From Paenibacillus dokdonensis (GTDB lineage: Bacteria; Bacillota; Bacilli; Paenibacillales; Paenibacillaceae): a stretch of DNA of 64,000 nucleotides. The position numbers and the translations under genes are program-made. The notes below the pieces were generated by a model. That model had not been told where the DNA came from and ran no database searches. It saw only the letters and a program-made list of their open reading frames with translations. Positions 1 to 64,000 of the stretch are shown here, piece by piece. How positions within the stretch are numbered: position 1 is the stretch's first letter; every line of letters begins with the position of its first letter. The stretch is from contig NZ_STGQ01000002.1 in the NCBI RefSeq assembly GCF_004916975.1, positions 558,001 to 622,000 on the forward strand, in the 5' to 3' direction.

Positions 1-41
1 ATAAATTATACCAGTCCATAGTGAATTCAATAAGTATGCAG

Positions 42-77
42 TAAAAAGACACTGAGATATTATTCATCAGTGTCTTC
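42..77 (-). terminator. Intrinsic terminator of the ABC-F gene
   Basis: A 10-bp perfect stem (46-55 with 67-76) with an 11-nt loop is followed on the minus strand by a run of five T. It lies just downstream of the ABC-F stop codon. Confidence 0.85.
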
Positions 78-114
78 TTTGGCCTTTTTCTACCGTCACC
101 ATGAGCGTTGCCGT

Positions 115-1854
115 TTAAAGCTGCTTTATGATGCCTTCCAGCTCGTCGGCCAAGCCTTTTGCCGTTTCAAAATCCGTATTCTTCAAAGCTAATTCGATCT
201 GCATTTCGACGGCCTTTTTCTTTTGTTCGTTTTCCAAATAGTCTTTATCAAAATGACTCGCGTAGATCATCTGTCTGAATTTGCGCATACTCATTTTTCT
301 AATCGTCTTGTCGTCAATGATTAGCACATAATCCATGCCGTTTACGACTGAATAGAAATCGTGGGAAATCATCAAAATCGCGCCTTTGTAGTCTTCGATG
401 GCTTTCTCCAGTGCAATCTGCGCATAGAGGTCCAAATGGCTGGTCGGTTCGTCAAGCAGCAGCAGGTCGGCTTGACTACCAGCGACTTTAGCCAGTTGAA
501 GCATGTTTTTTTCTCCACCGGATAATGATTGGATCTTCTGATCCAGGATTTCGTCTTCAAAGCCGTAATTCGCAAGATACGCTCTAATCTCGTCATACGT
601 TTTGAATCCTGCGTCGATGAATTCATTAAGAATCGTATTCGAGTCTTTTAGCGTTTCGTCTTGAAGCTGTGATAAATAAGCCACTTTCACATCTGCATTG
701 ATTTCGATGGAGTCATCGTTGTTTTTGAAGATTTCGCGGAGCAAAGTCGTTTTCCCTGTGCCGTTCGGGCCGATGATCGCGACTTTATCTGTAGATTGGA
801 TCTCGAAATTAACGTTGTGCAGAAGCAACTCGTCGAAGGCGACGCTGTAATTAGCAACCTTTATAACAGTGGCGTCTTCCCCTTCAAGGTCCAGATCAAA
901 ACGAATATTCGGCTGATTGATCTCGACAAACGGCGCTTTGATTCGGCGTGCTTCCAATCTTTCCTGAAACTTAACTCTGGCTTTTAACGCCCTTCCTCTA
1001 GACGCGTCTGCAACATTCGTTGCGATCTCTCTAAGATTATCGATGATGTGATCGTATCGCTCGATTTCTTCGGCTTCGGCGATCGCGATTTCTTGCAGCT
1101 CGATCTTGGTCTGAAGCAGCGAGAAGTTATAATCGATATACCGCCCATCAAACTCCTGGATCTCCATGTTTTCGAGGTGGATGATTTTATTGAAGCAATG
1201 ATTCAACAGATAGCGGTTGTGCGTAACGACCAGCAGCATGCCTTTATGGGAATTGATCAATTTTTTGAGCGCATTGAGGTTTTCAAAATCCAAAAACACG
1301 TCCGGTTCGTCCATGATCATTAAGTCCGGGCTGCCGAGCATTTCCTTCATAACTTGAATCAGCTTGAATTCCCCGCCGCTCAAGGAAGATACTCTGGCGT
1401 CTTTCAGCTTCATCAGATTGGCGAGATTCAGCTGCTTATTAATCGTGCTTTCGAAATCATCCCCGCCTATGGCATCGAGTTCGTCCAACGCCGATTGATA
1501 CTTTTCCATCAGCGAATCCATATCCGACGTGGTTTCCATCTCAGCATAAATCGCGGTGAGTTCGTCCTGGATCTTGATAAAGTCTTTCCCGATATATTCA
1601 AAAACGGTCATTTCTTTCGTTTTGTCCACCTGCGAGAACTGACTGACGTACCCGATTCTACAATCCGGGTCGATCTCCAGCTTGCCCTCGAACAAATGTC
1701 TTTCCGGGTCCAACAGCATCTCAATCAGTGTACTTTTCCCGCTGCCGCTCGTGCCGATAAAGGCGCAGTGTTGGCCTTCTTCGAGCGTGAAGGAAATGTT
1801 TTGATAGAGTTCTTTTTGCGGGAAAGAGAAGGATAGGTTATCTATTTTAATCAT
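115..1854 (-). CDS. ABC-F family ATPase (ribosome-associated, possible antibiotic-resistance type)
   Basis: Soluble protein of 579 residues with two ABC ATPase domains and no membrane segments, the ABC-F architecture. Domain 1 has Walker A GTSGSGKST (about residues 34-42) and signature SLSGGE. Domain 2 has Walker A GPNGTGKTT and signature SLSGGE followed by LLLDEPTSHLD. A charged helical linker joins them. ABC-F proteins act at the ribosomal E site, either as translation factors or as protection against antibiotics; the sequence alone does not say which. The ATG at 1854 is chosen because AGAAAGGT lies just upstream; an earlier in-frame ATG at 1878 lacks a ribosome binding site. The gene sits just beyond the outermost rlmH-type attachment repeat and ends in a strong terminator, so it may be cassette cargo or the first gene of the old chromosome. 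Confidence 0.85.
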   Translation of the reverse strand: MIKIDNLSFSFPQKELYQNISFTLEEGQHCAFIGTSGSGKSTLIEMLLDPERHLFEGKLEIDPDCRIGYVSQFSQVDKTKEMTVFEYIGKDFIKIQDELTAIYAEMETTSDMDSLMEKYQSALDELDAIGGDDFESTINKQLNLANLMKLKDARVSSLSGGEFKLIQVMKEMLGSPDLMIMDEPDVFLDFENLNALKKLINSHKGMLLVVTHNRYLLNHCFNKIIHLENMEIQEFDGRYIDYNFSLLQTKIELQEIAIAEAEEIERYDHIIDNLREIATNVADASRGRALKARVKFQERLEARRIKAPFVEINQPNIRFDLDLEGEDATVIKVANYSVAFDELLLHNVNFEIQSTDKVAIIGPNGTGKTTLLREIFKNNDDSIEINADVKVAYLSQLQDETLKDSNTILNEFIDAGFKTYDEIRAYLANYGFEDEILDQKIQSLSGGEKNMLQLAKVAGSQADLLLLDEPTSHLDLYAQIALEKAIEDYKGAILMISHDFYSVVNGMDYVLIIDDKTIRKMSMRKFRQMIYASHFDKDYLENEQKKKAVEMQIELALKNTDFETAKGLADELEGIIKQL

Positions 1855-2050
1855 GGTGTTACCTTTCTGAATCGCCATAACGGCGGGTATTGTGGGGTGC
1901 GCGGCAGCGTGTAAACTTAAGGTTGCCGATTTTCAGATTAACACTGTTTGGTGGGGAGTACAATTGATTTGTAGGTTTTACTCTTGCTTTGGAATTTCCT
2001 TCGCTAACTATTAGAGCTGAATTTGCTAAAGCCTCAAGGCTCCGAGTTTT

Positions 2051-2068
2051 TACTTGTGATATGGTTCA
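2051..2068 (-). repeat. rlmH-end attachment repeat, copy 4 (outermost)
   Basis: On the minus strand it reads GTGAACCATATCACAAGTA, matching the 3' end of rlmH (codons for E-P/H-Y-H-K and the start of the stop) with small differences; the GGGC that follows the stop in the other copies is replaced by AAA. It has the same orientation as the real rlmH end at 9851-9876. It marks the far edge of cassette 3. Confidence 0.7.
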
Positions 2069-2090
2069 CCGCGCTGTCTGTAACGGCAAG

Positions 2091-2126
2091 TTTTTTAGGG
2101 CCATCCTTTGCGAAATGGCCCTTTCT
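2091..2126. terminator. Bidirectional hairpin terminator in cassette 3
   Basis: Eight-base-pair stem AGGGCCAT/ATGGCCCT (2097-2104 with 2115-2122), flanked by TTTTTT on the left and TTTCTTT on the right, so it can work for either strand. Confidence 0.7.
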
Positions 2127-2175
2127 TTGATATCGATTTGTTCGACTATCGTTCGCCGTTAGCAGTGAAAGGATG

Positions 2176-2313
2176 CTACCATAAGAGCAACTCAATACTC
2201 CGGAAAGAGAGATCATCTGTAGAAAATTTCGCCCTACTTGTGATACGGTTCACCGTATCATCTACATAATGGCAAGGTGACTCCTTCTCGGAAGACATGT
2301 CAAACTCGCTCAT
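2176..2313 (-). CDS. Short ORF reading across the cassette 2/3 junction
   Basis: A 45-residue frame beginning at an ATG (2313) with an excellent AAGGAGGAG ribosome binding site 9-10 nt upstream. It reads through the attachment repeat at 2226-2251, so its last third is encoded by cassette 3. The part at the junction (VDDTVNRITS) resembles the end of another frame that crosses copy 4 (VTDSAVNHITS). The family is not recognised. The good binding site suggests translation. The chimeric tail suggests the native protein ended differently before the neighbouring cassette was acquired. Confidence 0.4.
   Translation of the reverse strand: MSEFDMSSEKESPCHYVDDTVNRITSRAKFSTDDLSFRSIELLLW
2226..2251 (-). 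repeat. rlmH-end attachment repeat, copy 3
   Basis: It matches the real rlmH end at 9851-9876 at 25 of 26 positions, including 11 bases beyond the stop codon (TAGGGCGAAAT). It has the same orientation and is embedded in a palindrome, TGATACGGT-GA-ACCGTATCA. No rlmH coding sequence precedes it. It is therefore a duplicated attachment site, not a gene copy. Confidence 0.85.
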
Positions 2314-2356
2314 ACAATCAACTCCTCCTTGTAGGACTACCCTCTTCTTAGGGATA

Positions 2357-2581
2357 TCATGGAAATAATTGTAATCTGTAATAAGAGGGAACACAAGCCA
2401 CAACACTTGAACCACCAATATCCTTTGATGTCCATGGAGTTAGGGAATTGCTCTTAACAACCTGGTTCTTTTCAGCTCCTTTATAATAATAATATCCCTC
2501 AGCAAATGACGAACTGGTTGAAGAAAAGGCCATAGAAATAGCAGCAATAGTAAATAACAATGTTCTTTTTGGTAATTTCAT
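2357..2581 (-). CDS. Small secreted peptide (signal peptide, possibly truncated)
   Basis: A 74-residue frame with a clear signal peptide: a KLPKR basic start, a hydrophobic core (about residues 8-20) and a probable cleavage site after SFA near residue 27. The short mature part starts EGYYYYKG. AAGGAGATT lies 8 nt before the ATG. The mature region is not recognised, and its end (after about residue 58) looks out of character, so a frameshift is possible. It follows the remains of another reading frame (2602-2850) by about 20 nt, suggesting a former two-gene unit in cassette 2. Confidence 0.5.
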   Translation of the reverse strand: MKLPKRTLLFTIAAISMAFSSTSSSFAEGYYYYKGAEKNQVVKSNSLTPWTSKDIGGSSVVACVPSYYRLQLFP

Positions 2582-2601
2582 AGTTTTTAATCTCCTTGAG
2601 T

Positions 2602-2850
2602 TTAGTCCTTAAGAGTTCCAGTACTATGAATGCTGTCGATATTATCTAAATCCGTATCAGTTAAAAATGGTTGTCCACAAGGAATCACAGCGATATCTTC
2701 TATATTCCCACTTGTAAGAGTAGCATCTATTATCCCCGATTAGGGTTATCTAATTGAAATAATACTTATCTTCACCATTAGCATGATTCATGTTAATATC
2801 AATTCTTCCATAGTATATTTCCCTTTCGAGTGATGTACATCAACCAGGAT
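2602..2850 (-). pseudogene. Decayed reading frame of unknown function
   Basis: Translation of the minus strand gives two coherent pieces in different frames. One reads GRIDINMNHANGEDKYYF and then a stop (near 2760-2825). The other begins DATLTSGNIEDIAV, runs about 41 codons and ends in TAA at 2602-2604. They look like neighbouring parts of one protein interrupted by a frameshift and stops. No start codon with a ribosome binding site is visible. The family is unknown. Confidence 0.4.
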
Positions 2851-2887
2851 ATGGACCTAGAAACTAATTATCCGAAATATTACAAAC

Positions 2888-5800
2888 CTATTGTTTATTG
2901 ATTGCTAAAAGTTCGTCAATTATTAAATCATTAGGTAAAACATACTTTTCCTCGTCGTAATTTTCGTCAATTCCGAGTATTAAACAATCGAATTTATGGA
3001 TTAACACTCTATAATGATTTATTCTCGCTAATTCCTTTCCTTTTCTTAACCATTCATTACCCTCACCTATTTCCAAACTCAGTAGAAATTTCGAGTAATA
3101 ATATATTGCTTCAATATAATAATATTTTATATGTTCCAAATTTTTAATTGCGTTTAGGTAGAAGCTTCTTGCGGACGCAGTATCATTTTCCAAAAAAGCA
3201 TACATTAATGATTTTAAACCTTGAGTATATGGATTTGTTACTACTAACTTATCCACAGTCTTCTTATCTATCTCTCCTAATTTTGCTTTTATATAATTAG
3301 TTTGCATTATTTCGGCGTATCGCTTTTTATATAAACTGCCTATGTATTCCTCAAGGCGGTCTTTATCTATTGAATTCGTATTATACTGTATTTCAAATAA
3401 ATAGAATTCGCCTTCGGTAATTTTCAAATCCAAAGACTTTGTGTACTCGCCTGCATGAAATAACATTGCAAATAAAAATTCAGGATAATCATAGCCTTTA
3501 CTAATAATTAATTTCCTTATTTCTCCGTAATTACTATAATTATATACATTCATTGCAGTAGACATTATTTTCTTTTCCAAAGGGACATTAATATCGAGTG
3601 AATATAATTTCTCAATTGGTAACAACTTTGATAATTCTATATAAGCATTTTCAAAGTCACCCGCATAATACCTTGAATTAATAATTAGACAACTCAAGTA
3701 CAGTTCAGCATTTTCAATATCACTGAAGTTATGCTTTATTTTCTCTAGTTTTTTATGAAATTCCTCAGCTTGTTCTGTAATATTAAAATAAATATCGATA
3801 CTATCAATATAGTCAAGTTTTTTACGCTTATCTCCTTCAAACTCGAATAAATAGTCTAGGCATTTCAAGTTATTTCCAATATTTTGATCAAACACTTGCA
3901 AGTGCCATGAATCCATCCCCTCTTTTCGAGAACGTAGCATTTCTATTAGATAAGCATTTAAATTAAATGCTCTTTGATAATAATCTATTTTTTCTTTGTC
4001 TGACCTCTTAAGAAATTCATGGCCAGCAAATCTACCTAAAATAGATTGAAGTTCTATGAAGCCCTTGTTTATTTCAATTAGAGATTTATTTTCTAGAGCA
4101 GTGATTTCTTTATCAGTTACCTTTTTAGAGTCCCATTTATATTCTCCTTGTGAAAAAAAAGCTCTTATATTATTCATGTGGATACCATCCGGAAATAATG
4201 ATAGTATCTCAAAAAGAAGCTTTTCATTTGGCAATAGTTTGTTAAATGAATAAGCTATGGATTGATATAAAGATTTCGAACGTTCGATATTAGCATCAAC
4301 TTTTCCATCGAAAATATCATTGTATCCCGCCTCAGTAATGGTGAAAAAATTAGTTTCAAGTTCATTTTTTAACTGGGTCATACTTTTAGTCTTTGGAATA
4401 TTTTTTGTTATTAATTTAATAGCAAGTGGATTGTTATTAAGTAATTTATCCAGAATCTCTTCCTTAAGTATTTTTGTATCAAACTCAGAAATTGCTGATT
4501 TATAATATTTGGTAAATAATTGGAATGCTTCTTCGTTTGTAAATGCTCTTAATTCGTGTCCTTCCTCAAATTCAAATCCAATCCATTCCCTTGAAGTAAT
4601 TACTACATTGGAGTAGTCGCATATAAAGGTTATTAGATTTTTTATTAAATCATTATCCTCAATATAAAGTAATGGCTCAAAATTATCTAAAATAATCAAT
4701 GCGTTTTTTCTCATGTTATTATCTGAAATATGATCCTTCAAATTTAATGAGCTATCTAAATCAAAACATTGTGCCAGTTTATATTCAAATGACTGATAGT
4801 TCTTAATAGACTCACAATCTATGAAATTAATCCCATCATTGAAATACCCTCTTGCATATAATTCTAACGCAACTTTTTTTACGATGGATGTTTTGCCTAT
4901 ACCACCAGACCCCTTTATTGTTAGTATCTGTTTAGTGGTATCTATTATTTTTCTAATAATATCTTCTAAGTCAGTTTTCCTACCAATAAAATTTATTAGA
5001 TTCTTTGCATCAATATTTTGAGATAATTTTACCTTTCCTTCCTCACTTAACATCTTAATTTTTGAATTGCCTTTGGTTAGTGAAGTAAGATTGAATAGAT
5101 CAATATTAATAATTTGACTCTTCTCATTAAGTAAATTCAATGATTTTTTTTGAAAAATTTTAAACACAAAACTGTTTAATTCATTTAGTAATAACAACGT
5201 GATTGGTAAAGTAATATTTTCTGAATCCAAGGATGGTTCTTTATCTACAAAAATAAACAGTCCTTTTAACTTTTCTATCATTAAATTCCCTTCAAATTCT
5301 TGAAGAGATATAAGCTTGCTTTTTAAATATTGATCTTCTATTAGTAGTTTATTTTTGATTATATTTGTAAAAACCAATATATAATCATAGTCTTCTATAT
5401 TATGAAGTGTATCAATTGATAAATGGAAACAATCAACTATTACGTTGTATTTAGCAAAGTATTTTAATACTTCTTCAAATGTGTACCTGTCCTCCCTATC
5501 TATTGGAGCACTTATTAATAGAGCAAATTTCATTTCTAACGGATAAGTTTTTTCTTTAATATCTGTAATGTTTCCTCCCTCATTAATTACCTCTATCGCT
5601 GCACTCGTTTGTAAGATATTTTCTTTAGCCTCAATTAGCTGATCAAAAAAAACTTCTATTTCACTCCAACTGTCAATTACTATAGATGATACACCATCAA
5701 AATTTGTGTTTTTATCAGTAGTTAGAAGATAATGATTTTTAGTATATCCTTTATAGATATTATAAATGTAATCAAATTGTTTTCTTACATACTCGTCTGA

Positions 5801-6376
5801 CAAACTAAACCCTATAAAAAGTATAGTGTGATCTGAAATCAAACTTCTCAACTTTTCAATTGCAGGAGTTTCGGAATAAAGCTCCTCATAATCATCTTGA
5901 AACAAAATGCATTTATCTGGACTTTCTATACATCCATGTAATTTTAGTATAAAATTATCAATTTCTGAGATGTTGGCTATATGATATGTATTGTCGAAAA
6001 CAATCTTTTTATACTTTGTAGCTTCTTCAAGAAGCCGGTCATAATTGGTAGTAATTATTTTAGACGAAACTCTACCTACCTTCTTATGAAGCTCAAGATT
6101 CATGTTATTCAAAGGTCTATCAATTTCTTTATCTAGAACACTATATATATCTTTTTTCTTATCTTTAATTTTATCTAGAACTTCTAAGGAACTAAACATA
6201 TTAGATGCTAACCCATCGATTAAAACTTGATACTTCGTTTCTTCTCTTGAGATTTCACTAAGTATTTTTGTGATAAGGCCGTTCCAATCAGGAAATCCTA
6301 GAGGTTTTGAAAAACCTGATCCTATGAATAAAATAAGCTTGTTTTTCTTCAATGCATCAATAATATGAGCGTTCAT
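2888..6376 (-). CDS. SIR2-NB-ARC STAND protein (putative single-gene antiphage NLR)
   Basis: A 1162-residue multidomain protein. Residues 1-250 are a SIR2-like NADase domain: GSGFSKPLG (19-27), TTNYD (109-113, candidate catalytic Asn), KLHG (145-148, candidate His) and IGFSLSD (188-194). Residues 281-400 form a second alpha/beta domain, possibly TIR-like, not firmly assigned. Residues 460-660 are an NB-ARC-type STAND ATPase: FIGR (463-466), Walker A GSGGIGKTS (489-497), Walker B LIILDN (560-565), TSRE sensor (594-597), NNPLAI (648-653). The remaining 500 residues are helical and may be a TPR-like sensor. In known SIR2-STAND systems such as Avs5, sensing of a phage protein triggers NAD depletion; that role is inferred here. 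It is a stand-alone gene, strongly AT-rich, with AAGGAGG 9 nt before its ATG. Confidence 0.85.
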   Translation of the reverse strand: MNAHIIDALKKNKLILFIGSGFSKPLGFPDWNGLITKILSEISREETKYQVLIDGLASNMFSSLEVLDKIKDKKKDIYSVLDKEIDRPLNNMNLELHKKVGRVSSKIITTNYDRLLEEATKYKKIVFDNTYHIANISEIDNFILKLHGCIESPDKCILFQDDYEELYSETPAIEKLRSLISDHTILFIGFSLSDEYVRKQFDYIYNIYKGYTKNHYLLTTDKNTNFDGVSSIVIDSWSEIEVFFDQLIEAKENILQTSAAIEVINEGGNITDIKEKTYPLEMKFALLISAPIDREDRYTFEEVLKYFAKYNVIVDCFHLSIDTLHNIEDYDYILVFTNIIKNKLLIEDQYLKSKLISLQEFEGNLMIEKLKGLFIFVDKEPSLDSENITLPITLLLLNELNSFVFKIFQKKSLNLLNEKSQIINIDLFNLTSLTKGNSKIKMLSEEGKVKLSQNIDAKNLINFIGRKTDLEDIIRKIIDTTKQILTIKGSGGIGKTSIVKKVALELYARGYFNDGINFIDCESIKNYQSFEYKLAQCFDLDSSLNLKDHISDNNMRKNALIILDNFEPLLYIEDNDLIKNLITFICDYSNVVITSREWIGFEFEEGHELRAFTNEEAFQLFTKYYKSAISEFDTKILKEEILDKLLNNNPLAIKLITKNIPKTKSMTQLKNELETNFFTITEAGYNDIFDGKVDANIERSKSLYQSIAYSFNKLLPNEKLLFEILSLFPDGIHMNNIRAFFSQGEYKWDSKKVTDKEITALENKSLIEINKGFIELQSILGRFAGHEFLKRSDKEKIDYYQRAFNLNAYLIEMLRSRKEGMDSWHLQVFDQNIGNNLKCLDYLFEFEGDKRKKLDYIDSIDIYFNITEQAEEFHKKLEKIKHNFSDIENAELYLSCLIINSRYYAGDFENAYIELSKLLPIEKLYSLDINVPLEKKIMSTAMNVYNYSNYGEIRKLIISKGYDYPEFLFAMLFHAGEYTKSLDLKITEGEFYLFEIQYNTNSIDKDRLEEYIGSLYKKRYAEIMQTNYIKAKLGEIDKKTVDKLVVTNPYTQGLKSLMYAFLENDTASARSFYLNAIKNLEHIKYYYIEAIYYYSKFLLSLEIGEGNEWLRKGKELARINHYRVLIHKFDCLILGIDENYDEEKYVLPNDLIIDELLAINKQ

Positions 6377-6408
6377 AAACTTCCGCCTCCTTAATGTTTC
6401 TTAATAGT

Positions 6409-6438
6409 ATTATAAATATTATTGTAAAAGATTAGCAA
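6409..6438 (-). promoter_or_regulatory. Promoter of the SIR2-NB-ARC gene
   Basis: Minus-strand TTGCTA (6433-6438), an 18-nt spacer and TATAAT (6409-6414), about 35 nt before the start codon. It sits between the attachment repeat and the gene, so the cassette brings its own promoter. Confidence 0.6.
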
Positions 6439-6451
6439 TTTCAATTTCTTT

Positions 6452-6473
6452 AGCCCTACTTATGATGCGGTTC
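6452..6473 (-). repeat. rlmH-end attachment repeat, copy 2
   Basis: On the minus strand it reads GAACCGCATCATAAGTAGGGC, differing from the real rlmH end by one base, in the same orientation. An inverted TAGGGC (6487-6492) faces its GCCCTA (6453-6458). It forms the junction between cassettes 1 and 2. Confidence 0.85.
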
Positions 6474-6904
6474 AGCTTAACAACTATAGGGCGAAAAAAA
6501 CCAGAGCACTAAACATTAGTTCCCTGATTTCGTGAAAAGGGGTTATGCGCGTGATGCTTAGGATGTTTGGGGAGGTGGCATAATTTAACATTCAGGATAC
6601 AAAATCTTGCCAATAGTCCAGATCGCACTGTTGTGAAGTTAACGCCACCCTCACTTGCATGTTAACACTTGGAGCCAGTCATCGAAATCATTTCTTTTCT
6701 ATATTCTAGTTGATATTTGAAAGAGAGACTACAAGTCAGAGCGTGCTTCATCGAAATATGAGGCATGTTAAATATCTGTAGCGACAGCTACTTTCGGGCG
6801 CTCTTGTCGTTAGTTGAGGGTGGATAACTCCAAGGAAATGAACAACCAAACTAACCTCCTCCAACATTTCTCGTTCTTTGCCGAAATTAGGGTGATGTTG
6901 ACGT
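6474..6904. other. Non-coding left part of cassette 1
   Basis: About 430 nt without a convincing gene. It holds the inverted repeat arm at 6487-6496 and a small hairpin (GTAGC-gaca-GCTAC near 6779). A 39-codon minus-strand frame near 6755-6875 has no clear family and may be a relic. Confidence 0.5.
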
Positions 6905-6933
6905 TTACTTACGAAATCATTCTACACTATAAT
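6905..6933 (+). promoter_or_regulatory. Promoter of the cassette-1 ATPase gene
   Basis: TTACTT (6905-6910), a 17-nt spacer and a perfect TATAAT (6928-6933). Transcription should begin near 6940, giving a leader of about 35 nt. Confidence 0.65.
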
Positions 6934-6974
6934 AATAGAATGATAGCATTTACATTATTAAGGAGCGAGTGCAA

Positions 6975-9398
6975 ATGTTGGGGGAAATAAAGACTATAAT
7001 TGAAAAAACAAATCCTAATAATGAAGCCTATAAATTTGGATTCATCAACGGTGAAGATAATAAATCTTATTATTTTGATAAATATTCTTTCCCACTTGAA
7101 AGTAACGGAATAAATAAATTTAGCAATGGAGATTCTATTACTTTTACGCCTGTTCGGTCAAATAAGAATAATGACCGCGCAGAAAACATATATCCCGCTA
7201 CAGTGAGTTTTACTATTAACGAAAAAAATTCACACACTGGGTCTGGGGAAATTCATTTCTTCAGAAAAGGCTTTGTAAAACATATAGCAAGGAATAAGTC
7301 TTCAGTATATACGCAGCATTTAAAGAAAGAAGCGAGAGAGGATGTAATACTAGATAAATTAAGTAATTTGTTATATGTGTCAAAAATTGATCATTTTGAT
7401 ATGGATAAAGGAGATCGTTATCCGTTTGCTCTGCTTGGAACTACAGAAATCTTGAAGAGATATGTGAGAGGGCAACGTGAATTTTTGTTGGTTTTTTCAC
7501 ATTTTGACAGTCGTGATTGGCAGGATAGAACATTGAAAGCAGAGCGTGAAATTAGGAAGTTAAAAGAAGTTGTCGACCGCAATCCCCTCCCCAATTTTTA
7601 CATGTTGGTCAGCAATGCTGATGGACTAAAAAATAGAATTGACGGTTCTATAAAAGGTAAACCAATGGCAGCAATAATTCCTTTTTCATTTGATGAAATA
7701 TTAGGATGCAAAACAAATGAGGCATTAAAAGACTTAATCTTAAATCGCTTTGCCGAATATCATTTCGAGAATAACATGTTGGGCGAAAGCACGGCTATCG
7801 AAGAAGATAATCTTCTATTTGGAGATCGCGGGAAAATTGCCGATGCAATTGTTGAGAGATGCCGCCAGGGTGGCAATTCCGGAATTTTTGGGCTAAGACG
7901 TAGTGGCAAAACATCGGTTCTTAACGCTTCGCTACGAAGGTTGGATAAAGAAAATATAAAATATATTAAAATAGAATCTCGTTCTGAATTGCAGAATTCC
8001 AGTTCGTGGAAGGCGGCTTTATATTTCATATCTCGCAGAATTAAAGAAAAAATCAACAATATGGAGCAACGTGTCGAAGAATCGTATACCGATTATTTGT
8101 CTAGATTAAAACTAAACCGAACTTTTGAGGATTTTTCAGAAAATGCATCTTTGAGTTTTGTAGAAGACGTTAAATTGTATTGCAGAGCTAACCACTCCTT
8201 TGTAATTGCAATAGATGAAATCGAACTAATTACATATAACACAGCAAGCACACAGGCATGGAAAAGTATGGAGGCTTACTGTGGTTTTTGGGGCGCCTTA
8301 AGAGATTGTGGTTGTTCCCTTATTATTTGTGGAGTGAATTCTGCAATTAATGAAATCAGTACAATAACGTTTGATGGTGTATCTGGAGATAATCCCATGT
8401 ATGAAAGGATAACGAGCTGTTCTGAGTCATATAAAACATATCTTCCGGCCTTTACAGATGAGCATACAAAACACATGATAAATACTCTTGGAGGATACAG
8501 CGACATTGGGTTTTCCAACGTATATCCTGCAATCAATAAATCTTTCGGAGGACAACCCTATGCTATCCGACAATTTTGTGCGTTTGTATTTGAAAATGTA
8601 AAATCAATGCGCACGCATACCGATACCTATGAGGTATCGCAAGCAACCGTGGACAATTTATTGATAAAATTCAACAGTTCGAATGCAGGAAGAAGTCTTT
8701 ATGAGACCGTTTTGCAACACGTTCGTACTTACTATAAAAACGAATATATAATTTTGGAAAAAATGGCCCTTTCCCCGCAAGCCTATAATTCAATTGGCGC
8801 TAGTGAGGTTCAAACGATTGACCATCTCGAAAAATATGGTTTGATTGAGTATGATCATGGAACATCCTTTGTTACATTCAAAATACACTCTATTCGTGAG
8901 TATCTATGCGAAGTTTGCACCAAAGATCCATTAACAATGGACAACGATGAACGAAGAAGATATGTGCAAGACTTCGTTGCAAATTTTGAGAAAAAACTTA
9001 AAACCCATATCTACACTTATTACAATATAACTGGAAAGGAACGAGAAGGGCGAAATATTCTGAAAAAATTTGTGACCGCTAATGAAAATTATGGAACTCG
9101 GCTAGACATAAACACTTGTAAATTTGAAGAGATATTTGAACATAAAAAGTTCATAATGTATTTTTCAAGCTTAAAAAAAATCATTAGTCTTAATTGGAAT
9201 TACCTTGGACAAAAATTTGAAAACATCAATATCAACAAAAACAGATTTCAGGTTTATATGGATGATTTGAATGCTGGAAGAACAGATGCAGATCATTATG
9301 ATGCTGAAGATATAGGTGTACACCCAACCTTGTGGGATATTAATGACGATACAATACAGCGTTTCCGAGTTGCTATGGAAGCCTTAAGCATATTTTAG
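6975..9398 (+). CDS. P-loop ATPase with cold-shock-like N-terminus and possible HEPN C-terminus (putative defence protein)
   Basis: An 807-residue protein. The first 75 residues (KFGFINGEDNKSYYF...NGDSITFTPV) resemble a cold-shock/OB nucleic-acid-binding fold. Residues 100-260 are an unassigned alpha/beta region. The ATPase core has an LFGDR lead-in (281-285), Walker A GLRRSGKTS (306-314) and Walker B FVIAIDE (409-415), as in AAA/STAND ATPases, followed by a probable winged-helix segment. Near the C-terminus NAGRTDADH (R769, H774) fits the R-x4-H motif of HEPN ribonucleases; this assignment is tentative. A role as an RNA-targeting defence ATPase is inferred from architecture and from its place in an SCC-like cassette. 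ATG at 6975 is preferred to GTG at 6969 because AAGGAG (6960-6965) is 9 nt away from the former and only 3 from the latter. Confidence 0.8.
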   Translation: MLGEIKTIIEKTNPNNEAYKFGFINGEDNKSYYFDKYSFPLESNGINKFSNGDSITFTPVRSNKNNDRAENIYPATVSFTINEKNSHTGSGEIHFFRKGFVKHIARNKSSVYTQHLKKEAREDVILDKLSNLLYVSKIDHFDMDKGDRYPFALLGTTEILKRYVRGQREFLLVFSHFDSRDWQDRTLKAEREIRKLKEVVDRNPLPNFYMLVSNADGLKNRIDGSIKGKPMAAIIPFSFDEILGCKTNEALKDLILNRFAEYHFENNMLGESTAIEEDNLLFGDRGKIADAIVERCRQGGNSGIFGLRRSGKTSVLNASLRRLDKENIKYIKIESRSELQNSSSWKAALYFISRRIKEKINNMEQRVEESYTDYLSRLKLNRTFEDFSENASLSFVEDVKLYCRANHSFVIAIDEIELITYNTASTQAWKSMEAYCGFWGALRDCGCSLIICGVNSAINEISTITFDGVSGDNPMYERITSCSESYKTYLPAFTDEHTKHMINTLGGYSDIGFSNVYPAINKSFGGQPYAIRQFCAFVFENVKSMRTHTDTYEVSQATVDNLLIKFNSSNAGRSLYETVLQHVRTYYKNEYIILEKMALSPQAYNSIGASEVQTIDHLEKYGLIEYDHGTSFVTFKIHSIREYLCEVCTKDPLTMDNDERRRYVQDFVANFEKKLKTHIYTYYNITGKEREGRNILKKFVTANENYGTRLDINTCKFEEIFEHKKFIMYFSSLKKIISLNWNYLGQKFENININKNRFQVYMDDLNAGRTDADHYDAEDIGVHPTLWDINDDTIQRFRVAMEALSIF

Positions 9399-9494
9399 TA
9401 ACAACGATTTCCCCGATTGTAAACTTAACTTGTTGATAAACTATCTTCAAAATTCAAACTACTATACAAACCTACTTACCTATTATTAGCGACA

Positions 9495-9632
9495 ATGTTT
9501 CAACCTCCCGTTCAAAACCCGCTCCTGAGGTCAGAGCGCGTCGCCATGAACGTACAAAAACATCCTGAGAATTATAAGAAAGTAACTGTTACAGGTAAAT
9601 TAAACCTAAATGATTTCGTTAATTGGCTCTAA
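9495..9632 (+). CDS. Short 45-codon ORF downstream of the cassette-1 ATPase
   Basis: An in-frame ORF from ATG 9495 (or an internal ATG at 9546 giving 28 residues) to TAA at 9630-9632. The C-terminal half (HPENYKKVTVTGKLNLNDF) has the look of a real protein segment, but no good ribosome binding site precedes either ATG. It may be the remnant of a larger gene lost from the cassette. Family not recognised. Confidence 0.3.
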   Translation: MFQPPVQNPLLRSERVAMNVQKHPENYKKVTVTGKLNLNDFVNWL

Positions 9633-9693
9633 CCCATCCCATCCAGATTAGCCCCGAGCAATTCTTTTGTTAGCGACAGTGCCACGTAATTTA

Positions 9694-9734
9694 AAATGAA
9701 CCAAGCCATCATCCCGGGTGGCTTTGGTTCATTT
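9694..9734. terminator. Long bidirectional hairpin
   Basis: AAATGAACCAAGCCA (9694-9708) pairs with TGGCTTTGGTTCATTT (9719-9734) around a CCCGGG-containing loop, with one bulge. It separates the cassette-1 gene from the tmRNA fragment and rlmH and can stop transcription from both sides. Confidence 0.65.
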
Positions 9735-9795
9735 CGCATTCCCGATTTATCCCAATAATAGTAATTCATAACCTCAAGGTTGTGGATTTACCATA

Positions 9796-9845
9796 TGGAG
9801 GCGAGGGGAGTTGAACCCCTGTCCGAAGATTACACCACAAACTTG
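9796..9845 (-). pseudogene. ssrA: tmRNA (ssrA) 3'-end fragment
   Basis: The minus strand carries TCTTCGGACAGGGGTTCAAC, then the complementary T-stem arm CCCCT and the acceptor strand CGCCTCCA. This is the T-arm and 3' acceptor half of a tmRNA. The T-stem (AGGGG/CCCCT) and loop TTCAACT are intact. Only about 50 nt are present, since rlmH lies directly upstream, and the terminal CCA is incomplete (CCATATG). The 3' end of ssrA is a common integrase target, so this is most simply a relic attachment site carried inside cassette 1 rather than a functional gene. Confidence 0.7.
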
Positions 9846-9850
9846 AAATA

Positions 9851-9876
9851 ATTTCGCCCTACTTATGATACGGTTC
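9851..9876 (-). repeat. rlmH-end attachment repeat, copy 1 (native site)
   Basis: The final codons of rlmH (E-P-Y-H-K-stop) plus TAGGGCGAAAT beyond. This is the position used by Ccr recombinases to insert SCC elements in staphylococci. Three further copies in the same orientation lie at 6452, 2226 and 2051. Confidence 0.85.
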
Positions 9877-10338
9877 CCCCCGATTTATCTTCACCGCGCG
9901 ATAAATCTGCTCGGTCAGCACCAGCCGCATCAGCTGATGCGGCAGCGTCATGCGCCCGAAGCTCAGCTTCTGCTGGGCGCGGCGCAGCACCTGATCGGAG
10001 AGCCCGTGGCTCCCTCCGATCACGAACACGACATGGCTCGTCCCGTACGTGCCGAGCTTGTCGAGTTCGGCAGCCAGCTCTTCCGAGCTCCACAGCTGGC
10101 CGCCGATGGCGAGCGCGACCACATGCGCGCTCTCTTTGACATGCGCGAGAATGCGTTCGCCCTCGCGCTCCTTTACGATCGACACCTCGGCTTCGCTCAA
10201 GGTGTCCGGAGCTTTCTCGTCCGCGACCTCGATCATCTGGAATTTGATGTACGGGGTCAGCCGCTTGGCGTATTCCTGGATGCCCTGCACCAAATACTTC
10301 TCTTTCAGCTTGCCGACGCCAATCAATTGAATCAACAT
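9859..10338 (-). CDS. rlmH: 23S rRNA (pseudouridine1915-N3)-methyltransferase
   Basis: RlmH of 159 residues, the usual length for this SPOUT methyltransferase (orfX in staphylococci), which methylates pseudouridine 1915 in helix 69 of 23S rRNA. It shows the conserved [10 protein letters not shown] region and the C-terminal [12 protein letters not shown]...RGEPYHK signature. The ATG at 10338 is chosen because GGAGGA lies 9 nt upstream; an in-frame ATG at 10359 has no site. The reading frame is intact despite insertion of SCC-like cassettes exactly at its stop codon, as these elements restore the gene end. Confidence 0.97.
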
Positions 10339-10530
10339 GTTCGTATGTCCTCCGTTCATGAAACCTTGATATGTACTGTATTATGGGAAGCTCCGTTGCC
10401 TTCCATCCCTGTCCATCCGGGGCTACTTGGAATAGGCCAATTCTTCTTCCTCTTATTTTTATTTTCATGTTCCTGATCCCTTGCCCGCAAAAACCACGGA
10501 TATCGACATCCCGCACTTCCATGGCAATTA

Positions 10531-10555
10531 AAAAGGAGCGTGCTCCCACGCTCCC
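10531..10555 (-). terminator. Intrinsic terminator of the CxxH/CxxC gene
   Basis: Stem GGAGCGTG/CACGCTCC (10535-10542 with 10547-10554), followed on the minus strand by TTTTTAATT. Confidence 0.8.
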
Positions 10556-10577
10556 CTGTTACCTTATGCTTTTGTGG

Positions 10578-10745
10578 TTATACGACCAGAAACTTGCCGG
10601 CCTGCTCACAGTGTGCGCACTGCACAGGCGGATCCCAATCAGAAAACTCTGTATCCTTCAGATCCACAACGTCCGGAGCATCCTCGTATTCGTCCACAAA
10701 CATATCAATGGCAAGCTCCAAATGTTCTTTGCATACTACATACAT
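10578..10745 (-). CDS. CxxH/CxxC zinc-ribbon-like small protein
   Basis: A 55-codon gene. The protein begins MYVVCKEHLELAIDMFVDEY and carries C5-x-x-H8 near its start and C-A-H-C near its end, a likely single zinc site. This matches the small CxxH/CxxC protein family found between htrA and rlmH in Bacillales (YyzF-like). Function is unknown. The ATG at 10745 has a weak AGAAGGGA site about 10 nt upstream, and a terminator follows. Confidence 0.85.
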   Translation of the reverse strand: MYVVCKEHLELAIDMFVDEYEDAPDVVDLKDTEFSDWDPPVQCAHCEQAGKFLVV

Positions 10746-10873
10746 AAATGAAAGCATCCCTTCTAACGTTGCACACGGTTGTCATAAGTCCATCTTTTGC
10801 AAAAATCTAAATTCCTACTCAAATTATAGCTCTTTTTCGACATTTTCGCACATCTGTTTTTCTGATGTTATCT

Positions 10874-12121
10874 TTATTGATCCGGCTTTTCCGCCAGCTT
10901 CACGTTCGTCGTTTGTTCCTTGCCACCACGGTAGAAGGTAACCTTTACGGTATCGCCGATTTTGACTTTATCATACAGGAATTTCTTCATTTCCAGTGTT
11001 GTCGTAATCGGATCATCGTTAAATTTCACGATGACGTCATTAAGCTTCAGACCAGCCTCCTGCGCCGGACCAATGGCATCCAGCACCACGACTCCGTCTT
11101 TCACATCGCTTGGCAGCTTCAGCTCCTTGAGCTGATCCTCATCCATTTGGGCATACGGGTTACCGAGATCCATGGAGTAAATGCCGATATACGGGCGGGC
11201 AATCTTGCCATGTGTCATCAGCTCATCGACCGTCTTCATCACTTGTTCCACAGGAATGGCAAAGCCCAATCCCTCTACACCGGCATCCGCAATCTTCATC
11301 GTGTTAATGCCGATGACTTTTCCGTTCAGATCGACAAGCGCTCCGCCGCTGTTGCCTTCATTGATTGCCGCATCGGTCTGGATAACCTCCTGCTCCCAGT
11401 CATATATACCATCCTGGTTCAGGGATACGGGCACAATACGGTTCGTGTAGCTTACAATACCGGAAGTCAGTGTGTCACCAAGTCCAAGCGGATTGCCGAT
11501 CGCAAACACCGTTTCCCCAAGCCGCAGCTTGCCGGAGTCGCCCATTTCCGCTACCTCATTAATATCTTTATCGTTGACTGCCAGCACGGCGATGTCATTC
11601 ACCTTATCTGCGCCGACGAGCTTAGCTTTTTTCATCTCACCATTTACCAACACCACTTCGAGCTCCTGTGAGCCTTCAATAACGTGGTTGTTCGTAATCA
11701 CAAAGGCCTGACCCTGGTCTTTTTTGAAAATAACTCCTGATCCCAGAGCCGAATCCTCCAGACTGGTCTTATCCTTCTTGGCGTCCTTGTAATTCACAAT
11801 GCTTACTACGGTAGGGCGTACTTTGGCTGCAGCCGTTACTAATCTGTCATAAGGATCGGCGTTACTGTCCAGCTGCTTGGAATTGATGGCGCTAACTGCG
11901 ACCGCTTCTTTCCCGGAGGAAGGCAGCCCCGTGATCATACTGAACAACAGCACAGCCACAAATGCGCTGATGACCGAGCTGATCGTAGCGACCTGAAGCG
12001 TGGACATCCCCCGGCTGCGCCTGGATCTCGGCCAGACTTCCTGCGCCTTGCCAGCTTTGCGGAGTCCGCGTTCGCGCTTCGTCACTTTGGTCGAATAAAA
12101 ATCGTCTTGAAACAGCCCCAT
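10874..12121 (-). CDS. htrA: HtrA/DegP-like membrane-anchored serine protease
   Basis: A 415-residue S1C protease for quality control of secreted proteins. A basic cytoplasmic N-terminus (about 40 residues) is followed by one membrane helix (about 42-65), a trypsin-like domain with the triad in TNNHVIEG (His), VNDIAVLAV (Asp) and GNSGGALV (Ser), and one C-terminal PDZ domain (about 310-410). Corresponds in position to yyxA/htrC of Bacillus, next to walJ. GGGGAGAGGA precedes the ATG. In Bacillus such genes answer to CssRS secretion stress, but no CssR box was identified here. Confidence 0.93.
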   Translation of the reverse strand: MGLFQDDFYSTKVTKRERGLRKAGKAQEVWPRSRRSRGMSTLQVATISSVISAFVAVLLFSMITGLPSSGKEAVAVSAINSKQLDSNADPYDRLVTAAAKVRPTVVSIVNYKDAKKDKTSLEDSALGSGVIFKKDQGQAFVITNNHVIEGSQELEVVLVNGEMKKAKLVGADKVNDIAVLAVNDKDINEVAEMGDSGKLRLGETVFAIGNPLGLGDTLTSGIVSYTNRIVPVSLNQDGIYDWEQEVIQTDAAINEGNSGGALVDLNGKVIGINTMKIADAGVEGLGFAIPVEQVMKTVDELMTHGKIARPYIGIYSMDLGNPYAQMDEDQLKELKLPSDVKDGVVVLDAIGPAQEAGLKLNDVIVKFNDDPITTTLEMKKFLYDKVKIGDTVKVTFYRGGKEQTTNVKLAEKPDQ

Positions 12122-12777
12122 GTGATCCTCTCCCCTTTGTTGTCACGCACCCAAATCCAACCTGCCGTTTTGTACCTCCAATACCCTCTTAGGTATGTAA
12201 TCCTGTCCGGTCCTCATCTGAATAATCATTTCCATGTAAGAGTTCGTCTGCATGATCTTCAGTTATCTTCAATCTACCTAAAGATTACCTTTTTGGCGCT
12301 GTTTTTTCTGTAGTGCAAAAGTCTTCATTATTATAAACTGCATGATGACCCTAAAGGTTGCGTTTAAAAATCCCTTTATTTTTAATCACCACAAAACAGC
12401 CACTCTTAAGCAAAAAAATCCATTTTTCTTCAACTTTTTGATCCAGACATCCAATTTTTACGGGACTCTATCAAAAAACAGGAATATTTCCATCTGCAAG
12501 CTACTAGAATAATAGCAGACCAGCAAAGTACAGCCTCTTCCAAAGCAAGGCTACACTCAATAATTTACCTAAAATCTGGAGGCTTACTAATCGCCCTCAG
12601 CCCAACTGCTGCAAGGACTTTCAGGTTTTTTTCCGGTACAGATTATTGTAACACATGGAGGTCTTCGTACCTAATTTATTTTAAAAGGTTGTACTGGTGA
12701 GTTGTGGGATTTGATTGTTCATTTTTGGAAATAATAGTAGAAGAGAGTTACCAAGAAATCATGCCAGGAGGATGAAT
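12122..12777. other. Divergent intergenic region between htrA and a small plus-strand gene
   Basis: A 650-nt region upstream of both flanking genes, so it must hold both promoters. AT-rich tracts occur around 12330 and 12420. No riboswitch or terminator could be assigned with confidence, and none of the short frames has a ribosome binding site. Confidence 0.4.
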
Positions 12778-12987
12778 ATGATGGAACGATTTCCGTCCAG
12801 TATGGACTATGTGCAGATGATGGCCAAGCTTGGAGATTTGAAGGATGAGCATTACCGCAATACCCTTGCCCTCAGCACGATTATCGAGCTGCTGGTAGAC
12901 AAGGGCATCCTCACCCGTGAAGAGGTGGAGAGGAAGGCGGCCGAACTCGACCAATTTATGGTTCACTCACCTTATCCCATGGTGTAG
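12778..12987 (+). CDS. Small conserved-looking hypothetical protein
   Basis: A 69-residue soluble helical protein (FPSSMDYVQMMAKLGDLKDE...) with an ILTREEVERKAAELD segment reminiscent of helical N-terminal domains, but with no recognised family. AGGAGG lies 6 nt before ATG 12778; the longer frame from 12715 would start without a site. It is one of few plus-strand genes here, and its last 32 nt overlap the 3' end of walJ tail to tail. Confidence 0.65.
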   Translation: MMERFPSSMDYVQMMAKLGDLKDEHYRNTLALSTIIELLVDKGILTREEVERKAAELDQFMVHSPYPMV

Positions 12988-13762
12988 GGCGGTCATAATA
13001 CGTCTCGCATAATTTAAATTCACTGTCTTTATAAAAACAGCCTCGTTCCTCCATACTGTCGCGCACGGTCATTTTAGCCAGATCCATCATGTTATGGTCG
13101 CGGCTGAGATGTGCCAGATAAGTCCGCTTCAGATCACCCGTGAGCAGCTCGCTAAGGGCTTCACCAGCAGCGATATTGGACAAGTGACCCATATCGCCAA
13201 GGATACGGCGCTTAATATTCCAAGGGTATCTCCCCATTCGCAGCAGCTCGATATCATGATTCGCTTCGAGCACCATCACGTTTGAGTCGCTGAGCGACTG
13301 CTTCACCTTATCACTCATATATCCGAGGTCTGTAGCCACGCTGAGCTTCTCATTACCGTCATAAAAGGAGTAGGCTACAGGCTCCGCTGCATCATGTGAA
13401 ATGCCAAACGATTCCACGCGTAGGGAGCCGAAGTCGCGGACTTCACCGCTATCCATCACAATCCGGTTCTCCTCAGCGATCTTGCCAATGGACTTCTCCA
13501 TTGCTTCCCATGTCTTTTCATTGGCGTAGATTGGCAGATCGTACTTGCGCGCCACGGCCCCAAGACCTTTGATATGATCCGAATGCTCATGGGTGACAAG
13601 AATGCCGTCGATCTCCTCGCCCGTTACATCCCGCTCCTTCAGCAGCTCATCAATCCGTTTGGCACTCAGGCCTGCATCGATCATCAATGTCGTTTCTTCA
13701 TTTCTGACCACGGTGACATTGCCGGTAGAACCGCTGGACAGCACTGTAAAAGATATTCCCAT
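12956..13762 (-). CDS. walJ: WalJ (YycJ) metallo-beta-lactamase-fold hydrolase
   Basis: A 268-residue MBL-fold protein with the metal-binding THEHSDH motif and downstream ATDLG and HLS/H ligands, encoded at the end of the wal operon. WalJ is linked to coordination of cell-wall metabolism or DNA maintenance with division; some relatives are 5' exonucleases. The ATG at 13762 is chosen because GAAAGGGAG lies upstream; the longer frame to 13867 runs back into walI. There are only 5 nt between it and the walI stop. Confidence 0.92.
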   Translation of the reverse strand: MGISFTVLSSGSTGNVTVVRNEETTLMIDAGLSAKRIDELLKERDVTGEEIDGILVTHEHSDHIKGLGAVARKYDLPIYANEKTWEAMEKSIGKIAEENRIVMDSGEVRDFGSLRVESFGISHDAAEPVAYSFYDGNEKLSVATDLGYMSDKVKQSLSDSNVMVLEANHDIELLRMGRYPWNIKRRILGDMGHLSNIAAGEALSELLTGDLKRTYLAHLSRDHNMMDLAKMTVRDSMEERGCFYKDSEFKLCETYYDRPTPWDKVSEP

Positions 13763-13767
13763 AACCA

Positions 13768-14565
13768 CTACTCCCTTTCTTTCTCCGTCTTCGGACTGCT
13801 CACAGTAACATCCCCGCTGATGCCCTGTACATAATACATCTCTCCGCTTTCCAGCGTAAACCGCCACGAAGGCGCGGCCACCTGGCTTTCCGAGTTATAT
13901 ACCTGCCCGTAGTACCCGAGCTGAATGTCCTTGATATTCGAACCCGGTGGAATATGCCGCTCCACCAAGGTTTTCAGCGCATTACTGGCCGGCAGCATTT
14001 TCTGATTCTCCTCATCTCCCGATGTCGCAATCTCGATTGGAGACTGGCTGTAGGAGATAATCCGCTGCTCGCTGTAGTACAACTCCAGCTGGTCGTTAAA
14101 TAGCGGCCATTTCTGGTCCACGAGCGCGTGCATGACGAAGCGTCCGGCAGCTCCGGCCTGTTTAACCCGCTCCATCTCGCTTTTGCTCATATACTCGCTT
14201 GCCAGCGGATCATACTGATAGTTTCCAATCTCCGGAATCCGCCCTTTTAAGGCACTCACCAATTCTTTATCTCTAAAAATCAGCTGACTTTCAATTTTAT
14301 CCTGTAATATGACCAGCCCGCCAATGCTTTCCCCATTCAAATATTGATACGTGATCTTGGGCAGCTGCGGCGTAATGCTCGGAATCTGGCACAAAAGCTG
14401 TATCGATTTTTCTTTCATGATCTTCTGCGTACTCTCCGACAAGGAGGCAAAATCCAGATTGGTGTCCGCCTGCTCACGCACATCGGCCCATAGCTGATAA
14501 CCCAGCACCAGGTTTAGCAGCAAAAAAGCATATATCAATACATTTTTGGCCCGTCCCCAATCCAT
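13768..14565 (-). CDS. walI: WalI (YycI), membrane regulator of WalK
   Basis: A 265-residue protein with one N-terminal membrane helix (KNVLIYAFLLLNLVLGYQLW) and a large extracellular YycI-type domain. In Bacillus, WalI and WalH form a transmembrane complex with the sensor WalK and hold it in check. Its place between walH and walJ supports the assignment despite low sequence conservation in this family. Confidence 0.9.
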   Translation of the reverse strand: MDWGRAKNVLIYAFLLLNLVLGYQLWADVREQADTNLDFASLSESTQKIMKEKSIQLLCQIPSITPQLPKITYQYLNGESIGGLVILQDKIESQLIFRDKELVSALKGRIPEIGNYQYDPLASEYMSKSEMERVKQAGAAGRFVMHALVDQKWPLFNDQLELYYSEQRIISYSQSPIEIATSGDEENQKMLPASNALKTLVERHIPPGSNIKDIQLGYYGQVYNSESQVAAPSWRFTLESGEMYYVQGISGDVTVSSPKTEKERE

Positions 14566-14691
14566 TCCTTTGCCTCCTTATATGCAGTCATTGTGAGAGT
14601 TTACCACTACGATTAAGGATTGTTCTCCCCATCGTTGTCGTTCTTCAGAACAATACTGTCTCTCTCGCAGCTTCCACCTTCGTCATCATCC

Positions 14692-15972
14692 TTATCTGAT
14701 CGTCCGAATCTGACCGTTCGCCAGCTTCACGGCCCAGACAGGTGTCAGCTTCAGTCCCTTGGTCTCAAGCTCCGGCAGATAAGCCGGATAGAGATCCACA
14801 ATCGGAGACTCCTTGCTGAATGCTGCCAGCATCGCCTTCAGATCATCGCCGCCAGGCAGCTTTTTCATCTGTTTGGTCTGCTGTCCCATTTTCATATAGA
14901 TCAGGGAACGCTCGTAAGTAGAGACGTTGCCCTGCTGTAAATCCAGCTTCATCGTACCGTAATGGAAGTTCATCGTATCGAGAACCGGATAAGAGCCGTA
15001 ATACTGCTGGAACATAATCTGGCTTTGCTCCGTTCCGATGCCGGATAAGTCCAGCCGGTATACGCCATTCCAGCCGCCATGCTCATTCACAAAGTCTACT
15101 GCCGCCAAAATGTCTTTATCATCGCTGCTCTCCCCGGCCGGCGGAGCCGCCGGGTCCGTGTAGCTCATCCATTTCTGTTCCTGCCGTACCTGGAGACTGC
15201 GCTTAGAGTCTGTATATATCTCCGAGCCGTCCTTTTCCTGAATATACCGGGTAATGCCCGGATCAAAAAACAGGCTCTGCTGCATCTGTGCTACCGTATA
15301 CGAGCCGATCTCCAAATTCGCGTCCACCATGTCCACCGGCTTCTCCGGCAGATAATACGAGCCGTCCGCCTGCATGGCATACGGAATCCAGTTTTTGCCG
15401 AAGTCCACATGCTGCTGCACATCCTGCACGGTCAGATCGACCTTGCCAGCTTCATACACCACATCGCCTTCCGTGCTGAAGAACAGCGCATGCGCCTTCG
15501 AATCGCTTGGCGCGCTGTAGATCCAGATCCGGTTAATCCGCTCAGCTCCAAACAATGAATCGGGCTGAATCTGCATCACCCGCTGCAGCAATGACACCGG
15601 AATGCCGGAGCCAAAGGTCAGCTCAATACCGGGATTCTCGTTACGGATTTTATTCCAGTCCATATTTTCGACAGGCCGCCGCTGGAAGCCTTCGAAGCTG
15701 CGTCCCTTCAGACGGGTGTATATCAATTTATAGAACGTTGAATTCGGATAGAAAATGGTATGCTTGCCTTCGCCCATATGAATCAACATCTTATCCGGAT
15801 AGAGCAGGTTTTCCACTTTATCCTGCGGACCCATATTGTCTGTTTTGATATAGTTGTTCATCGCCTTGGCAGCCGTGTCGCTCCCCGGAAGGCGATAAAT
15901 GAGGTAATAGCTCTGAATCAGGCTACCCAAGACGAGCAGCAGCAGCATGAGAGACTTCATCCGTTCCTTCAT
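14692..15972 (-). CDS. walH: WalH (YycH), membrane regulator of WalK
   Basis: A 426-residue protein with an N-terminal membrane helix (LMLLLLVLGSLIQSYYLIY) and an extracytoplasmic YycH domain. Its start overlaps the walK stop by 4 nt, indicating translational coupling. The stop at 14692-14694 is followed in the +1 frame by a further acidic, coding-like tail ending at 14613, so the C-terminus may be affected by a frameshift. Confidence 0.9.
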   Translation of the reverse strand: MKERMKSLMLLLLVLGSLIQSYYLIYRLPGSDTAAKAMNNYIKTDNMGPQDKVENLLYPDKMLIHMGEGKHTIFYPNSTFYKLIYTRLKGRSFEGFQRRPVENMDWNKIRNENPGIELTFGSGIPVSLLQRVMQIQPDSLFGAERINRIWIYSAPSDSKAHALFFSTEGDVVYEAGKVDLTVQDVQQHVDFGKNWIPYAMQADGSYYLPEKPVDMVDANLEIGSYTVAQMQQSLFFDPGITRYIQEKDGSEIYTDSKRSLQVRQEQKWMSYTDPAAPPAGESSDDKDILAAVDFVNEHGGWNGVYRLDLSGIGTEQSQIMFQQYYGSYPVLDTMNFHYGTMKLDLQQGNVSTYERSLIYMKMGQQTKQMKKLPGGDDLKAMLAAFSKESPIVDLYPAYLPELETKGLKLTPVWAVKLANGQIRTIR

Positions 15973-17795
15973 GTTGCCACCCCCTTAACCTCAGCGAGCG
16001 GCAACGTAAACGTCACTTTGGTCCCCTGTCCGAGATCCGACTGGATCGAGATTGTACCGCTATGGGCAAGAACAATCTCCCGGGCGATGGACAGCCCGAG
16101 CCCGGTGCCGCCCATGCTGCGGGAACGCGCCTTGTCGACCCGGTAGAACCTCTCGAAAATCCGGTCGAGATCCTTTTTCGGAATCCCGATCCCCGTATCC
16201 TGTACGGAAATAGCCAGCATGTTCCCCGGCGCCTCGGCCGCTCCCATGGAGATCGTCCCGCCAGGCTGCGTATATTTCATCGCATTGGACACCAAATTGT
16301 CCAGTACCTGATCGATTTGATCGCGGTCACAAAGCGCCTTATGCAGTCCGGCTTCCACCTTGACCTCGGACCCGATGTCCTTCTGCTGCATTTGGAATGA
16401 GAACCGGTCCGCCACATCCTCCAGCATTTCAAGCACATCCGTCGGCTGTTTGCGTATCAAGGCTTCCTTGTTATCCAGCCGCGACAAATGCAGCAGATCC
16501 GTTACGAGCCGGATCATCCGGCCTGTCTCGTTCTGGATTACGCCTACAAACCTTGATGCCAGCGGCGGATCGTCGAGTGCACCGTCATCAAGGGCTTCAG
16601 TATAACTCTTGATGGTCGTGAGCGGCGTACGCAGCTCATGCGAGACGTTCGCCACGAATTCACGCCGCGACGCTTCGAGCTTCTCCTGCTCCGTCACATC
16701 CTGAAGTACGGCAATCGTACCTGTAATGCCAAATTCCCGGCGGTGGATCGGAGTAAACGTCACGCGAATCATATACGAATGCTCCTCTTCCGGATTCATC
16801 TGCAGCAGCATCGTCACGTACGTACCCTCCGTGAACGTCTGCGTCTGCTCTGCGCTGAGTCCCAGCACCCCCGCGATGCCACTGCCGGACAGTTCCTCTT
16901 CATCCACGCCCAGAATCGCACCTGCACGGCGGTTCATCAGAATAATCCGTCCCGCTTCATCCGTCGCAATCACGCCATCACTCATATTGGTGAGAATGGA
17001 TGCCAGCTTCTCCTTCTCTTCCTCATTTACAAGCAGTGCTTCCCGCAGACGGGTTGTCATATAGTTAAAGGCCTCGCTCAGCTGGCCGATTTCATCATTG
17101 CCAAAGACGGGCATTTTCTGGTCAAAATCCCCCTCCGCCACCGCTGTGGCATGCCGCGTCATTTCCTTGATCGGATGGGTAATCGTATGCGCGAGAATGA
17201 CTCCAAGCACAGCTGTCAGTCCCAGCGCCAGCAATATACCGGATATGAAAATATTGTTAACCCGCCCCATCGTCGTGTACAGCTCTTTCATCGAGGCGAC
17301 AATGTATACCGCACCGACAATTTTACCCTTGTTAAACACAGGCTTCGCCACGACCTTCTTGCGGACATTGTCCTCGTCAATGACGTATTCCTCGTTATCC
17401 TTGCTGCCCTGGAGCGCGCGGCTGACCACGGTTTGCGTATTTTTACGTCCCACATAGTCCATATGCGACTGATTGGATGTAATCAGCACCTTGCCGCTCG
17501 CATCCAGCACCTGAATCTCCGCTCCGTCCATGTTGAACAGATTGGTCACGATCGCTCCCAGACTTTCAACAGAATTGTTCTCTCCCGTATCGGCGGTGCT
17601 CTCCAGTTTTTCCGCGGCCAGTACGGACAGAAGCTCAGCTCTCTCCTGCAGGTCCTGCGTAAAATTTCGGGTCAGCGAGTTTTTCATGGCGCTCACGAAA
17701 TAAACGCCAATCAGCTGCATGGCGATCAGAATGAGCAGCACATAGATAATGATCAGCTTCGCCTGAATGGTGCGGAAAAAGGAGGTCCATTTCAT
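15969..17795 (-). CDS. walK: WalK (YycG) sensor histidine kinase
   Basis: A 608-residue essential cell-wall sensor kinase. Membrane helices near 12-32 and 183-203 flank an extracellular Cache-like domain. HAMP (about 205-257), PAS (about 262-370), HisKA with the phosphoacceptor in VANVSHELRTPL, and a HATPase domain with N, G1 (DTGIGIPKKDLDRIFERFYR) and G2 (GGTGLGLSI) boxes follow. It phosphorylates WalR in response to peptidoglycan status. It lies directly after walR with no gap. Confidence 0.97.
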   Translation of the reverse strand: MKWTSFFRTIQAKLIIIYVLLILIAMQLIGVYFVSAMKNSLTRNFTQDLQERAELLSVLAAEKLESTADTGENNSVESLGAIVTNLFNMDGAEIQVLDASGKVLITSNQSHMDYVGRKNTQTVVSRALQGSKDNEEYVIDEDNVRKKVVAKPVFNKGKIVGAVYIVASMKELYTTMGRVNNIFISGILLALGLTAVLGVILAHTITHPIKEMTRHATAVAEGDFDQKMPVFGNDEIGQLSEAFNYMTTRLREALLVNEEEKEKLASILTNMSDGVIATDEAGRIILMNRRAGAILGVDEEELSGSGIAGVLGLSAEQTQTFTEGTYVTMLLQMNPEEEHSYMIRVTFTPIHRREFGITGTIAVLQDVTEQEKLEASRREFVANVSHELRTPLTTIKSYTEALDDGALDDPPLASRFVGVIQNETGRMIRLVTDLLHLSRLDNKEALIRKQPTDVLEMLEDVADRFSFQMQQKDIGSEVKVEAGLHKALCDRDQIDQVLDNLVSNAMKYTQPGGTISMGAAEAPGNMLAISVQDTGIGIPKKDLDRIFERFYRVDKARSRSMGGTGLGLSIAREIVLAHSGTISIQSDLGQGTKVTFTLPLAEVKGVAT

Positions 17796-18548
17796 TTACA
17801 GGCCTCCGTTTTTGGGACTGCGCATCACATACCCAAGACCCCGGCGCGTCAAAATATACTCCGGCTTGCTCGGATTCTCCTCAATCTTCTCGCGCAGTCT
17901 CCGGATCGTGACGTCCACCGTACGGACATCCCCGAAATATTCAAAACCCCATACCGCTTGGAGCAAATGCTCCCTTGTCATCACTCTTCCGGCATTCTTC
18001 ACCAAATAATACACCAGCTCATACTCACGGTGCGTCAAATCCAGCGCCTCGCCGTCCTTGTACACCAAATACATATCCGTATCTATAAAAAGGTCAAACA
18101 GCTGAATGCCCTGCTTCTGCTCCTGCACGGCCACGGCAGCGGCTTCTGTGCCCGCCGTCTTCGTCTGGCGCCTCATATGCGCCTTCACCCGTGCAAGCAG
18201 CTCACGCGTGCTGAACGGCTTCGTGACGTAATCATCCGCGCCGAGCTCCAGACCCAATACCTTGTCGATCTCGCCATCCTTTGCGGTCAGCATGATAATC
18301 GGCATGTGCATGCCTTGGGCACGCAGTTCGCGGCATACATCCATCCCGTCCTTGCCCGGAAGCATCAAATCAAGCAGCATCAGGTCAGGCTGAATAGAGA
18401 TTGCCATCTCGACCGCGCTTACGCCGTCAAAGGTACAGATGACCTCATAACCCTCTTTTTCCAAATTAAACTTCAAAATATCGGCGATGGGCTGTTCATC
18501 ATCCACCACCAGAATCGTTCCCTGCATCCGCTCTTTCACCCCGTTCAT
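17796..18548 (-). CDS. walR: WalR (YycF) response regulator
   Basis: OmpR-family regulator: receiver domain (ILVVDDE acidic pocket, [13 protein letters not shown] phospho-Asp, LTAKD, KPFSTRE) and winged-helix DNA-binding domain ([11 protein letters not shown] end). It controls autolysins and cell-wall genes and is essential in Bacillales. The start is uncertain: ATG 18548 lies 16 nt from AGGAGG, while ATG 18527 gives the length typical of WalR but has only a weak GAAAGAG site. It has its own promoter region, insulated by a terminator from the upstream peptidase gene. Confidence 0.96.
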
Positions 18549-18644
18549 CGGAACTCGTACAGTCCTCCTATCATTTTACCATACCTCGCTTCGCGTCACA
18601 TCCTGTCCAAGCGCTTAAACACGGTTTATCTCATGCATTTGTTC

Positions 18645-18676
18645 AAAAAAAACACTGCCTCGGATAAGAGACAGTG
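18645..18676 (-). terminator. Intrinsic terminator of the M23 peptidase gene
   Basis: A 9-bp stem (18653-18661 with 18668-18676, one G-T pair) followed on the minus strand by eight T. It separates the peptidase gene from walRK. Confidence 0.9.
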
Positions 18677-18725
18677 CCCATCTATATCATCGTGTATGAT
18701 TGCTGAACGTGTTTGGAATAACTGA

Positions 18726-20285
18726 TTAATTCAAGTATTTCATCGGGTTTTGAATGGAGCTTCCCTTATGGATTTCAAAATGGAGATGGGTGCCGGTGGA
18801 ACGGCCGGTACTACCCATAATACCAATCTTGTCACCCTGGTTCACATGTGCTCCCGTATGTGTCGATATACTATTCAAATGCCCGTACAATGTTTCATAA
18901 CCATTGCTGTGGTTAATGATGATTGCATTGCCGTATCCGTTAATCTGTCCAGTGAATGTGACCGTGCCGTCATCCGCGGCTTTGATCGTCCGGTTGCCTG
19001 AAACGATGTCAATGCCTTTATGCGTCTTGCCCCAGCGCGAACCATAAGAGCTGGAGATGGTGGCGCCGCTGACCGGCCAGGCGAACTTGCCTGAGCCTTT
19101 GCCTGGAACCTTGGTTCCCTGCAGCACGACTTCTGTCAGCGAAGACTTCACCACAGTTTGGCCCACCCACTGCTCATCAACGACCTTACCATTTTGCTTC
19201 GTTACGACATAATTCATAACCTTGAGGCCTTCCTGGCCGGGACGGACCACCTTGCTCTTACCAGCCGGAAGCTCCTTGGACTTGCGAATCTCGATATCAG
19301 GTGCCGTCGCCACCTGCTCGGATACCTTTTCAACCGTCGTTACCGTAATTGGCGGCTTGGGAACCGTCAGCTTCAACTGATCGCCAATCTGCAGGTATTT
19401 TTCCTTAATCTGCGGATTGTTCGAAAAGATCTCCTTCTGGTTCACATGAAACTGACTGGAGATGGAGCTGATCGTATCGCCTTCCTCCACCGTATATACC
19501 AGAGGTGCGGCCTTACCCGTGATCAGCAGCTTGGCGGCCTCTTCAGCAGTCAAAACCTTGTTCGGGTCCGTTTCTACCGGAGCTGAGGTTACCTTCTGCT
19601 CGATGTGCACCGATTTCACTGCCGGGTTAGCGGCCATATTGGTAGGCTTGGCCGTACTACTGGCTGCAAGCTTCTTCATCGATGCATTATTTGCTCCCGG
19701 AGCGGCTGCAGTCTGCGGAGCGTACTTCTGCTTCACTTTCTCCAGCGCTGCGTTTATCGTAGCCTGATCCTTAACGATGCCAACAACCTTGCCGTCCACC
19801 TTCAGCTCCACGCCTTCTGCATAAGCCTTCAGCTTTTTACCAAGCTTGTCCATTGTGTTGAGTGTATCGGGCTCGGCCTTAAAGGCCTTTTCCAACTTGG
19901 TTGTAATGCCCTCCGTATGCAGCTCCATCGCCACATCCGGATACTTATCCTGATATTCCTGCCGTTTCTGGCTGAATAGTTTATCAATTCGTGCCGGATC
20001 ATCGATCGTTCCGACCTCTTCCCCATGTATGTAGACATGATAGTAAGGAACCGTCTTGGCGTCGACATATTGATTACCCGCGAATACCAGACCGACAATG
20101 ACCACAACTGCTCCAGTTGTACCTGCAATCCATTTCCGGGTAGCACTCCATCTGCGCCCTTTCGGCTCTGTGAGGGTAGAAGTGCTCATGCTGTCATCAT
20201 GTTCTTCGTGCCCGGAAGCCTGCACTGCCGATGTTGCCTCTGCCTGCTTCTCCTCCGTTTGGCGAAAACCCATAAAACCCTTCAT
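18726..20285 (-). CDS. Membrane-anchored M23 peptidase with LysM and G5 domains
   Basis: A 519-residue cell-wall hydrolase. One membrane helix near residues 47-70 anchors an extracellular chain: an unassigned region, LysM (YTVEEGDTISSISSQF, about 270-315), G5 (about 318-400) and a C-terminal LytM/M23 zinc endopeptidase with HKGIDI and HLHFE metal and catalytic motifs. It cleaves peptidoglycan cross-bridges and resembles the SpoIIQ/DacL-like and YycH-region endopeptidases of Paenibacillus. Position next to walRK suggests WalR control, but only a poorly spaced TGTTAA pair lies upstream. AAGGGAGAG precedes the ATG. Confidence 0.92.
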   Translation of the reverse strand: MKGFMGFRQTEEKQAEATSAVQASGHEEHDDSMSTSTLTEPKGRRWSATRKWIAGTTGAVVVIVGLVFAGNQYVDAKTVPYYHVYIHGEEVGTIDDPARIDKLFSQKRQEYQDKYPDVAMELHTEGITTKLEKAFKAEPDTLNTMDKLGKKLKAYAEGVELKVDGKVVGIVKDQATINAALEKVKQKYAPQTAAAPGANNASMKKLAASSTAKPTNMAANPAVKSVHIEQKVTSAPVETDPNKVLTAEEAAKLLITGKAAPLVYTVEEGDTISSISSQFHVNQKEIFSNNPQIKEKYLQIGDQLKLTVPKPPITVTTVEKVSEQVATAPDIEIRKSKELPAGKSKVVRPGQEGLKVMNYVVTKQNGKVVDEQWVGQTVVKSSLTEVVLQGTKVPGKGSGKFAWPVSGATISSSYGSRWGKTHKGIDIVSGNRTIKAADDGTVTFTGQINGYGNAIIINHSNGYETLYGHLNSISTHTGAHVNQGDKIGIMGSTGRSTGTHLHFEIHKGSSIQNPMKYLN

Positions 20286-20424
20286 AATACTCTCCCTTGT
20301 GCTTTGTATATCGGGCCATGGATTTTACAAATCCATAGACAAAAAGGTTAAAATTTTGATACCTTTTTACGCCCTTGTCTACTTTAACACAACGTAAGTT
20401 AACAATTCAACTCTATGTAATTAG

Positions 20425-20455
20425 CAAATAAACCCGCTCCATGAGCGGGTTTACG
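20425..20455 (-). terminator. Hairpin terminator downstream of the 20571 gene
   Basis: AACCCGCTC-cat-GAGCGGGTT (20431-20451), followed on the minus strand by TTATTT. It lies 120 nt after the preceding stop and upstream of the peptidase promoter. Confidence 0.7.
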
Positions 20456-20570
20456 GCATTATATGATCATTTCCGTTTATTTTTCACGGTGACAAAAAGA
20501 TAACAATTTTCGGCATAAGTGCCGTATTGTTCTGGAAATTCGATCACGGTCTAATGCGGCTGCTGAACCT

Positions 20571-21317
20571 CTATTCCTGCTCCAGCATCTGTTTCAGGAC
20601 ATTGTACTCTTCTGTGCTCAAATACTTGGCGATGGACTCCTCAATGGTTTGCAATTCCTGCTCGGTCAGCCCATCTTCCATTGCACTTGAGATTTTCTGC
20701 ATCTCGGTTTGCGGCAGCTTCGTCATGAGGATGTTAAAGATCTGCTCCTTCTCACTGCTTGTCAGCTCCTGCTTCTTCTTAACCACATCATCCGGGCTGA
20801 TCACGACCTGCTGATCCTGTGCGGATTGACTTCCTGCCGCGGACTCTCCCAGCAGTCCCTGGCCCATGACCGGCAGCGAATTGTCCGGTGCTTGCCCGTT
20901 TTCTGCAGAGCTTCCGTCGTCCGTACTACTGCTGCTGTTTGCGCTGCTGTCTGCAGGTTTTGTGTTTCCGCTGGTCGATGTGTCGCTGCTGGTTTTCCCC
21001 GTGCTGTCTCCTGTGAGAGATCCTGTTTCGCCGCTAGAACCCGGCGGGCTTGTTGCATCCTGATTTCCTGGGCTATTTGCGGTATTTTGAGAATCCTTCG
21101 TCTCTTTCGTCTTATCAGCGCTGCTTCCGCTCTTGAAGCCCAGCATTCCCTTCATCATACTACCCAAGCTAAGAGACTGCCCCTCAAGCTGTATATTAAA
21201 ACTTGATAGCAGGGATTGCACATAGCTGTTTACTATGGCTCCGGTCGTAAGTACGGTCAATCCGCTGATCAAAGCTACCGTAAGTACCATTTTGACCAGC
21301 CACCGTGTAATTTTCAT
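20571..21317 (-). CDS. Membrane-anchored hypothetical protein with Ser/Thr-rich linker
   Basis: A 248-residue protein with one N-terminal membrane helix (LVKMVLTVALISGLTVLTTGAIV), a 120-residue low-complexity Gly/Ser/Thr/Asp spacer (about 65-180) and a helical C-terminal domain rich in Glu and Lys (SSEKEQIFNILMTKLPQTEM...). The layout suggests an extracytoplasmic helical domain held off the membrane by a flexible stalk. No family recognised. GGAGGA about 7 nt before ATG 21317 decides the start. Located between purA and the M23 peptidase. Confidence 0.75.
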   Translation of the reverse strand: MKITRWLVKMVLTVALISGLTVLTTGAIVNSYVQSLLSSFNIQLEGQSLSLGSMMKGMLGFKSGSSADKTKETKDSQNTANSPGNQDATSPPGSSGETGSLTGDSTGKTSSDTSTSGNTKPADSSANSSSSTDDGSSAENGQAPDNSLPVMGQGLLGESAAGSQSAQDQQVVISPDDVVKKKQELTSSEKEQIFNILMTKLPQTEMQKISSAMEDGLTEQELQTIEESIAKYLSTEEYNVLKQMLEQE

Positions 21318-21431
21318 GCCGTCTTCCTCCTTCATGCCAACCATGCTGGATGATTGCTAGTACGGAAAGTCCGGAAACTTTCTATTACTAGAAGTATTGA
21401 CGGTTTATGGTAGCTTTTAATCCCCAGATAT

Positions 21432-21470
21432 AAAAAAAGCCCATCTGCCGGGCATTCCCGGCAAATGGAC
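21432..21470 (-). terminator. Intrinsic terminator of purA
   Basis: A long GC-rich stem (21439-21452 with 21457-21470) followed on the minus strand by seven T. Confidence 0.92.
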
Positions 21471-21484
21471 TCTGTTTCTCAAGC

Positions 21485-22789
<1,305 letters not shown>

Positions 22790-22984
22790 TTAGTACACCT
22801 CATTTTAATAATTCCTATGAATTTTGCACGAAAACCAGAAACTCTATGCATGCACGATGCAACTGGAGTTTCATTGCACTAATAATCCATGTCATAATGC
22901 CATTTACTGTTAGAAATTAATCTGGATTGGTCCATACACTCGGTATGAATCCATTATGAAATTGATTCCCAAAGCAGCATTACC

Positions 22985-23013
22985 AGTGTAACAGTCCGAA
23001 TTTTTAAAGTCAA
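22985..23013 (-). promoter_or_regulatory. Probable purA promoter
   Basis: Minus-strand TTGACT (23008-23013), a 17-nt spacer and TACACT (22985-22990). It implies an untranslated leader of about 210 nt before purA. No known riboswitch was recognised in that leader. Confidence 0.55.
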
Positions 23014-23056
23014 ATAAAAAACGAACAATCGCACATCCGTATGTGCAATTGTTCGG
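23011..23056 (-). terminator. dnaB terminator overlapping a PurBox-like palindrome
   Basis: A long inverted repeat (CGAACAAT at 23022-23029 and ATTGTTCG at 23048-23055, with further pairing inside) is followed on the minus strand by a T-rich run, making it a good terminator for dnaB. The CGAAC/GTTCG arms, 16-18 nt apart, also match the paired PurBox recognised by PurR in Bacillus, and the site lies immediately upstream of the probable purA -35 element. Confidence 0.7.
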
Positions 23057-23119
23057 AATTAGAACATGATATTTGCTTTTATCTTCACGGTAGACGCAAG
23101 GCATACCCAAATGCTCAGC

Positions 23120-24481
23120 TCACATGGCAAATGGTTCTGCGTGCGTCCTTTCGTAATTGACGAATTTATTAAAATTCTTAAGGAATACCAGCTCCACGGT
23201 ACCTACCGGGCCGTTACGCTGTTTCGCCATGATGATCTCGATAATGTTCTTCTTCTCCGTCTCCTGATTGTAATAATCATCGCGGTAGAGGAAGGCTACG
23301 ATATCGGCATCCTGCTCGATGGAACCCGATTCCCGAAGGTCGGACATCATCGGACGCTTGTCCTGACGCTGCTCCACACCCCGGCTGAGCTGAGATAGTG
23401 CAATAACCGGCACACTCAGCTCACGGGCTATTTGTTTTAGTGTACGCGAGATTTCAGATACCTCCTGCTGACGGTTCTCGCCAGCCTTGCCGCGTCCTTG
23501 AATGAGCTGCAGGTAGTCAATTACGATCATACCGAGGCCCTTTTCCTTTTTCAGACGGCGGCACTTGGCGCGGATATCCGCTACCGTTATACCCGGTGTA
23601 TCATCGATATAAATCTCAGCTTCAGCAAGCGAAGCAATGCCCATCGTCAGCTTGGCCCAATCATCATCGGTCTTAAAGTCACCCGTCCGCATAATATTCG
23701 CATCCAGATTGGCTTCGGCGCAGATCATACGGTTAACGAGCTGAGGCGCCGACATCTCGAGACTGAAGATCGCTACGGTCTCTTTGGCACGTACAGCAAC
23801 GTTCTGAGCAATATTAAGGGCGAATGCCGTTTTACCTACAGAAGGACGGGCAGCCACAATGATCAAATCTGATCGCTGAAATCCATTGGTCATCCTGTCC
23901 AAATCCACAAAGCCTGTTGGTATCCCCGTCGTGCTTCCGCTCTGCTGATGCAGAATCTCGACTCGATCGAATACCTCCATCAGAACGTCACGGATGGCGA
24001 CGAAGCCGCTGCCTGTCCGCCTGTTGGATATCTCGAGGATTTTACGTTCGGCATCACTGAGCATGCCGGATACATCTTCACCGCCGGTATAGCCTTCGCT
24101 GACAATCTGCGTGGCCGTACGGATCAATCGCCGCAGCATCGATTTCTCTTCGATGATCTGGGCATAATATTCCACGTTGGCCGCGGTCGGTACGGCATGT
24201 GCCAGCTTCGCAAGATAGCTGACCCCGCCGACATCCTCCAGCTGGCCCTTGTCCTGCAGCCGTGAAGTCAGGGTAATCAGATCGACTGGCTGATTCTCTT
24301 CTCCGAGCTGGATCATCGCTTCATAGATCAGCTGATGCGGCGCATCGTAGAAATCCTCCGGCTGCACCCGCTCCATCGCGGTGATCATGGCTTCACTCTG
24401 CAGCAGAATTGCACCTAGAACCGCCTGTTCCGCCTCCAGATTCTGCGGAGGAATCCGGTCGAAAAAGAGTTCTCCGCCCAT
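23120..24481 (-). CDS. dnaB: Replicative DNA helicase
   Basis: A 453-residue hexameric replication fork helicase (called DnaC in B. subtilis). The N-terminal helical domain (about 1-110) is followed by a RecA-like core with Walker A ARPSVGKTA, Walker B MIVIDYLQLI and the ALSQLSRGVE and SDLRESGSIEQDAD motifs. Preceded by rplI with a 1-nt gap; GGAGG lies 6 nt before the ATG. The rplI-dnaB-purA order is typical of Bacillales. Confidence 0.98.
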   Translation of the reverse strand: MGGELFFDRIPPQNLEAEQAVLGAILLQSEAMITAMERVQPEDFYDAPHQLIYEAMIQLGEENQPVDLITLTSRLQDKGQLEDVGGVSYLAKLAHAVPTAANVEYYAQIIEEKSMLRRLIRTATQIVSEGYTGGEDVSGMLSDAERKILEISNRRTGSGFVAIRDVLMEVFDRVEILHQQSGSTTGIPTGFVDLDRMTNGFQRSDLIIVAARPSVGKTAFALNIAQNVAVRAKETVAIFSLEMSAPQLVNRMICAEANLDANIMRTGDFKTDDDWAKLTMGIASLAEAEIYIDDTPGITVADIRAKCRRLKKEKGLGMIVIDYLQLIQGRGKAGENRQQEVSEISRTLKQIARELSVPVIALSQLSRGVEQRQDKRPMMSDLRESGSIEQDADIVAFLYRDDYYNQETEKKNIIEIIMAKQRNGPVGTVELVFLKNFNKFVNYERTHAEPFAM

Positions 24482-24482
24482 C

Positions 24483-24926
24483 TTATTCCTCCGTAACCTG
24501 AACCTTAAGCGTTGCCTTTACTTCAGGATGCAGCTTAACTGTCATCTGGGTCACACCCAGGTGGCGAATAGGTTCTTCCAGTTCAATTTTGCGTTTGTCG
24601 ATTTTCACATTCAGCGCCACGAGTGCTTCGGCGATCTGCTTGCTGGTAATGGCTCCGAACAATCTTCCGCCTTCACCGGCTTTGGCTTTCAGCTGAATCA
24701 TCATATCCTCCAGCTTTTTGCCTAGCTGCTGAGCGTCTTCCTTCTCCTGATCTTTACGTTTCTGCTCCGCTGCAGTTTGGTTTTCCAGTGTTTTCATATT
24801 TCCATCCGTTGCCAGGCGGGCGAGACCACGCGGCAGCAGAAAATTACCTGCATATCCTTCAGAAACCTCTTTAATTTCTCCCTTTTTACCTTGACCCTTA
24901 ACATCTTTCAAAAAAATTACTTTCAT
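24483..24926 (-). CDS. rplI: 50S ribosomal protein L9
   Basis: 147 residues, the full length of bL9. It has the N-terminal RNA-binding domain with the signature [20 protein letters not shown], a long connecting helix (about 42-75) and a C-terminal domain. Its start overlaps the gdpP stop by 4 nt. Confidence 0.98.
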
Positions 24927-26941
24927 TCGAACAAACCCTCTTTCTCCTCAATTTGCGCGAGAACCTCAAGCAGCTGCTGCTCAGCTTCTTCCACGCTGCC
25001 CTTTAGCTGTACGGCCGCATTCGTTAAATGTCCGCCGCCGCCAAGTCTTTCCATTACAACCTGAACATTCATCCGGCCCAGTGAACGCGCACTGATGCCT
25101 ATCAGGCCATCCGGCCGTTCGCTGATGACAAACGAGGCCACCACGTCCGTCATGTTGAGCAGCGTATCCGCCGCCTGAGCAATTAACAGCTGCGGGATGA
25201 CAGCCCCCGGCTCAGTTTTTGCAAGAGCGACATGATCATATACCATTTTAGCATGCTTAATGATATCTGACTTTGCCAGATATTCCTGCAGGTCTTCTTT
25301 CAGCATCCGCTGGATCTGAATCGTATCGGCACCACTGCGGCGCAGGAACCCTGCCGCTTCAAAAGTACGTGAACCGGTGTGAAGCGCAAAATGCTTCGTA
25401 TCCACCGCTATACCAGCCAGCAGCATCGTAGCTTCCATCGGGGTAAGCTGAATTTTCTCATGAATATATTGCAAAAGCTCGGTAACCAGCTCACAAGCCG
25501 AAGAAGCATAGGGTTCCATATAGACCAGTACGGCATCGTTGATAAACTCCTCGCCGCGGCGGTGATGGTCCACGACGACAATCCGGCTCGCATTCTGCAC
25601 CAGCTTCGGCTCCATCGTCATGGAAGCCTTGTGGGTATCCACCACCACCAGCAGGCTGTGTGGATTCAGCATCGCAAGCGCCTGCTCCGGAGAAATAAAC
25701 CGCTCCATAAGCTTCTCATCCTTCTGCACCTGAGCCATCATCCGTTCTATCGACGGATTCGTGCCCGGAAGGACGATGTAGGCCTCGACGTTATATATCT
25801 GCGCCGCCTTCAACACACCGATGGATGCCCCGATCACATCCATGTCCGGCAAACGGTGTCCCATGATAAACACCTTATCGCTTTCCTGAATCAAATCACG
25901 CAGGGCATGCGCAATGACTCTGGCGCGTACCCGCGTACGTTTCTCAACCGCATTGGATTTACCGCCATAAAAGGACAGACGCTGTCCTGCTTTGACAGCT
26001 GCCTGATCCCCACCGCGCCCAAGCGACATATCCAGCGAAGACTGCGCCAGTTCGCCCAGCTCGCTAATACTCTCCGGACCGAAGCCAAGCCCGATACTCA
26101 GCGTCATTGGCACCTTCAGCTCGGCAGTCATTTCACGAACCTCATCGAGAATGACAAATCTGCTTTTTTCCAGCTCCTGCAGCGATTTATAATTCAGCAT
26201 CATCAAATACCGGTCCGACGAAAGCCGGCGCAGGTACACCTCGTAATGCTTTGCCCATTCTGTTATCTCTGTCGTAACCTTGGCGATCAGGGAGGTGCGC
26301 TGCTGATCATCCATTCCCTGAGCCGCCTCATCGAGATTATCCATCATCATAATGCCGATGGCCAGCTTCTCCGATTCGTATTTCTCACGAAGGACTGCCA
26401 TTTCGGTTACATCATACAGATAGATCAGGCGCTCCTCCGTATTCAGCATCAAATGGTAATAGGACTCACCAATTTTAATCTCCGTTTGAAAATGCTTTTG
26501 CCCGTCTTTTTGATTATCCTTGTGGCCGTCCTTATGACCGCCATCTTTTTTTTCATTCATGATCGATGACAGTGACGGGAACAGCTCCTGAAGCGAATCA
26601 CCGACGAGCGATTTTTGTTCGAATATTTTACATATATAACGATTATTCCATTCGACAGTCTTGTCCTCACCATAGAGCACAATCCCGAACGGCAGGGTGT
26701 TAATTGCTTCACCTTCAACTCTTTTAACACGGAAGGACAAGCCGTTGATATACTCCAGCAGGTTCTTGCGATACCGCATTTCCGCCTTCAGCAACAGGTA
26801 GCAGAGCGCCGCCACCAGAATGAGGCTTATGATTCCGAGCGGCCAATTGTACCGGATCACAATAATGACCAAAAGCAGCATCAGCATAAACGCCCAGACG
26901 GTATAATAGCCGTGCCAGCGCTGTTGTAGAAATTTAGGCAT
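24923..26941 (-). CDS. gdpP: Cyclic-di-AMP phosphodiesterase GdpP
   Basis: A 672-residue membrane enzyme that hydrolyses c-di-AMP. Two N-terminal membrane helices (about 10-55), a PAS-like domain, a degenerate GGDEF domain and a catalytic DHH/DHHA1 module with [20 protein letters not shown] and [11 protein letters not shown] metal-binding motifs. The C-terminal [10 protein letters not shown] motif of DHHA1 is intact. An unusual charged repeat of [13 protein letters not shown] type lies within the PAS region near residues 135-150. ATG at 26941 has AGGGTGG upstream; the GTG at 26950 does not. Loss of GdpP in related bacteria raises c-di-AMP and alters wall stress and osmotic responses. Confidence 0.95.
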
Positions 26942-26951
26942 GACACCCACC

Positions 26952-27878
26952 CTAACGTTTTGATTTAGTCATAAATTGACGCAGCGGAAATGCAAGATCC
27001 AGTATTCCAATGATCCGCATCGGCGGAAACAGCAAGATCGGAATTGCGAACAGCAGTGGTATAGCCGGATGCCATTTTCTCGTATATCCCAAGTAGTAGA
27101 AAAATCCAATGGCTTGAATCATAAAACAAATATGCAGCAGTGGAACCAGGTTCGCGGCAATCATCGTCATATAGGAATTACTGGAGCTGCGGGCGAATAT
27201 CTCAATCACAACTCCGATCAAATAATACCAGATCAGCGATCTCGGCATCATCCACTCACGAGCAGGCTTCATCTTAGGTACATGTTGACCCATGCTTTCT
27301 ATGATTGGACGCGCCAGCGAATGCGTAATAACAGCCATCATGAAGGAGCTGATAATCATCGCAAACGGAATCATCTGCATTGTTGCGTTGCTTAGCATTC
27401 TCATATCTTCCGGGGTCCAGGCCATATCCGTCATGAGCGGATTATTTCCGCCTACATCCTTCAACGGAGACGTCGTCATTTTCACAATATCATCTACATA
27501 ACTGGACAGGTCGAAGTTTAAAAACACCGTGCCTATCAGCAGCAGTACCAGCATTTCGGCCAGAATAATCCCCGCTCCTGTCATCAACGTGCGCAGTGCG
27601 GGAGCCTTTTTCTTGTATGCCCGGCCCATAACAATCGCAGGGATCAGGAAGTACGCAGCCAAAAGCAGGTTTACCGGATGCACAATAAAGGCAATCAGCC
27701 ATACCGGAATGGCGTGCAACAGAAAAGATTTTAGATTTAAGGTTGCAAAAAGAATCGTGGCGGGCAATATCAGAAAAAACACCGTCACGATCGATAAAGG
27801 GGAAAGTAAGGAGAGCAGCAGAAGCAGATACACAACGCTCCATACTACCGATGTCCAGCGCATTTTCAATGTCTTCAC
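26952..27878 (-). CDS. yybS: YybS-like DUF2232 membrane protein
   Basis: A 308-residue protein with about eight membrane helices, matching the DUF2232 (YybS) family usually found before gdpP and rplI in Bacillales. Its role is not established; the family resembles small-molecule transporters. Its GTG at 27878 overlaps the stop of the MazG-like gene. A TTG at 27869 is better spaced from AGAGG, so the exact start is uncertain. Confidence 0.85.
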   Translation of the reverse strand: MKTLKMRWTSVVWSVVYLLLLLSLLSPLSIVTVFFLILPATILFATLNLKSFLLHAIPVWLIAFIVHPVNLLLAAYFLIPAIVMGRAYKKKAPALRTLMTGAGIILAEMLVLLLIGTVFLNFDLSSYVDDIVKMTTSPLKDVGGNNPLMTDMAWTPEDMRMLSNATMQMIPFAMIISSFMMAVITHSLARPIIESMGQHVPKMKPAREWMMPRSLIWYYLIGVVIEIFARSSSNSYMTMIAANLVPLLHICFMIQAIGFFYYLGYTRKWHPAIPLLFAIPILLFPPMRIIGILDLAFPLRQFMTKSKR

Positions 27879-28177
27879 CTCTTACGCATATGTTCTTCCA
27901 GCGCGGAAATATCTTGATACCACTCCTCAAGCTGGTGTCCTTCCTGCTTATGTTTCTTTAGTTTCTCGATCAAAAGATCATCCAGGTCCCGGTACGATAT
28001 CCCAAGCCTGCGAGCCAATATGTAGGAACTCATGATCAAACTGGCGAGACTGTCACCCACACGGGTCGTGCTGCCTTCCCATAATGCCTTAAACAGTCGG
28101 GATACGTTGTCAACCACTTCGGTTTTTAGCCATTCGATGACTTTCGCGCGTTTGGCTACATCCAAATCCTTTGGCAT
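27875..28177 (-). CDS. MazG-like family protein
   Basis: A 100-residue helical protein resembling the small MazG-like proteins of Paenibacillus (AKVIEWLKTEVVDNVSRLFKALWEG...). MazG proteins are nucleoside triphosphate pyrophosphohydrolases. The canonical EExxE metal-binding motif is not obvious here, so catalytic activity is uncertain. Translationally coupled to the following yybS gene by overlap. Confidence 0.7.
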   Translation of the reverse strand: MPKDLDVAKRAKVIEWLKTEVVDNVSRLFKALWEGSTTRVGDSLASLIMSSYILARRLGISYRDLDDLLIEKLKKHKQEGHQLEEWYQDISALEEHMRKR

Positions 28178-28281
28178 ATCTGAAGGTCACACTCCCTGAA
28201 AAAGCTTTATTCTCCATTATATCATAAAAAGCTGCTGCTAACGAAAATGGACCCCGCCGCCGTTCATGCTTCAAGCTGCGG

Positions 28282-28325
28282 CAAAAAGACCTGCGGATCA
28301 TACAAATCAAAAGCAGGTCTTTTAT
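28282..28325 (-). terminator. Intrinsic terminator of the CBS-domain gene
   Basis: AAAAGACCTGC/GCAGGTCTTTT stem with an 18-nt loop; TTTTT follows the stem on the minus strand. Confidence 0.8.
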
Positions 28326-28388
28326 CATTTTATGTCTCTTACGCTTAAGGTAACCGCAAGCATTTTCAAAAATGGAAACGTTATGATG

Positions 28389-28814
28389 CTACCGCGAATT
28401 CATGGATTCCTTGGACACAAACCGCTCACAGTATTCGATAATCTGGCTTCTGCGGACGATTCCGATAAAACGGTTCATATCATCTACCACCGGCACAAAG
28501 TTCTGGACTTTAGCCAGGTTAATCAAATCTTCCATATTGGCATCAATGGACACCGGCTTATTATTCACCTTGAGCGGCACGTCCTTCAACAGAAACTTGG
28601 AAGCATTCTCAAAATTTACCTTGCCGCTTGAGTTCTTCATATGCCAAAGCAGATCGCCTTCGGTCACTGTTCCAGCGTACGTGCCATCCTTGCTTAGTAT
28701 AGGAACCGCTGTATACCTATGATACTCCATCCGTTCGAGTGTCTGCCGCAGTGTGGAGTCCATCGTTACGGTAACGACCTCCTGTTTAGGTAGCAGAAAA
28801 AACGCTATATTCAT
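28389..28814 (-). CDS. Tandem CBS-domain protein
   Basis: A 141-residue stand-alone CBS pair (about residues 8-60 and 75-130; YHRYTAVPILSKDGTYAGTVTEGDLL and FVPVVDDMNRFIGIVRRSQII). Such modules bind adenine nucleotides. In Bacillus the similar-sized DarB/CbpB binds c-di-AMP, and the nearby gdpP makes that ligand attractive but unproven. AGGAGGA lies upstream of the ATG, and a terminator separates the gene from the gdpP operon. Confidence 0.85.
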   Translation of the reverse strand: MNIAFFLLPKQEVVTVTMDSTLRQTLERMEYHRYTAVPILSKDGTYAGTVTEGDLLWHMKNSSGKVNFENASKFLLKDVPLKVNNKPVSIDANMEDLINLAKVQNFVPVVDDMNRFIGIVRRSQIIEYCERFVSKESMNSR

Positions 28815-28972
28815 GTGGGACTAATCCTCCTCTGCCCTTCTTCAAGCTTCTCCTATCTTCATACGTTTCAATCCCGGCATTGTTTCAAGCAGACGCAAAA
28901 TCAGCAGCCGCACCTGTGGCTGCCGATCATTTCAAGTTTATAAAATGTACATGCGGAGAGGCCGCGATAATA

Positions 28973-29983
28973 CTATTTTACGGTACTCTCCTCTTTCTTG
29001 TCATCTGGCAGCATCAGTTCATCCGATAATGTGTTGGGATTTTTCCAGCTATCAATGAGTTCTTTGGCTTTGTCTACATCTTTCTGGATCGGCTCATCAT
29101 AATAAATGCCGTCAATTTTCATCCCTTCACCCATAATTGTATAGCTGGAAATCTGAGCTTCAGATCCGGTTAATACCTGCTTCGCCAGATCGATAATGAA
29201 CTTTGGCTGCATATCGGTTTGGAAGTTATCGCCCATGATATCAAGCAGCTCCGGAATTTTGGAAATCTGATTCAAATGAAGCATTCGATTCGCAACAGCG
29301 TCCAGGAATACCTGCTGGCGCTTCGTACGGTTAAAATCGCTGTCTTCCCGGTACCGTACATAATTCAGTGCTTCCTCACCGGTATAGATAGGCTTATTCG
29401 CTTTAACCGTAAATTTTTCATGATCATAGCCTTTGTTCACAATATCCTTCTGAATCGGCAGCTCCACACCGCCAAGCGCATTGACCGCATCCTTTAGTCC
29501 CTGAAAATTAATTGTGGCGTAATAGTCCACCTTCTGGCCTAAAAATGCCTCAATGGTATCCTTGGACATCTGCTGCCCGCCAAATGCGTAGGCATGCGTA
29601 ATTTTATCCTTCTTTCCTTTTCCTATAATCTCAGTATACGTATCCCTTGGGATAGAAATGAGCAATACTTTGGAATCCTTGGGGCGTACAACCGCATAAA
29701 TGAGCGTATCCGAACGGGCCGGTTCATCTTTGCGCTGATCCGAGCCAAGCAGCATGACCGAAAACGGTTTGTTTTCATATACTACAGGCTCTGCTGGCTT
29801 GCTGAGCGTATTGTCCTTGGACTCCAGTGGTTGATAGGATTTTTGCAGCGAGCTCTCCACCCGCTTGGAAAGAAAAACATCAAATGCCATTACCGCGAGT
29901 TGCTTGCGGAAGGCAAAGGCGCTTCCTGCAACCAGAAGAAGGATAACAGCTATGGATATATATATTTTTGTTCTCTTTTTCAT
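28973..29983 (-). CDS. LytR-CpsA-Psr (LCP) family cell-wall glycopolymer ligase
   Basis: A 336-residue protein with one N-terminal membrane helix (IYISIAVILLLVAGSAFAF) and an extracellular LCP domain: VMLLGSDQRKDEPARSDTLI, LLISIPRDTYTEI, INFQGLKDAVNALGGV and LNYVRYREDSDFNRTKRQQ (the conserved Arg and Asp residues). LCP enzymes transfer teichoic acid or other anionic polymers from lipid carriers to peptidoglycan (TagU/TagT/TagV in Bacillus). Has its own promoter at 30094-30122. Confidence 0.93.
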   Translation of the reverse strand: MKKRTKIYISIAVILLLVAGSAFAFRKQLAVMAFDVFLSKRVESSLQKSYQPLESKDNTLSKPAEPVVYENKPFSVMLLGSDQRKDEPARSDTLIYAVVRPKDSKVLLISIPRDTYTEIIGKGKKDKITHAYAFGGQQMSKDTIEAFLGQKVDYYATINFQGLKDAVNALGGVELPIQKDIVNKGYDHEKFTVKANKPIYTGEEALNYVRYREDSDFNRTKRQQVFLDAVANRMLHLNQISKIPELLDIMGDNFQTDMQPKFIIDLAKQVLTGSEAQISSYTIMGEGMKIDGIYYDEPIQKDVDKAKELIDSWKNPNTLSDELMLPDDKKEESTVK

Positions 29984-30093
29984 TCAATGATTCCTTCTTT
30001 TATTTAGAATAAAAGTCCTAATTCCTAGAAAAAACGGTTTTCTCTGGCCTCCTTTCTTTATATAAACGGATGATGGATTTCTTGACGCATTCT

Positions 30094-30122
30094 GTTGTAA
30101 ATATCCGTTTAGATATTGTCAA
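30094..30122 (-). promoter_or_regulatory. Promoter of the LCP gene
   Basis: Minus-strand perfect TTGACA (30117-30122), a 17-nt spacer and TACAAC (30094-30099), about 110 nt before the start codon. The rest of the 29984-30242 gap shows nothing assignable. Confidence 0.65.
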
Positions 30123-30242
30123 ACGACATTAACATTGTAAACGCTAATTTTATAAAAAGAAACCGTATTTCGGTGTCGATTTTTGAAAAAAAGGTGCCTT
30201 TACCGCTAAATATTTGCAGTTTTTCCGCATCGATCCGTCATC

Positions 30243-30271
30243 AAAAAAACTCTGTCAGAATGACAGAGTTC
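30243..30271 (-). terminator. Intrinsic terminator of the MFS gene
   Basis: Stem ACTCTGTCA/TGACAGAGT (30249-30257 with 30261-30269) followed on the minus strand by TTTTTTT. Confidence 0.92.
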
Positions 30272-30295
30272 TTATTGTAAAATCCATGTATATTT

Positions 30296-31882
30296 TCAGG
30301 CGTTGCTGCTTTCCTGTTCTGCAGCTTTTTTACGGCGGACGGCACCCAGAATAAGGGCCGACACCAGAGATAATGCACTGAATACAAGCGCCGACCAGAA
30401 GAGCCCGTTATAGCCCTGCTTCACGGTTACGTGAAGAGCATTCAGCAGGACATTACGCACTCCTTCATCCGGAACACTGCGAAAGCCTTCGAGAATACTG
30501 TGGTAATCGCTGCTGCCTGCCGCGCCGCCCTTCGGGCCGTAATTTTGCATCGCGTCAGCCGGCACATGAATGCCGCTCTCGGCGAAGCCTTGCTTAATTT
30601 GGCTGCCTATATTCATGAATGAACGGGCTAAGAAACCTGCGAATATCGTCGGCGCGATCGCCATGGCGATCTGACGGGATAGCGAGCTGGTTGCCACGGC
30701 GATCCCTTTATTCTTTTCACTTGCTCCCTCGGTGACCAGCACGTTAACGGGAGCGCCCAGCATGGAGCCAAAGCCGATCCCGACAAAAACACCTGCAATA
30801 ATCATTTGCCATATGTTTTGTACCCAGAGCGCAAACAACAGGAAGCCTATAATCCCCAAAATGCTTGCCACTGCAATGGTCCATGTCGGCCCCTTTTTAT
30901 CGACTAAAAATCCGCCACCTGCCGCGCCGATGCCGGCCGCAAGCGCTACGGGAGTAAACCAGTACCCGGCAACTGTACTTGAGACATCCAAATACTGCTC
31001 GACGAATCCCGGTATGAAAATAACAGATGCGAGAATCGCTCCCGAGAAAAACGCAATAAACAGCGTCCAGCGGAAGGTGGATTGCTGCAGCAGATTAACA
31101 GGTACGACAGGCTCTGTGCCGGTATGCTGAAGCCGTCTCTCCATATAATAAAATATGACAAGCAGAACAATAGCAGCCAGGAAAAACACATAAAACTTCC
31201 AGGAAAGAAGGCTGTCTGCCACATTCACGCCATCCAGATTCGTGAAGCTGTACATCAGGCTGAGCACGCCGAGAATCAGGACAGAAATTCCGGTCCAGTC
31301 CATTTTCGCTCTGGTATGCTCCTGCTCTTCTTTAATGAAGCGTACGCCTAAGATCAGCAGGAGAACCGCAATCGGCACATTGATCAAAAACAGCCAGTGC
31401 CAATTCCCCGTAGCCCCCAAGATAAAAGATCCAATATTCGGACCCAGCACCGACGCAACTCCATTCATGCCTCCGAGCATCCCCAGCGAACGCCCATGGC
31501 GTTCTCTCGGAAACGTCGACAGGACATAAGAGCTGGCTATGATGAAAATACCGCCGCCGCCAAGCGCCTGGATAAGCCTCGCGATCAGGAAAAATGTAAA
31601 ATTCGGGCTAAGGGCTACCAGTAATGATCCGGTGCCGAATAAGATAACCTCAATAATAAACAGCCGCTTACGTCCATAACGATCCGACATCTTGCCTGCG
31701 ATCGGCACACTGACGGCAAGCCCAAGTGTATATAGCGTAATAGTCCAGGCGCCCCACGTCGGGCTCACGCCGAAGGAATAAATGAGAGTCGTCAGTGAAG
31801 AAGTAATAATACCGTTATCCAATGCGGCCATGAACACGCCAATTGCAAAAATAACGAGTGAAGCCTTCATATTTTTCTGCAC
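30296..31882 (-). CDS. DHA2-type (EmrB/QacA) MFS drug/H+ antiporter
   Basis: A 528-residue protein with about 14 membrane helices. MFS motifs: D34-containing first helix (FMAALDNGIITSSL), motif A GKMSDRYGRKRLF and motif C near GPNIGSFILGATGNW, typical of the 14-TM drug/proton antiporters. A larger extracellular loop lies before the last helix. The start is set at GTG 31882, because GGGAGG lies 7 nt upstream; the frame extends to 31903 without a site. Monocistronic, ended by a strong terminator. The substrate cannot be read from sequence. Confidence 0.9.
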   Translation of the reverse strand: MQKNMKASLVIFAIGVFMAALDNGIITSSLTTLIYSFGVSPTWGAWTITLYTLGLAVSVPIAGKMSDRYGRKRLFIIEVILFGTGSLLVALSPNFTFFLIARLIQALGGGGIFIIASSYVLSTFPRERHGRSLGMLGGMNGVASVLGPNIGSFILGATGNWHWLFLINVPIAVLLLILGVRFIKEEQEHTRAKMDWTGISVLILGVLSLMYSFTNLDGVNVADSLLSWKFYVFFLAAIVLLVIFYYMERRLQHTGTEPVVPVNLLQQSTFRWTLFIAFFSGAILASVIFIPGFVEQYLDVSSTVAGYWFTPVALAAGIGAAGGGFLVDKKGPTWTIAVASILGIIGFLLFALWVQNIWQMIIAGVFVGIGFGSMLGAPVNVLVTEGASEKNKGIAVATSSLSRQIAMAIAPTIFAGFLARSFMNIGSQIKQGFAESGIHVPADAMQNYGPKGGAAGSSDYHSILEGFRSVPDEGVRNVLLNALHVTVKQGYNGLFWSALVFSALSLVSALILGAVRRKKAAEQESSNA

Positions 31883-32079
31883 AGGATATCCTCCCTTACA
31901 CACGTATATTCAAGCTTAGATATGTGCTCCCTAAATCCCATTCTGTGAGGTTGTACGCCCTATTCTGTCATTGTTTATTCAGATCATTATATCTAACCGG
32001 AGAATAACAGCAAAGAAAATGACCGTCAAGTCATTTTTTCTCAAAAATATATATCCATTTTGACATATCAACAATCAAC

Positions 32080-32120
32080 AAAAAACAGCCCCGTGACCAG
32101 GACTCTGGCACAAGGCTGTT
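32080..32120 (-). terminator. Terminator of the oligopeptide transporter operon
   Basis: Outer stem AACAGCC/GGCTGTT (32084-32090 with 32114-32120) with an imperfect inner stem, followed on the minus strand by TTTTTT. Confidence 0.8.
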
Positions 32121-32193
32121 AAATGGCATTTCGTATTTAACTCAACGCTCAGGAGGACCCCAATCCGCCTGTGTGTAGCTTAACTTATTTTGT

Positions 32194-33195
32194 TTAAAGC
32201 TTACTCAGGTCCGAGCCGCCTTCCACTCCAACCGGGAAGTGGCATGCAACCTGACGGCCTGGCAGAATCTCTTCCAGCTTCGGCTCAACCTGGCTGCACT
32301 TTTCTTGAGCAAACGGACAGCGAGTATGGAAACGGCAGCCTGTTGGCGGATTCGCCGGTGAAGGCACGTCTCCTTGCAGTACGATCCGATTCCGTTTCTT
32401 GGTTGGGGATGGCTTCGGAATCGCCGAGAGCAATGCCGCCGTATATGGATGCAGCGGATTCGCATACAATGCCTCGGTTTCACCGACTTCAACCATCTTA
32501 CCCAGATACATTACACCCACGCGGTCGGAAATGTGACGAACGACATTCAGACCATGCGCGATGAACAGAAATGTTAGTCCCATTTCCTTTTGCAGCTTCA
32601 TCAGCAGGTTGATAACCTGCGATTGCACCGATACGTCGAGTGCGGATACAGCTTCATCCGCTACAATGAATTTCGGCTTCAATGCAATGGCGCGTGCAAT
32701 CCCGATCCGCTGGCGTTGACCACCGGAAAATTCATGCGGATAACGATTGCGGCGTGTTGGATCGAGACCCACCAGCTTCATCAGTTCCACAACACGCTCA
32801 TCAATTTCTTTTGCGGACATCTTCGTATGAATCTTGAGCGGTTCACCGATAACATCCTTGACTAGAAAACGCGGATTCAGCGAGCCGAACGGATCCTGGA
32901 AAATAATCTGCATATCTTCACGCATTTTGTTGAGTTCTCTGTGACTCAATGCATGAATATCGCGTCCGTCAATTTTAACGGAACCTTCTGTTGCCCCTTG
33001 CAACCGAAGAATAACGCGTCCGAGCGTAGACTTACCGCAGCCGGATTCTCCAACCAGACCGAAGGTTTCCCCCTCACGAATGGAGAGAGAGACATCATCA
33101 ACGGCTTTAACATTACCAACAACACGATTGAGCAGGCCTTTGTGGATAGGGAAATACTTTTTAATGTTGTTTACTTCAACTAAGTTCTTAGCCAT
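32194..33195 (-). CDS. oppF: Oligopeptide/dipeptide ABC transporter ATPase, OppF type
   Basis: A 333-residue ATPase with Walker [10 protein letters not shown], signature [14 protein letters not shown], Walker [13 protein letters not shown] and the C-terminal [14 protein letters not shown] extension. The C-terminal cysteines (CRFHTRCP...C) fit the iron-sulphur motif of Opp/Dpp ATPases. Pairs with the OppD-type subunit, whose stop it overlaps by 8 nt, to drive peptide import. Confidence 0.94.
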
Positions 33196-34210
33196 GATTG
33201 CTTTCCCCTTTCCCTAAGGCAGCTGCTGCTTTCTCTTTATCTTCATACAACCAGCATTTCGTAAAATGCTCGCTGCCAATTTTGATATCTCCTGGCTCAA
33301 CCTGACGGCATTTATCCATCACATGCGGGCACCGCGGATTAAAACGGCATCCTTGCGGAAGATTACCAAGCGCCGGAATCGTACCTTTAATGGTGTACAA
33401 TTCCCCGCCGCGTTCGCCTTCAAAGCCTGGAATGGACTGCAAGAGACCTACTGTATATGGATGAGAAGGGTTCGAGAAGATCTCTTCCACCGTTCCCTGC
33501 TCCACGATGGCTCCAGCGTACATAACGGCAATATGATCGGCCATTTCCGCAGCTACACCCATATCATGGGTAATGAGCAGAATCGAAGTTCCGAGCTTTT
33601 CTTTCAAATCCTGAAGCAGTTCCAGAATTTGAGCCTGAACCGTAACGTCAAGCGCAGTCGTTGGCTCATCGGCAATCAGAAGCTCTGGTTTGGCGGCCAG
33701 TGCGATCGCGATTACAACACGTTGACACATACCACCAGACAGCTGGTTCGGATACTGCTTGGCCCGGATCTCAGGAGAAGGAATACCCACCATTCTCAGA
33801 AGCTCAACGGCTTCCTTCCACGCTTCATCCTTGTTCTTGTTTTGGTGAAGACTCAAGCTTTCAGCAATCTGGTCCCCAACCGTAAAGACAGGATTCAGTG
33901 CTGACATTGGATCCTGGAAAATCATCGAGATTTTATTCCCGCGGATTTCCTTCAGTTCCTCTTGCTTTTTGGCTGCCAAATCTTGCCCCTTAAAGTTGAT
34001 GTTGCCTTCTAAAATGACGCCGCCAGCATAATCAATCAAACGCATAATCGATAAGGAGGTTACGCTTTTACCGCTGCCGGACTCGCCGACGAGGCAAAGC
34101 GTCTTTCCCTTTTCAATGCTCACCGAGATGCGGTCCGTTGCTTTGACAAAACCTTTATCTGTTAAGAAGCCTGTGGTTAGATTCCGGACTTCGAGAAGCT
34201 TTTCCGCCAT
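33188..34210 (-). CDS. oppD: Oligopeptide/dipeptide ABC transporter ATPase, OppD type
   Basis: A 340-residue ATPase: Walker [10 protein letters not shown], signature [15 protein letters not shown] (Cys in place of the usual Arg), Walker [14 protein letters not shown]-loop LLITHDMG and C-terminal CRFNPRCP...C cluster. Its first 34 nt overlap the end of the permease gene, indicating tight coupling. Confidence 0.94.
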
Positions 34211-35166
34211 TTAGCTAACCTCCCCCGGGAATTTTTCTGTCTTGGATCAAGGGCATCACGAATGCCATCGCCAATGAAGTTAACAGCAAGCACGACAATC
34301 AGGATGCAAAGACCCGGATAAACCGCCTGCATTGGATTGGTAAGCATGAACTCCTGCGAGTTGCTCAGCATAAGTCCCCAGCTTGTGGCAGGAGCCTGGA
34401 TACCGAGTCCAAGGTAAGAAAGACCCGATTCCGACAAAATAGCGCCGCCTACCATCAATGTTGCATTGACAATAATCGGAAAGCTTGCATTACGCATCAG
34501 ATGTCTGAAGATGATTCCCCAGCTGGAGACACCGATTGCTTTGGCAGCTTCGACATACTGCATTTCACGCAGCTGCAGGAAGTTGCCCCGTACGAGACGG
34601 GCGACGCCGGTCCAGCTGGTAAATGCCAAGATCATGATCATATACGATATCTTCGTACCAAAAATGGCCATTACGAGAATGTTCAGGAAAAGCGTTGGAA
34701 TCGAGTTCATGACATCGACTATCCGCATGAAGATCGTGTCAACCCATCCGCCGAAGTAGCCGGAAACCGCCCCGATAATGGAGCCGATGATAACCGTAAT
34801 CGCAGCGACTGAGAAACCGATGAACATGGAAATGCGACTGCTATAAACCAAGCGAGAGAAAATATCCCGCCCGACTTCGTCTGTACCCAAAAGATGATTT
34901 CCTGTTCCTGGAGCCAGGTTGGCGATCATCAGATCAATCCTGTCTGGCTTGTAAGGAGCTATCCAATTTGCGAAAACTGCAACTAATATAAACAGAAACA
35001 ATACGACAAGGCCTGACATCGCAAAGCCATTTTTTCTGAATTTGGTCCACACTGTTTTCCATGGACCCGGTGGTTTGTCGCTCGGAGGAAGCGGAGTGTT
35101 CTCCGGCACCTGCGGTTCAACAGACTGCTGCACATTCGGTGCGGACATCGCGTTCATGTCACTCAT
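34177..35166 (-). CDS. oppC: Peptide ABC transporter permease, OppC type
   Basis: A 329-residue inner permease with six predicted membrane helices and the EAA-like loop (YVEAAKAIGVSSWGIIFRHLMRNA). The long cytoplasmic N-terminus (about 45 residues, Pro-rich) is usual for OppC. Overlaps oppB by 4 nt. Confidence 0.94.
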   Translation of the reverse strand: MSDMNAMSAPNVQQSVEPQVPENTPLPPSDKPPGPWKTVWTKFRKNGFAMSGLVVLFLFILVAVFANWIAPYKPDRIDLMIANLAPGTGNHLLGTDEVGRDIFSRLVYSSRISMFIGFSVAAITVIIGSIIGAVSGYFGGWVDTIFMRIVDVMNSIPTLFLNILVMAIFGTKISYMIMILAFTSWTGVARLVRGNFLQLREMQYVEAAKAIGVSSWGIIFRHLMRNASFPIIVNATLMVGGAILSESGLSYLGLGIQAPATSWGLMLSNSQEFMLTNPMQAVYPGLCILIVVLAVNFIGDGIRDALDPRQKNSRGRLAKWRKSFSKSGI

Positions 35167-36134
35167 GCAGATTTTCCTCCCTTACGTCCAAGCTGTACAC
35201 GTGGATCGACAAGTTTATAAAGTATATCAGCGATCAGGTTGCCCAGTACCACCACAACAGCGGTTACCAGGGCGATTGCCATCAACACGGAGTACTCTCT
35301 CGCTCTTGCCATGTCAACAAATAGGCGGCCCATGCCAGGCCAGTTAAATACACTTTCAGTTAATGTGGCACCTACGACAAGAGTTGGCAATTCCATACCT
35401 AACACTGTAATTATCGGAATTAGGGCATTACGTAATGCATGTCGGAAAATAACCTTGCGCTCGGGAACACCTTTTGCGCGCGCAGTACGAATATAATCCT
35501 GTTCCAGAACTTCAAGCATACTTGAACGGGAATATTTAGAATAAGCTGCCAGGTTGGCCAAGATGAGAACGGTACATGGCAAAATCAAATGGTACAACAA
35601 ATCGATAAAGTTGCCTTGCTTATCCATGGCATACATGTCCGATAACGGAAGCCAATTAAGTTCCAACGAAAATACTTGCTGCAGAATAATACCAAACCAG
35701 AACGCCGGCATTGCAAAACCGACATACGAAACAAAGTTAGCCGTTTGATCAGAAATACCATAGGGCTTCGTACTGTTATAAATCCCCCATGGAATTGCGA
35801 TAATCATGGAGATTACCCAAGAAAAGGACATTAATACAAAGGTGTTTTTCATCGTTGGCCACAGAATATCCCCAACAGGAATATTGTTTTTAAAAGTCTT
35901 GCCGAGATCGCCTGTCAACAGGTTTTTGATCCAAATCCAATACTGTTCTGGTATCGACTTATCAAGACCCAAGTTGTGCATTTGCACCTTGGCTGCTGCC
36001 GGAGACATACCAGGTGAAATCATCATCTGGGTAGGTCCGCCTGGAGCTGCATGAATCAGTCCGAACGTTACCAGTGAAATCAAAAATAGCACTAGTATGG
36101 ATTGCAGTATGCGGCGGATGAGATATTCAGTCAT
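35163..36134 (-). CDS. oppB: Peptide ABC transporter permease, OppB type
   Basis: A 323-residue permease with six membrane helices and the EAA loop (YIRTARAKGVPERKVIFRHALRNALIP). AGGAGG lies 7 nt before ATG 36134, which decides the start over the longer frame to 36167. Confidence 0.94.
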   Translation of the reverse strand: MTEYLIRRILQSILVLFLISLVTFGLIHAAPGGPTQMMISPGMSPAAAKVQMHNLGLDKSIPEQYWIWIKNLLTGDLGKTFKNNIPVGDILWPTMKNTFVLMSFSWVISMIIAIPWGIYNSTKPYGISDQTANFVSYVGFAMPAFWFGIILQQVFSLELNWLPLSDMYAMDKQGNFIDLLYHLILPCTVLILANLAAYSKYSRSSMLEVLEQDYIRTARAKGVPERKVIFRHALRNALIPIITVLGMELPTLVVGATLTESVFNWPGMGRLFVDMARAREYSVLMAIALVTAVVVVLGNLIADILYKLVDPRVQLGRKGGKSA

Positions 36135-36190
36135 AATTGATCCTCCTAACAAATTTACACACACCAAACACCACGACTTCCATAAAACGC

Positions 36191-36224
36191 AAAAAAGGGA
36201 GAGGGGGTAGATTACTCCCCCTCC
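36191..36224 (-). terminator. Intercistronic hairpin between oppA and oppB
   Basis: GGAGGGGGAG...CCCCCTCTCC stem followed on the minus strand by six T. Probably a leaky terminator or 3'-end stabiliser that lets the binding protein be made in excess over the membrane subunits. Confidence 0.75.
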
Positions 36225-36253
36225 AGCACCCGTTTGTGCCCTATTTTACATTA

Positions 36254-37984
36254 TTACTTAGCGTCGCCCATCCACCATTTGATCACATGGAAGAATTCGC
36301 CATATGCCAAGTTCGATATTGGAGCATCTTCTTCGTTAAACTTGATTTTCTTGCTGTGTGCTTGCGGTGTACCGTATTGGTATAAGAAAATGTATGGAAG
36401 ATCTGTAGAAATTTCAGTTGCGATTTCTTTGTAAACTTCTTTACGTTTTTCTTGGTCTACGACTTTAGTTCCTTCTTCCCACAACTTGTCAAGCTTATCG
36501 TTTTTGTAGAAGACCATGTTTTGTCCTGTCGGAGCAAAGAACTTGGAACTGAACGTAGATTCGCCGTCCGGATCCGGGCTGTTCAGAGACCAGCCGAGCA
36601 GGATTGCGTTAAATTTACCAGGAGTCAGGTTTTGCTCGTTCCATGCTGCGAAATCGATCGCTTTAGGAATCATTTCGATACCGACATCCTTGAAGTTTTG
36701 CTGCATAACGAGCGAAACTTGTTCACGACGGCTGTTGCCCGAGTTATATTGCAACTCGAAGGAGAAGCGGTGTCCGTCTTTGACCAGAATGCCGTCGCTG
36801 CCAGCTTTCCAACCTTCTTCAGCAAGCAGTTGCTTAGCCTTTTCCGGATCGAACTGGTAGTTTACTGCTGCGTCGCCTGGATCAGCCCAAGAATTAGGCA
36901 TAAACGGAGCGTTCATCAGCTGTCCAACGCCCTTCAGAACGTTGTCGACCATACCTTGACGGTTAACGGCATAAGCCATCGCTTGTCTAGTTTTTTGGCC
37001 TTCCCAAGGAACGAATTTGTCCTTGAAGTTTTCTGGTTTACGGTTCAGACCTACGAATTCATATTGCGGTCCTGGCAGGGATGCAACATTGATGGAATCA
37101 ATTTTCTTAACCGCATCCAGCTGAGTTACAGGAACGCCGCTTACCAAGTCGATGTCGCCTTTGATCAGTGCTTGAACCTCTGTGTTTTGGTCAGCATAGA
37201 TTTTGTAGACAACAGTCGAAATGTTTGGCTTAGGACCCCAGTAGTCCGGATTCGCATCGAATTTCAGGTATTCCTTTTGCTTCCATTCCGTCCATTTCCA
37301 CGGTCCGCTTGTAACGGTTTTCGCAGGATCTGTACCGTAAGAATTTTTTTGCATTTCTGTAACTTTAATATCTTTGAGCACATGTTGCGGCGCAATTTCC
37401 GCAGCAAGGCTGTATTTGAATGGAGCATATACCTGCTTCATTGTAATTTTCACGTTTTGAGCGTCTACAACTTCGATTTTTGATACTTTGTCAAAGTTGG
37501 AGATTGCTGGTGAACCCGTTTCTGGATTCATGATTGTTTCAAGTGTAAATTTCACGTCGTCAGCTGTAATTGGCTGTCCGTCGCTCCATTTCAGGTTGTC
37601 CTTCAGCTTAATCTCGTAAGTGAGACCATCTTCGGAGATCTTCATAGGCTCAGCAGCCAGGGACCAAGGCTCAGCTACGACATTTCCTTCTTTGTCATAG
37701 TCGAACAATTTTGCATAGAGGAACTGCTCAGCATCACCGGAAGCCGTATCCTGTACGAAGATCGGGTTCACGCTAACGATGTCGGAGAAAGTACCTACTG
37801 TAAGTGTTCCACCTTGTGTAGGCTCTCCACTTTCAGCCGGCTTGTCATCCGTTTTTGCTGCTTCTTCTTTCTTAGGCTCGTCCTTCGGAGCATCTGCAGT
37901 TTTGGAATCGCCGCAACCTACGAAAAGAGCACTGACAACAGACAATGATACCATCAAAGACAACCATTTTTTCTTACTTGCCAT
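36254..37984 (-). CDS. oppA: Oligopeptide-binding lipoprotein, OppA/DppA type
   Basis: A 576-residue family-5 solute-binding protein. Lipoprotein signal with lipobox LFVG-C at about residues 21-25, then an acidic/Lys-rich linker and an SBP_bac_5 fold (LKDNLKWSDGQPITADDVKFTLE signature). It delivers peptides to the OppBCDF complex encoded downstream. First gene of the operon; the promoter lies in the long upstream gap. Confidence 0.95.
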   Translation of the reverse strand: MASKKKWLSLMVSLSVVSALFVGCGDSKTADAPKDEPKKEEAAKTDDKPAESGEPTQGGTLTVGTFSDIVSVNPIFVQDTASGDAEQFLYAKLFDYDKEGNVVAEPWSLAAEPMKISEDGLTYEIKLKDNLKWSDGQPITADDVKFTLETIMNPETGSPAISNFDKVSKIEVVDAQNVKITMKQVYAPFKYSLAAEIAPQHVLKDIKVTEMQKNSYGTDPAKTVTSGPWKWTEWKQKEYLKFDANPDYWGPKPNISTVVYKIYADQNTEVQALIKGDIDLVSGVPVTQLDAVKKIDSINVASLPGPQYEFVGLNRKPENFKDKFVPWEGQKTRQAMAYAVNRQGMVDNVLKGVGQLMNAPFMPNSWADPGDAAVNYQFDPEKAKQLLAEEGWKAGSDGILVKDGHRFSFELQYNSGNSRREQVSLVMQQNFKDVGIEMIPKAIDFAAWNEQNLTPGKFNAILLGWSLNSPDPDGESTFSSKFFAPTGQNMVFYKNDKLDKLWEEGTKVVDQEKRKEVYKEIATEISTDLPYIFLYQYGTPQAHSKKIKFNEEDAPISNLAYGEFFHVIKWWMGDAK

Positions 37985-38799
37985 TTACCATATTCCTCCC
38001 CTTTGAAAATAAAAATGATGGATACCTGCAGTAACTGCAATGAGCATCCCAAGACCTTTCTAATAGTTCAAACGAAACATGTCAGTCTGACTATTAGGGA
38101 CTTTTACACCTGTGTTGAATTCGTTCTACAGACCCCCGAATTACGTTTGAGACAATTCCCCCTCTTGTATCAACAACGTTCAAACAAGACGACGGCAACA
38201 GGTGAAACAATATATTAAAATTCAATATATCCAAATTTTAGGAGATTCCAGTCCCGAAAATGTTCATCCCAGACTAGGCTGAAATTGTGAACAATCCGGA
38301 CAAATTTACGCGGACCTAATAACGCAATAAAGCATTAATGCTTTAAATGACCATCGGTCAATTGAAATCAGCAAGAATGACAATAGATCGTACTGGTTAA
38401 AAATTCCTATATAAATTTAATGTAAATGATACGTGTAAATTTATATCACGTCAATATTTTTTTTGGGCACTTCGTATTAATTTTTTTTAATGTTCAAAAT
38501 CTAGCGCCAGTACAGGGTTTATCGTGAAAAAGGATACCATTTCATATCGAATTTTAATGTTAAAAGCAGAGGATGCCTGAACGAGAAATGGTCGTTTGGA
38601 AGTGACAGTAAAAATGTAAACCGCTTACATTGTAAAACTATTGTTTTTCATGTCAGGTTACCTAACACAATTGACAATTAATATAATACGTTCAAATTTA
38701 CTGGAAACGAATTCATCTGTCAATGAAAAAAATTATGTAATGCATTATTTATTATTCGGTGGAATACTTCAAATTCCTTTATGGAATTATTTAATAATT
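37985..38799. other. Long AT-rich upstream region of oppA
   Basis: An 815-nt gap without a gene. It contains an 11-bp inverted repeat (38409-38419 with 38436-38446) and a TGTAA-ACCGC-TTACA palindrome (38615-38629) resembling a LacI/CcpA-type operator with one extra base. AT-rich segments near 38200 could bind CodY, but no clean consensus was found. Promoter not pinned down. Confidence 0.45.
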
Positions 38800-38834
38800 G
38801 GGGAAAAGGAGACTTCATAAGTCCCCTTTTCCCC
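38800..38834 (-). terminator. Hairpin at the end of the mannosidase operon
   Basis: A strong GGGGAAAAGG/CCTTTTCCCC stem with inner pairing, 20 nt after the alpha-mannosidase stop. The U-run on the minus strand is weak (AATTATT). Confidence 0.7.
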
Positions 38835-38853
38835 ACTTTAAGCTTACTCTTGA

Positions 38854-41607
38854 TTACGAAAGATGCCGAACACCAGCCGTTACAATTTCACAAGATCCAA
38901 CAGGCAGTTCGACGCGGTTCGCACGCGCTTCAAGCTGATCCTTACTGGATTCCTCGAGAATGGTTGTTTTGTACACGGAACTGTTTTGATTGGTGAGCTG
39001 AAGCTCCAGCGTACTTGGTTCAGACTTCATGTTGAACCAGCGCAGCATGTCATCGCCAGACTCCTCGTTTACTTTCCAAGAAGAGAAGGCCAAATTCTTA
39101 GACTCCCATGTAATGGTTGTGTGCTCTGCAGGAATGGTTCCTTCATGCAGTCCCGTTTGGCTGACAGTCCATGGAATTTGGAACTGGTATGCTTCCTGAT
39201 AAGCTCCGGTATCAACACCATCACCGCTGTGAGGGATGAGCTCCAAATGAACCGTATGCTCTCCAAAACACTGAGCCTCTGGTGTAAGGAAATGCCCCCA
39301 GTCACCGAGCTCGCCTACAGAACGGAGTAAGGTCACAGCAATCGTGTTGCGGCCGTCCCTTAGCACCTCGTATTCATTCAGACCCAGATTGGCTACCGTA
39401 AGGCCAGCCCCATCACCGCTGACATCAACAAAAGCTTGCTGATGCTGCGCATTACTTGGGTTTTTCCATTCCTTGGTAGGATTGTTATCACGAGTCACAA
39501 TTTCGAACATGGAATCCACATGATGGTTGGAAGACTCGATGTCCGTAGGCATCAGCATCCGTACACGATGATCTTTTGCCTGATTGTTAAAGCTGGCTTC
39601 TACCTTGACGCCTTTGCCTCCCCGTTCCAGTGTGACCCGCGTGCTGATTTTCATCGGAACAGTTTCCTTCACCCGCTGCGATTTGCGCACAGGGAAATAG
39701 ATCAACTCTACCTGTTCCTGATCCAGCAGCTTGTCGGCAGAGGCAGGAACCTCCCAATCATGGGTTATCTCCAGGACAGCACGGTATGCCGTATCCTCTA
39801 CAACACGAATGGAAGCCTTCAGGTCTTTGGTTGTCAGAGCCTCTTCGCCCTCCGGTTGCTTATACATGTATTCATTGCCGATATCGCCGGTATCTTCATA
39901 GATCAGCAGATCGCTGTACACACGGCCTGTACGTTTATCGGAAATTGTAATACTGCCGTTTGCTGCGGCTTCTACTCGCAGGTTGTCATTTTCCATGACA
40001 TGTCCCTCTTTCACAAGGGAGCCTGCTTGAATCGATAGCCCCTCGGCTGCAGATCCGCCAACCAAAGCATAGGTTCTAAGACCAAGCGAAGGAATCTGGT
40101 TCGCCTCCAACGTAATTCGGACAGCACGCGCCATAAATGGCTGACGGAATTTGTCATCCGGCAGATCATAACCAAAGCGAAGACCAAGATCCTCAAGCGT
40201 AAATGCCACTGGCTTGCCTTGCGCATCCACCACGGCACGAGCCCCGAGATCAAGCTCCTTCATTCGGCGGCTCATCTCTTCAAGGGTACCTCCGTCACGG
40301 AAGTATACACGCTGCACATCGAGATCAACGGACACGGTGCCACTGCGCTTCCAGCCGGTTGTGTTAAATACAACAAACGGAACGGTATCTTCCCCGAATG
40401 TACGGAAAACGGAAGTGTCTACCGCATCGGCTACCGCCTGCTTGCTCTCCTCAATGATCGATTCGGCAACATCGCGGCTTTTCGCAAATCGCGTGACCAT
40501 TTCACGGTGGACTTCATCCACGCTGCAGCCGCAAATACTGTCATGCGGATGGTTCTGCATCAGCGTTTTCCACGCATACGTAAACAGATCATGCGGATAC
40601 TCCTGGCCAGCGATGCGGGCATACGAAGCCAGCGGTTCGGCCACCTTTTCAAGCATTGCCTGTCCATGCTGGTTCATCTGCTTCAAGTAAACACGTGCAG
40701 AAGCCGTATTGACGAGCGTTCCCCAGCCATCGGTACGCTGGCTGCGGAGTTCGCCGCGAACGACGGACAGATCGCCATCTTTGGCCTTCTTCACCGCATC
40801 CAGATATTTAGGGAAGTTGGAATGCACGAACTCCGTATCCGGATATAGAGACCGCGCGGTTTCGAGTGCCTCTGCCAGATCTGTCTGGATTGGCTGATGG
40901 TCGCATCCGTTCATGTATAAAAGTTCAGGGGTCGATGCATATTTTTCAGCATCAGCCAGCTTTCTGTCCCAGAAAATTTTCGCTTCCTCCGGATCTACAG
41001 GTACCTCGTTGCCGTTGCTATACCAGTTGGCAAACAGAATACCCAGTACCTTGGAGCCGTCCGGTCCTTCCCAGATCAGCTCGGAGAACGAAGATTCATA
41101 ATCAGAGTCAGCGACGGTGTTGTTAAAGCCCGTCGGTTTAACGCCGCGGCCGAACACGGCATTATCAATGCCGGATTGGCGCATAAGCTGCGGTGTCTGT
41201 CCTACAAGACCGAATGTATCAGGGAAATAACCGATTTTGGATATTTGTCCATAACGGCGGGCATCCTTGTGCCCGATCTGCATATTGCGGATGTTAGCCT
41301 CGCCGCTGGTCAGGAATGCATCCTGCAGAATATACCATGGCCCGATGAAAATACGGCCTTCGTTGATATACTTCTCCAGACGTTCCTTTTGCTCCGGGCG
41401 AACTTGAAGATAGTCCTCCAGGATGATCGTCTGTCCATCCAGATAAAAGCTTTTGTATTCCGTATCTTTTTCCAGAGTATCCATCAGTACATCCATGGTC
41501 CGGATCAAACGCATATGATGCTTTTCGTATGGCAGATACCATTCTCTGTCCCAGTGGGTATGTGAAATAATGTGTGCGGTTCTTTTAGACTTAGTCTCAG
41601 ATGTCAT
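38854..41607 (-). CDS. GH38 alpha-mannosidase
   Basis: A 917-residue retaining alpha-mannosidase. The N-terminal catalytic domain has HIISHTHWDREWY (zinc ligands) and IGYFPDTFG, where Asp is the nucleophile. The middle and C-terminal beta domains of GH38 follow. No signal peptide, so it acts in the cytoplasm on imported oligosaccharides. Bacterial relatives such as the Streptococcus enzymes cut alpha-1,3-linked mannose from N-glycan fragments. Last gene of the mannoside locus. Confidence 0.93.
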   Translation of the reverse strand: MTSETKSKRTAHIISHTHWDREWYLPYEKHHMRLIRTMDVLMDTLEKDTEYKSFYLDGQTIILEDYLQVRPEQKERLEKYINEGRIFIGPWYILQDAFLTSGEANIRNMQIGHKDARRYGQISKIGYFPDTFGLVGQTPQLMRQSGIDNAVFGRGVKPTGFNNTVADSDYESSFSELIWEGPDGSKVLGILFANWYSNGNEVPVDPEEAKIFWDRKLADAEKYASTPELLYMNGCDHQPIQTDLAEALETARSLYPDTEFVHSNFPKYLDAVKKAKDGDLSVVRGELRSQRTDGWGTLVNTASARVYLKQMNQHGQAMLEKVAEPLASYARIAGQEYPHDLFTYAWKTLMQNHPHDSICGCSVDEVHREMVTRFAKSRDVAESIIEESKQAVADAVDTSVFRTFGEDTVPFVVFNTTGWKRSGTVSVDLDVQRVYFRDGGTLEEMSRRMKELDLGARAVVDAQGKPVAFTLEDLGLRFGYDLPDDKFRQPFMARAVRITLEANQIPSLGLRTYALVGGSAAEGLSIQAGSLVKEGHVMENDNLRVEAAANGSITISDKRTGRVYSDLLIYEDTGDIGNEYMYKQPEGEEALTTKDLKASIRVVEDTAYRAVLEITHDWEVPASADKLLDQEQVELIYFPVRKSQRVKETVPMKISTRVTLERGGKGVKVEASFNNQAKDHRVRMLMPTDIESSNHHVDSMFEIVTRDNNPTKEWKNPSNAQHQQAFVDVSGDGAGLTVANLGLNEYEVLRDGRNTIAVTLLRSVGELGDWGHFLTPEAQCFGEHTVHLELIPHSGDGVDTGAYQEAYQFQIPWTVSQTGLHEGTIPAEHTTITWESKNLAFSSWKVNEESGDDMLRWFNMKSEPSTLELQLTNQNSSVYKTTILEESSKDQLEARANRVELPVGSCEIVTAGVRHLS

Positions 41608-41665
41608 GTGAGGTGATTCTCCTCTCGCTGTTTAGTAAAAATCATAATTTATTTATATTTAAAAG

Positions 41666-44600
41666 CTACCTTACTTCAACGCTCACTTCATGCGGACGGT
41701 ACACTGACAATAGCTCTCCATGTCCATCTACCGCGAACAACACAGAGCGTTCCTTTTCGAGTTCAAAGGCATACGTTTTTCCAGTCGCTTCATCCTTGAC
41801 AGCTACCGGCGTATTCATCGCCTGCTCGGAAACGAAAACATAAAGCGCGCCCTCTTTATATAGAAGCTTTCTGCCGTAAATTCCAGAAACTTCCCCAGAA
41901 AGCCACTTGATTTCCGGTTTGTAACCCGCCTCAGCGAGGATATAACGGTAAAGCTCGGTAACCGTCTCTTCACGGTCATTCATTTCAACAGGCAGCGGGC
42001 AGAAAAACATTTGTCCATTACCAATGGACATTTTTATGAGTTTGGTCGGCTCTGTATTTGCCGTCTGAGCTGCCCCGTTGACACCGCCCTGTTCCCCAGG
42101 AATTTCCTTAAGCAGCTGGGCAATTTTCCGGCTTCCAAAAGATACCGGCAGCTGTTTCCCATCCAGCTCCAGCACCTCTTCTCTCAGCACATTGCTGAGC
42201 ATGCGGGTACCATTCTCGAATTGCCCCAATTCCTCCTGTAAGCGGCTTGTTGGATGCCAGTAAGCATCCAGCCCAATCGGTCCTGTCACAAGCAGCGTAG
42301 ATCCGCTCTCCTTGATATAGTCCAGCAGGCGCTCGAATGCCTCATCAGCGATGTTGTGCGCGCTTGGCAGTAGAATCAGCTTAGGAGGAGCATCCTGTCT
42401 GAGATCGTCAATCTGGTACTCACCTACTGCGCGGAAAGGTACCTTCAGCTCATAGGATAAAATCCGGGTCAAACGTGTCGTTGCTTCAAAGGCCAGCTTA
42501 CGGTTGGAGAAGTCATTGGAGTACGGGAAAATAGCGACCACGTCTTCAAGCTGGCGTTCTACGAACAAGTCGCGGGTCTTGCCTATAAAGCTGCCGAAGT
42601 CATAGGACACATCCGCTTCCGGCTTCTCAGTACCGTCGGCACGCAGGGCTCCGATATGCGACTCATTGGCGTTATCCATATAGAAATTGGTATTCCAAAT
42701 CCAGTGGATTGCGCCTGCGCCCCCGGTTGAGAACGCATATGCATACTTACGTTCCAGGATGGAGCGAAGCTCCTTCTCGCTCCGTTTGGCGCGTCCGTCT
42801 GGTGTTTCCACATACATAATGCCGGTTTCCTGAATCAGGTTCGGCTTGTCCACGGTCTTGGCAAAGATACCGTCCCATACTAACTGGTCATTAAGCCACC
42901 AGGAGTGAACTGTCGTATAATCTACGGCCTCGCCGTAGAAAAACGGTGATGGCCGCGATGCGCCAAGTGCCTCGTCCTGACCTACAGTCACGAGCTGATC
43001 CGCGTTATCCCGTTTGATAGCTCCTGTAAGCTCGGATGCCCAGCGGTTATGCATATCCATGGAGAAGAGCACATAATCCAGCCAGCGGGTACCCTTCTTG
43101 CCCGAGTGGATATCCTGAATGTCGAAGTTGATCTCTGAAGCCTCCGGCGGTACCGCAGCCGTGAAGTTCGGCAGCTGCTCCGGTGTCATGTTCCAACGCT
43201 CCTGCAGAGCGGAAATATCTCCATGGCGATTTTTCAGCCATTCCACAAATGCCGCCTTTTCAAACGGGTCACGCGCAGAACGTGGTCCATCCGAGAAGAT
43301 ACGCTCCGGGTCAAACATCGACGGCTCGTTGATCAAATCCCAATCCACATTGGACGTCGCCTTGTGGCGCAGGGTAATGGAACGGATAAAACGCTTTTGT
43401 GCTTCAAGACTGCGCGGATCTAAATAAGGATTCAAGCCTTCCCATGCCTCCGGTGTAAACGAGAAGAATGTAAAGGTTACCTGCAATCCATGCTTCTTCG
43501 CAGTCAGCAGGAAAGCGTCAATGGAACGCAGTACTTCCTCGGAAGCATGTCCATCCGATTGCATGATATTACGGTATGCGGTCCAGATTCCGGTCCGGAT
43601 CCAGTTGATGCCCGCATGCGCCATCTGAGCCATATCCCGGTCCCAAACTGCCGTATTTGGTAAAAACAGAAACTTACGTGCCACATCGGATGTCATGTAT
43701 GTCATACCTACGACAGGCAAAGGTCTTCCATCTTTAATGAAATAATCGCGACCACAGGTTATTGGAGCCCCTTCGCTGAGCAAGTCAGCATCATGTCCCC
43801 AATATCCCTGCTTCAGAAGACGTGTCTCTCCATGCTCGGACTCCGCCCGGCACTCTACCCTATACATTCCCGGCTTTATATCCACTGGAACAGGAATGCG
43901 CAGTATCTCAAGCTCATGACCAGCTTGAATGGAGACCTCTGTTGCAAAAACGGGATCCTGCTCATCCTGATGATGTACGGTAATGGAGAAGTTCCATTCC
44001 GTCAGCTGCTCTCCAACATCGCGCCCAAGATCCTGCGCCTGCAGCGTCAGGACTGCGCGTTCTCCTGGCAGATAAGCCGCATAGCCTGGCTTAAGGCTCC
44101 ACTCGGTGACGCCATGACTGCAATATGCAGCCCACTCAAGCAGCGCTTCCGCTCCGCCCTGTTCCCAAAAATGCTTACTCACGTTTTGGTTGACAAACAG
44201 CCAGCGTCCACCCGCAAAAGGTCCCCTGCTGTTCTCCCACAGGACTGCAGGCGCAGCAACTTCACGCCCCTCAGCCGAGATACCTTTGAGTACGGCTGAA
44301 ATTTGCGTATCCATCGAGCCAGCCGAGCCCATTTGATGTGGCAGCTCCACATTTTTCGTAACATGCGGAACCAGATTCCAGGTGTCCGCCACTTCGAACA
44401 GTGCCTCATGACCTTCAAACAGCGGATTCAGCGTATCTGCATTCAGCAGTTTTACCGGATCCGACTCGACGCGCAGCGCCTCATGTATATGAAGCTGCTG
44501 ATGATATGCAGTCTGCTCTGCTTCGACCTTCCACTTGCCCTCTGACTTTCTTACCGGACGTTTGAATGGTGCCCCGCCCAGGCTGACCAGGTTGCCACCA

Positions 44601-44818
44601 CGCTTCAAGAAGGCCAGTACAGCCGTCCACGCCTGCTTCGGCACATAAGGTGCATGCAGCATCACCAGTGTACCTCCCGCAAGCTCGTTCAGCGCAGACT
44701 CAAGTCCATCAGCATCTGCCACTTGACCCGCTTCCTGCAGCATGTGAAGCTCCTGCTCTCCCGGCCGTCCTCCCTCATACGGAAAAGATTTATCATAAAA
44801 TATCAACATATCGCTCAA
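41666..44818 (-). CDS. Clan GH-A glycoside hydrolase, multi-domain (possible beta-mannosidase)
   Basis: A 1050-residue cytoplasmic enzyme without a signal peptide. An N-terminal Rossmann-like domain and a beta region precede a TIM barrel (about 350-720) with the clan GH-A acid/base Glu in WDLINEPS and a likely nucleophile Glu in NLIQETG. A GH42-like middle domain (about 760-900, LLPSAHNIADEAFERLLDYI) and a beta C-terminus follow. Family assignment (GH5, GH42 or new) is unsure. Between GH125 and GH38 mannosidases, a beta-mannosidase acting on the Man-beta-GlcNAc core is an attractive inference. TTG start at 44818, with AAGGAG 9 nt upstream, better than ATG 44809. Confidence 0.8.
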   Translation of the reverse strand: MSDMLIFYDKSFPYEGGRPGEQELHMLQEAGQVADADGLESALNELAGGTLVMLHAPYVPKQAWTAVLAFLKRGGNLVSLGGAPFKRPVRKSEGKWKVEAEQTAYHQQLHIHEALRVESDPVKLLNADTLNPLFEGHEALFEVADTWNLVPHVTKNVELPHQMGSAGSMDTQISAVLKGISAEGREVAAPAVLWENSRGPFAGGRWLFVNQNVSKHFWEQGGAEALLEWAAYCSHGVTEWSLKPGYAAYLPGERAVLTLQAQDLGRDVGEQLTEWNFSITVHHQDEQDPVFATEVSIQAGHELEILRIPVPVDIKPGMYRVECRAESEHGETRLLKQGYWGHDADLLSEGAPITCGRDYFIKDGRPLPVVGMTYMTSDVARKFLFLPNTAVWDRDMAQMAHAGINWIRTGIWTAYRNIMQSDGHASEEVLRSIDAFLLTAKKHGLQVTFTFFSFTPEAWEGLNPYLDPRSLEAQKRFIRSITLRHKATSNVDWDLINEPSMFDPERIFSDGPRSARDPFEKAAFVEWLKNRHGDISALQERWNMTPEQLPNFTAAVPPEASEINFDIQDIHSGKKGTRWLDYVLFSMDMHNRWASELTGAIKRDNADQLVTVGQDEALGASRPSPFFYGEAVDYTTVHSWWLNDQLVWDGIFAKTVDKPNLIQETGIMYVETPDGRAKRSEKELRSILERKYAYAFSTGGAGAIHWIWNTNFYMDNANESHIGALRADGTEKPEADVSYDFGSFIGKTRDLFVERQLEDVVAIFPYSNDFSNRKLAFEATTRLTRILSYELKVPFRAVGEYQIDDLRQDAPPKLILLPSAHNIADEAFERLLDYIKESGSTLLVTGPIGLDAYWHPTSRLQEELGQFENGTRMLSNVLREEVLELDGKQLPVSFGSRKIAQLLKEIPGEQGGVNGAAQTANTEPTKLIKMSIGNGQMFFCPLPVEMNDREETVTELYRYILAEAGYKPEIKWLSGEVSGIYGRKLLYKEGALYVFVSEQAMNTPVAVKDEATGKTYAFELEKERSVLFAVDGHGELLSVYRPHEVSVEVR

Positions 44819-44852
44819 GAATGTTCGCTCCTTTCGCTCCCATGGATCAGCG

Positions 44853-46139
44853 TTACAGCTTTATTTTTCCTTCTTCAATAAGTCCCCAGATCAGTTCAGC
44901 GAAGATGCTGTTAGCCCATGCAAACCAAGGGCGCGTAAACTGTGATGGATCATCCACATGGAATCCCTCATGCATAAAGCCAGTATCGGCATCTGTACGC
45001 AGAATGGTATCTACGATTTCCTGCACCTCGGCTGCATCTATAGATGTCAGCGCCTGCATAGCCAGACTGATGTGCCAAATATAGCGGTCAGGCGTATGCG
45101 GGCTGCCGATGCCTTTGGCGACTGTGCCTTCATAATAATAAGGATTCTCTTCACTCAGGATGAAACGTCTGGTATTCTGGTACACCGGATCATTTTTGTC
45201 CGCATAGCCGATATACGGAATGGACAGCAGGCTTGGTACATTGGCATCATCCATCAGATTGTGATTGCCGAAGCCGTCAGTTTCATAAGCATAGATTTTG
45301 CCGTACTTTGGATGGCGGTAAGTGCCATATGTTTGGATGCCAAAGTCGATTTCTTCCTTCAGCACAGCTGCTGCTTCTTCCCAGTCCTCATCTTTGTAAA
45401 TTTCCCGGGCAATTTCCTCCATATAACCAAGAACGACAACAGCAAACATATTGGAAGGAACCAGATAGCCAAATGTGCAGGCATCATCGCTTGGGCGGAA
45501 GCCCGACCAGGTCATTCCGGTATAGTTTACCGGCATCCCTTTGCGGTTGTTACGGAGCGTGTCCGATTTCGGTCCTTGTGTACGCGCAAATAAATATTGG
45601 GAATCTTCAAAGTGATTTTGTTCTGTTTTCCAAAGCTCGATGATCGACTTCGCAGCCTTTCTGTATTTGGCGTCGAAAATATCCGTGTTGCCCGTCGCCT
45701 TCCAGTAAAGGTAGCTTAGCTGTATCGGGTAGCAAAGTGAATCAATCTCATATTTGCGTTCCCAAATCCAAGGGCCCATCTCCGTCAAATCCTGATCCCA
45801 GCTTTTATAGTTCGGTTGTTCGTTGAACGCATTCGCATAAGGATCAATTAGGATGCATTCCACCTGACGGCTTACCAGTCCGCCAATCAGACGCTGCAAA
45901 TCCTTGTCTTCTTTAGCAAACGGCAGGTACTGACGCACCTGGGCACTGGAATCACGCAGCCACATTGCCGGAATATCGCCGGTAAATACAAAAGTCGTGC
46001 CATCGTCAAGCAGACGAGTGGTGGTTTCCAGCGTGTTCGGATAGCATTGACGGAACATCTTTGCCAGTTTTTCGTTTTGCAGCGTTTCGTCTGCTTTCTT
46101 CATCGCCTTTTGAATGGCAGCTGGTAATACAGTTGTCAT
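44853..46139 (-). CDS. GH125 exo-alpha-1,6-mannosidase
   Basis: A 428-residue inverting alpha-mannosidase of family GH125, recognised from [16 protein letters not shown] near the N-terminus, the [18 protein letters not shown]-like segment and [22 protein letters not shown]125 enzymes remove alpha-1,6-linked mannose from N-glycan cores. No signal peptide. ATG at 46139 follows GAGAGGAAG; the frame extends to 46190 but has no site there. A hairpin separates it from the transporter genes upstream. Confidence 0.95.
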
Positions 46140-46197
46140 AGTGAGTAACTTCCTCTCTTGTATTAAAACATATAATGAGTGCTTGGACATGAATAGA

Positions 46198-46233
46198 AAG
46201 ACCTGGCAAGCGCATGTGTGCCGTCCAGGTCTT
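46198..46233. terminator. Hairpin between the sugar-binding protein gene and the GH125 gene
   Basis: AAGACCTGG/CCAGGTCTT stem (46198-46206 with 46225-46233). The U-run on the minus strand is TCTTTCT, so it is likely a partial terminator that lowers expression of the glycosidases relative to the binding protein. Confidence 0.65.
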
Positions 46234-46275
46234 TTCTTTGTTGTACTGCTCTTCTGAAATTACGAAAGGGTCAAA

Positions 46276-47748
46276 CTATTTCTTTTGCGCCGCTCTCCAC
46301 TCGTCCACTTGCTTTTGAACTTCAGCCATAACGGTATCAAGTCCTGCAGCTTTGAACTTCTGGTCAGCTTTAGCGATGTAATCCTTCGGATCCACTGTAC
46401 CTGTCATCAGAGCAGGCATGTATTCATCCGATACGTTTTTAAGGGCTGCCATTTCAGTTTGCACTTTAGATGGATCGAAGTGGAAACCAAGCAGCGGACT
46501 GCTGTTTGCATCGGTATTAAATTTCTTGAACTGTTCCCATTTATCCTTCGGATCATTGTCATACAGGTTCAGAATGAACTCGTTGCCAAGAGCAAAGGAA
46601 GGCATGTCATAGTCTTTTGAAGCTGGCAGGTCTGTAACGGTTCCGTCAGCATTTTTCTTGTAGTGTGTTCCTTCGATACCCATATCCACCAGGTTGCGGA
46701 GATAAGGATCGGTGTTAAGCAGGTTCAGGAATTCCATCGCCTTCTCTGGATTTTCGGAAGTGCTGGAGATTGCCATCATCGAGCCGAGAACAGATGTGTT
46801 CGTTGCAATTGCATCACCAGCAGGCTTGGATTCTACATCATAACCCATGCTGCGGGACCAAGTCAGATCTGCGTATGGCTGGCTGTCAGCCATATCCACG
46901 AGCCATTTTCCGTTTTTCTGATAATCGGAGTTGGTTGATGTTGCAATATCAGCTGGAAGATATCCTGCCTTGTAATATTTATGCAATGTTTCGAATGTCT
47001 TCATTGTATCAGGTTGATCCAGGAAATTCACGACTTTATAATCGGTTGAATTAAATGGTACCGCCATTGGCAATTTCTCAGTAATGAAGTCATAGGCCAG
47101 ATAAGGAGATGTATTCTTGTCTCCCCATAGTGGAGCGTAGCCTTCTTTTTCTTTGAATGTTTTCAAAATTGGCTCAAGGCTTTCCAGCGAGTTCACGTTG
47201 GAGATGTCTAGCCCGTCTTTTTCCACCAACTGCTTGTTGAAGCGGAATACTCTTTGTGTTGCTACTTCTTTATTGGTAGGGATACCATAAATTTTACCGT
47301 CTACCTTCGCGCCTTCAATAAACTTCGGATCGAGCGCTTTCACAATTCCTTGTCCTTTGCTATCCAGCAGATCGTCAATCGCTACAAATGCGCCTTTGGC
47401 AACATTCTGCAGATAGTCATTCGCCCAAGAAGATGTAAATGCGATATCGTAAGGCTCACCAGAAGCGGTGATTACCTGCATTTTTTTGCTGTAATCGCCG
47501 AAGCCGATCATTTTAAGGTCAACGGTTGCGTTAATTTTCTCTTTGGTGTATTCGTTGATCTTTTCAACAACCTTATCTGTATCCTTTTGCGGATCGCCAA
47601 TTTGATACCAAACCAGTTGATAAGGCTTTTCTTTCTTGTCGCTACCGCTTGCGCTGGATCCTTCATCTTTGGAGCCGCCGCATCCGGCGAGTACAACTGA
47701 AAATACAGTGACCAAGCTGACCATGGTAGCCAATTTCTTTTTCCACAT
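46276..47748 (-). CDS. Extracellular sugar-binding lipoprotein, LplA type
   Basis: A 490-residue family-1 solute-binding protein with lipobox SVVLAG-C near residue 23 and a Ser/Gly/Lys linker. It is larger than most sugar-binding proteins, as in the LplA/YtcQ subfamily, which pairs with LplB and LplC permeases and handles larger oligosaccharides. Its neighbours are two such permeases and mannosidases, so mannose-containing oligosaccharides are the probable ligand. No ATPase gene is adjacent; a shared MsmX-type ATPase is expected elsewhere. Confidence 0.9.
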   Translation of the reverse strand: MWKKKLATMVSLVTVFSVVLAGCGGSKDEGSSASGSDKKEKPYQLVWYQIGDPQKDTDKVVEKINEYTKEKINATVDLKMIGFGDYSKKMQVITASGEPYDIAFTSSWANDYLQNVAKGAFVAIDDLLDSKGQGIVKALDPKFIEGAKVDGKIYGIPTNKEVATQRVFRFNKQLVEKDGLDISNVNSLESLEPILKTFKEKEGYAPLWGDKNTSPYLAYDFITEKLPMAVPFNSTDYKVVNFLDQPDTMKTFETLHKYYKAGYLPADIATSTNSDYQKNGKWLVDMADSQPYADLTWSRSMGYDVESKPAGDAIATNTSVLGSMMAISSTSENPEKAMEFLNLLNTDPYLRNLVDMGIEGTHYKKNADGTVTDLPASKDYDMPSFALGNEFILNLYDNDPKDKWEQFKKFNTDANSSPLLGFHFDPSKVQTEMAALKNVSDEYMPALMTGTVDPKDYIAKADQKFKAAGLDTVMAEVQKQVDEWRAAQKK

Positions 47749-47841
47749 GTGAAAATCCCCCTTCGTTGATCTTTCTCAATTTACTGCTTACGCTGTGGAA
47801 CTAAATTGCTATTTTCAATTTACCGGTAATGGGTTGACTCA

Positions 47842-47872
47842 CGAGCAGGCGCTCGGGCTGATAAATCAGCCC
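47842..47872 (-). other. Double hairpin at the permease stop (mRNA processing or stabiliser element)
   Basis: Two adjacent stems, GGGCTG/CAGCCC (47855-47872, overlapping the permease stop codon) and CGAGC/GCTCG (47842-47855), share a base. No U-run, so it is more likely a 3'-end protector or processing site before the binding-protein gene. Confidence 0.45.
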
Positions 47873-48777
47873 TTCACCGCACCTACTGTAAGACCGGAAA
47901 TGAAAAACCTTTGGAAGAATGGATAGGCCAGTACGATTGGCACAGTTGCCAAAACGACCATCGCCATTCGCGCAGAATCCTGAGGCAAAGAGCTAAGTAG
48001 AGCCATACCTTGACCCGAGCTGCTCATTGCAGAGTTCGTTACCAGGAACTGCATGCTGTTCTCGATACGCATAAGGAGTGCTTGCAATGGTACCAGATTT
48101 GGGCTGTCAATGTACAGCAGGGCATTAAACCAGTCATTCCAGTAGCCCAGTGTACTGAACAAGCCAATCGTAGCCAGACCGGGAAGCGAAATCGGAAGCA
48201 CAACGCTGTAGAATACGCGCAGCTCACCGGCTCCGTCGATCTTGCCCGCTTCAATGATGGCATCCGGTACTGTCGTCCGGTAGAATGTCCTCATAATCAT
48301 AATGTAGAAGGCGTTTACCGCTAGCGGCAGTATGAGTGCCCAGAGCGTGTCCTTCAAATGAAGCATACGGGTGTTAATGATATAAGATGGCACCATGCCT
48401 CCGTTAAAGAGCATCGTGAAAATCGCAATAAACGAAAAGAAGTTACGATATTTGAAACTGGAACGGGAAATTGCGTATGCAAAGTGCGAAATCAGAATCA
48501 GTGATAGCACCGCACCTGCCACGGTAACCAATACGGTAATCCCAAAAGATCGCAGCAGCTGGTCACCCGTCTTGAAAATATACTTGTAAGCCTCAACGCT
48601 CCACTCTTTCGGAATAATACGGTATCCATCCGTTGCCAGCGCCTTCTCATTCGTAAACGAGATAATAACGACGAACAGGAATGGAAATACGCAAGCGATT
48701 GAGAAAACAGATGCAATCACATTCAAAACCGTGTTAGACAGCCGTGAAGGCTGATTTAAAGTTCTTGTCTTGGCCAA
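47866..48777 (-). CDS. Sugar ABC transporter permease, LplC type
   Basis: A 303-residue permease with six membrane helices and the EAA motif (EAGKIDGAGELRVFYSVVLPISLPGLATI). Second permease of a carbohydrate importer, after the LplB-type gene with a 21-nt gap. Confidence 0.93.
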   Translation of the reverse strand: MAKTRTLNQPSRLSNTVLNVIASVFSIACVFPFLFVVIISFTNEKALATDGYRIIPKEWSVEAYKYIFKTGDQLLRSFGITVLVTVAGAVLSLILISHFAYAISRSSFKYRNFFSFIAIFTMLFNGGMVPSYIINTRMLHLKDTLWALILPLAVNAFYIMIMRTFYRTTVPDAIIEAGKIDGAGELRVFYSVVLPISLPGLATIGLFSTLGYWNDWFNALLYIDSPNLVPLQALLMRIENSMQFLVTNSAMSSSGQGMALLSSLPQDSARMAMVVLATVPIVLAYPFFQRFFISGLTVGAVKG

Positions 48778-48798
48778 AGCCTTTACCCCCTTTCTGGA

Positions 48799-49737
48799 TT
48801 AGAACAATGCGCTGTCCTTGTCGATCTTCCGAACGATCAGGTTGGCAGCCATGACCAGAATAAATCCGACCAGCGACTGGTATAATCCGGCGGCGGTACT
48901 CATGCCAATTTCGCCCGTTGCTGTGAGACCGCGGTATACGTAAGTATCGATCGTGTTGGTTACCGCATAAAGTGCTCCCGAATCGCGCGGTAGCTGGAAG
49001 AACAGACCGAAGTCAGAGTAGAAAATGCGTCCCACATTCAGCAGCGTGAGCGTGATAATCAGCGGCTGGATGGATGGAAGTGTAATGCTCTTGAACTGCT
49101 GCCATTTGCTTGCTCCGTCAATCATGGCCGCTTCGTAATACGAACGGTCAATGCCGACGATCGCCGCCAGATACATGACACTTGTATATCCGAGCTCTTT
49201 CCATACATTCATGACAATCAGAATGACTGGCCAATAGGTTTTGTCCGAATACCATGAGATTGGGTGCAGCCCGACACCAGTGAGAATCTGGTTCAGAACC
49301 CCCTTGTCTTCACTCAGGAAAGCGAATGCGAAATAACCAATAATGACCCATGACAAAAAGTGTGGCAGAAACATCCCCGTCTGATACACTTTTGCGAGTT
49401 TTTTATTTACAATTTCACTCAATACAACTGCCATTGCCACTGAACAGATCAGGCCCAGAATAATAAAGGCCAAATTATAAAGCAGCGTATTCCTAGTTAT
49501 GATGTAAGCGTCTTGGGTAGCGAACAAAAACTTAAAGTTCTTGAATCCGACCCAGTCGCTATGAAACAAGCTTGCCCAAAATCCGTCCCTGGAATAGCGA
49601 TAGCTTTTAAAAGCTATAATCGTACCCACCATAGGCAAATAGGAAAATAGCAGGAACCAAATGGTTGCCGGCAAGACCATCAACAAAAACCACTTGTTCC
49701 GGCTGATGTTTTTTAGCATGTTGGCAAAGCCTTTCAT
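48799..49737 (-). CDS. Sugar ABC transporter permease, LplB type
   Basis: A 312-residue permease with six membrane helices and the EAA loop (YYEAAMIDGASKWQQFKSITLPSIQPLI). ATG at 49737 has GGGGAGGGA just upstream. First gene of the transporter-glycosidase operon, preceded by a promoter that overlaps a cre-like site. Confidence 0.93.
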   Translation of the reverse strand: MKGFANMLKNISRNKWFLLMVLPATIWFLLFSYLPMVGTIIAFKSYRYSRDGFWASLFHSDWVGFKNFKFLFATQDAYIITRNTLLYNLAFIILGLICSVAMAVVLSEIVNKKLAKVYQTGMFLPHFLSWVIIGYFAFAFLSEDKGVLNQILTGVGLHPISWYSDKTYWPVILIVMNVWKELGYTSVMYLAAIVGIDRSYYEAAMIDGASKWQQFKSITLPSIQPLIITLTLLNVGRIFYSDFGLFFQLPRDSGALYAVTNTIDTYVYRGLTATGEIGMSTAAGLYQSLVGFILVMAANLIVRKIDKDSALF

Positions 49738-49763
49738 GTTCGTCCCTCCCCCTCTGTACATTC

Positions 49764-49786
49764 AGTATAATTTGAAAGCGTTTTCC
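49764..49786 (-). promoter_or_regulatory. Promoter -10 and overlapping cre site
   Basis: Minus-strand TATACT (49764-49769) lies beside TTGAAAGCGTTTTCC (plus strand, 49772-49786), a good match to the CcpA cre consensus. A CcpA complex here would block transcription of the sugar operon when glucose is present. Confidence 0.6.
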
Positions 49787-49894
49787 GAAAAAGTTGAAAT
49801 ACTATAGAATTGATGGACAAACTAAATACAAAATAAGTCCATAGGCATAGATCGCTACAAAATTAGCTGTAAATGTAAGCCTTTGCCCCTAAAA

Positions 49895-49930
49895 ACAAAA
49901 AACTGATGCGATCCGATTGGATCACACCAG
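49895..49930 (-). terminator. Terminator overlapping the response regulator stop codon
   Basis: A 12-bp stem with G-T pairs (49903-49914 with 49919-49930) followed on the minus strand by TTTTTTG TTTTT. The first arm includes the last codons of the gene. Confidence 0.85.
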
Positions 49931-51505
49931 CCCTTTGAATTCCGCAGGCGAGACGCCGACGTATTTTTTAAACTGTCTGAAAAAATAACTGTTATCCAGA
50001 TACCCCGTCATTCGCGCCACTTCCTGAACCTTCAGGTTTGAGCGCTTCAGAAGCTCCTTGGCCTTCTCAATACGGTAGGAGTTTACATAATCGGAGAGCG
50101 ACTTTCCCGTTTCGCGGTGGAACAGTTGTCCCAGATAAACCGCATTAATATTGTATTCCTGTCCGAGCAGCTTCAGCGACAGCTCGTCCGCATAATGCTC
50201 ATGGATTTGTGTCAGTACCTGCTTCACCACCGGACTCAGCGATTGCTGACCCTGCAGATATGCCATAACATTCTCGGCTGCTAGCATAACTTGTTTCTTT
50301 AATTCGCCCATGGTCAGAGAACTGAATACGCCTGCAAAAATGCTCTTATACCCCTCAGCTTCCTCCGGATCAGGAAGATTCGCTTCCTTAATGGCCTGTT
50401 TGAACCAGATAATCATTTCAACAACTCGGTTCTGAACCTGGTACGGCGTAATTCCTTCCGTACTGGATAGCTGGTCTAGATCGTTCTCAATCCGCTGCAG
50501 CAGTTCCTCCTGTTGAAGGGATAGAAGCAGCCTGGAATACTCACCCCAATCCGGCACATGGATACTGCTACCGGATTGGTTTTTCAACTCCTCTACCCGC
50601 TTATTCGTCAGAATCAGATGATGCGGGCTGATCAGAAAAAATTGCTGTACTCTCTTGGCATCCCGATAGCTTTCCGCCGCCCCGTCAAGACCGCTCTGCA
50701 GCTCGCCCATCGATACCAACAGCTCAAACGGATAAATAATGCGCAGCTGATCCATCAGCTGGTTGAATGCAGCTTCCACGGTATCTTGATCTTCACTGCT
50801 GCCGTATCCAAACACAACGACAATATCGCTGTCCCAATCCACAAAGCAAATTCCTGGCGCCAGCTCATCATGCTCCGTCATTGATCGTACCCGCTGATAC
50901 ACCTGCTCCAGCTTTTCGTTGCGGTATAGAATCAAGTCTTCATGCTGTGGGCTCGGGGGAATCATCGGTTTAATCACAGCGGTTTCATAACATTCATGCG
51001 GGATCTCTAAGCTTAACAGCTGGCCCCGTTCGAGCAGCTCATCATGCTCAATTTGTCCACTCACCCACCGGTTCAGGATATTGCTCCGTAAAATGTCCAT
51101 ATCTTGATGGGCCATGGTCTGCGCTTGAGTGCTCTGGATTTTATCCACTGTGCTTTTCAATGTCTGCTTCAGTTCTTCCACATTGATCGGTTTGAGCAGA
51201 TAATTTTCAATCCCGTATTTCATGCCCTCTTTAACATAGTTGAATTCGTTGTAACCACTGAGGATGATTATTTTCAAATCGGGAAACAAGGCTCTTGCTT
51301 CCCGAATCAACTCCAGCCCCGTCATCTCCGGCATCGTGATGTCCGTAATCAAGATATCCGCCGGATGCTCCTGCAGCGAAGCGAGCGCTTCCTTACCATT
51401 TTCTGCACTTCCAATAATCTCGAGTTGATAATCGGACCAGTCCAAGATGGAATAAAGTCCTTCTACAATAAACGGCTCATCATCCACCAGAAACACTTTA
51501 TACAT
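49922..51505 (-). CDS. YesN-type response regulator (receiver plus AraC HTH)
   Basis: A 527-residue regulator: receiver domain (VFLVDDEPFIVEGL, ADILITDITMPEMTG, KPINVEEL), a long middle region and a C-terminal AraC double helix-turn-helix (YFFRQFKKYVGVSPAEF). These regulators activate the neighbouring sugar transporter operon. ATG at 51505 follows AGGAGGAA. The start overlaps the kinase stop by 8 nt. Confidence 0.93.
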   Translation of the reverse strand: MYKVFLVDDEPFIVEGLYSILDWSDYQLEIIGSAENGKEALASLQEHPADILITDITMPEMTGLELIREARALFPDLKIIILSGYNEFNYVKEGMKYGIENYLLKPINVEELKQTLKSTVDKIQSTQAQTMAHQDMDILRSNILNRWVSGQIEHDELLERGQLLSLEIPHECYETAVIKPMIPPSPQHEDLILYRNEKLEQVYQRVRSMTEHDELAPGICFVDWDSDIVVVFGYGSSEDQDTVEAAFNQLMDQLRIIYPFELLVSMGELQSGLDGAAESYRDAKRVQQFFLISPHHLILTNKRVEELKNQSGSSIHVPDWGEYSRLLLSLQQEELLQRIENDLDQLSSTEGITPYQVQNRVVEMIIWFKQAIKEANLPDPEEAEGYKSIFAGVFSSLTMGELKKQVMLAAENVMAYLQGQQSLSPVVKQVLTQIHEHYADELSLKLLGQEYNINAVYLGQLFHRETGKSLSDYVNSYRIEKAKELLKRSNLKVQEVARMTGYLDNSYFFRQFKKYVGVSPAEFKGLV

Positions 51506-53327
51506 GCTGTTCCTCCTCTGTTGAAAACGGGATGCAGATGGATACCCGCGTTCCTTGATCCGGTGTGCTGTCAATCTTCAATCCGTAAGGATCTCCGTAC
51601 AACAGCCGCAGGCGTTCCGCCACATTTTTGAGTCCCAGCGAATCCGACGAAAACTCACCTGGCTCCTTTAACCGGCTTTGAATTTCTGCCAGTTTTTCAC
51701 CGGATATACCTTTTCCGTTGTCCTTAATATCAATGAGGATGCCCTGCTCTCCCGCATACGCATGAATACCTATCCAATTATCGGTTCGGCCTGAACGAAT
51801 CCCGTGAAGAATATAATTTTCAATCGCAGGTTGTACCGATAACTTCAAAATGGAAGCCTGCTGCACACCCGGTTCCACATCGATGGTAAAATGAAAACGC
51901 TCCTTGTAGCGTATCCGGAACATCTCCAGGTAATTGCGGGAATTTTCAATTTCCTCACTGAGCTTTACCATCGTTTCTTTCTTCACCAGATATTTGAAAA
52001 GCGATGATAAAATATACGTCATTTCAGCCACATCATCCGCTCCTTTGGCTATCGCCCTCATCCGGATGACTTCAAGCGTGTTGTATAAAAAATGCGGATT
52101 GATCTGAGCCTGAAAAGCCACCAGTTCCGCATGTTTCTGTTTAATTTCGGAAATGTAGACTTGATGGATATGCCGGTTTAAGTCCTCACACATCTGATTA
52201 AAGCTGGCGGATATATCACCAAGCTCATCTTCACGTACGACCGGCAGCCGGACCGACAGGTTTCCGTTACGGACGATTCGCATCCCGTGAATAATATTCT
52301 GCGTACGCCTGGATACATTTTTCACTGCCAAATACGATAATAAAAAGGTCACTAGGATGCTCAGTCCCGTCAGACCGATAATTAACCTCTTCAAATTGCC
52401 ATAGCTTTTCTCCACATCCGATACATGGACTACCTGCACGACTTCCAGCTTGGACTTGCTGTTATCCTGCCGGGTAACAAACGAGTCTTCATCCAGCATC
52501 AGCCGCTCCTGTCCCTTCACCGATATGACCTGATCGTAATAGGGATATGGTTTCGTTGTCGGCTTGGCCGCTGTATCGAACATGATCTCCCCGTTTGGCA
52601 GCATCACCATCAAATGACCCGTAAAGTTCTGATTCATGTTATCGATGGCCTTGAATATATTTTGAGTGGGATACACGAGCAGAATATATCCGACATCCTT
52701 CAGCGTCGCGGGATCGTTGATCCGGTATGCAATGCTGTATGTGCCTGTTTCCGGAGAGGCAATCACTGTATTAAACTTCAGATTAATATCACCTGAGAGA
52801 TCCTTGCCCAGTAAAGGAATCATTTCTTTGGGGATCCCTTCGCCTTCCCTCAGTTGCTGGTACTCCTGGTTATCATTTTGCTCATAACGATACACGAATT
52901 TCTTCTCTTTACTGTACAGCATAATGCTGGACAGGTCTGTATCTTTTTCCAACTGGCCACGAATGAAGCTGTCTACATTCCTGGAAGCGAAATATCCGGA
53001 TTCCGTATACACGTCCAGATGATGTTTAATGTAGGTTTCATAATCATTTTTCATAAATGCCAAAAAATCATCGGACAGTGCATTATCCTGATAAATTTGC
53101 AGTACGGCCTGCTCCGCGTTTGTCATTTTCAGATTCAAATACTCGGAGACACTGTGCACGGTCTTCTGCTGTGCTGCCAGCTCCTTTTCCTGAAATGATT
53201 GGGAGATAAAATAAAAAATGACGAATGCCAGCGTCAAAAATGTGGTTGTGGTGATAATCGTATAGATCAGGATCATTTTATTGAAAAGCTTGTTCTTAAT
53301 ATACTTCTGGTAGCTCTTCTTCAGCAT
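51498..53327 (-). CDS. YesM-type sensor histidine kinase
   Basis: A 609-residue kinase: membrane helix near residues 17-37, a large extracellular Cache-like sensor (about 40-300), a second helix near 310-330, HAMP, a His_kinase domain with the phosphoacceptor in NPHFLYNTLEVIRM, and HATPase (DNGKGISGEKL, GLKNVAERL). It probably senses the extracellular glycan or its loaded binding protein and signals to the YesN-type partner. Confidence 0.93.
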   Translation of the reverse strand: MLKKSYQKYIKNKLFNKMILIYTIITTTTFLTLAFVIFYFISQSFQEKELAAQQKTVHSVSEYLNLKMTNAEQAVLQIYQDNALSDDFLAFMKNDYETYIKHHLDVYTESGYFASRNVDSFIRGQLEKDTDLSSIMLYSKEKKFVYRYEQNDNQEYQQLREGEGIPKEMIPLLGKDLSGDINLKFNTVIASPETGTYSIAYRINDPATLKDVGYILLVYPTQNIFKAIDNMNQNFTGHLMVMLPNGEIMFDTAAKPTTKPYPYYDQVISVKGQERLMLDEDSFVTRQDNSKSKLEVVQVVHVSDVEKSYGNLKRLIIGLTGLSILVTFLLSYLAVKNVSRRTQNIIHGMRIVRNGNLSVRLPVVREDELGDISASFNQMCEDLNRHIHQVYISEIKQKHAELVAFQAQINPHFLYNTLEVIRMRAIAKGADDVAEMTYILSSLFKYLVKKETMVKLSEEIENSRNYLEMFRIRYKERFHFTIDVEPGVQQASILKLSVQPAIENYILHGIRSGRTDNWIGIHAYAGEQGILIDIKDNGKGISGEKLAEIQSRLKEPGEFSSDSLGLKNVAERLRLLYGDPYGLKIDSTPDQGTRVSICIPFSTEEEQHV

Positions 53328-53427
53328 TTTTCTTCTCTCACTTCCTCCGGGCTACCTTTAATGATGACAGATATTATGATACCTCTTCCAAATCCACTTA
53401 TTCAAATGTCGGAATGTTGAACAATGC

Positions 53428-53464
53428 AAAAAACCAGCATCCTGGTGTTATCCAGAATGCTGGT
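53428..53464 (-). terminator. Terminator of the rpsF-ssb-rpsR operon
   Basis: A 13-bp stem (ACCAGCATCCTGG with CCAGAATGCTGGT, one mismatch) followed on the minus strand by TTTTTT. Confidence 0.93.
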
Positions 53465-53481
53465 CTTGTACGCGCAACGGA

Positions 53482-53754
53482 CTATTCCGTTGTGTAAGGC
53501 AGCAACGCGATTTGACGGGAGCGTTTGATCGCAATCGTCAGCATGCGTTGGTATTTTGCACTCGTACCGGTTACACGGCGTGGCAAAATCTTTCCGCGTT
53601 CGCTGATAAATTTCTTCAGCAGGTCTGTGTCTTTATAGTCAATGTGAGTAATTTTGTTCACAGTGAAGAAGCACACTTTACGACGTTTGTTACGGCCGCC
53701 GCGGCGAGCCGGTCTTTTGTCGTTGTCTCCGCCTTCTCTTTGTTTAAAAGCCAT
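53482..53754 (-). CDS. rpsR: 30S ribosomal protein S18
   Basis: 90 residues; bS18 with the conserved [28 protein letters not shown] core. Basic N-terminal extension rich in Gly/Arg. It binds S6 on the 30S platform; the two genes flank ssb as in most Firmicutes. Confidence 0.98.
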
Positions 53755-53775
53755 GCTGTTCAGTCCTTTCCCTAA

Positions 53776-54258
53776 TTAAAATGGCAAATCATCATCCGAA
53801 ATATCAATCGGTTTTCCGTCATCGGAAAAAGGATCTTGATTGGAATTGTTCCGGGAGTAATTATTATTCCCGCGGTTTCCGCCTCCGTTAGAGGTCTCTT
53901 CACGCGGAGCTTGACCACCACCGCCGCTGCCGCCATCGCGGTTCGACTCCAGGAAACGTACATTATCGGCAATGACTTCGGTGACGTATACACGTTTACC
54001 TTCGTTATTTTCGTAATTTCGTACCTGAATGCGACCTTCAACTGCCGTCAAACGGCCTTTGCGCAAGTAGTTTGCACAGGTCTCAGCAAGCTGTCTCCAA
54101 GTTACCACTGGAATAAAATCCGCTTCCCGCTCTCCGCCTTGTGTCGTAAACGGTCTGTCTACGGCCATCGTGAACTGCGTTACCGCAACTCCGGCAGGAG
54201 TATAGCGAAGCTCAGGATCCTTGGTCAAACGGCCAATCAAAATTACACGGTTCAACAA
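53776..54258 (-). CDS. ssb: Single-stranded DNA-binding protein
   Basis: A 160-residue SSB: OB-fold (residues 1-105, [21 protein letters not shown]), a Gly/Asn-rich flexible linker and the acidic DISDDDLPF tip that recruits replication and repair proteins. The start codon is TTG (54258), with AAGGAGG 9 nt upstream. Confidence 0.97.
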
Positions 54259-54309
54259 CCTAAATCCCCTCCTTCGAACGAATTCATCACTTACACGAAA
54301 AGCTTGGTA

Positions 54310-54594
54310 TTAAGCAACGTCAAGAGTAATGAGATAACGAATTACTTCGTCAGAAATTTTCATGATACGCTCAAGCTCAGCAACGACTTCAGGAGTTGTA
54401 CTGAAGTTTACCAGAACAAAAGTGCCATCACGGAATTTTTTGATCTCATACGCAAGACGGCGTTTACCCATCACTTCATGCTTTGTGATTTCTCCACCGT
54501 TGGAGATGATGCCTTGGAATTTTTCGACTGTAGCTTGAACGGCTTCTTGTTCAACATCTGGACGAAGAATGTACATCACTTCATATTTGCGCAT
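54310..54594 (-). CDS. rpsF: 30S ribosomal protein S6
   Basis: 94 residues of bS6 (MRKYEVMYILRPD, RRLAYEIKKFRDGTFVL). ATG at 54594 lies 9 nt from AGGAGG; the GTG at 54603 directly abuts that site. First gene of the rpsF-ssb-rpsR operon. Confidence 0.97.
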   Translation of the reverse strand: MRKYEVMYILRPDVEQEAVQATVEKFQGIISNGGEITKHEVMGKRRLAYEIKKFRDGTFVLVNFSTTPEVVAELERIMKISDEVIRYLITLDVA

Positions 54595-54602
54595 ATATTT
54601 CA

Positions 54603-54662
54603 CCTCCTTATGGACTTAGGCCCCTGATCGAGTCAGGAACAAGGAGCGAGCCTAAACTCGCA
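54603..54662 (-). promoter_or_regulatory. rpsF leader, candidate S6:S18 autoregulatory RNA
   Basis: The leader contains two small hairpins (GAG-tttagg-CTC and CCTGA-ctcga-TCAGG). Leaders of rpsF commonly bind the S6:S18 complex to limit translation. The diagnostic CCG-loop motif was not confirmed here. Confidence 0.35.
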
Positions 54663-54669
54663 CCATATT

Positions 54670-54698
54670 AATATAACAAATTGTCATATCAGATGCAA
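54670..54698 (-). promoter_or_regulatory. Promoter of rpsF-ssb-rpsR
   Basis: Minus-strand TTGCAT (54693-54698), a 17-nt spacer and TATATT (54670-54675), about 70 nt before rpsF. Confidence 0.65.
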
Positions 54699-54865
54699 GC
54701 TATTCTAGATTCAATCGATTCACTTTTGCCTTGGGAATAGTTACATCAATCCATATCATGTGCTGTTCCAGCCTATTATTGGAATGAAAAAGATTTTATA
54801 CGATTAGGCATGATGTGTAAACAATACATAGGCAGTCCATTTTTCTATATGAGGAGGTTTTAGGA

Positions 54866-55060
54866 ATGGGTGAAAAATCCGAATTCGAACCGGGAGATAA
54901 AGCTCCGAACCCTGGTGTATACATGGAGGTTGGCGAGGCCAGCTTTCATACCGAAATCCAGGACCCCCAGATGATCACGATGGAGCGAGGCGAGACCTTC
55001 CCGCAGACCACCAACAAAGACCGGAAGTGGAAAAAGAAAAGCAAAGCGAAGGTCCATTAA
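54866..55060 (+). CDS. yjzC: YjzC family small protein
   Basis: A 64-residue protein matching the YjzC family (FEPGDKAPNPGVYMEVGE, then a PQMITMERGETFPQTTN core and a Lys-rich tail). Function unknown; the gene is widespread in Bacillales. AGGAGG lies 8 nt before the ATG. It is a plus-strand single gene divergent from rpsF. Confidence 0.85.
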   Translation: MGEKSEFEPGDKAPNPGVYMEVGEASFHTEIQDPQMITMERGETFPQTTNKDRKWKKKSKAKVH

Positions 55061-55384
55061 TTTTTTTTCGAAAATGATGCATAAAACGGCTTAACCTGCA
55101 GATAATACAATTAGACGGTTACGAGAGAGGTGTGGTTCCGTTGGGCCTGAGCTGCGTAACAAATCACTGGAAGTCAGAAACAGCATAACATTATAGAAGC
55201 GGAGGGACGTGCCAAAGACACTCTGTCTGGAGCAATCCCGGATTGCTCCTCGGCTTATCCAAAGTTTCAACTGACGTGTTAGTTGTAGAACGAATTCCAA
55301 AAATCCATTTAAGTACCGTCTGCCAAACAGAAGGACCTTCGGGTCCTTCTTTGGTTTGTGGACTTATTTCACTGAAATAAACAG
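55061..55384. other. Structured intergenic region, candidate non-coding RNA
   Basis: No supported gene. Two strong hairpins: GGAGCAATCC/GGATTGCTCC (55229-55249) and AGAAGGACC-TTCG-GGTCCTTCT (55329-55350), the latter with a stable tetraloop and a T-rich tail in both directions, so it can end a plus-strand transcript. The structure suggests either the yjzC 3' region or an unrecognised small RNA. Confidence 0.4.
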
Positions 55385-55418
55385 CAAAAAACCTCTGGCG
55401 ATGACGGGCCAAAGGTTT
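55385..55418 (-). terminator. Terminator after tRNA-Ser
   Basis: A stem of AACCT..TGGC/GCCA..AGGTT type, followed on the minus strand by TTTTTT. Confidence 0.7.
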
Positions 55419-55466
55419 TATCTGATTACGTTATTCTATGAAGTATATTTGATGAAAAAGGGAATG

Positions 55467-55557
55467 TGGCGGAAAGAGAGGGATTCGAACCCTCGCACGC
55501 CTTGCGACGCCTAACTGATTTCGAGTCAGCCCCCTTGGACCTCTTGGGTACCTTTCC
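55467..55557 (-). tRNA. tRNA-Ser(CGA), decoding UCG
   Basis: A 91-nt class II tRNA. Acceptor stem GGAAAGG/TCTTTCC, anticodon loop CTCGAAA (anticodon CGA), a long variable arm (GGCGTCGCAAGGCG), T-arm GAGGG-TTCGAAT-CCCTC and an encoded 3' GCCA. It is separate from other tRNA genes. Confidence 0.96.
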
Positions 55558-55615
55558 GCAGCAAAATTGATTGTATCATAACATTGTAAAATGTGCAAGA
55601 CAGGCTTTACAAATT

Positions 55616-55834
55616 TTACATTTCTTCTACTTCTCCCTCCGCTTCCTTGGAGCGGAGCACCTTTTTCATATTTTTCTCGAATTTGGCCCGGGGAATCAAT
55701 ACACTGTGCTGGCATCCGACACACTTAATCCGGATATCCATTCCCATGCGAATGACTTCCATTTCATTGCTGCCACATGGATGGTTCTTCTTCATTTGGA
55801 TGATATCCCCCAGCTGAAACACCTTGCGTTCCAT
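55616..55834 (-). CDS. DUF951 small protein
   Basis: A 72-residue protein of the DUF951 family (VFQLGDIIQMKKNHPCGSNE, then CVGCQHSVLIPRAKFEKN), with cysteines that could bind a metal. Usually found between mscS and ychF or a tRNA gene in Firmicutes. It lies 3 nt after mscS. AGGAGG precedes the ATG. Function unknown. Confidence 0.9.
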   Translation of the reverse strand: MERKVFQLGDIIQMKKNHPCGSNEMEVIRMGMDIRIKCVGCQHSVLIPRAKFEKNMKKVLRSKEAEGEVEEM

Positions 55835-55837
55835 TGC

Positions 55838-56758
55838 CTATTCTCCTCCTTTTTCATCCGAAGCTGCCAGTTCGGCCAGTGCTTGTTTTTGCATATCCTC
55901 GAACTCCATCGCCTGCTTGATATTCTCCAGAATCATCCGCTCTACCTCTGTTCGGGTATTAGGTACACATTGGGCTACGATCCGAATTACATATTCACTG
56001 GTATTCATGGATTGAATGCCAAGCACATCCGGTACAGCAATGATATTTCCATCCCGTTCCTGTATACCCGTCAACGCCGATTTGATCAAACTGACTGTAT
56101 CTTCAAGCGTTCTTTCGTTTTTGAATGGCAGATCCACCATAGCAAGTGCATTTGAGAACGAATAGTTGGTTACGCTTGTAATCATGCCGTTTGGCAGAAT
56201 ATAGGTCTCACCGTTCATATTCACAATCCGTGTGGAACGAAGTCCAATCAATTCAACCGTTCCTGTATACGTCCCCGTTTGAATAACATCTCCTACCGCA
56301 AACTGGTCCTCCAATATAATGAAGAATCCCGTAATGACATCCTTCACCAGGCTCTGTGCACCAAAACCGATTGCCAGGCCAAGCACGCCCGCACCGGCCA
56401 ACAGAGGCCCAAGATGAAAGTTGAATTCCGACAGGATCAACAAGACCATTACAAAGTTGCAGGTTACTGAGGTTACGTTTTTCATAAGTTCCGCAACCGT
56501 TGCGAACCGGCGGGGGTTCATATTCATCCGGCTTTGTTCCTGGCGTGCAAGCGACCGATCAATCAATTTGGAAACGACGCGAATGATGATACGGGTAACC
56601 AGAAAAAGGACGATAATCCGGATGCCCGAGAACAACACACTTGTCCACATATCCACATTCGTAAACCAATCCCACAGCTTGTCGCTGAAATTAACTGCTT
56701 TATCCACAGCCCCCTCCACGCCATCTGTTTTTATTTCCACCCAATATGGATTCATCAA
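55838..56758 (-). CDS. Small-conductance mechanosensitive channel (MscS family)
   Basis: A 306-residue channel with an N-terminal membrane domain (three helices), the pore helix and Gly/Ala-rich GLAIGFGAQSLVKDVITGFF motif, then the cytoplasmic beta and vestibule domains. It releases solutes on hypo-osmotic shock. The start is TTG 56758 (8 nt from AGGAGG) or the next ATG 56755. Confidence 0.93.
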   Translation of the reverse strand: MMNPYWVEIKTDGVEGAVDKAVNFSDKLWDWFTNVDMWTSVLFSGIRIIVLFLVTRIIIRVVSKLIDRSLARQEQSRMNMNPRRFATVAELMKNVTSVTCNFVMVLLILSEFNFHLGPLLAGAGVLGLAIGFGAQSLVKDVITGFFIILEDQFAVGDVIQTGTYTGTVELIGLRSTRIVNMNGETYILPNGMITSVTNYSFSNALAMVDLPFKNERTLEDTVSLIKSALTGIQERDGNIIAVPDVLGIQSMNTSEYVIRIVAQCVPNTRTEVERMILENIKQAMEFEDMQKQALAELAASDEKGGE

Positions 56759-56770
56759 CTCATCTACCTC

Positions 56771-57025
56771 CTAGCCTTCGATGCTTATATATCTATCATG
56801 ATTGTCTTTGTAGTAGATTCCTCTAATATCCACATGCTCCTGAACAATGATTTGCTGAACGGATGCAAGCTCATCCTTGGGAAATTGTATGGATAAAGCA
56901 CAGCCCGCCGTAATGGTCTTCGGTGTAGGAAAAAGATCTATTTCAATATCCGCATACTCCAGCAGCATTTCAGTTCGAAGCGCCTGCTGCGTCGAGTCGA
57001 AGGCAATCAACATCCACGATTCCAT
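56771..57025 (-). CDS. DUF3343 protein
   Basis: An 84-residue protein (MLIAFDSTQQALRTEMLLEYADIEIDLFPTP core) of the DUF3343 family, a small alpha/beta putative selenium- or sulphur-handling domain. The Cys in TAGCALSI is typical. The start is unclear: ATG 57025 or 57013 lack a good site, and the frame extends to 57088. It lies directly upstream of mscS and near a cysteine desulfurase-like gene. Confidence 0.7.
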   Translation of the reverse strand: MESWMLIAFDSTQQALRTEMLLEYADIEIDLFPTPKTITAGCALSIQFPKDELASVQQIIVQEHVDIRGIYYKDNHDRYISIEG

Positions 57026-57136
57026 TTCTTCAAGGCCCGCCTTCCGTTCAAATAAATTGCTTGTCCCGGGAAGTATAAAAACATGCAACCGTCCATATAC
57101 TAGATACTACCAATTGCATTTTGAAAGGAAGATTCT

Positions 57137-57742
57137 ATGACTCAGCTGCCTAACCCTTCCCAGCAACAGCAGCTTTCATGCTTAAAAATACCACATACTG
57201 ACCCTGAAATCCATTCTGCTATCATCCACCGTCTTTTGTTTTACTTATCCCAGGCTGAAGAAAAACAGCAGGTCATTATCGTATGTATTGGCACTGACCG
57301 TTCTACTGGGGATTGTCTCGGACCTTTGGTGGGGACAGCTCTGACACGCTATAAAAGTCCTTGGTTTCATCTGTTCGGAACTTTGGAAGAGCCTGTTCAT
57401 GCCGTAAATCTGCAGGAAACATTGTCCTCAATCTATGCTTTGTATGACAATCCTTTTGTCATTGGTATCGATGCTTGTCTCGGACAGTCCACCAGTGTGG
57501 GCTGCATCCAGGTTGCCAGCGGCCCTTTAAAACCCGGTGCAGGTGTACATAAAGAATTGCCGCCGGTTGGCGATATCCATTTGACAGGTATCGTTAATGT
57601 CGGCGGCTTCATGGAATATTTTGTATTGCAAAATACACGGTTAAGTCTGGTTGTACGTTTATCTGAAATTATTGCGACCAGTCTCCACTCTGCGATTCAG
57701 GAATGGAAATCACGCACTACCCTTGTTGCACGGCTAGACTGA
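57137..57742 (+). CDS. yyaC: Spore protease YyaC
   Basis: A 201-residue protein of the YyaC family, related to the germination protease GPR: VCIGTDRSTGDCLGPLVGT, VIGIDACLG and VGDIHLTGIVNVGGFMEYFVLQ. AAGGAAG precedes the ATG. It is one of the few plus-strand genes in this region and its last 26 nt overlap the end of the DUF4446 gene tail to tail. Presence supports a spore-forming host. Confidence 0.92.
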   Translation: MTQLPNPSQQQQLSCLKIPHTDPEIHSAIIHRLLFYLSQAEEKQQVIIVCIGTDRSTGDCLGPLVGTALTRYKSPWFHLFGTLEEPVHAVNLQETLSSIYALYDNPFVIGIDACLGQSTSVGCIQVASGPLKPGAGVHKELPPVGDIHLTGIVNVGGFMEYFVLQNTRLSLVVRLSEIIATSLHSAIQEWKSRTTLVARLD

Positions 57743-58217
57743 TCGCTTCCACTTCTTCCGGAGATAAGGCATACGTCGATTCGCCGGCCGCAAGCGGTTT
57801 GGCATAAACATAGGAGCTGTCACGGCTGTAAAGAGCTGAAATGACAACTCCATTTTTCTTTTCATCCATAATCGCAAGTGAAAAGCTCAGATCACTTCCT
57901 TGATCACTAAACGCATTGTAACGTTTGATGCCAACCTGCCCCTTTACCTGCTGCAGTTTGGTTAGAAGAATTTCCAGTGACTTACGCTGCTCCTCCTGCT
58001 CATCCTCAACGGAGTCCATTTGCACTTTCAAATCAATCAGCAGGGTCTCGAGATTCTCAACGCCACTCCCTGCCATCATCAAATCATATTTGCGGCGCAT
58101 TTTTCTAAGCTTCGCACCTTGTGTAAGCACCATAACGAGCAAGATCAAAATGAGGAGTATTACCCCGCCGATAAACCATTGCAGTTGTTCCATGATTAAA
58201 CTATTCAAGTCCGACAT
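57717..58217 (-). CDS. DUF4446 membrane-anchored protein
   Basis: A 166-residue protein with one N-terminal membrane helix (WFIGGVILLILILLVMVL), a coiled-coil (about 35-90) and a C-terminal DUF4446 beta domain (FSLAIMDEKKNGVVISALYSRD). Function unknown; usually located near parB and yyaC in Bacillales. Confidence 0.88.
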   Translation of the reverse strand: MSDLNSLIMEQLQWFIGGVILLILILLVMVLTQGAKLRKMRRKYDLMMAGSGVENLETLLIDLKVQMDSVEDEQEEQRKSLEILLTKLQQVKGQVGIKRYNAFSDQGSDLSFSLAIMDEKKNGVVISALYSRDSSYVYAKPLAAGESTYALSPEEVEAISLAVQQG

Positions 58218-58297
58218 TGCTGTTCATTCCTTTTCCTCATTCTTGATCTAACCGGTTATTCCTTATTTCCACTGACCACCGACAACGCATCTAGCCA

Positions 58298-59452
58298 TTA
58301 TGTTTTATCGAAAATTTTCTCTATTGCATCAATAAGTGTATCCACCTCATCAATTGAGGTATCTACTCCTACACTGACTCGAACCGCACCTGTCTGCAGC
58401 GTATCTGCGCCTTCATGCGCCAGCGGAGTACAATGCATGCCAGCACGAACGGCGATACCATATTCCCGGTCCAATTGGAAGGCAATTTCACTGGAATCCC
58501 GTTCAACAGACACGAACGAAACAATCCCTGTTCTGGGTTTGCCTTTTTCCGGACCCAATATACGCATACCTTTTATATTCTGGATACCTTCCATAATCCG
58601 CTGTGTTAAGTCCCATTCATGTTTATAAATCTGCTGAGGGGACAGCTCTAAGACTTTCTCGACACCAGCCTTCAAGCCTGCGATCCCCAACGTATTGGGC
58701 GTTCCTGCTTCATACCGGTCAGGACGAACCATGGGCTGCTCTTTTTCCTCCGACTGACTCCCTGTCCCTCCATGCAATAAGGGCTCTAAATCAATGGATG
58801 GGGATATGTATAACCCGCCTGTTCCTTGAGGACCAAGCAGCCCCTTATGTCCCGGAAAAGCCAGCAGATCCACATGCATGGCATTGACATCTAGATCAAG
58901 ACATCCCGCACTTTGAGCAGCATCGAGCAGAAATGCAGCACCCTGCTCATGTGCCAGTTCTCCAATCTCTGCTGCAGGCAAAATGCTGCCAAGCAAATTA
59001 GAGCTGTGACTGCAAACAACCAATTTGGGCCGCTTTGATAATGCTGCCTTTAGCTTTAGCATATCCAGCTCGCCTTGGTCATTTACCGGAACATATTCCA
59101 CCTCAATCCCGAGTGTTCTCTTCAAAAACTCCAACGGCCTTCTAACGGAGTTATGCTCAACCATCGTCGCAACGACCCGGTCACCTTTATGAAGCAGACC
59201 TTTGATTGCCAGATTCAAAGCTTCTGTTGTGTTATGTGTAAATACCACATCATTCGGGTTATGAACCCCAAACAATCGAGACAGCACCCTACGCGTCTCA
59301 AACAGTACTCTGCTTGCTTTGACTGCCATCTGATGGCTTCCGCGCCCAGGATTGGCTGCTGCCTCCTCCATAGCGATCTGCATCGCCTTCATGACCTCAG
59401 GAGGCTTAGGCCACGATGTGGCGGCATGGTCCAAATAAATAACGGGCTTCAC
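58298..59452 (-). CDS. Cysteine desulfurase-like class V aminotransferase
   Basis: A 384-residue PLP enzyme with DHAATSWPKP start, VVCSHSSNLLG, the PLP-lysine in FPGHKGLLGPQGTGGLY and the sulphur-carrying Cys in RAGMHCTPLAH, as in SufS/CsdA. It liberates sulphur from cysteine, possibly for cofactor assembly. GTG start at 59452 follows AAGGGGG. The exact partner is unknown; the nearby DUF3343 protein is a candidate. Confidence 0.9.
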   Translation of the reverse strand: MKPVIYLDHAATSWPKPPEVMKAMQIAMEEAAANPGRGSHQMAVKASRVLFETRRVLSRLFGVHNPNDVVFTHNTTEALNLAIKGLLHKGDRVVATMVEHNSVRRPLEFLKRTLGIEVEYVPVNDQGELDMLKLKAALSKRPKLVVCSHSSNLLGSILPAAEIGELAHEQGAAFLLDAAQSAGCLDLDVNAMHVDLLAFPGHKGLLGPQGTGGLYISPSIDLEPLLHGGTGSQSEEKEQPMVRPDRYEAGTPNTLGIAGLKAGVEKVLELSPQQIYKHEWDLTQRIMEGIQNIKGMRILGPEKGKPRTGIVSFVSVERDSSEIAFQLDREYGIAVRAGMHCTPLAHEGADTLQTGAVRVSVGVDTSIDEVDTLIDAIEKIFDKT

Positions 59453-59649
59453 AAGTTGTACCCCCTTCGAATCATGGCTTCCATTATAGAGTGACTTTAT
59501 TTTATTAGGGTACCACTTGTGGAATGTAGCAGCATGCTGTTTTTATATTGCGAATTGTTTTGCTCCCTGGAAATAGAGAATGACACATCCTTTTCCCCTA
59601 CCAGGGATACAGCCGGACATGTCACCTTGGCATTACCATAAGATCACTC

Positions 59650-60489
59650 TTACTGCAAAAGCTCTAACAGTCGTTCCAGATCCTGTTTGCTGTAATAGTT
59701 TAATTCAATTTTCCCTTTGTCTTTACTTTGCTTTATCTTAACGGTTGTTCTGAATCTTTCGCGTAAAGATTCTTCCAGATTATCAATGTAGGGATCACGC
59801 TTTTTCACTTTAACTTTGTTCTTGTCCACTGCTTTCCGATCCAAACTTTTAACAGCTTCCTCTAGATCTCTGACACTCCACTCATTGGCAACACATTGCT
59901 TGGCAAGCTGTTTAATGAGTGCCGGATCCTTCAACCCTACAATGGCACGCGCATGTCCCATAGATAATGTTCCACGTGAAACATAATCCTTCACTTCCTC
60001 TGGAAGCGATAGCAATCTCAGAAAATTGGCGATATGTGATCTTGATTTCCCTACCTTGAGCGATAACTCCTCCTGAGTGAGCGAATACTGATCCATCAGA
60101 CCTTGGTAAGCTACCGCAACTTCCATCGCATTCAGGTTCTCACGCTGCAGATTTTCAATCAATGCAATTTCCATAACCTGTTGATCACTGAAGCTTCGAA
60201 CAACTGCAGGGATCGTCGCTTTTCCGCAGAATTGCGAGGCACGGAACCGGCGTTCACCAGCAATGATTTCATATCCCTTCAAGACACTGCGCACAATAAT
60301 GGGCTGAATAACGCCATGCTGACGGATAGATTCAGCTAATTCCTGTATAGACTCCTCATTAAAGTCTTTTCGTGGCTGGTATGGATTCGCGCGCAGTTGG
60401 CTGAGTGGAATCTCCACGATTTTGTCATCATCATTGATGGAAAGGGAAGGGATCAAAGCATCGAGTCCTTTGCCCAGTCGTTTATTCAT
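59650..60489 (-). CDS. parB: Chromosome-partitioning protein ParB (Spo0J)
   Basis: A 279-residue ParB: CTPase domain with NPYQPR, GERRFRA and ENLQREN motifs, HTH region (QEELSLKVGKSRSHIANFLRLL) and C-terminal dimer domain. It binds parS, spreads as a clamp and loads SMC. A parS site lies inside the gene (59968-59983). It overlaps parA by 8 nt. Confidence 0.97.
   Translation of the reverse strand: MNKRLGKGLDALIPSLSINDDDKIVEIPLSQLRANPYQPRKDFNEESIQELAESIRQHGVIQPIIVRSVLKGYEIIAGERRFRASQFCGKATIPAVVRSFSDQQVMEIALIENLQRENLNAMEVAVAYQGLMDQYSLTQEELSLKVGKSRSHIANFLRLLSLPEEVKDYVSRGTLSMGHARAIVGLKDPALIKQLAKQCVANEWSVRDLEEAVKSLDRKAVDKNKVKVKKRDPYIDNLEESLRERFRTTVKIKQSKDKGKIELNYYSKQDLERLLELLQ
59968..59983. promoter_or_regulatory. 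parS site within parB
   Basis: TGTTCCACGTGAAACA, one base away from the perfect palindromic parS. The same site occurs within spo0J of Bacillus subtilis. Confidence 0.92.
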
Positions 60490-61243
60490 AAGAAATCACT
60501 TCCTTTGCCAACTCTAAATAAACTTCGGCACCTTTAGAACGAGGATCATACGTCATAATCGATTGTCCATGGGATGGCGCTTCACTCAAGCGTACATTCC
60601 GCGGAATAATCGTTCGATATACCTTCTCTTGAAAATACTTTTTAACTTCTTCAATCACCTGAATTCCGAGGTTTGTCCGTGCATCCAGCATGGTAAGTAG
60701 GACTCCTTCAATCTTAAGCGAGGTGTTCAGATGTTTTTGTACCAGACGCACAGAATTAAGAAGTTGGCTTAAGCCTTCCAGCGCGTAATATTCACACTGG
60801 ATCGGTATGATCACGGAATCAGCCGCTGTCAATGAATTAATCGTTAATATCCCCAATGATGGGGGGCAGTCGATCAGGACATAATCATAATTAGCCTTCA
60901 CGAGTTGAAGCGATTTTTTCAAACGAAGCTCCCGTGAAATGGTAGGAACCAATTCAATTTCCGCGCCCGCCAGCTGTATGGTAGCCGGAATAATATGCAG
61001 TCCTTCGACCTGTGTCTCAAGAATCGCTTCCTTGGGATGAACTTCGTTGATGATGACATCATAAATACAATTGGCAACATCAGCTTTATTCACACCCACA
61101 CCACTCGTGGTATTCCCTTGCGGGTCAATATCCACCAGCAGCACTCTTTTACCGAGTGAAGCCAAACCTGCACCGAGATTGACGGAGGTCGTAGTCTTCC
61201 CTACTCCGCCCTTTTGATTTGCTATGGCAATGATTTTGGACAC
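60482..61243 (-). CDS. parA: Chromosome-partitioning ATPase ParA (Soj)
   Basis: A 253-residue ParA with deviant Walker A KGGVGKTT (11-18), DIDPQGN and IDCPPSLGI motifs. It acts with ParB in origin segregation and regulates DnaA. GTG start at 61243, with GAGGTG 7 nt upstream. Confidence 0.97.
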   Translation of the reverse strand: MSKIIAIANQKGGVGKTTTSVNLGAGLASLGKRVLLVDIDPQGNTTSGVGVNKADVANCIYDVIINEVHPKEAILETQVEGLHIIPATIQLAGAEIELVPTISRELRLKKSLQLVKANYDYVLIDCPPSLGILTINSLTAADSVIIPIQCEYYALEGLSQLLNSVRLVQKHLNTSLKIEGVLLTMLDARTNLGIQVIEEVKKYFQEKVYRTIIPRNVRLSEAPSHGQSIMTYDPRSKGAEVYLELAKEVISYE

Positions 61244-61566
61244 TCAATTTCACCTCATTGTGTATGAAAACTCATCTTGTAGGTCACGGGATTATGTTAT
61301 ACAGCAAAACAATTGGCTGCATATATCCTGGAAGAAACATCATAGATGAGACAACCATCCACATCCGTCTATCCAGATACAAGCTGAAACGGCTTCGCTC
61401 TGCACAAGTGCATTTTTCCTTACAAAAGGAAATCCTGAGCCTGGAACCACAAGCTTCGATTTTCTCATCATTATTTGCTTAAAAGCGGCTATACAGCAAA
61501 ATGCAAACCGCTCCCTCCCCCTACATGCGGGCCTTAACAGAAGCCGTTTGCTCCTATACCATCAGC
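61244..61566. other. Intergenic region between noc and parA
   Basis: About 320 nt without a supported gene. A 74-codon plus-strand frame (61258-61482) has no ribosome binding site and no family resemblance. The parA promoter must lie here; no clear hexamers were singled out. A weak AGCGG/CCGCT pairing near 61487-61513 is present. Confidence 0.45.
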
Positions 61567-61590
61567 CAAAAAAAGCGGCCTACTAGCCGC
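61567..61590 (-). terminator. Intrinsic terminator of noc
   Basis: GCGGC-ctacta-GCCGC stem (61575-61590) followed on the minus strand by seven T. Confidence 0.85.
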
Positions 61591-61604
61591 AGCTGCAACA
61601 TGTA

Positions 61605-62420
61605 TTAACGCTTGGGAATTTGTATCACGATTTCGTAATGGTCTTCCCGATCATTTTCTGTCGTTTTAATGGACAACCCGGAATCAGAAACCATATCAAT
61701 GGATTGACGGATTGTATTCAACGCTAAACGTACATCTTTAGTAAAAGAAATACGTTTAGATTTCTTGATCTTAGATGCCTCTTTATAGTAAGCAACTCTT
61801 GCTTCCGTTTGTTTAACATTCAGTTCTTTGGAGATTACTTCAGATAGCAGCTTAAGCTGCAGTTCTTTTGTATCCAGAGACAGCAGTGCACGCGCATGCC
61901 GTTCTGTAATCTTACGCTCCATAAGAGCTGTCTTCACCTCTTCAGGCAGATGAAGCAAACGAATCTTATTGGCTATGGTCGACTGGCTCTTCCCGAGACG
62001 TTGTGCAAGGCTTTCCTGAGTCAATTGATGAAGGTCGATCAGCTTCTGGTAAGCTACCGCTTCCTCAATGGATGTCAGACCTTCACGCTGCAGATTTTCA
62101 ATTAACGCAATCGAAGCAGCTTGGGAATCATTAAATTCGCGAACTATCGCAGGGATTGTTTCCATCCCCAGTTTCGTTACAGCACGCCAGCGCCGTTCTC
62201 CGGCAATGATCTCATATTTGGAATTGCGAACACGAACAACAATCGGCTGGATAACACCATGAGTTTTGATGGTCTGACACAACTCATCAATCTTCTCATC
62301 ATCAAAAATCGTGCGGGGTTGATAAGGACTGCTAACAATCTCCCCCACTGGAATTTGTTTCACTTCATCACCGTTGTTTCGCTCCGTCAAACCAAACAAT
62401 TTAGAAAATTGTTCTTTCAT
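61605..62420 (-). CDS. noc: Nucleoid occlusion protein Noc
   Basis: A 271-residue ParB paralogue: [15 protein letters not shown] and [14 protein letters not shown] motifs and an HTH ([22 protein letters not shown]). The N-terminal amphipathic stretch (EQFSKLFGL) is the membrane-targeting helix typical of Noc, which keeps the division ring off the nucleoid. ATG at 62420 follows TAGGTGGT; GTG 62435 overlaps that site. Its order next to rsmG distinguishes it from parB. Confidence 0.94.
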
Positions 62421-62953
62421 TCCGTATATTACCACCTAATTTCGTAATAGCACTTTGGCAAAGCGCTCGGTCAGCATCATTCACAGCAATCGACTTGCAT
62501 CGAATTCTCGAGTATTAAAATCTGTCTTTATACCGCTTTCAAGCTGCATGATTATCCCAAAATGAGCTCAAGGGATAAACACTTCAAGCGCCCTGCGCGC
62601 CGGTCAACCGTTACGTAAAATCGATATTATAACCTAGCCTCAACAACTCTCTCTATTCTACCACTTTTTTTCATATAATCCTATTCTCCAAAGTCCTCTT
62701 TTTTTCCTGCTGGACACTTATTTTTTCAAGTGCATTAAAGGCCTCTGCAGCTTCAGGAAATTCCCGCTTTTAACCATATTTATGGAGTGAAGTTCGGTAG
62801 AAAATATAGAATATAGGGTGTTCCAATGTGCACTTTTAAGTTCAACTTGAAACAGGAAAGGCTTGCAGCTCTTTTCTGGGATATCCCTCCATTTACTCTT
62901 TCCTCGGAGTAACTAAGAGCGATTAAAAAATAAGTTAAATTGCGCACAAAAAA
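62421..62953. other. Intergenic region upstream of noc
   Basis: About 530 nt, AT-rich in parts (62640-62700), without a supported gene. It should contain the noc promoter, since the preceding gene ends at the parS-terminator. Nothing else is assignable. No Noc-binding site (ATTTCCCGGGAAAT type) was seen. Confidence 0.45.
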
Positions 62954-62979
62954 AGGAATGTTTCACGTGAAACATTCCT
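62948..62979 (-). terminator. rsmG terminator built around a parS palindrome
   Basis: A 26-bp perfect palindrome (62954-62979) followed on the minus strand by TTTTTTT G. It meets the criteria of an intrinsic terminator and its centre is the parS site at 62959-62974. Confidence 0.75.
62959..62974. promoter_or_regulatory. parS site between rsmG and noc
   Basis: TGTTTCACGTGAAACA, the perfect 16-bp palindromic consensus for ParB binding. Confidence 0.97.
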
Positions 62980-63041
62980 CTTCATCTCTTTTTCTATGAA
63001 ACTCAGAAAACAAGTTCAATCCATAAGTAACGCTTCAATCA

Positions 63042-63761
63042 TCATAACGGTGTTTTAAGAGCCGTTCCTGCTTTTCGGGGATATTTCCGTGGTGTCGGGC
63101 CTGTTTTATCAATGATGATAATATGACGTTCCGATTCTTCAACGGGAAGCACAAAATTTTCCACACGATGGAGTTTGCCCTTTAACTCTTTTAAACTGTG
63201 GGAGGCTTCCTGCACTTCCACATCGGGATTGCTCCCCTTCATCGCTGCAAATATACCGCCCACCTTAACATAAGGAAGACAAAACTCATTCAGTACGGCA
63301 AGCTTGGCGACAGCCCGGGCAGTAACCAAATCATAGTTGTCGCGGTGGCCCGGTTTTTGTGCCCAGTCCTCCGCACGACCGTGCAGGAGTTCAACATGCT
63401 CAATTCCTGTCTCCTGCACGATATGCTTGAGGAAGTTAATTCGCTTGTTCAATGAATCAATGATGGTCAGCTGAAGATGAGGGAAACATATTTTAAGCGG
63501 AATCCCAGGAAACCCAGCACCTGAGCCGATATCAGCCATTGTCTTCATACTTTTGATATCCACATAGAACGCAAGGGTAATGGAATCAAAAAAATGCTTG
63601 GTGTAGACCTGTTCCCGATCCGTGATGCCGGTTAGATTCATCTTTTCATTCCAAAGCACCAGCTCATTAAAGTATGTTTCGAACTGATCCAATTGAGAAG
63701 GGCTGATCTCAATTCCCTTTTCAAGCAGCCGCTGTGTAAATGCCTCTTGTATATGGTCCAT
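63042..63761 (-). CDS. rsmG: 16S rRNA (guanine527-N7)-methyltransferase
   Basis: A 239-residue RsmG (GidB). It has the SAM-binding GSGAGFPGIPLKI motif and VTARAVAKLAVLNEFCLPYVK. It methylates G527 of 16S rRNA; loss gives low-level streptomycin resistance. It follows mnmG after 3 nt. Confidence 0.97.
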   Translation of the reverse strand: MDHIQEAFTQRLLEKGIEISPSQLDQFETYFNELVLWNEKMNLTGITDREQVYTKHFFDSITLAFYVDIKSMKTMADIGSGAGFPGIPLKICFPHLQLTIIDSLNKRINFLKHIVQETGIEHVELLHGRAEDWAQKPGHRDNYDLVTARAVAKLAVLNEFCLPYVKVGGIFAAMKGSNPDVEVQEASHSLKELKGKLHRVENFVLPVEESERHIIIIDKTGPTPRKYPRKAGTALKTPL

Positions 63762-63764
63762 ATA

Positions 63765-64000
63765 TTAACCTCTTGCGGCTGTTACCCGGTTGTAATGCTC
63801 CAGATAAACCAGCAGAATCGAAATATCCGCAGGCGTTACCCCTGATATACGGGAAGCCTGACCAATTGAAATAGGACGGATACTTGATAGTTTCTGCCGA
63901 GCTTCAATAGCTATGCCCTCAATTTCATTGTAATCAATCGTATCCGGAATCTTCTTCTTATCCATCTTTTTCAAACGTTCCACATGAATAAGCTGTTTCT
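63765..64000 (-). CDS. mnmG: tRNA uridine 5-carboxymethylaminomethyl modification enzyme, C-terminal part
   Basis: The last 77 codons of MnmG (GidA); the gene continues beyond the right edge. The C-terminal domain signature [19 protein letters not shown] and [25 protein letters not shown] is intact. With MnmE it modifies the wobble uridine of several tRNAs. Confidence 0.95.

Follow-up and report, generated by a model that had tools for sequence, protein, structure and literature searches.

Why does the 3' end of rlmH recur, always in the same orientation, in the DNA beside that gene in a Paenibacillus genome? We addressed this question in a stretch of 64,000 nucleotides (hereafter, the window; contig 2:558001-622000) from a 6.48-Mb genome in five contigs. 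The original prediction had placed same-orientation copies of the rlmH end at 6452, 2226 and 2051 and read them as the borders of three cassettes resembling SCC. The copies themselves proved real. Within the window, GAACCGTATCATAAGTAGGG was found on the minus strand at 9857-9876 (the rlmH end, exact), 6454-6473 (one mismatch) and 2232-2251 (one mismatch), giving three copies at zero to one mismatch compared to 0.00 expected from shuffles. Over 26 bases, the copy at 2226 matched the rlmH end at 25 positions, as predicted, and the copy at 6448 at 23. A fourth copy (2050-2067) is weak as a bare 20-mer (five mismatches in 20) and is preceded by a full arm, TTGCCGTTACAGACAGCGCGG, that is present in many other genomes.

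To delimit the array, we used a position model of the site derived from 51 internal sites, all from other genomes (this genome excluded). Across the 90 kb scanned, the model identified 12 sites of at least 30 bits in contig 2:516366-567859 (51.5 kb), all on the rlmH strand. Only the last four fall in the window, with eight further sites to its left, out to contig 2:516366 (about 41.6 kb left). In ten Markov control sequences of 53 kb the top score was 2.3 bits, and no site of at least 8 bits was found in window 12001-64000. Weaker scores in the 90 kb were 16.1 bits at 492649, 10.6 bits at 529349 (a degenerate site) and 9.6 bits on the opposite strand over the 516366 site, while opposite-strand copies with four mismatches (contig 2:515098 and 533349) lie outside the scored sites. 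The 12 sites bound 11 intervals, the shortest 166 bp long and the longest 18.2 kb. SCC-like cassettes bounded by direct repeats and arranged head to tail at rlmH outside Staphylococcus were thus recovered as predicted, with the exception of their number, as position 2051 is not the end of the array. The features in and next to the window are as follows.

9859-10359, minus strand: rlmH, 166 aa, ending E-P-Y-H-K-stop (Pfam SPOUT_MTase, 192.8 bits)
9859-9876, minus strand: site 1, chromosomal attachment-like core within the rlmH end (exact match; 31.8 bits)
6474-9858: cassette 1, 3385 bp, GC 36.6%, lying between sites 1 and 2
6975-9398, plus strand: cargo of cassette 1, an 807-aa P-loop ATPase of unassigned function (Pfam AAA_14, 29.2 bits; cut-off 27)
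6456-6473, minus strand: site 2 (site model, 50.1 bits)
2252-6455: cassette 2, 4204 bp, GC 29.4%, lying between sites 2 and 3
2888-6376, minus strand: cargo of cassette 2, a defence-like 1162-aa SIR2 and NB-ARC (STAND) protein (Pfam, PADLOC, PDB)
2234-2251, minus strand: site 3 (site model, 45.5 bits)
2068-2233: interval 3, a 166-bp spacer without a gene, lying between sites 3 and 4
2050-2067, minus strand: site 4 (site model, 34.0 bits)
1-2049: window part of cassette 4, which starts 48 bp before position 1
115-1878, minus strand: cargo of cassette 4, a 587-aa protein with two ABC ATPase domains (Pfam ABC_tran, two stretches), which we take from its domain layout to be of ABC-F type
Contig 2:516384-557933: seven more intervals left of cassette 4

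No match at gathering score was obtained with Rfam in window 1-11000, and a scan of window 1-12000 with ARAGORN was likewise negative for genes. On the minus strand at window 9796-9824 (homology 9791-9856), ~30 bp inside cassette 1 and beside the rlmH site, is a sequence that copies the 3' end of tmRNA (ssrA). The genuine tmRNA lies at contig 2:815505-815868, with a further partial copy at 827591. Many genomes of the genus have repeated tmRNA-end copies on one strand, which looks as if ssrA may serve as a second island site.

The sites share a defined anatomy. Internal sites combine the rlmH-end core with arms of their own, for example TTGCCGTTACAGACAGCGCGG or TTCGCTCTATAGATGATACGGT with opposite arms GGCAAG or GGCGAA, and the arms form inverted repeats around the core (TTGCCGTTA... 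with ...GGCAA; TTCGCC... with ...GGCGAA). The core contains TATCATAA, which is given as the motif of SCC and of the Enterococcus cassette chromosome (ECC) in the available text of PMC6222049. In 1.12 Mb, the 17-base arm TTGCCGTTACAGACAGC occurred 22 times and was followed at fixed spacing by a core with at most one mismatch in 20 cases (18 with the exact degenerate pattern and two with one mismatch; the other two cores are degenerate). A core likewise followed a second arm at fixed spacing in nine of ten cases, and both copies of arm D. Across 31 regions we found 132 sites (none in two regions), with 57 of the 132 left arms unclassed, and every one of the 25 regions with at least two sites had a single orientation. 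The prefilter used for these regions picks up 10 of the 12 sites in this genome, and a looser scan recovers all 12.

The same site is widespread in the genus. The exact degenerate pattern had 648 matches in 100 genus genomes compared to six for the reversed pattern, and the matches cluster near rlmH in the genomes looked at. Per genome, the median was five and the maximum 18, with at least two exact sites in 95, at least five in 54 and at least ten in 26 of the 100 genomes; in these counts one match is normally rlmH itself and arms were not required. Across the order, 198 genomes were searched with a slightly wider pattern and 189 had a match. This genome has 15 exact matches in total. It also has secondary sites far from rlmH, four of them within 6 kb at contig 1:2546631-2552448 and a lone one at 2645663 (L050 and L051); some of the upstream flanks of these secondary sites look like a worn rlmH end. 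In principle the repeats might be fixed and immobile, for instance as terminators or members of a REP-like family, and some right arms do lead into T-rich stretches. This explanation is extremely improbable given the excess over the reversed pattern, the proximity to rlmH and the different content between the flanks in different genomes. Chance and fixed repeats were both rejected based on the shuffles, the site-model controls, the census and the flank comparisons described below.

We next consider what the cassettes carry. The original prediction of single-gene, defence-like cargo applies to the two rlmH-proximal intervals, which do hold one large STAND or P-loop gene each, and it does not extend to the rest of the array because interval 3 has no gene and the next interval leftward encodes an ABC ATPase. 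The cassette 2 protein had Pfam SIR2_2 and NB-ARC above cut-off, a PADLOC match to ThsA across the SIR2 part (91.7 bits) and PDB matches to KomC and ThsA. The cassette 1 ATPase had no match in PADLOC, including its defence models, or in PDB. Single-gene ABC cassettes similar to cassette 4 are present in two other genomes (G035 and G072). Continuing outward from rlmH, the interval after cassette 4 encodes AraC and GyrI/Cass2 proteins (the latter at contig 2:556963-557835; Pfam describes Cass2 as an integron-associated effector binding protein) and the next interval a short-chain dehydrogenase. It is followed by an 11.5-kb interval (HTH-cupin, metallo-lactamase-fold, alpha/beta hydrolase and a second double-ABC protein), an HTH regulator, MerR with nitroreductase, and dehydrogenase with DJ-1 and WYL; the farthest interval, of 18.2 kb, encodes a transposase, dehydrogenases, hydrolases and a beta-lactamase-family protein.

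Among the frames scanned, cargo beyond the spacer is thus mostly ABC, dehydrogenase, hydrolase and regulator genes, in mixed orientation (23 versus 20 frames). When PADLOC was applied to 22 array proteins, the SIR2 domain of the 2888-6376 gene was the one informative match, and the others had no match or generic ABC/ATPase, HTH or WYL matches. On the basis of the proteins scanned, the idea that the locus as a whole is a defence island was therefore rejected. GC content was 36.6% and 29.4% in the two rlmH-proximal intervals, 44-47% in the other nine and 47.6% in window 12001-64000. A polarity with the newest cassettes nearest to rlmH was unsupported (rank versus GC, rho 0.15, p 0.13); site score drops weakly with rank from rlmH (rho -0.19, p 0.047).

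If the array were immobile, close relatives might carry the same sequence at the same place, a possibility raised with the original prediction. Compared to the nearest relative (G072; rlmH protein 99% identical), only 18% of the array aligned, whereas the rlmH side did so over its full length (100%) and the far flank over 69%, so this comparison does not refute the prediction. The rlmH locus is variable between species, with block variation between conserved flanks. For G056 and G057 (rlmH 96.2% identical), no common block of at least 200 bp was present between a point immediately after the rlmH core and one 60 bp beyond the final, degenerate G056 site, from which the two genomes align at 95.4%; G057 has about 39 kb between the flanks, with one recognised site besides rlmH and none at the far junction. 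For G052 and G047 (rlmH 97.4%), the sequences part after the core and blocks of 98-99% return from G052 position 3042, ~3 kb after rlmH. These returning blocks fall within the last-but-two interval of G047, where they are 3 kb away from a site. G047 also has another insert, of ~4 kb, whose end is 38 bp beyond a site, and this is the sole resumption near a site in this pair. Three other pairs are weak tests, with little in common: G054 and G085 (rlmH 91.7%; alignment restarts 50 bp past a G054 site), G047 and G083 (rlmH and two blocks) and G052 and G083 (rlmH alone). We looked for an empty site in G004, G014, G076, G082 and G092, each of which has one exact site, and found no useful far flank in common; the site model adds a further site in G004, G082 and G092.

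Cassettes also recur between species. Among 93 site-bounded cassettes, we found 23 pairs in which at least half of one member was covered. Two are near-complete matches between this genome (G000) and G035, namely the AraC/GyrI cassette (88-89% covered, 75.9% identical) and the ABC cassette (84-85% covered, 78.0% identical). Most other common sequence consists of blocks within larger intervals, and several blocks begin at least 100 bp from a site or sit inside such intervals. An 1812-bp block is 91.9% identical at the nucleotide level between G000 and G014, a distant species, compared to 72.7% for rlmH; it is directly past rlmH in G014, and in G000 it lies 63 bp from a site and ends beside a four-mismatch site at 535986. 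A 99.0% block is present twice within the G047 array.

Could homologous recombination account for this variation? DNA uptake and RecA would then swap whole arrays between the conserved rlmH and far flanks, the sites having been made by Ccr long ago. Replacement of the whole region between conserved flanks would look alike, and the scattered 98-99% blocks in G052 and G047 fit such exchange. Blocks of 92% identity in a species with rlmH only 73% identical, together with block ends near sites in several cases, argue against it, and we consider this explanation rather improbable.

The enzyme is the next question. A PF07508 search of this genome identified two large serine recombinases (LSRs), both on contig 1, which scored 69.5 and 119.4 bits with CcrB, about the same as with XisF, and no Ccr was found by this search or with the CcrB model at 1e-50. 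In the array, CcrB-like sequence amounts to a 45-residue stretch (contig 2:530735-530866) that shares 44% identity with the C-terminal end of the CcrB-like protein of G072 (E 1e-4) and an 18-residue match over the rlmH end; the 45-residue stretch is perhaps the remnant of a lost Ccr element. The predicted lack of a recombinase thus applies to this genome and is unsupported for the clade, as shown by G072. Between a site at 574462 and rlmH, G072 encodes a 499-aa protein (no match in the searches made), RadC, DUF960 and two LSRs of 547 and 549 aa, with 251.8 and 436.7 bits for CcrB, 230.9 and 338.5 for CcrC, and 128.8 and 151.4 for XisF, all of them under the curated Ccr cut-offs. The second LSR is 45.9% identical over 440 residues to a CcrB-type Staphylococcus simiae protein, and the CcrB-like protein is 43-46% identical to staphylococcal proteins. 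With a Ccr-type pair, SCC-core genes and sites on both sides, located beside rlmH, this G072 element is SCC-like.

In the 100 genus genomes, 35 matched the CcrB model at 1e-50. Most arrays have no visible enzyme, as the other 65 genomes had no match. A strong CcrB-like gene (at least 367 bits, a threshold set after seeing the score list) was present in 13, and in 12 of these the best match is no more than 22 kb from rlmH (the exception, G009, has it on a separate contig). Genomes with a strong Ccr had more sites (median of nine versus four, p 0.011, uncorrected for kinship). From a scan of named genomes, 78 CcrB-like loci were kept out of 167 relatives, including Bacilli and Clostridia; 67 of the 78 had the core (reversed control, 0) and 35 had a whole or partial rlmH. 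Among short loci of equal kind, a site was present in 4 of 15 strong-match loci compared to 0 of 15 weaker ones. In a FastTree phylogeny of 61 recombinases (43 of the 78 loci, hand-picked, plus others; rooted on one LSR of this genome; without support values), two Staphylococcus proteins fall among the CcrB-like locus proteins. In four Bacillaceae-type loci (L256, L257, L259 and L261), two rlmH copies flank a Ccr-like gene, and rlmH 3'-end copies or a broken rlmH lie within or between cassettes in G007, G022, G060 and G073 (L060, L063, L111 and L064).

These results bear on a second alternative, in which the array is a decayed composite SCC: a few Ccr-bearing elements in tandem would have been eroded by deletion and IS activity, leaving small cassettes that never moved by themselves. 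The CcrB-like stretch and the transposase in the 18.2-kb interval, the degenerate site at 529349 and the many array genomes without Ccr are all in keeping with decay. We nonetheless regard it as unlikely, because near-complete small cassettes (AraC/GyrI and ABC) recur between their own sites in G000 and G035, and because at least ten exact sites in 26 of 100 genomes are many for mere leftovers.

Instead, the locus is likely an SCC-like cassette array with the rlmH end as the attachment site for Ccr-type recombinases, and is best read as a cassette-rich, recombinase-poor relative of SCC. In the proposed mechanism, the final codons of rlmH, which contain the TATCATAA motif, would be the chromosomal attachment site for Ccr-type LSRs, and each cassette would bear a hybrid site composed of its own arm, the core and the opposite arm. 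Insertion at rlmH would leave the gene intact and a site on both sides, so that cassettes would stack head to tail. Most cassettes, having no recombinase, would be mobilised in trans by a complete Ccr-bearing element whenever the genome has one, as G072 does; the 11 intervals of this genome are probably parked, because it now has no Ccr gene. We infer that Ccr would catalyse the recombination, through circular forms and in trans, with some route between cells. With regard to phage carriage, two exact arm-core patterns had 0 matches in viral_contigs, which excludes little.

More broadly, it is quite possible, and we propose it tentatively, that Paenibacillales run an integron-like serine-recombinase system, in which a pool of small, mostly recombinase-less cassettes is stocked both at rlmH itself and at secondary sites that copy its 3' end, to be reshuffled by rare Ccr elements, and that staphylococcal SCC is a specialised offshoot of a system found across Bacillota. 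SCC elements carry methicillin resistance in staphylococci. If soil Paenibacillales do store ccr-less cassettes in long rows at the gene and core that SCC uses, they may be a reservoir, and their arrays would be a natural model of mobilisation in trans. The DNA between rlmH-end copies is also a simple route to accessory genes.

Among known systems, the closest are SCC elements, including composite and ccr-less (pseudo-SCC) forms such as SCCmecC2865, which target the rlmH 3' end as this array does (PMC8407400, in the portion available). The 18-bp SCC site is GAAGCATATCATAAATGA, compared to GAACCGTATCATAAGTAG in this genome; tandem cassettes and ccr-less units are also alike, as is DUF960 in the G072 element. 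Of the features that define SCC strictly, this locus has a site within the rlmH 3' end, 12 direct repeats with the TATCATAA-type core and inverted-repeat arms, and its genome has no ccr recombinase genes; it is a ccr-less SCC-like array and not an SCC element in the strict sense. Twelve sites in one array, mixed cargo and a genome without any ccr set it apart from SCC. ECC shares the rlmH target, the TATCATAA motif, inverted-repeat arms, two large serine recombinases, DUF960 and variable cargo. According to the sections available of PMC6222049, ECC has fewer than five att matches per genome and elements of 21-78 kb with ccrAB, whereas the genus genomes here have up to 18 exact matches each, mostly without Ccr.

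Composite islands downstream of rlmH, with rlmH-end repeats and large serine recombinases, have been described in Bacillota including Paenibacillus pinistramenti (PMC10061031). They occupy one sentence of this 2023 primase paper, whose accessible text includes neither a census nor ccr-less cassettes, and its P. pinistramenti contig was recovered in our CcrB-like locus scan (L195). A full-text literature search, with preprints and most subscription papers outside its coverage, turned up ECC and the P. pinistramenti note, and among the titles and abstract openings listed none described ccr-less cassettes arrayed throughout a genus. Islands resembling SCC are thus already in print for bacteria other than staphylococci, including one in Paenibacillus, and the new part is the scale of the arrays.

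In chromosomal integrons, too, small gene cassettes are lined up with a copy of the recombination site between one and the next, and the recombinase lies apart from them. The array resembles integrons in its rows of small cassettes and in one protein matching the 'integron-associated' Pfam family Cass2. It differs in that the Ccr-type enzyme is a serine recombinase and that of integrons a tyrosine recombinase, IntI, which uses attI and folded attC sites where the array has repeats of the rlmH end, as well as in the rlmH target, in intervals that range from 0.17 to 18.2 kb and in the mixed orientation of its frames, which in an integron would be uniform. By analogy, the array would work like a composite SCC while being laid out like an integron.
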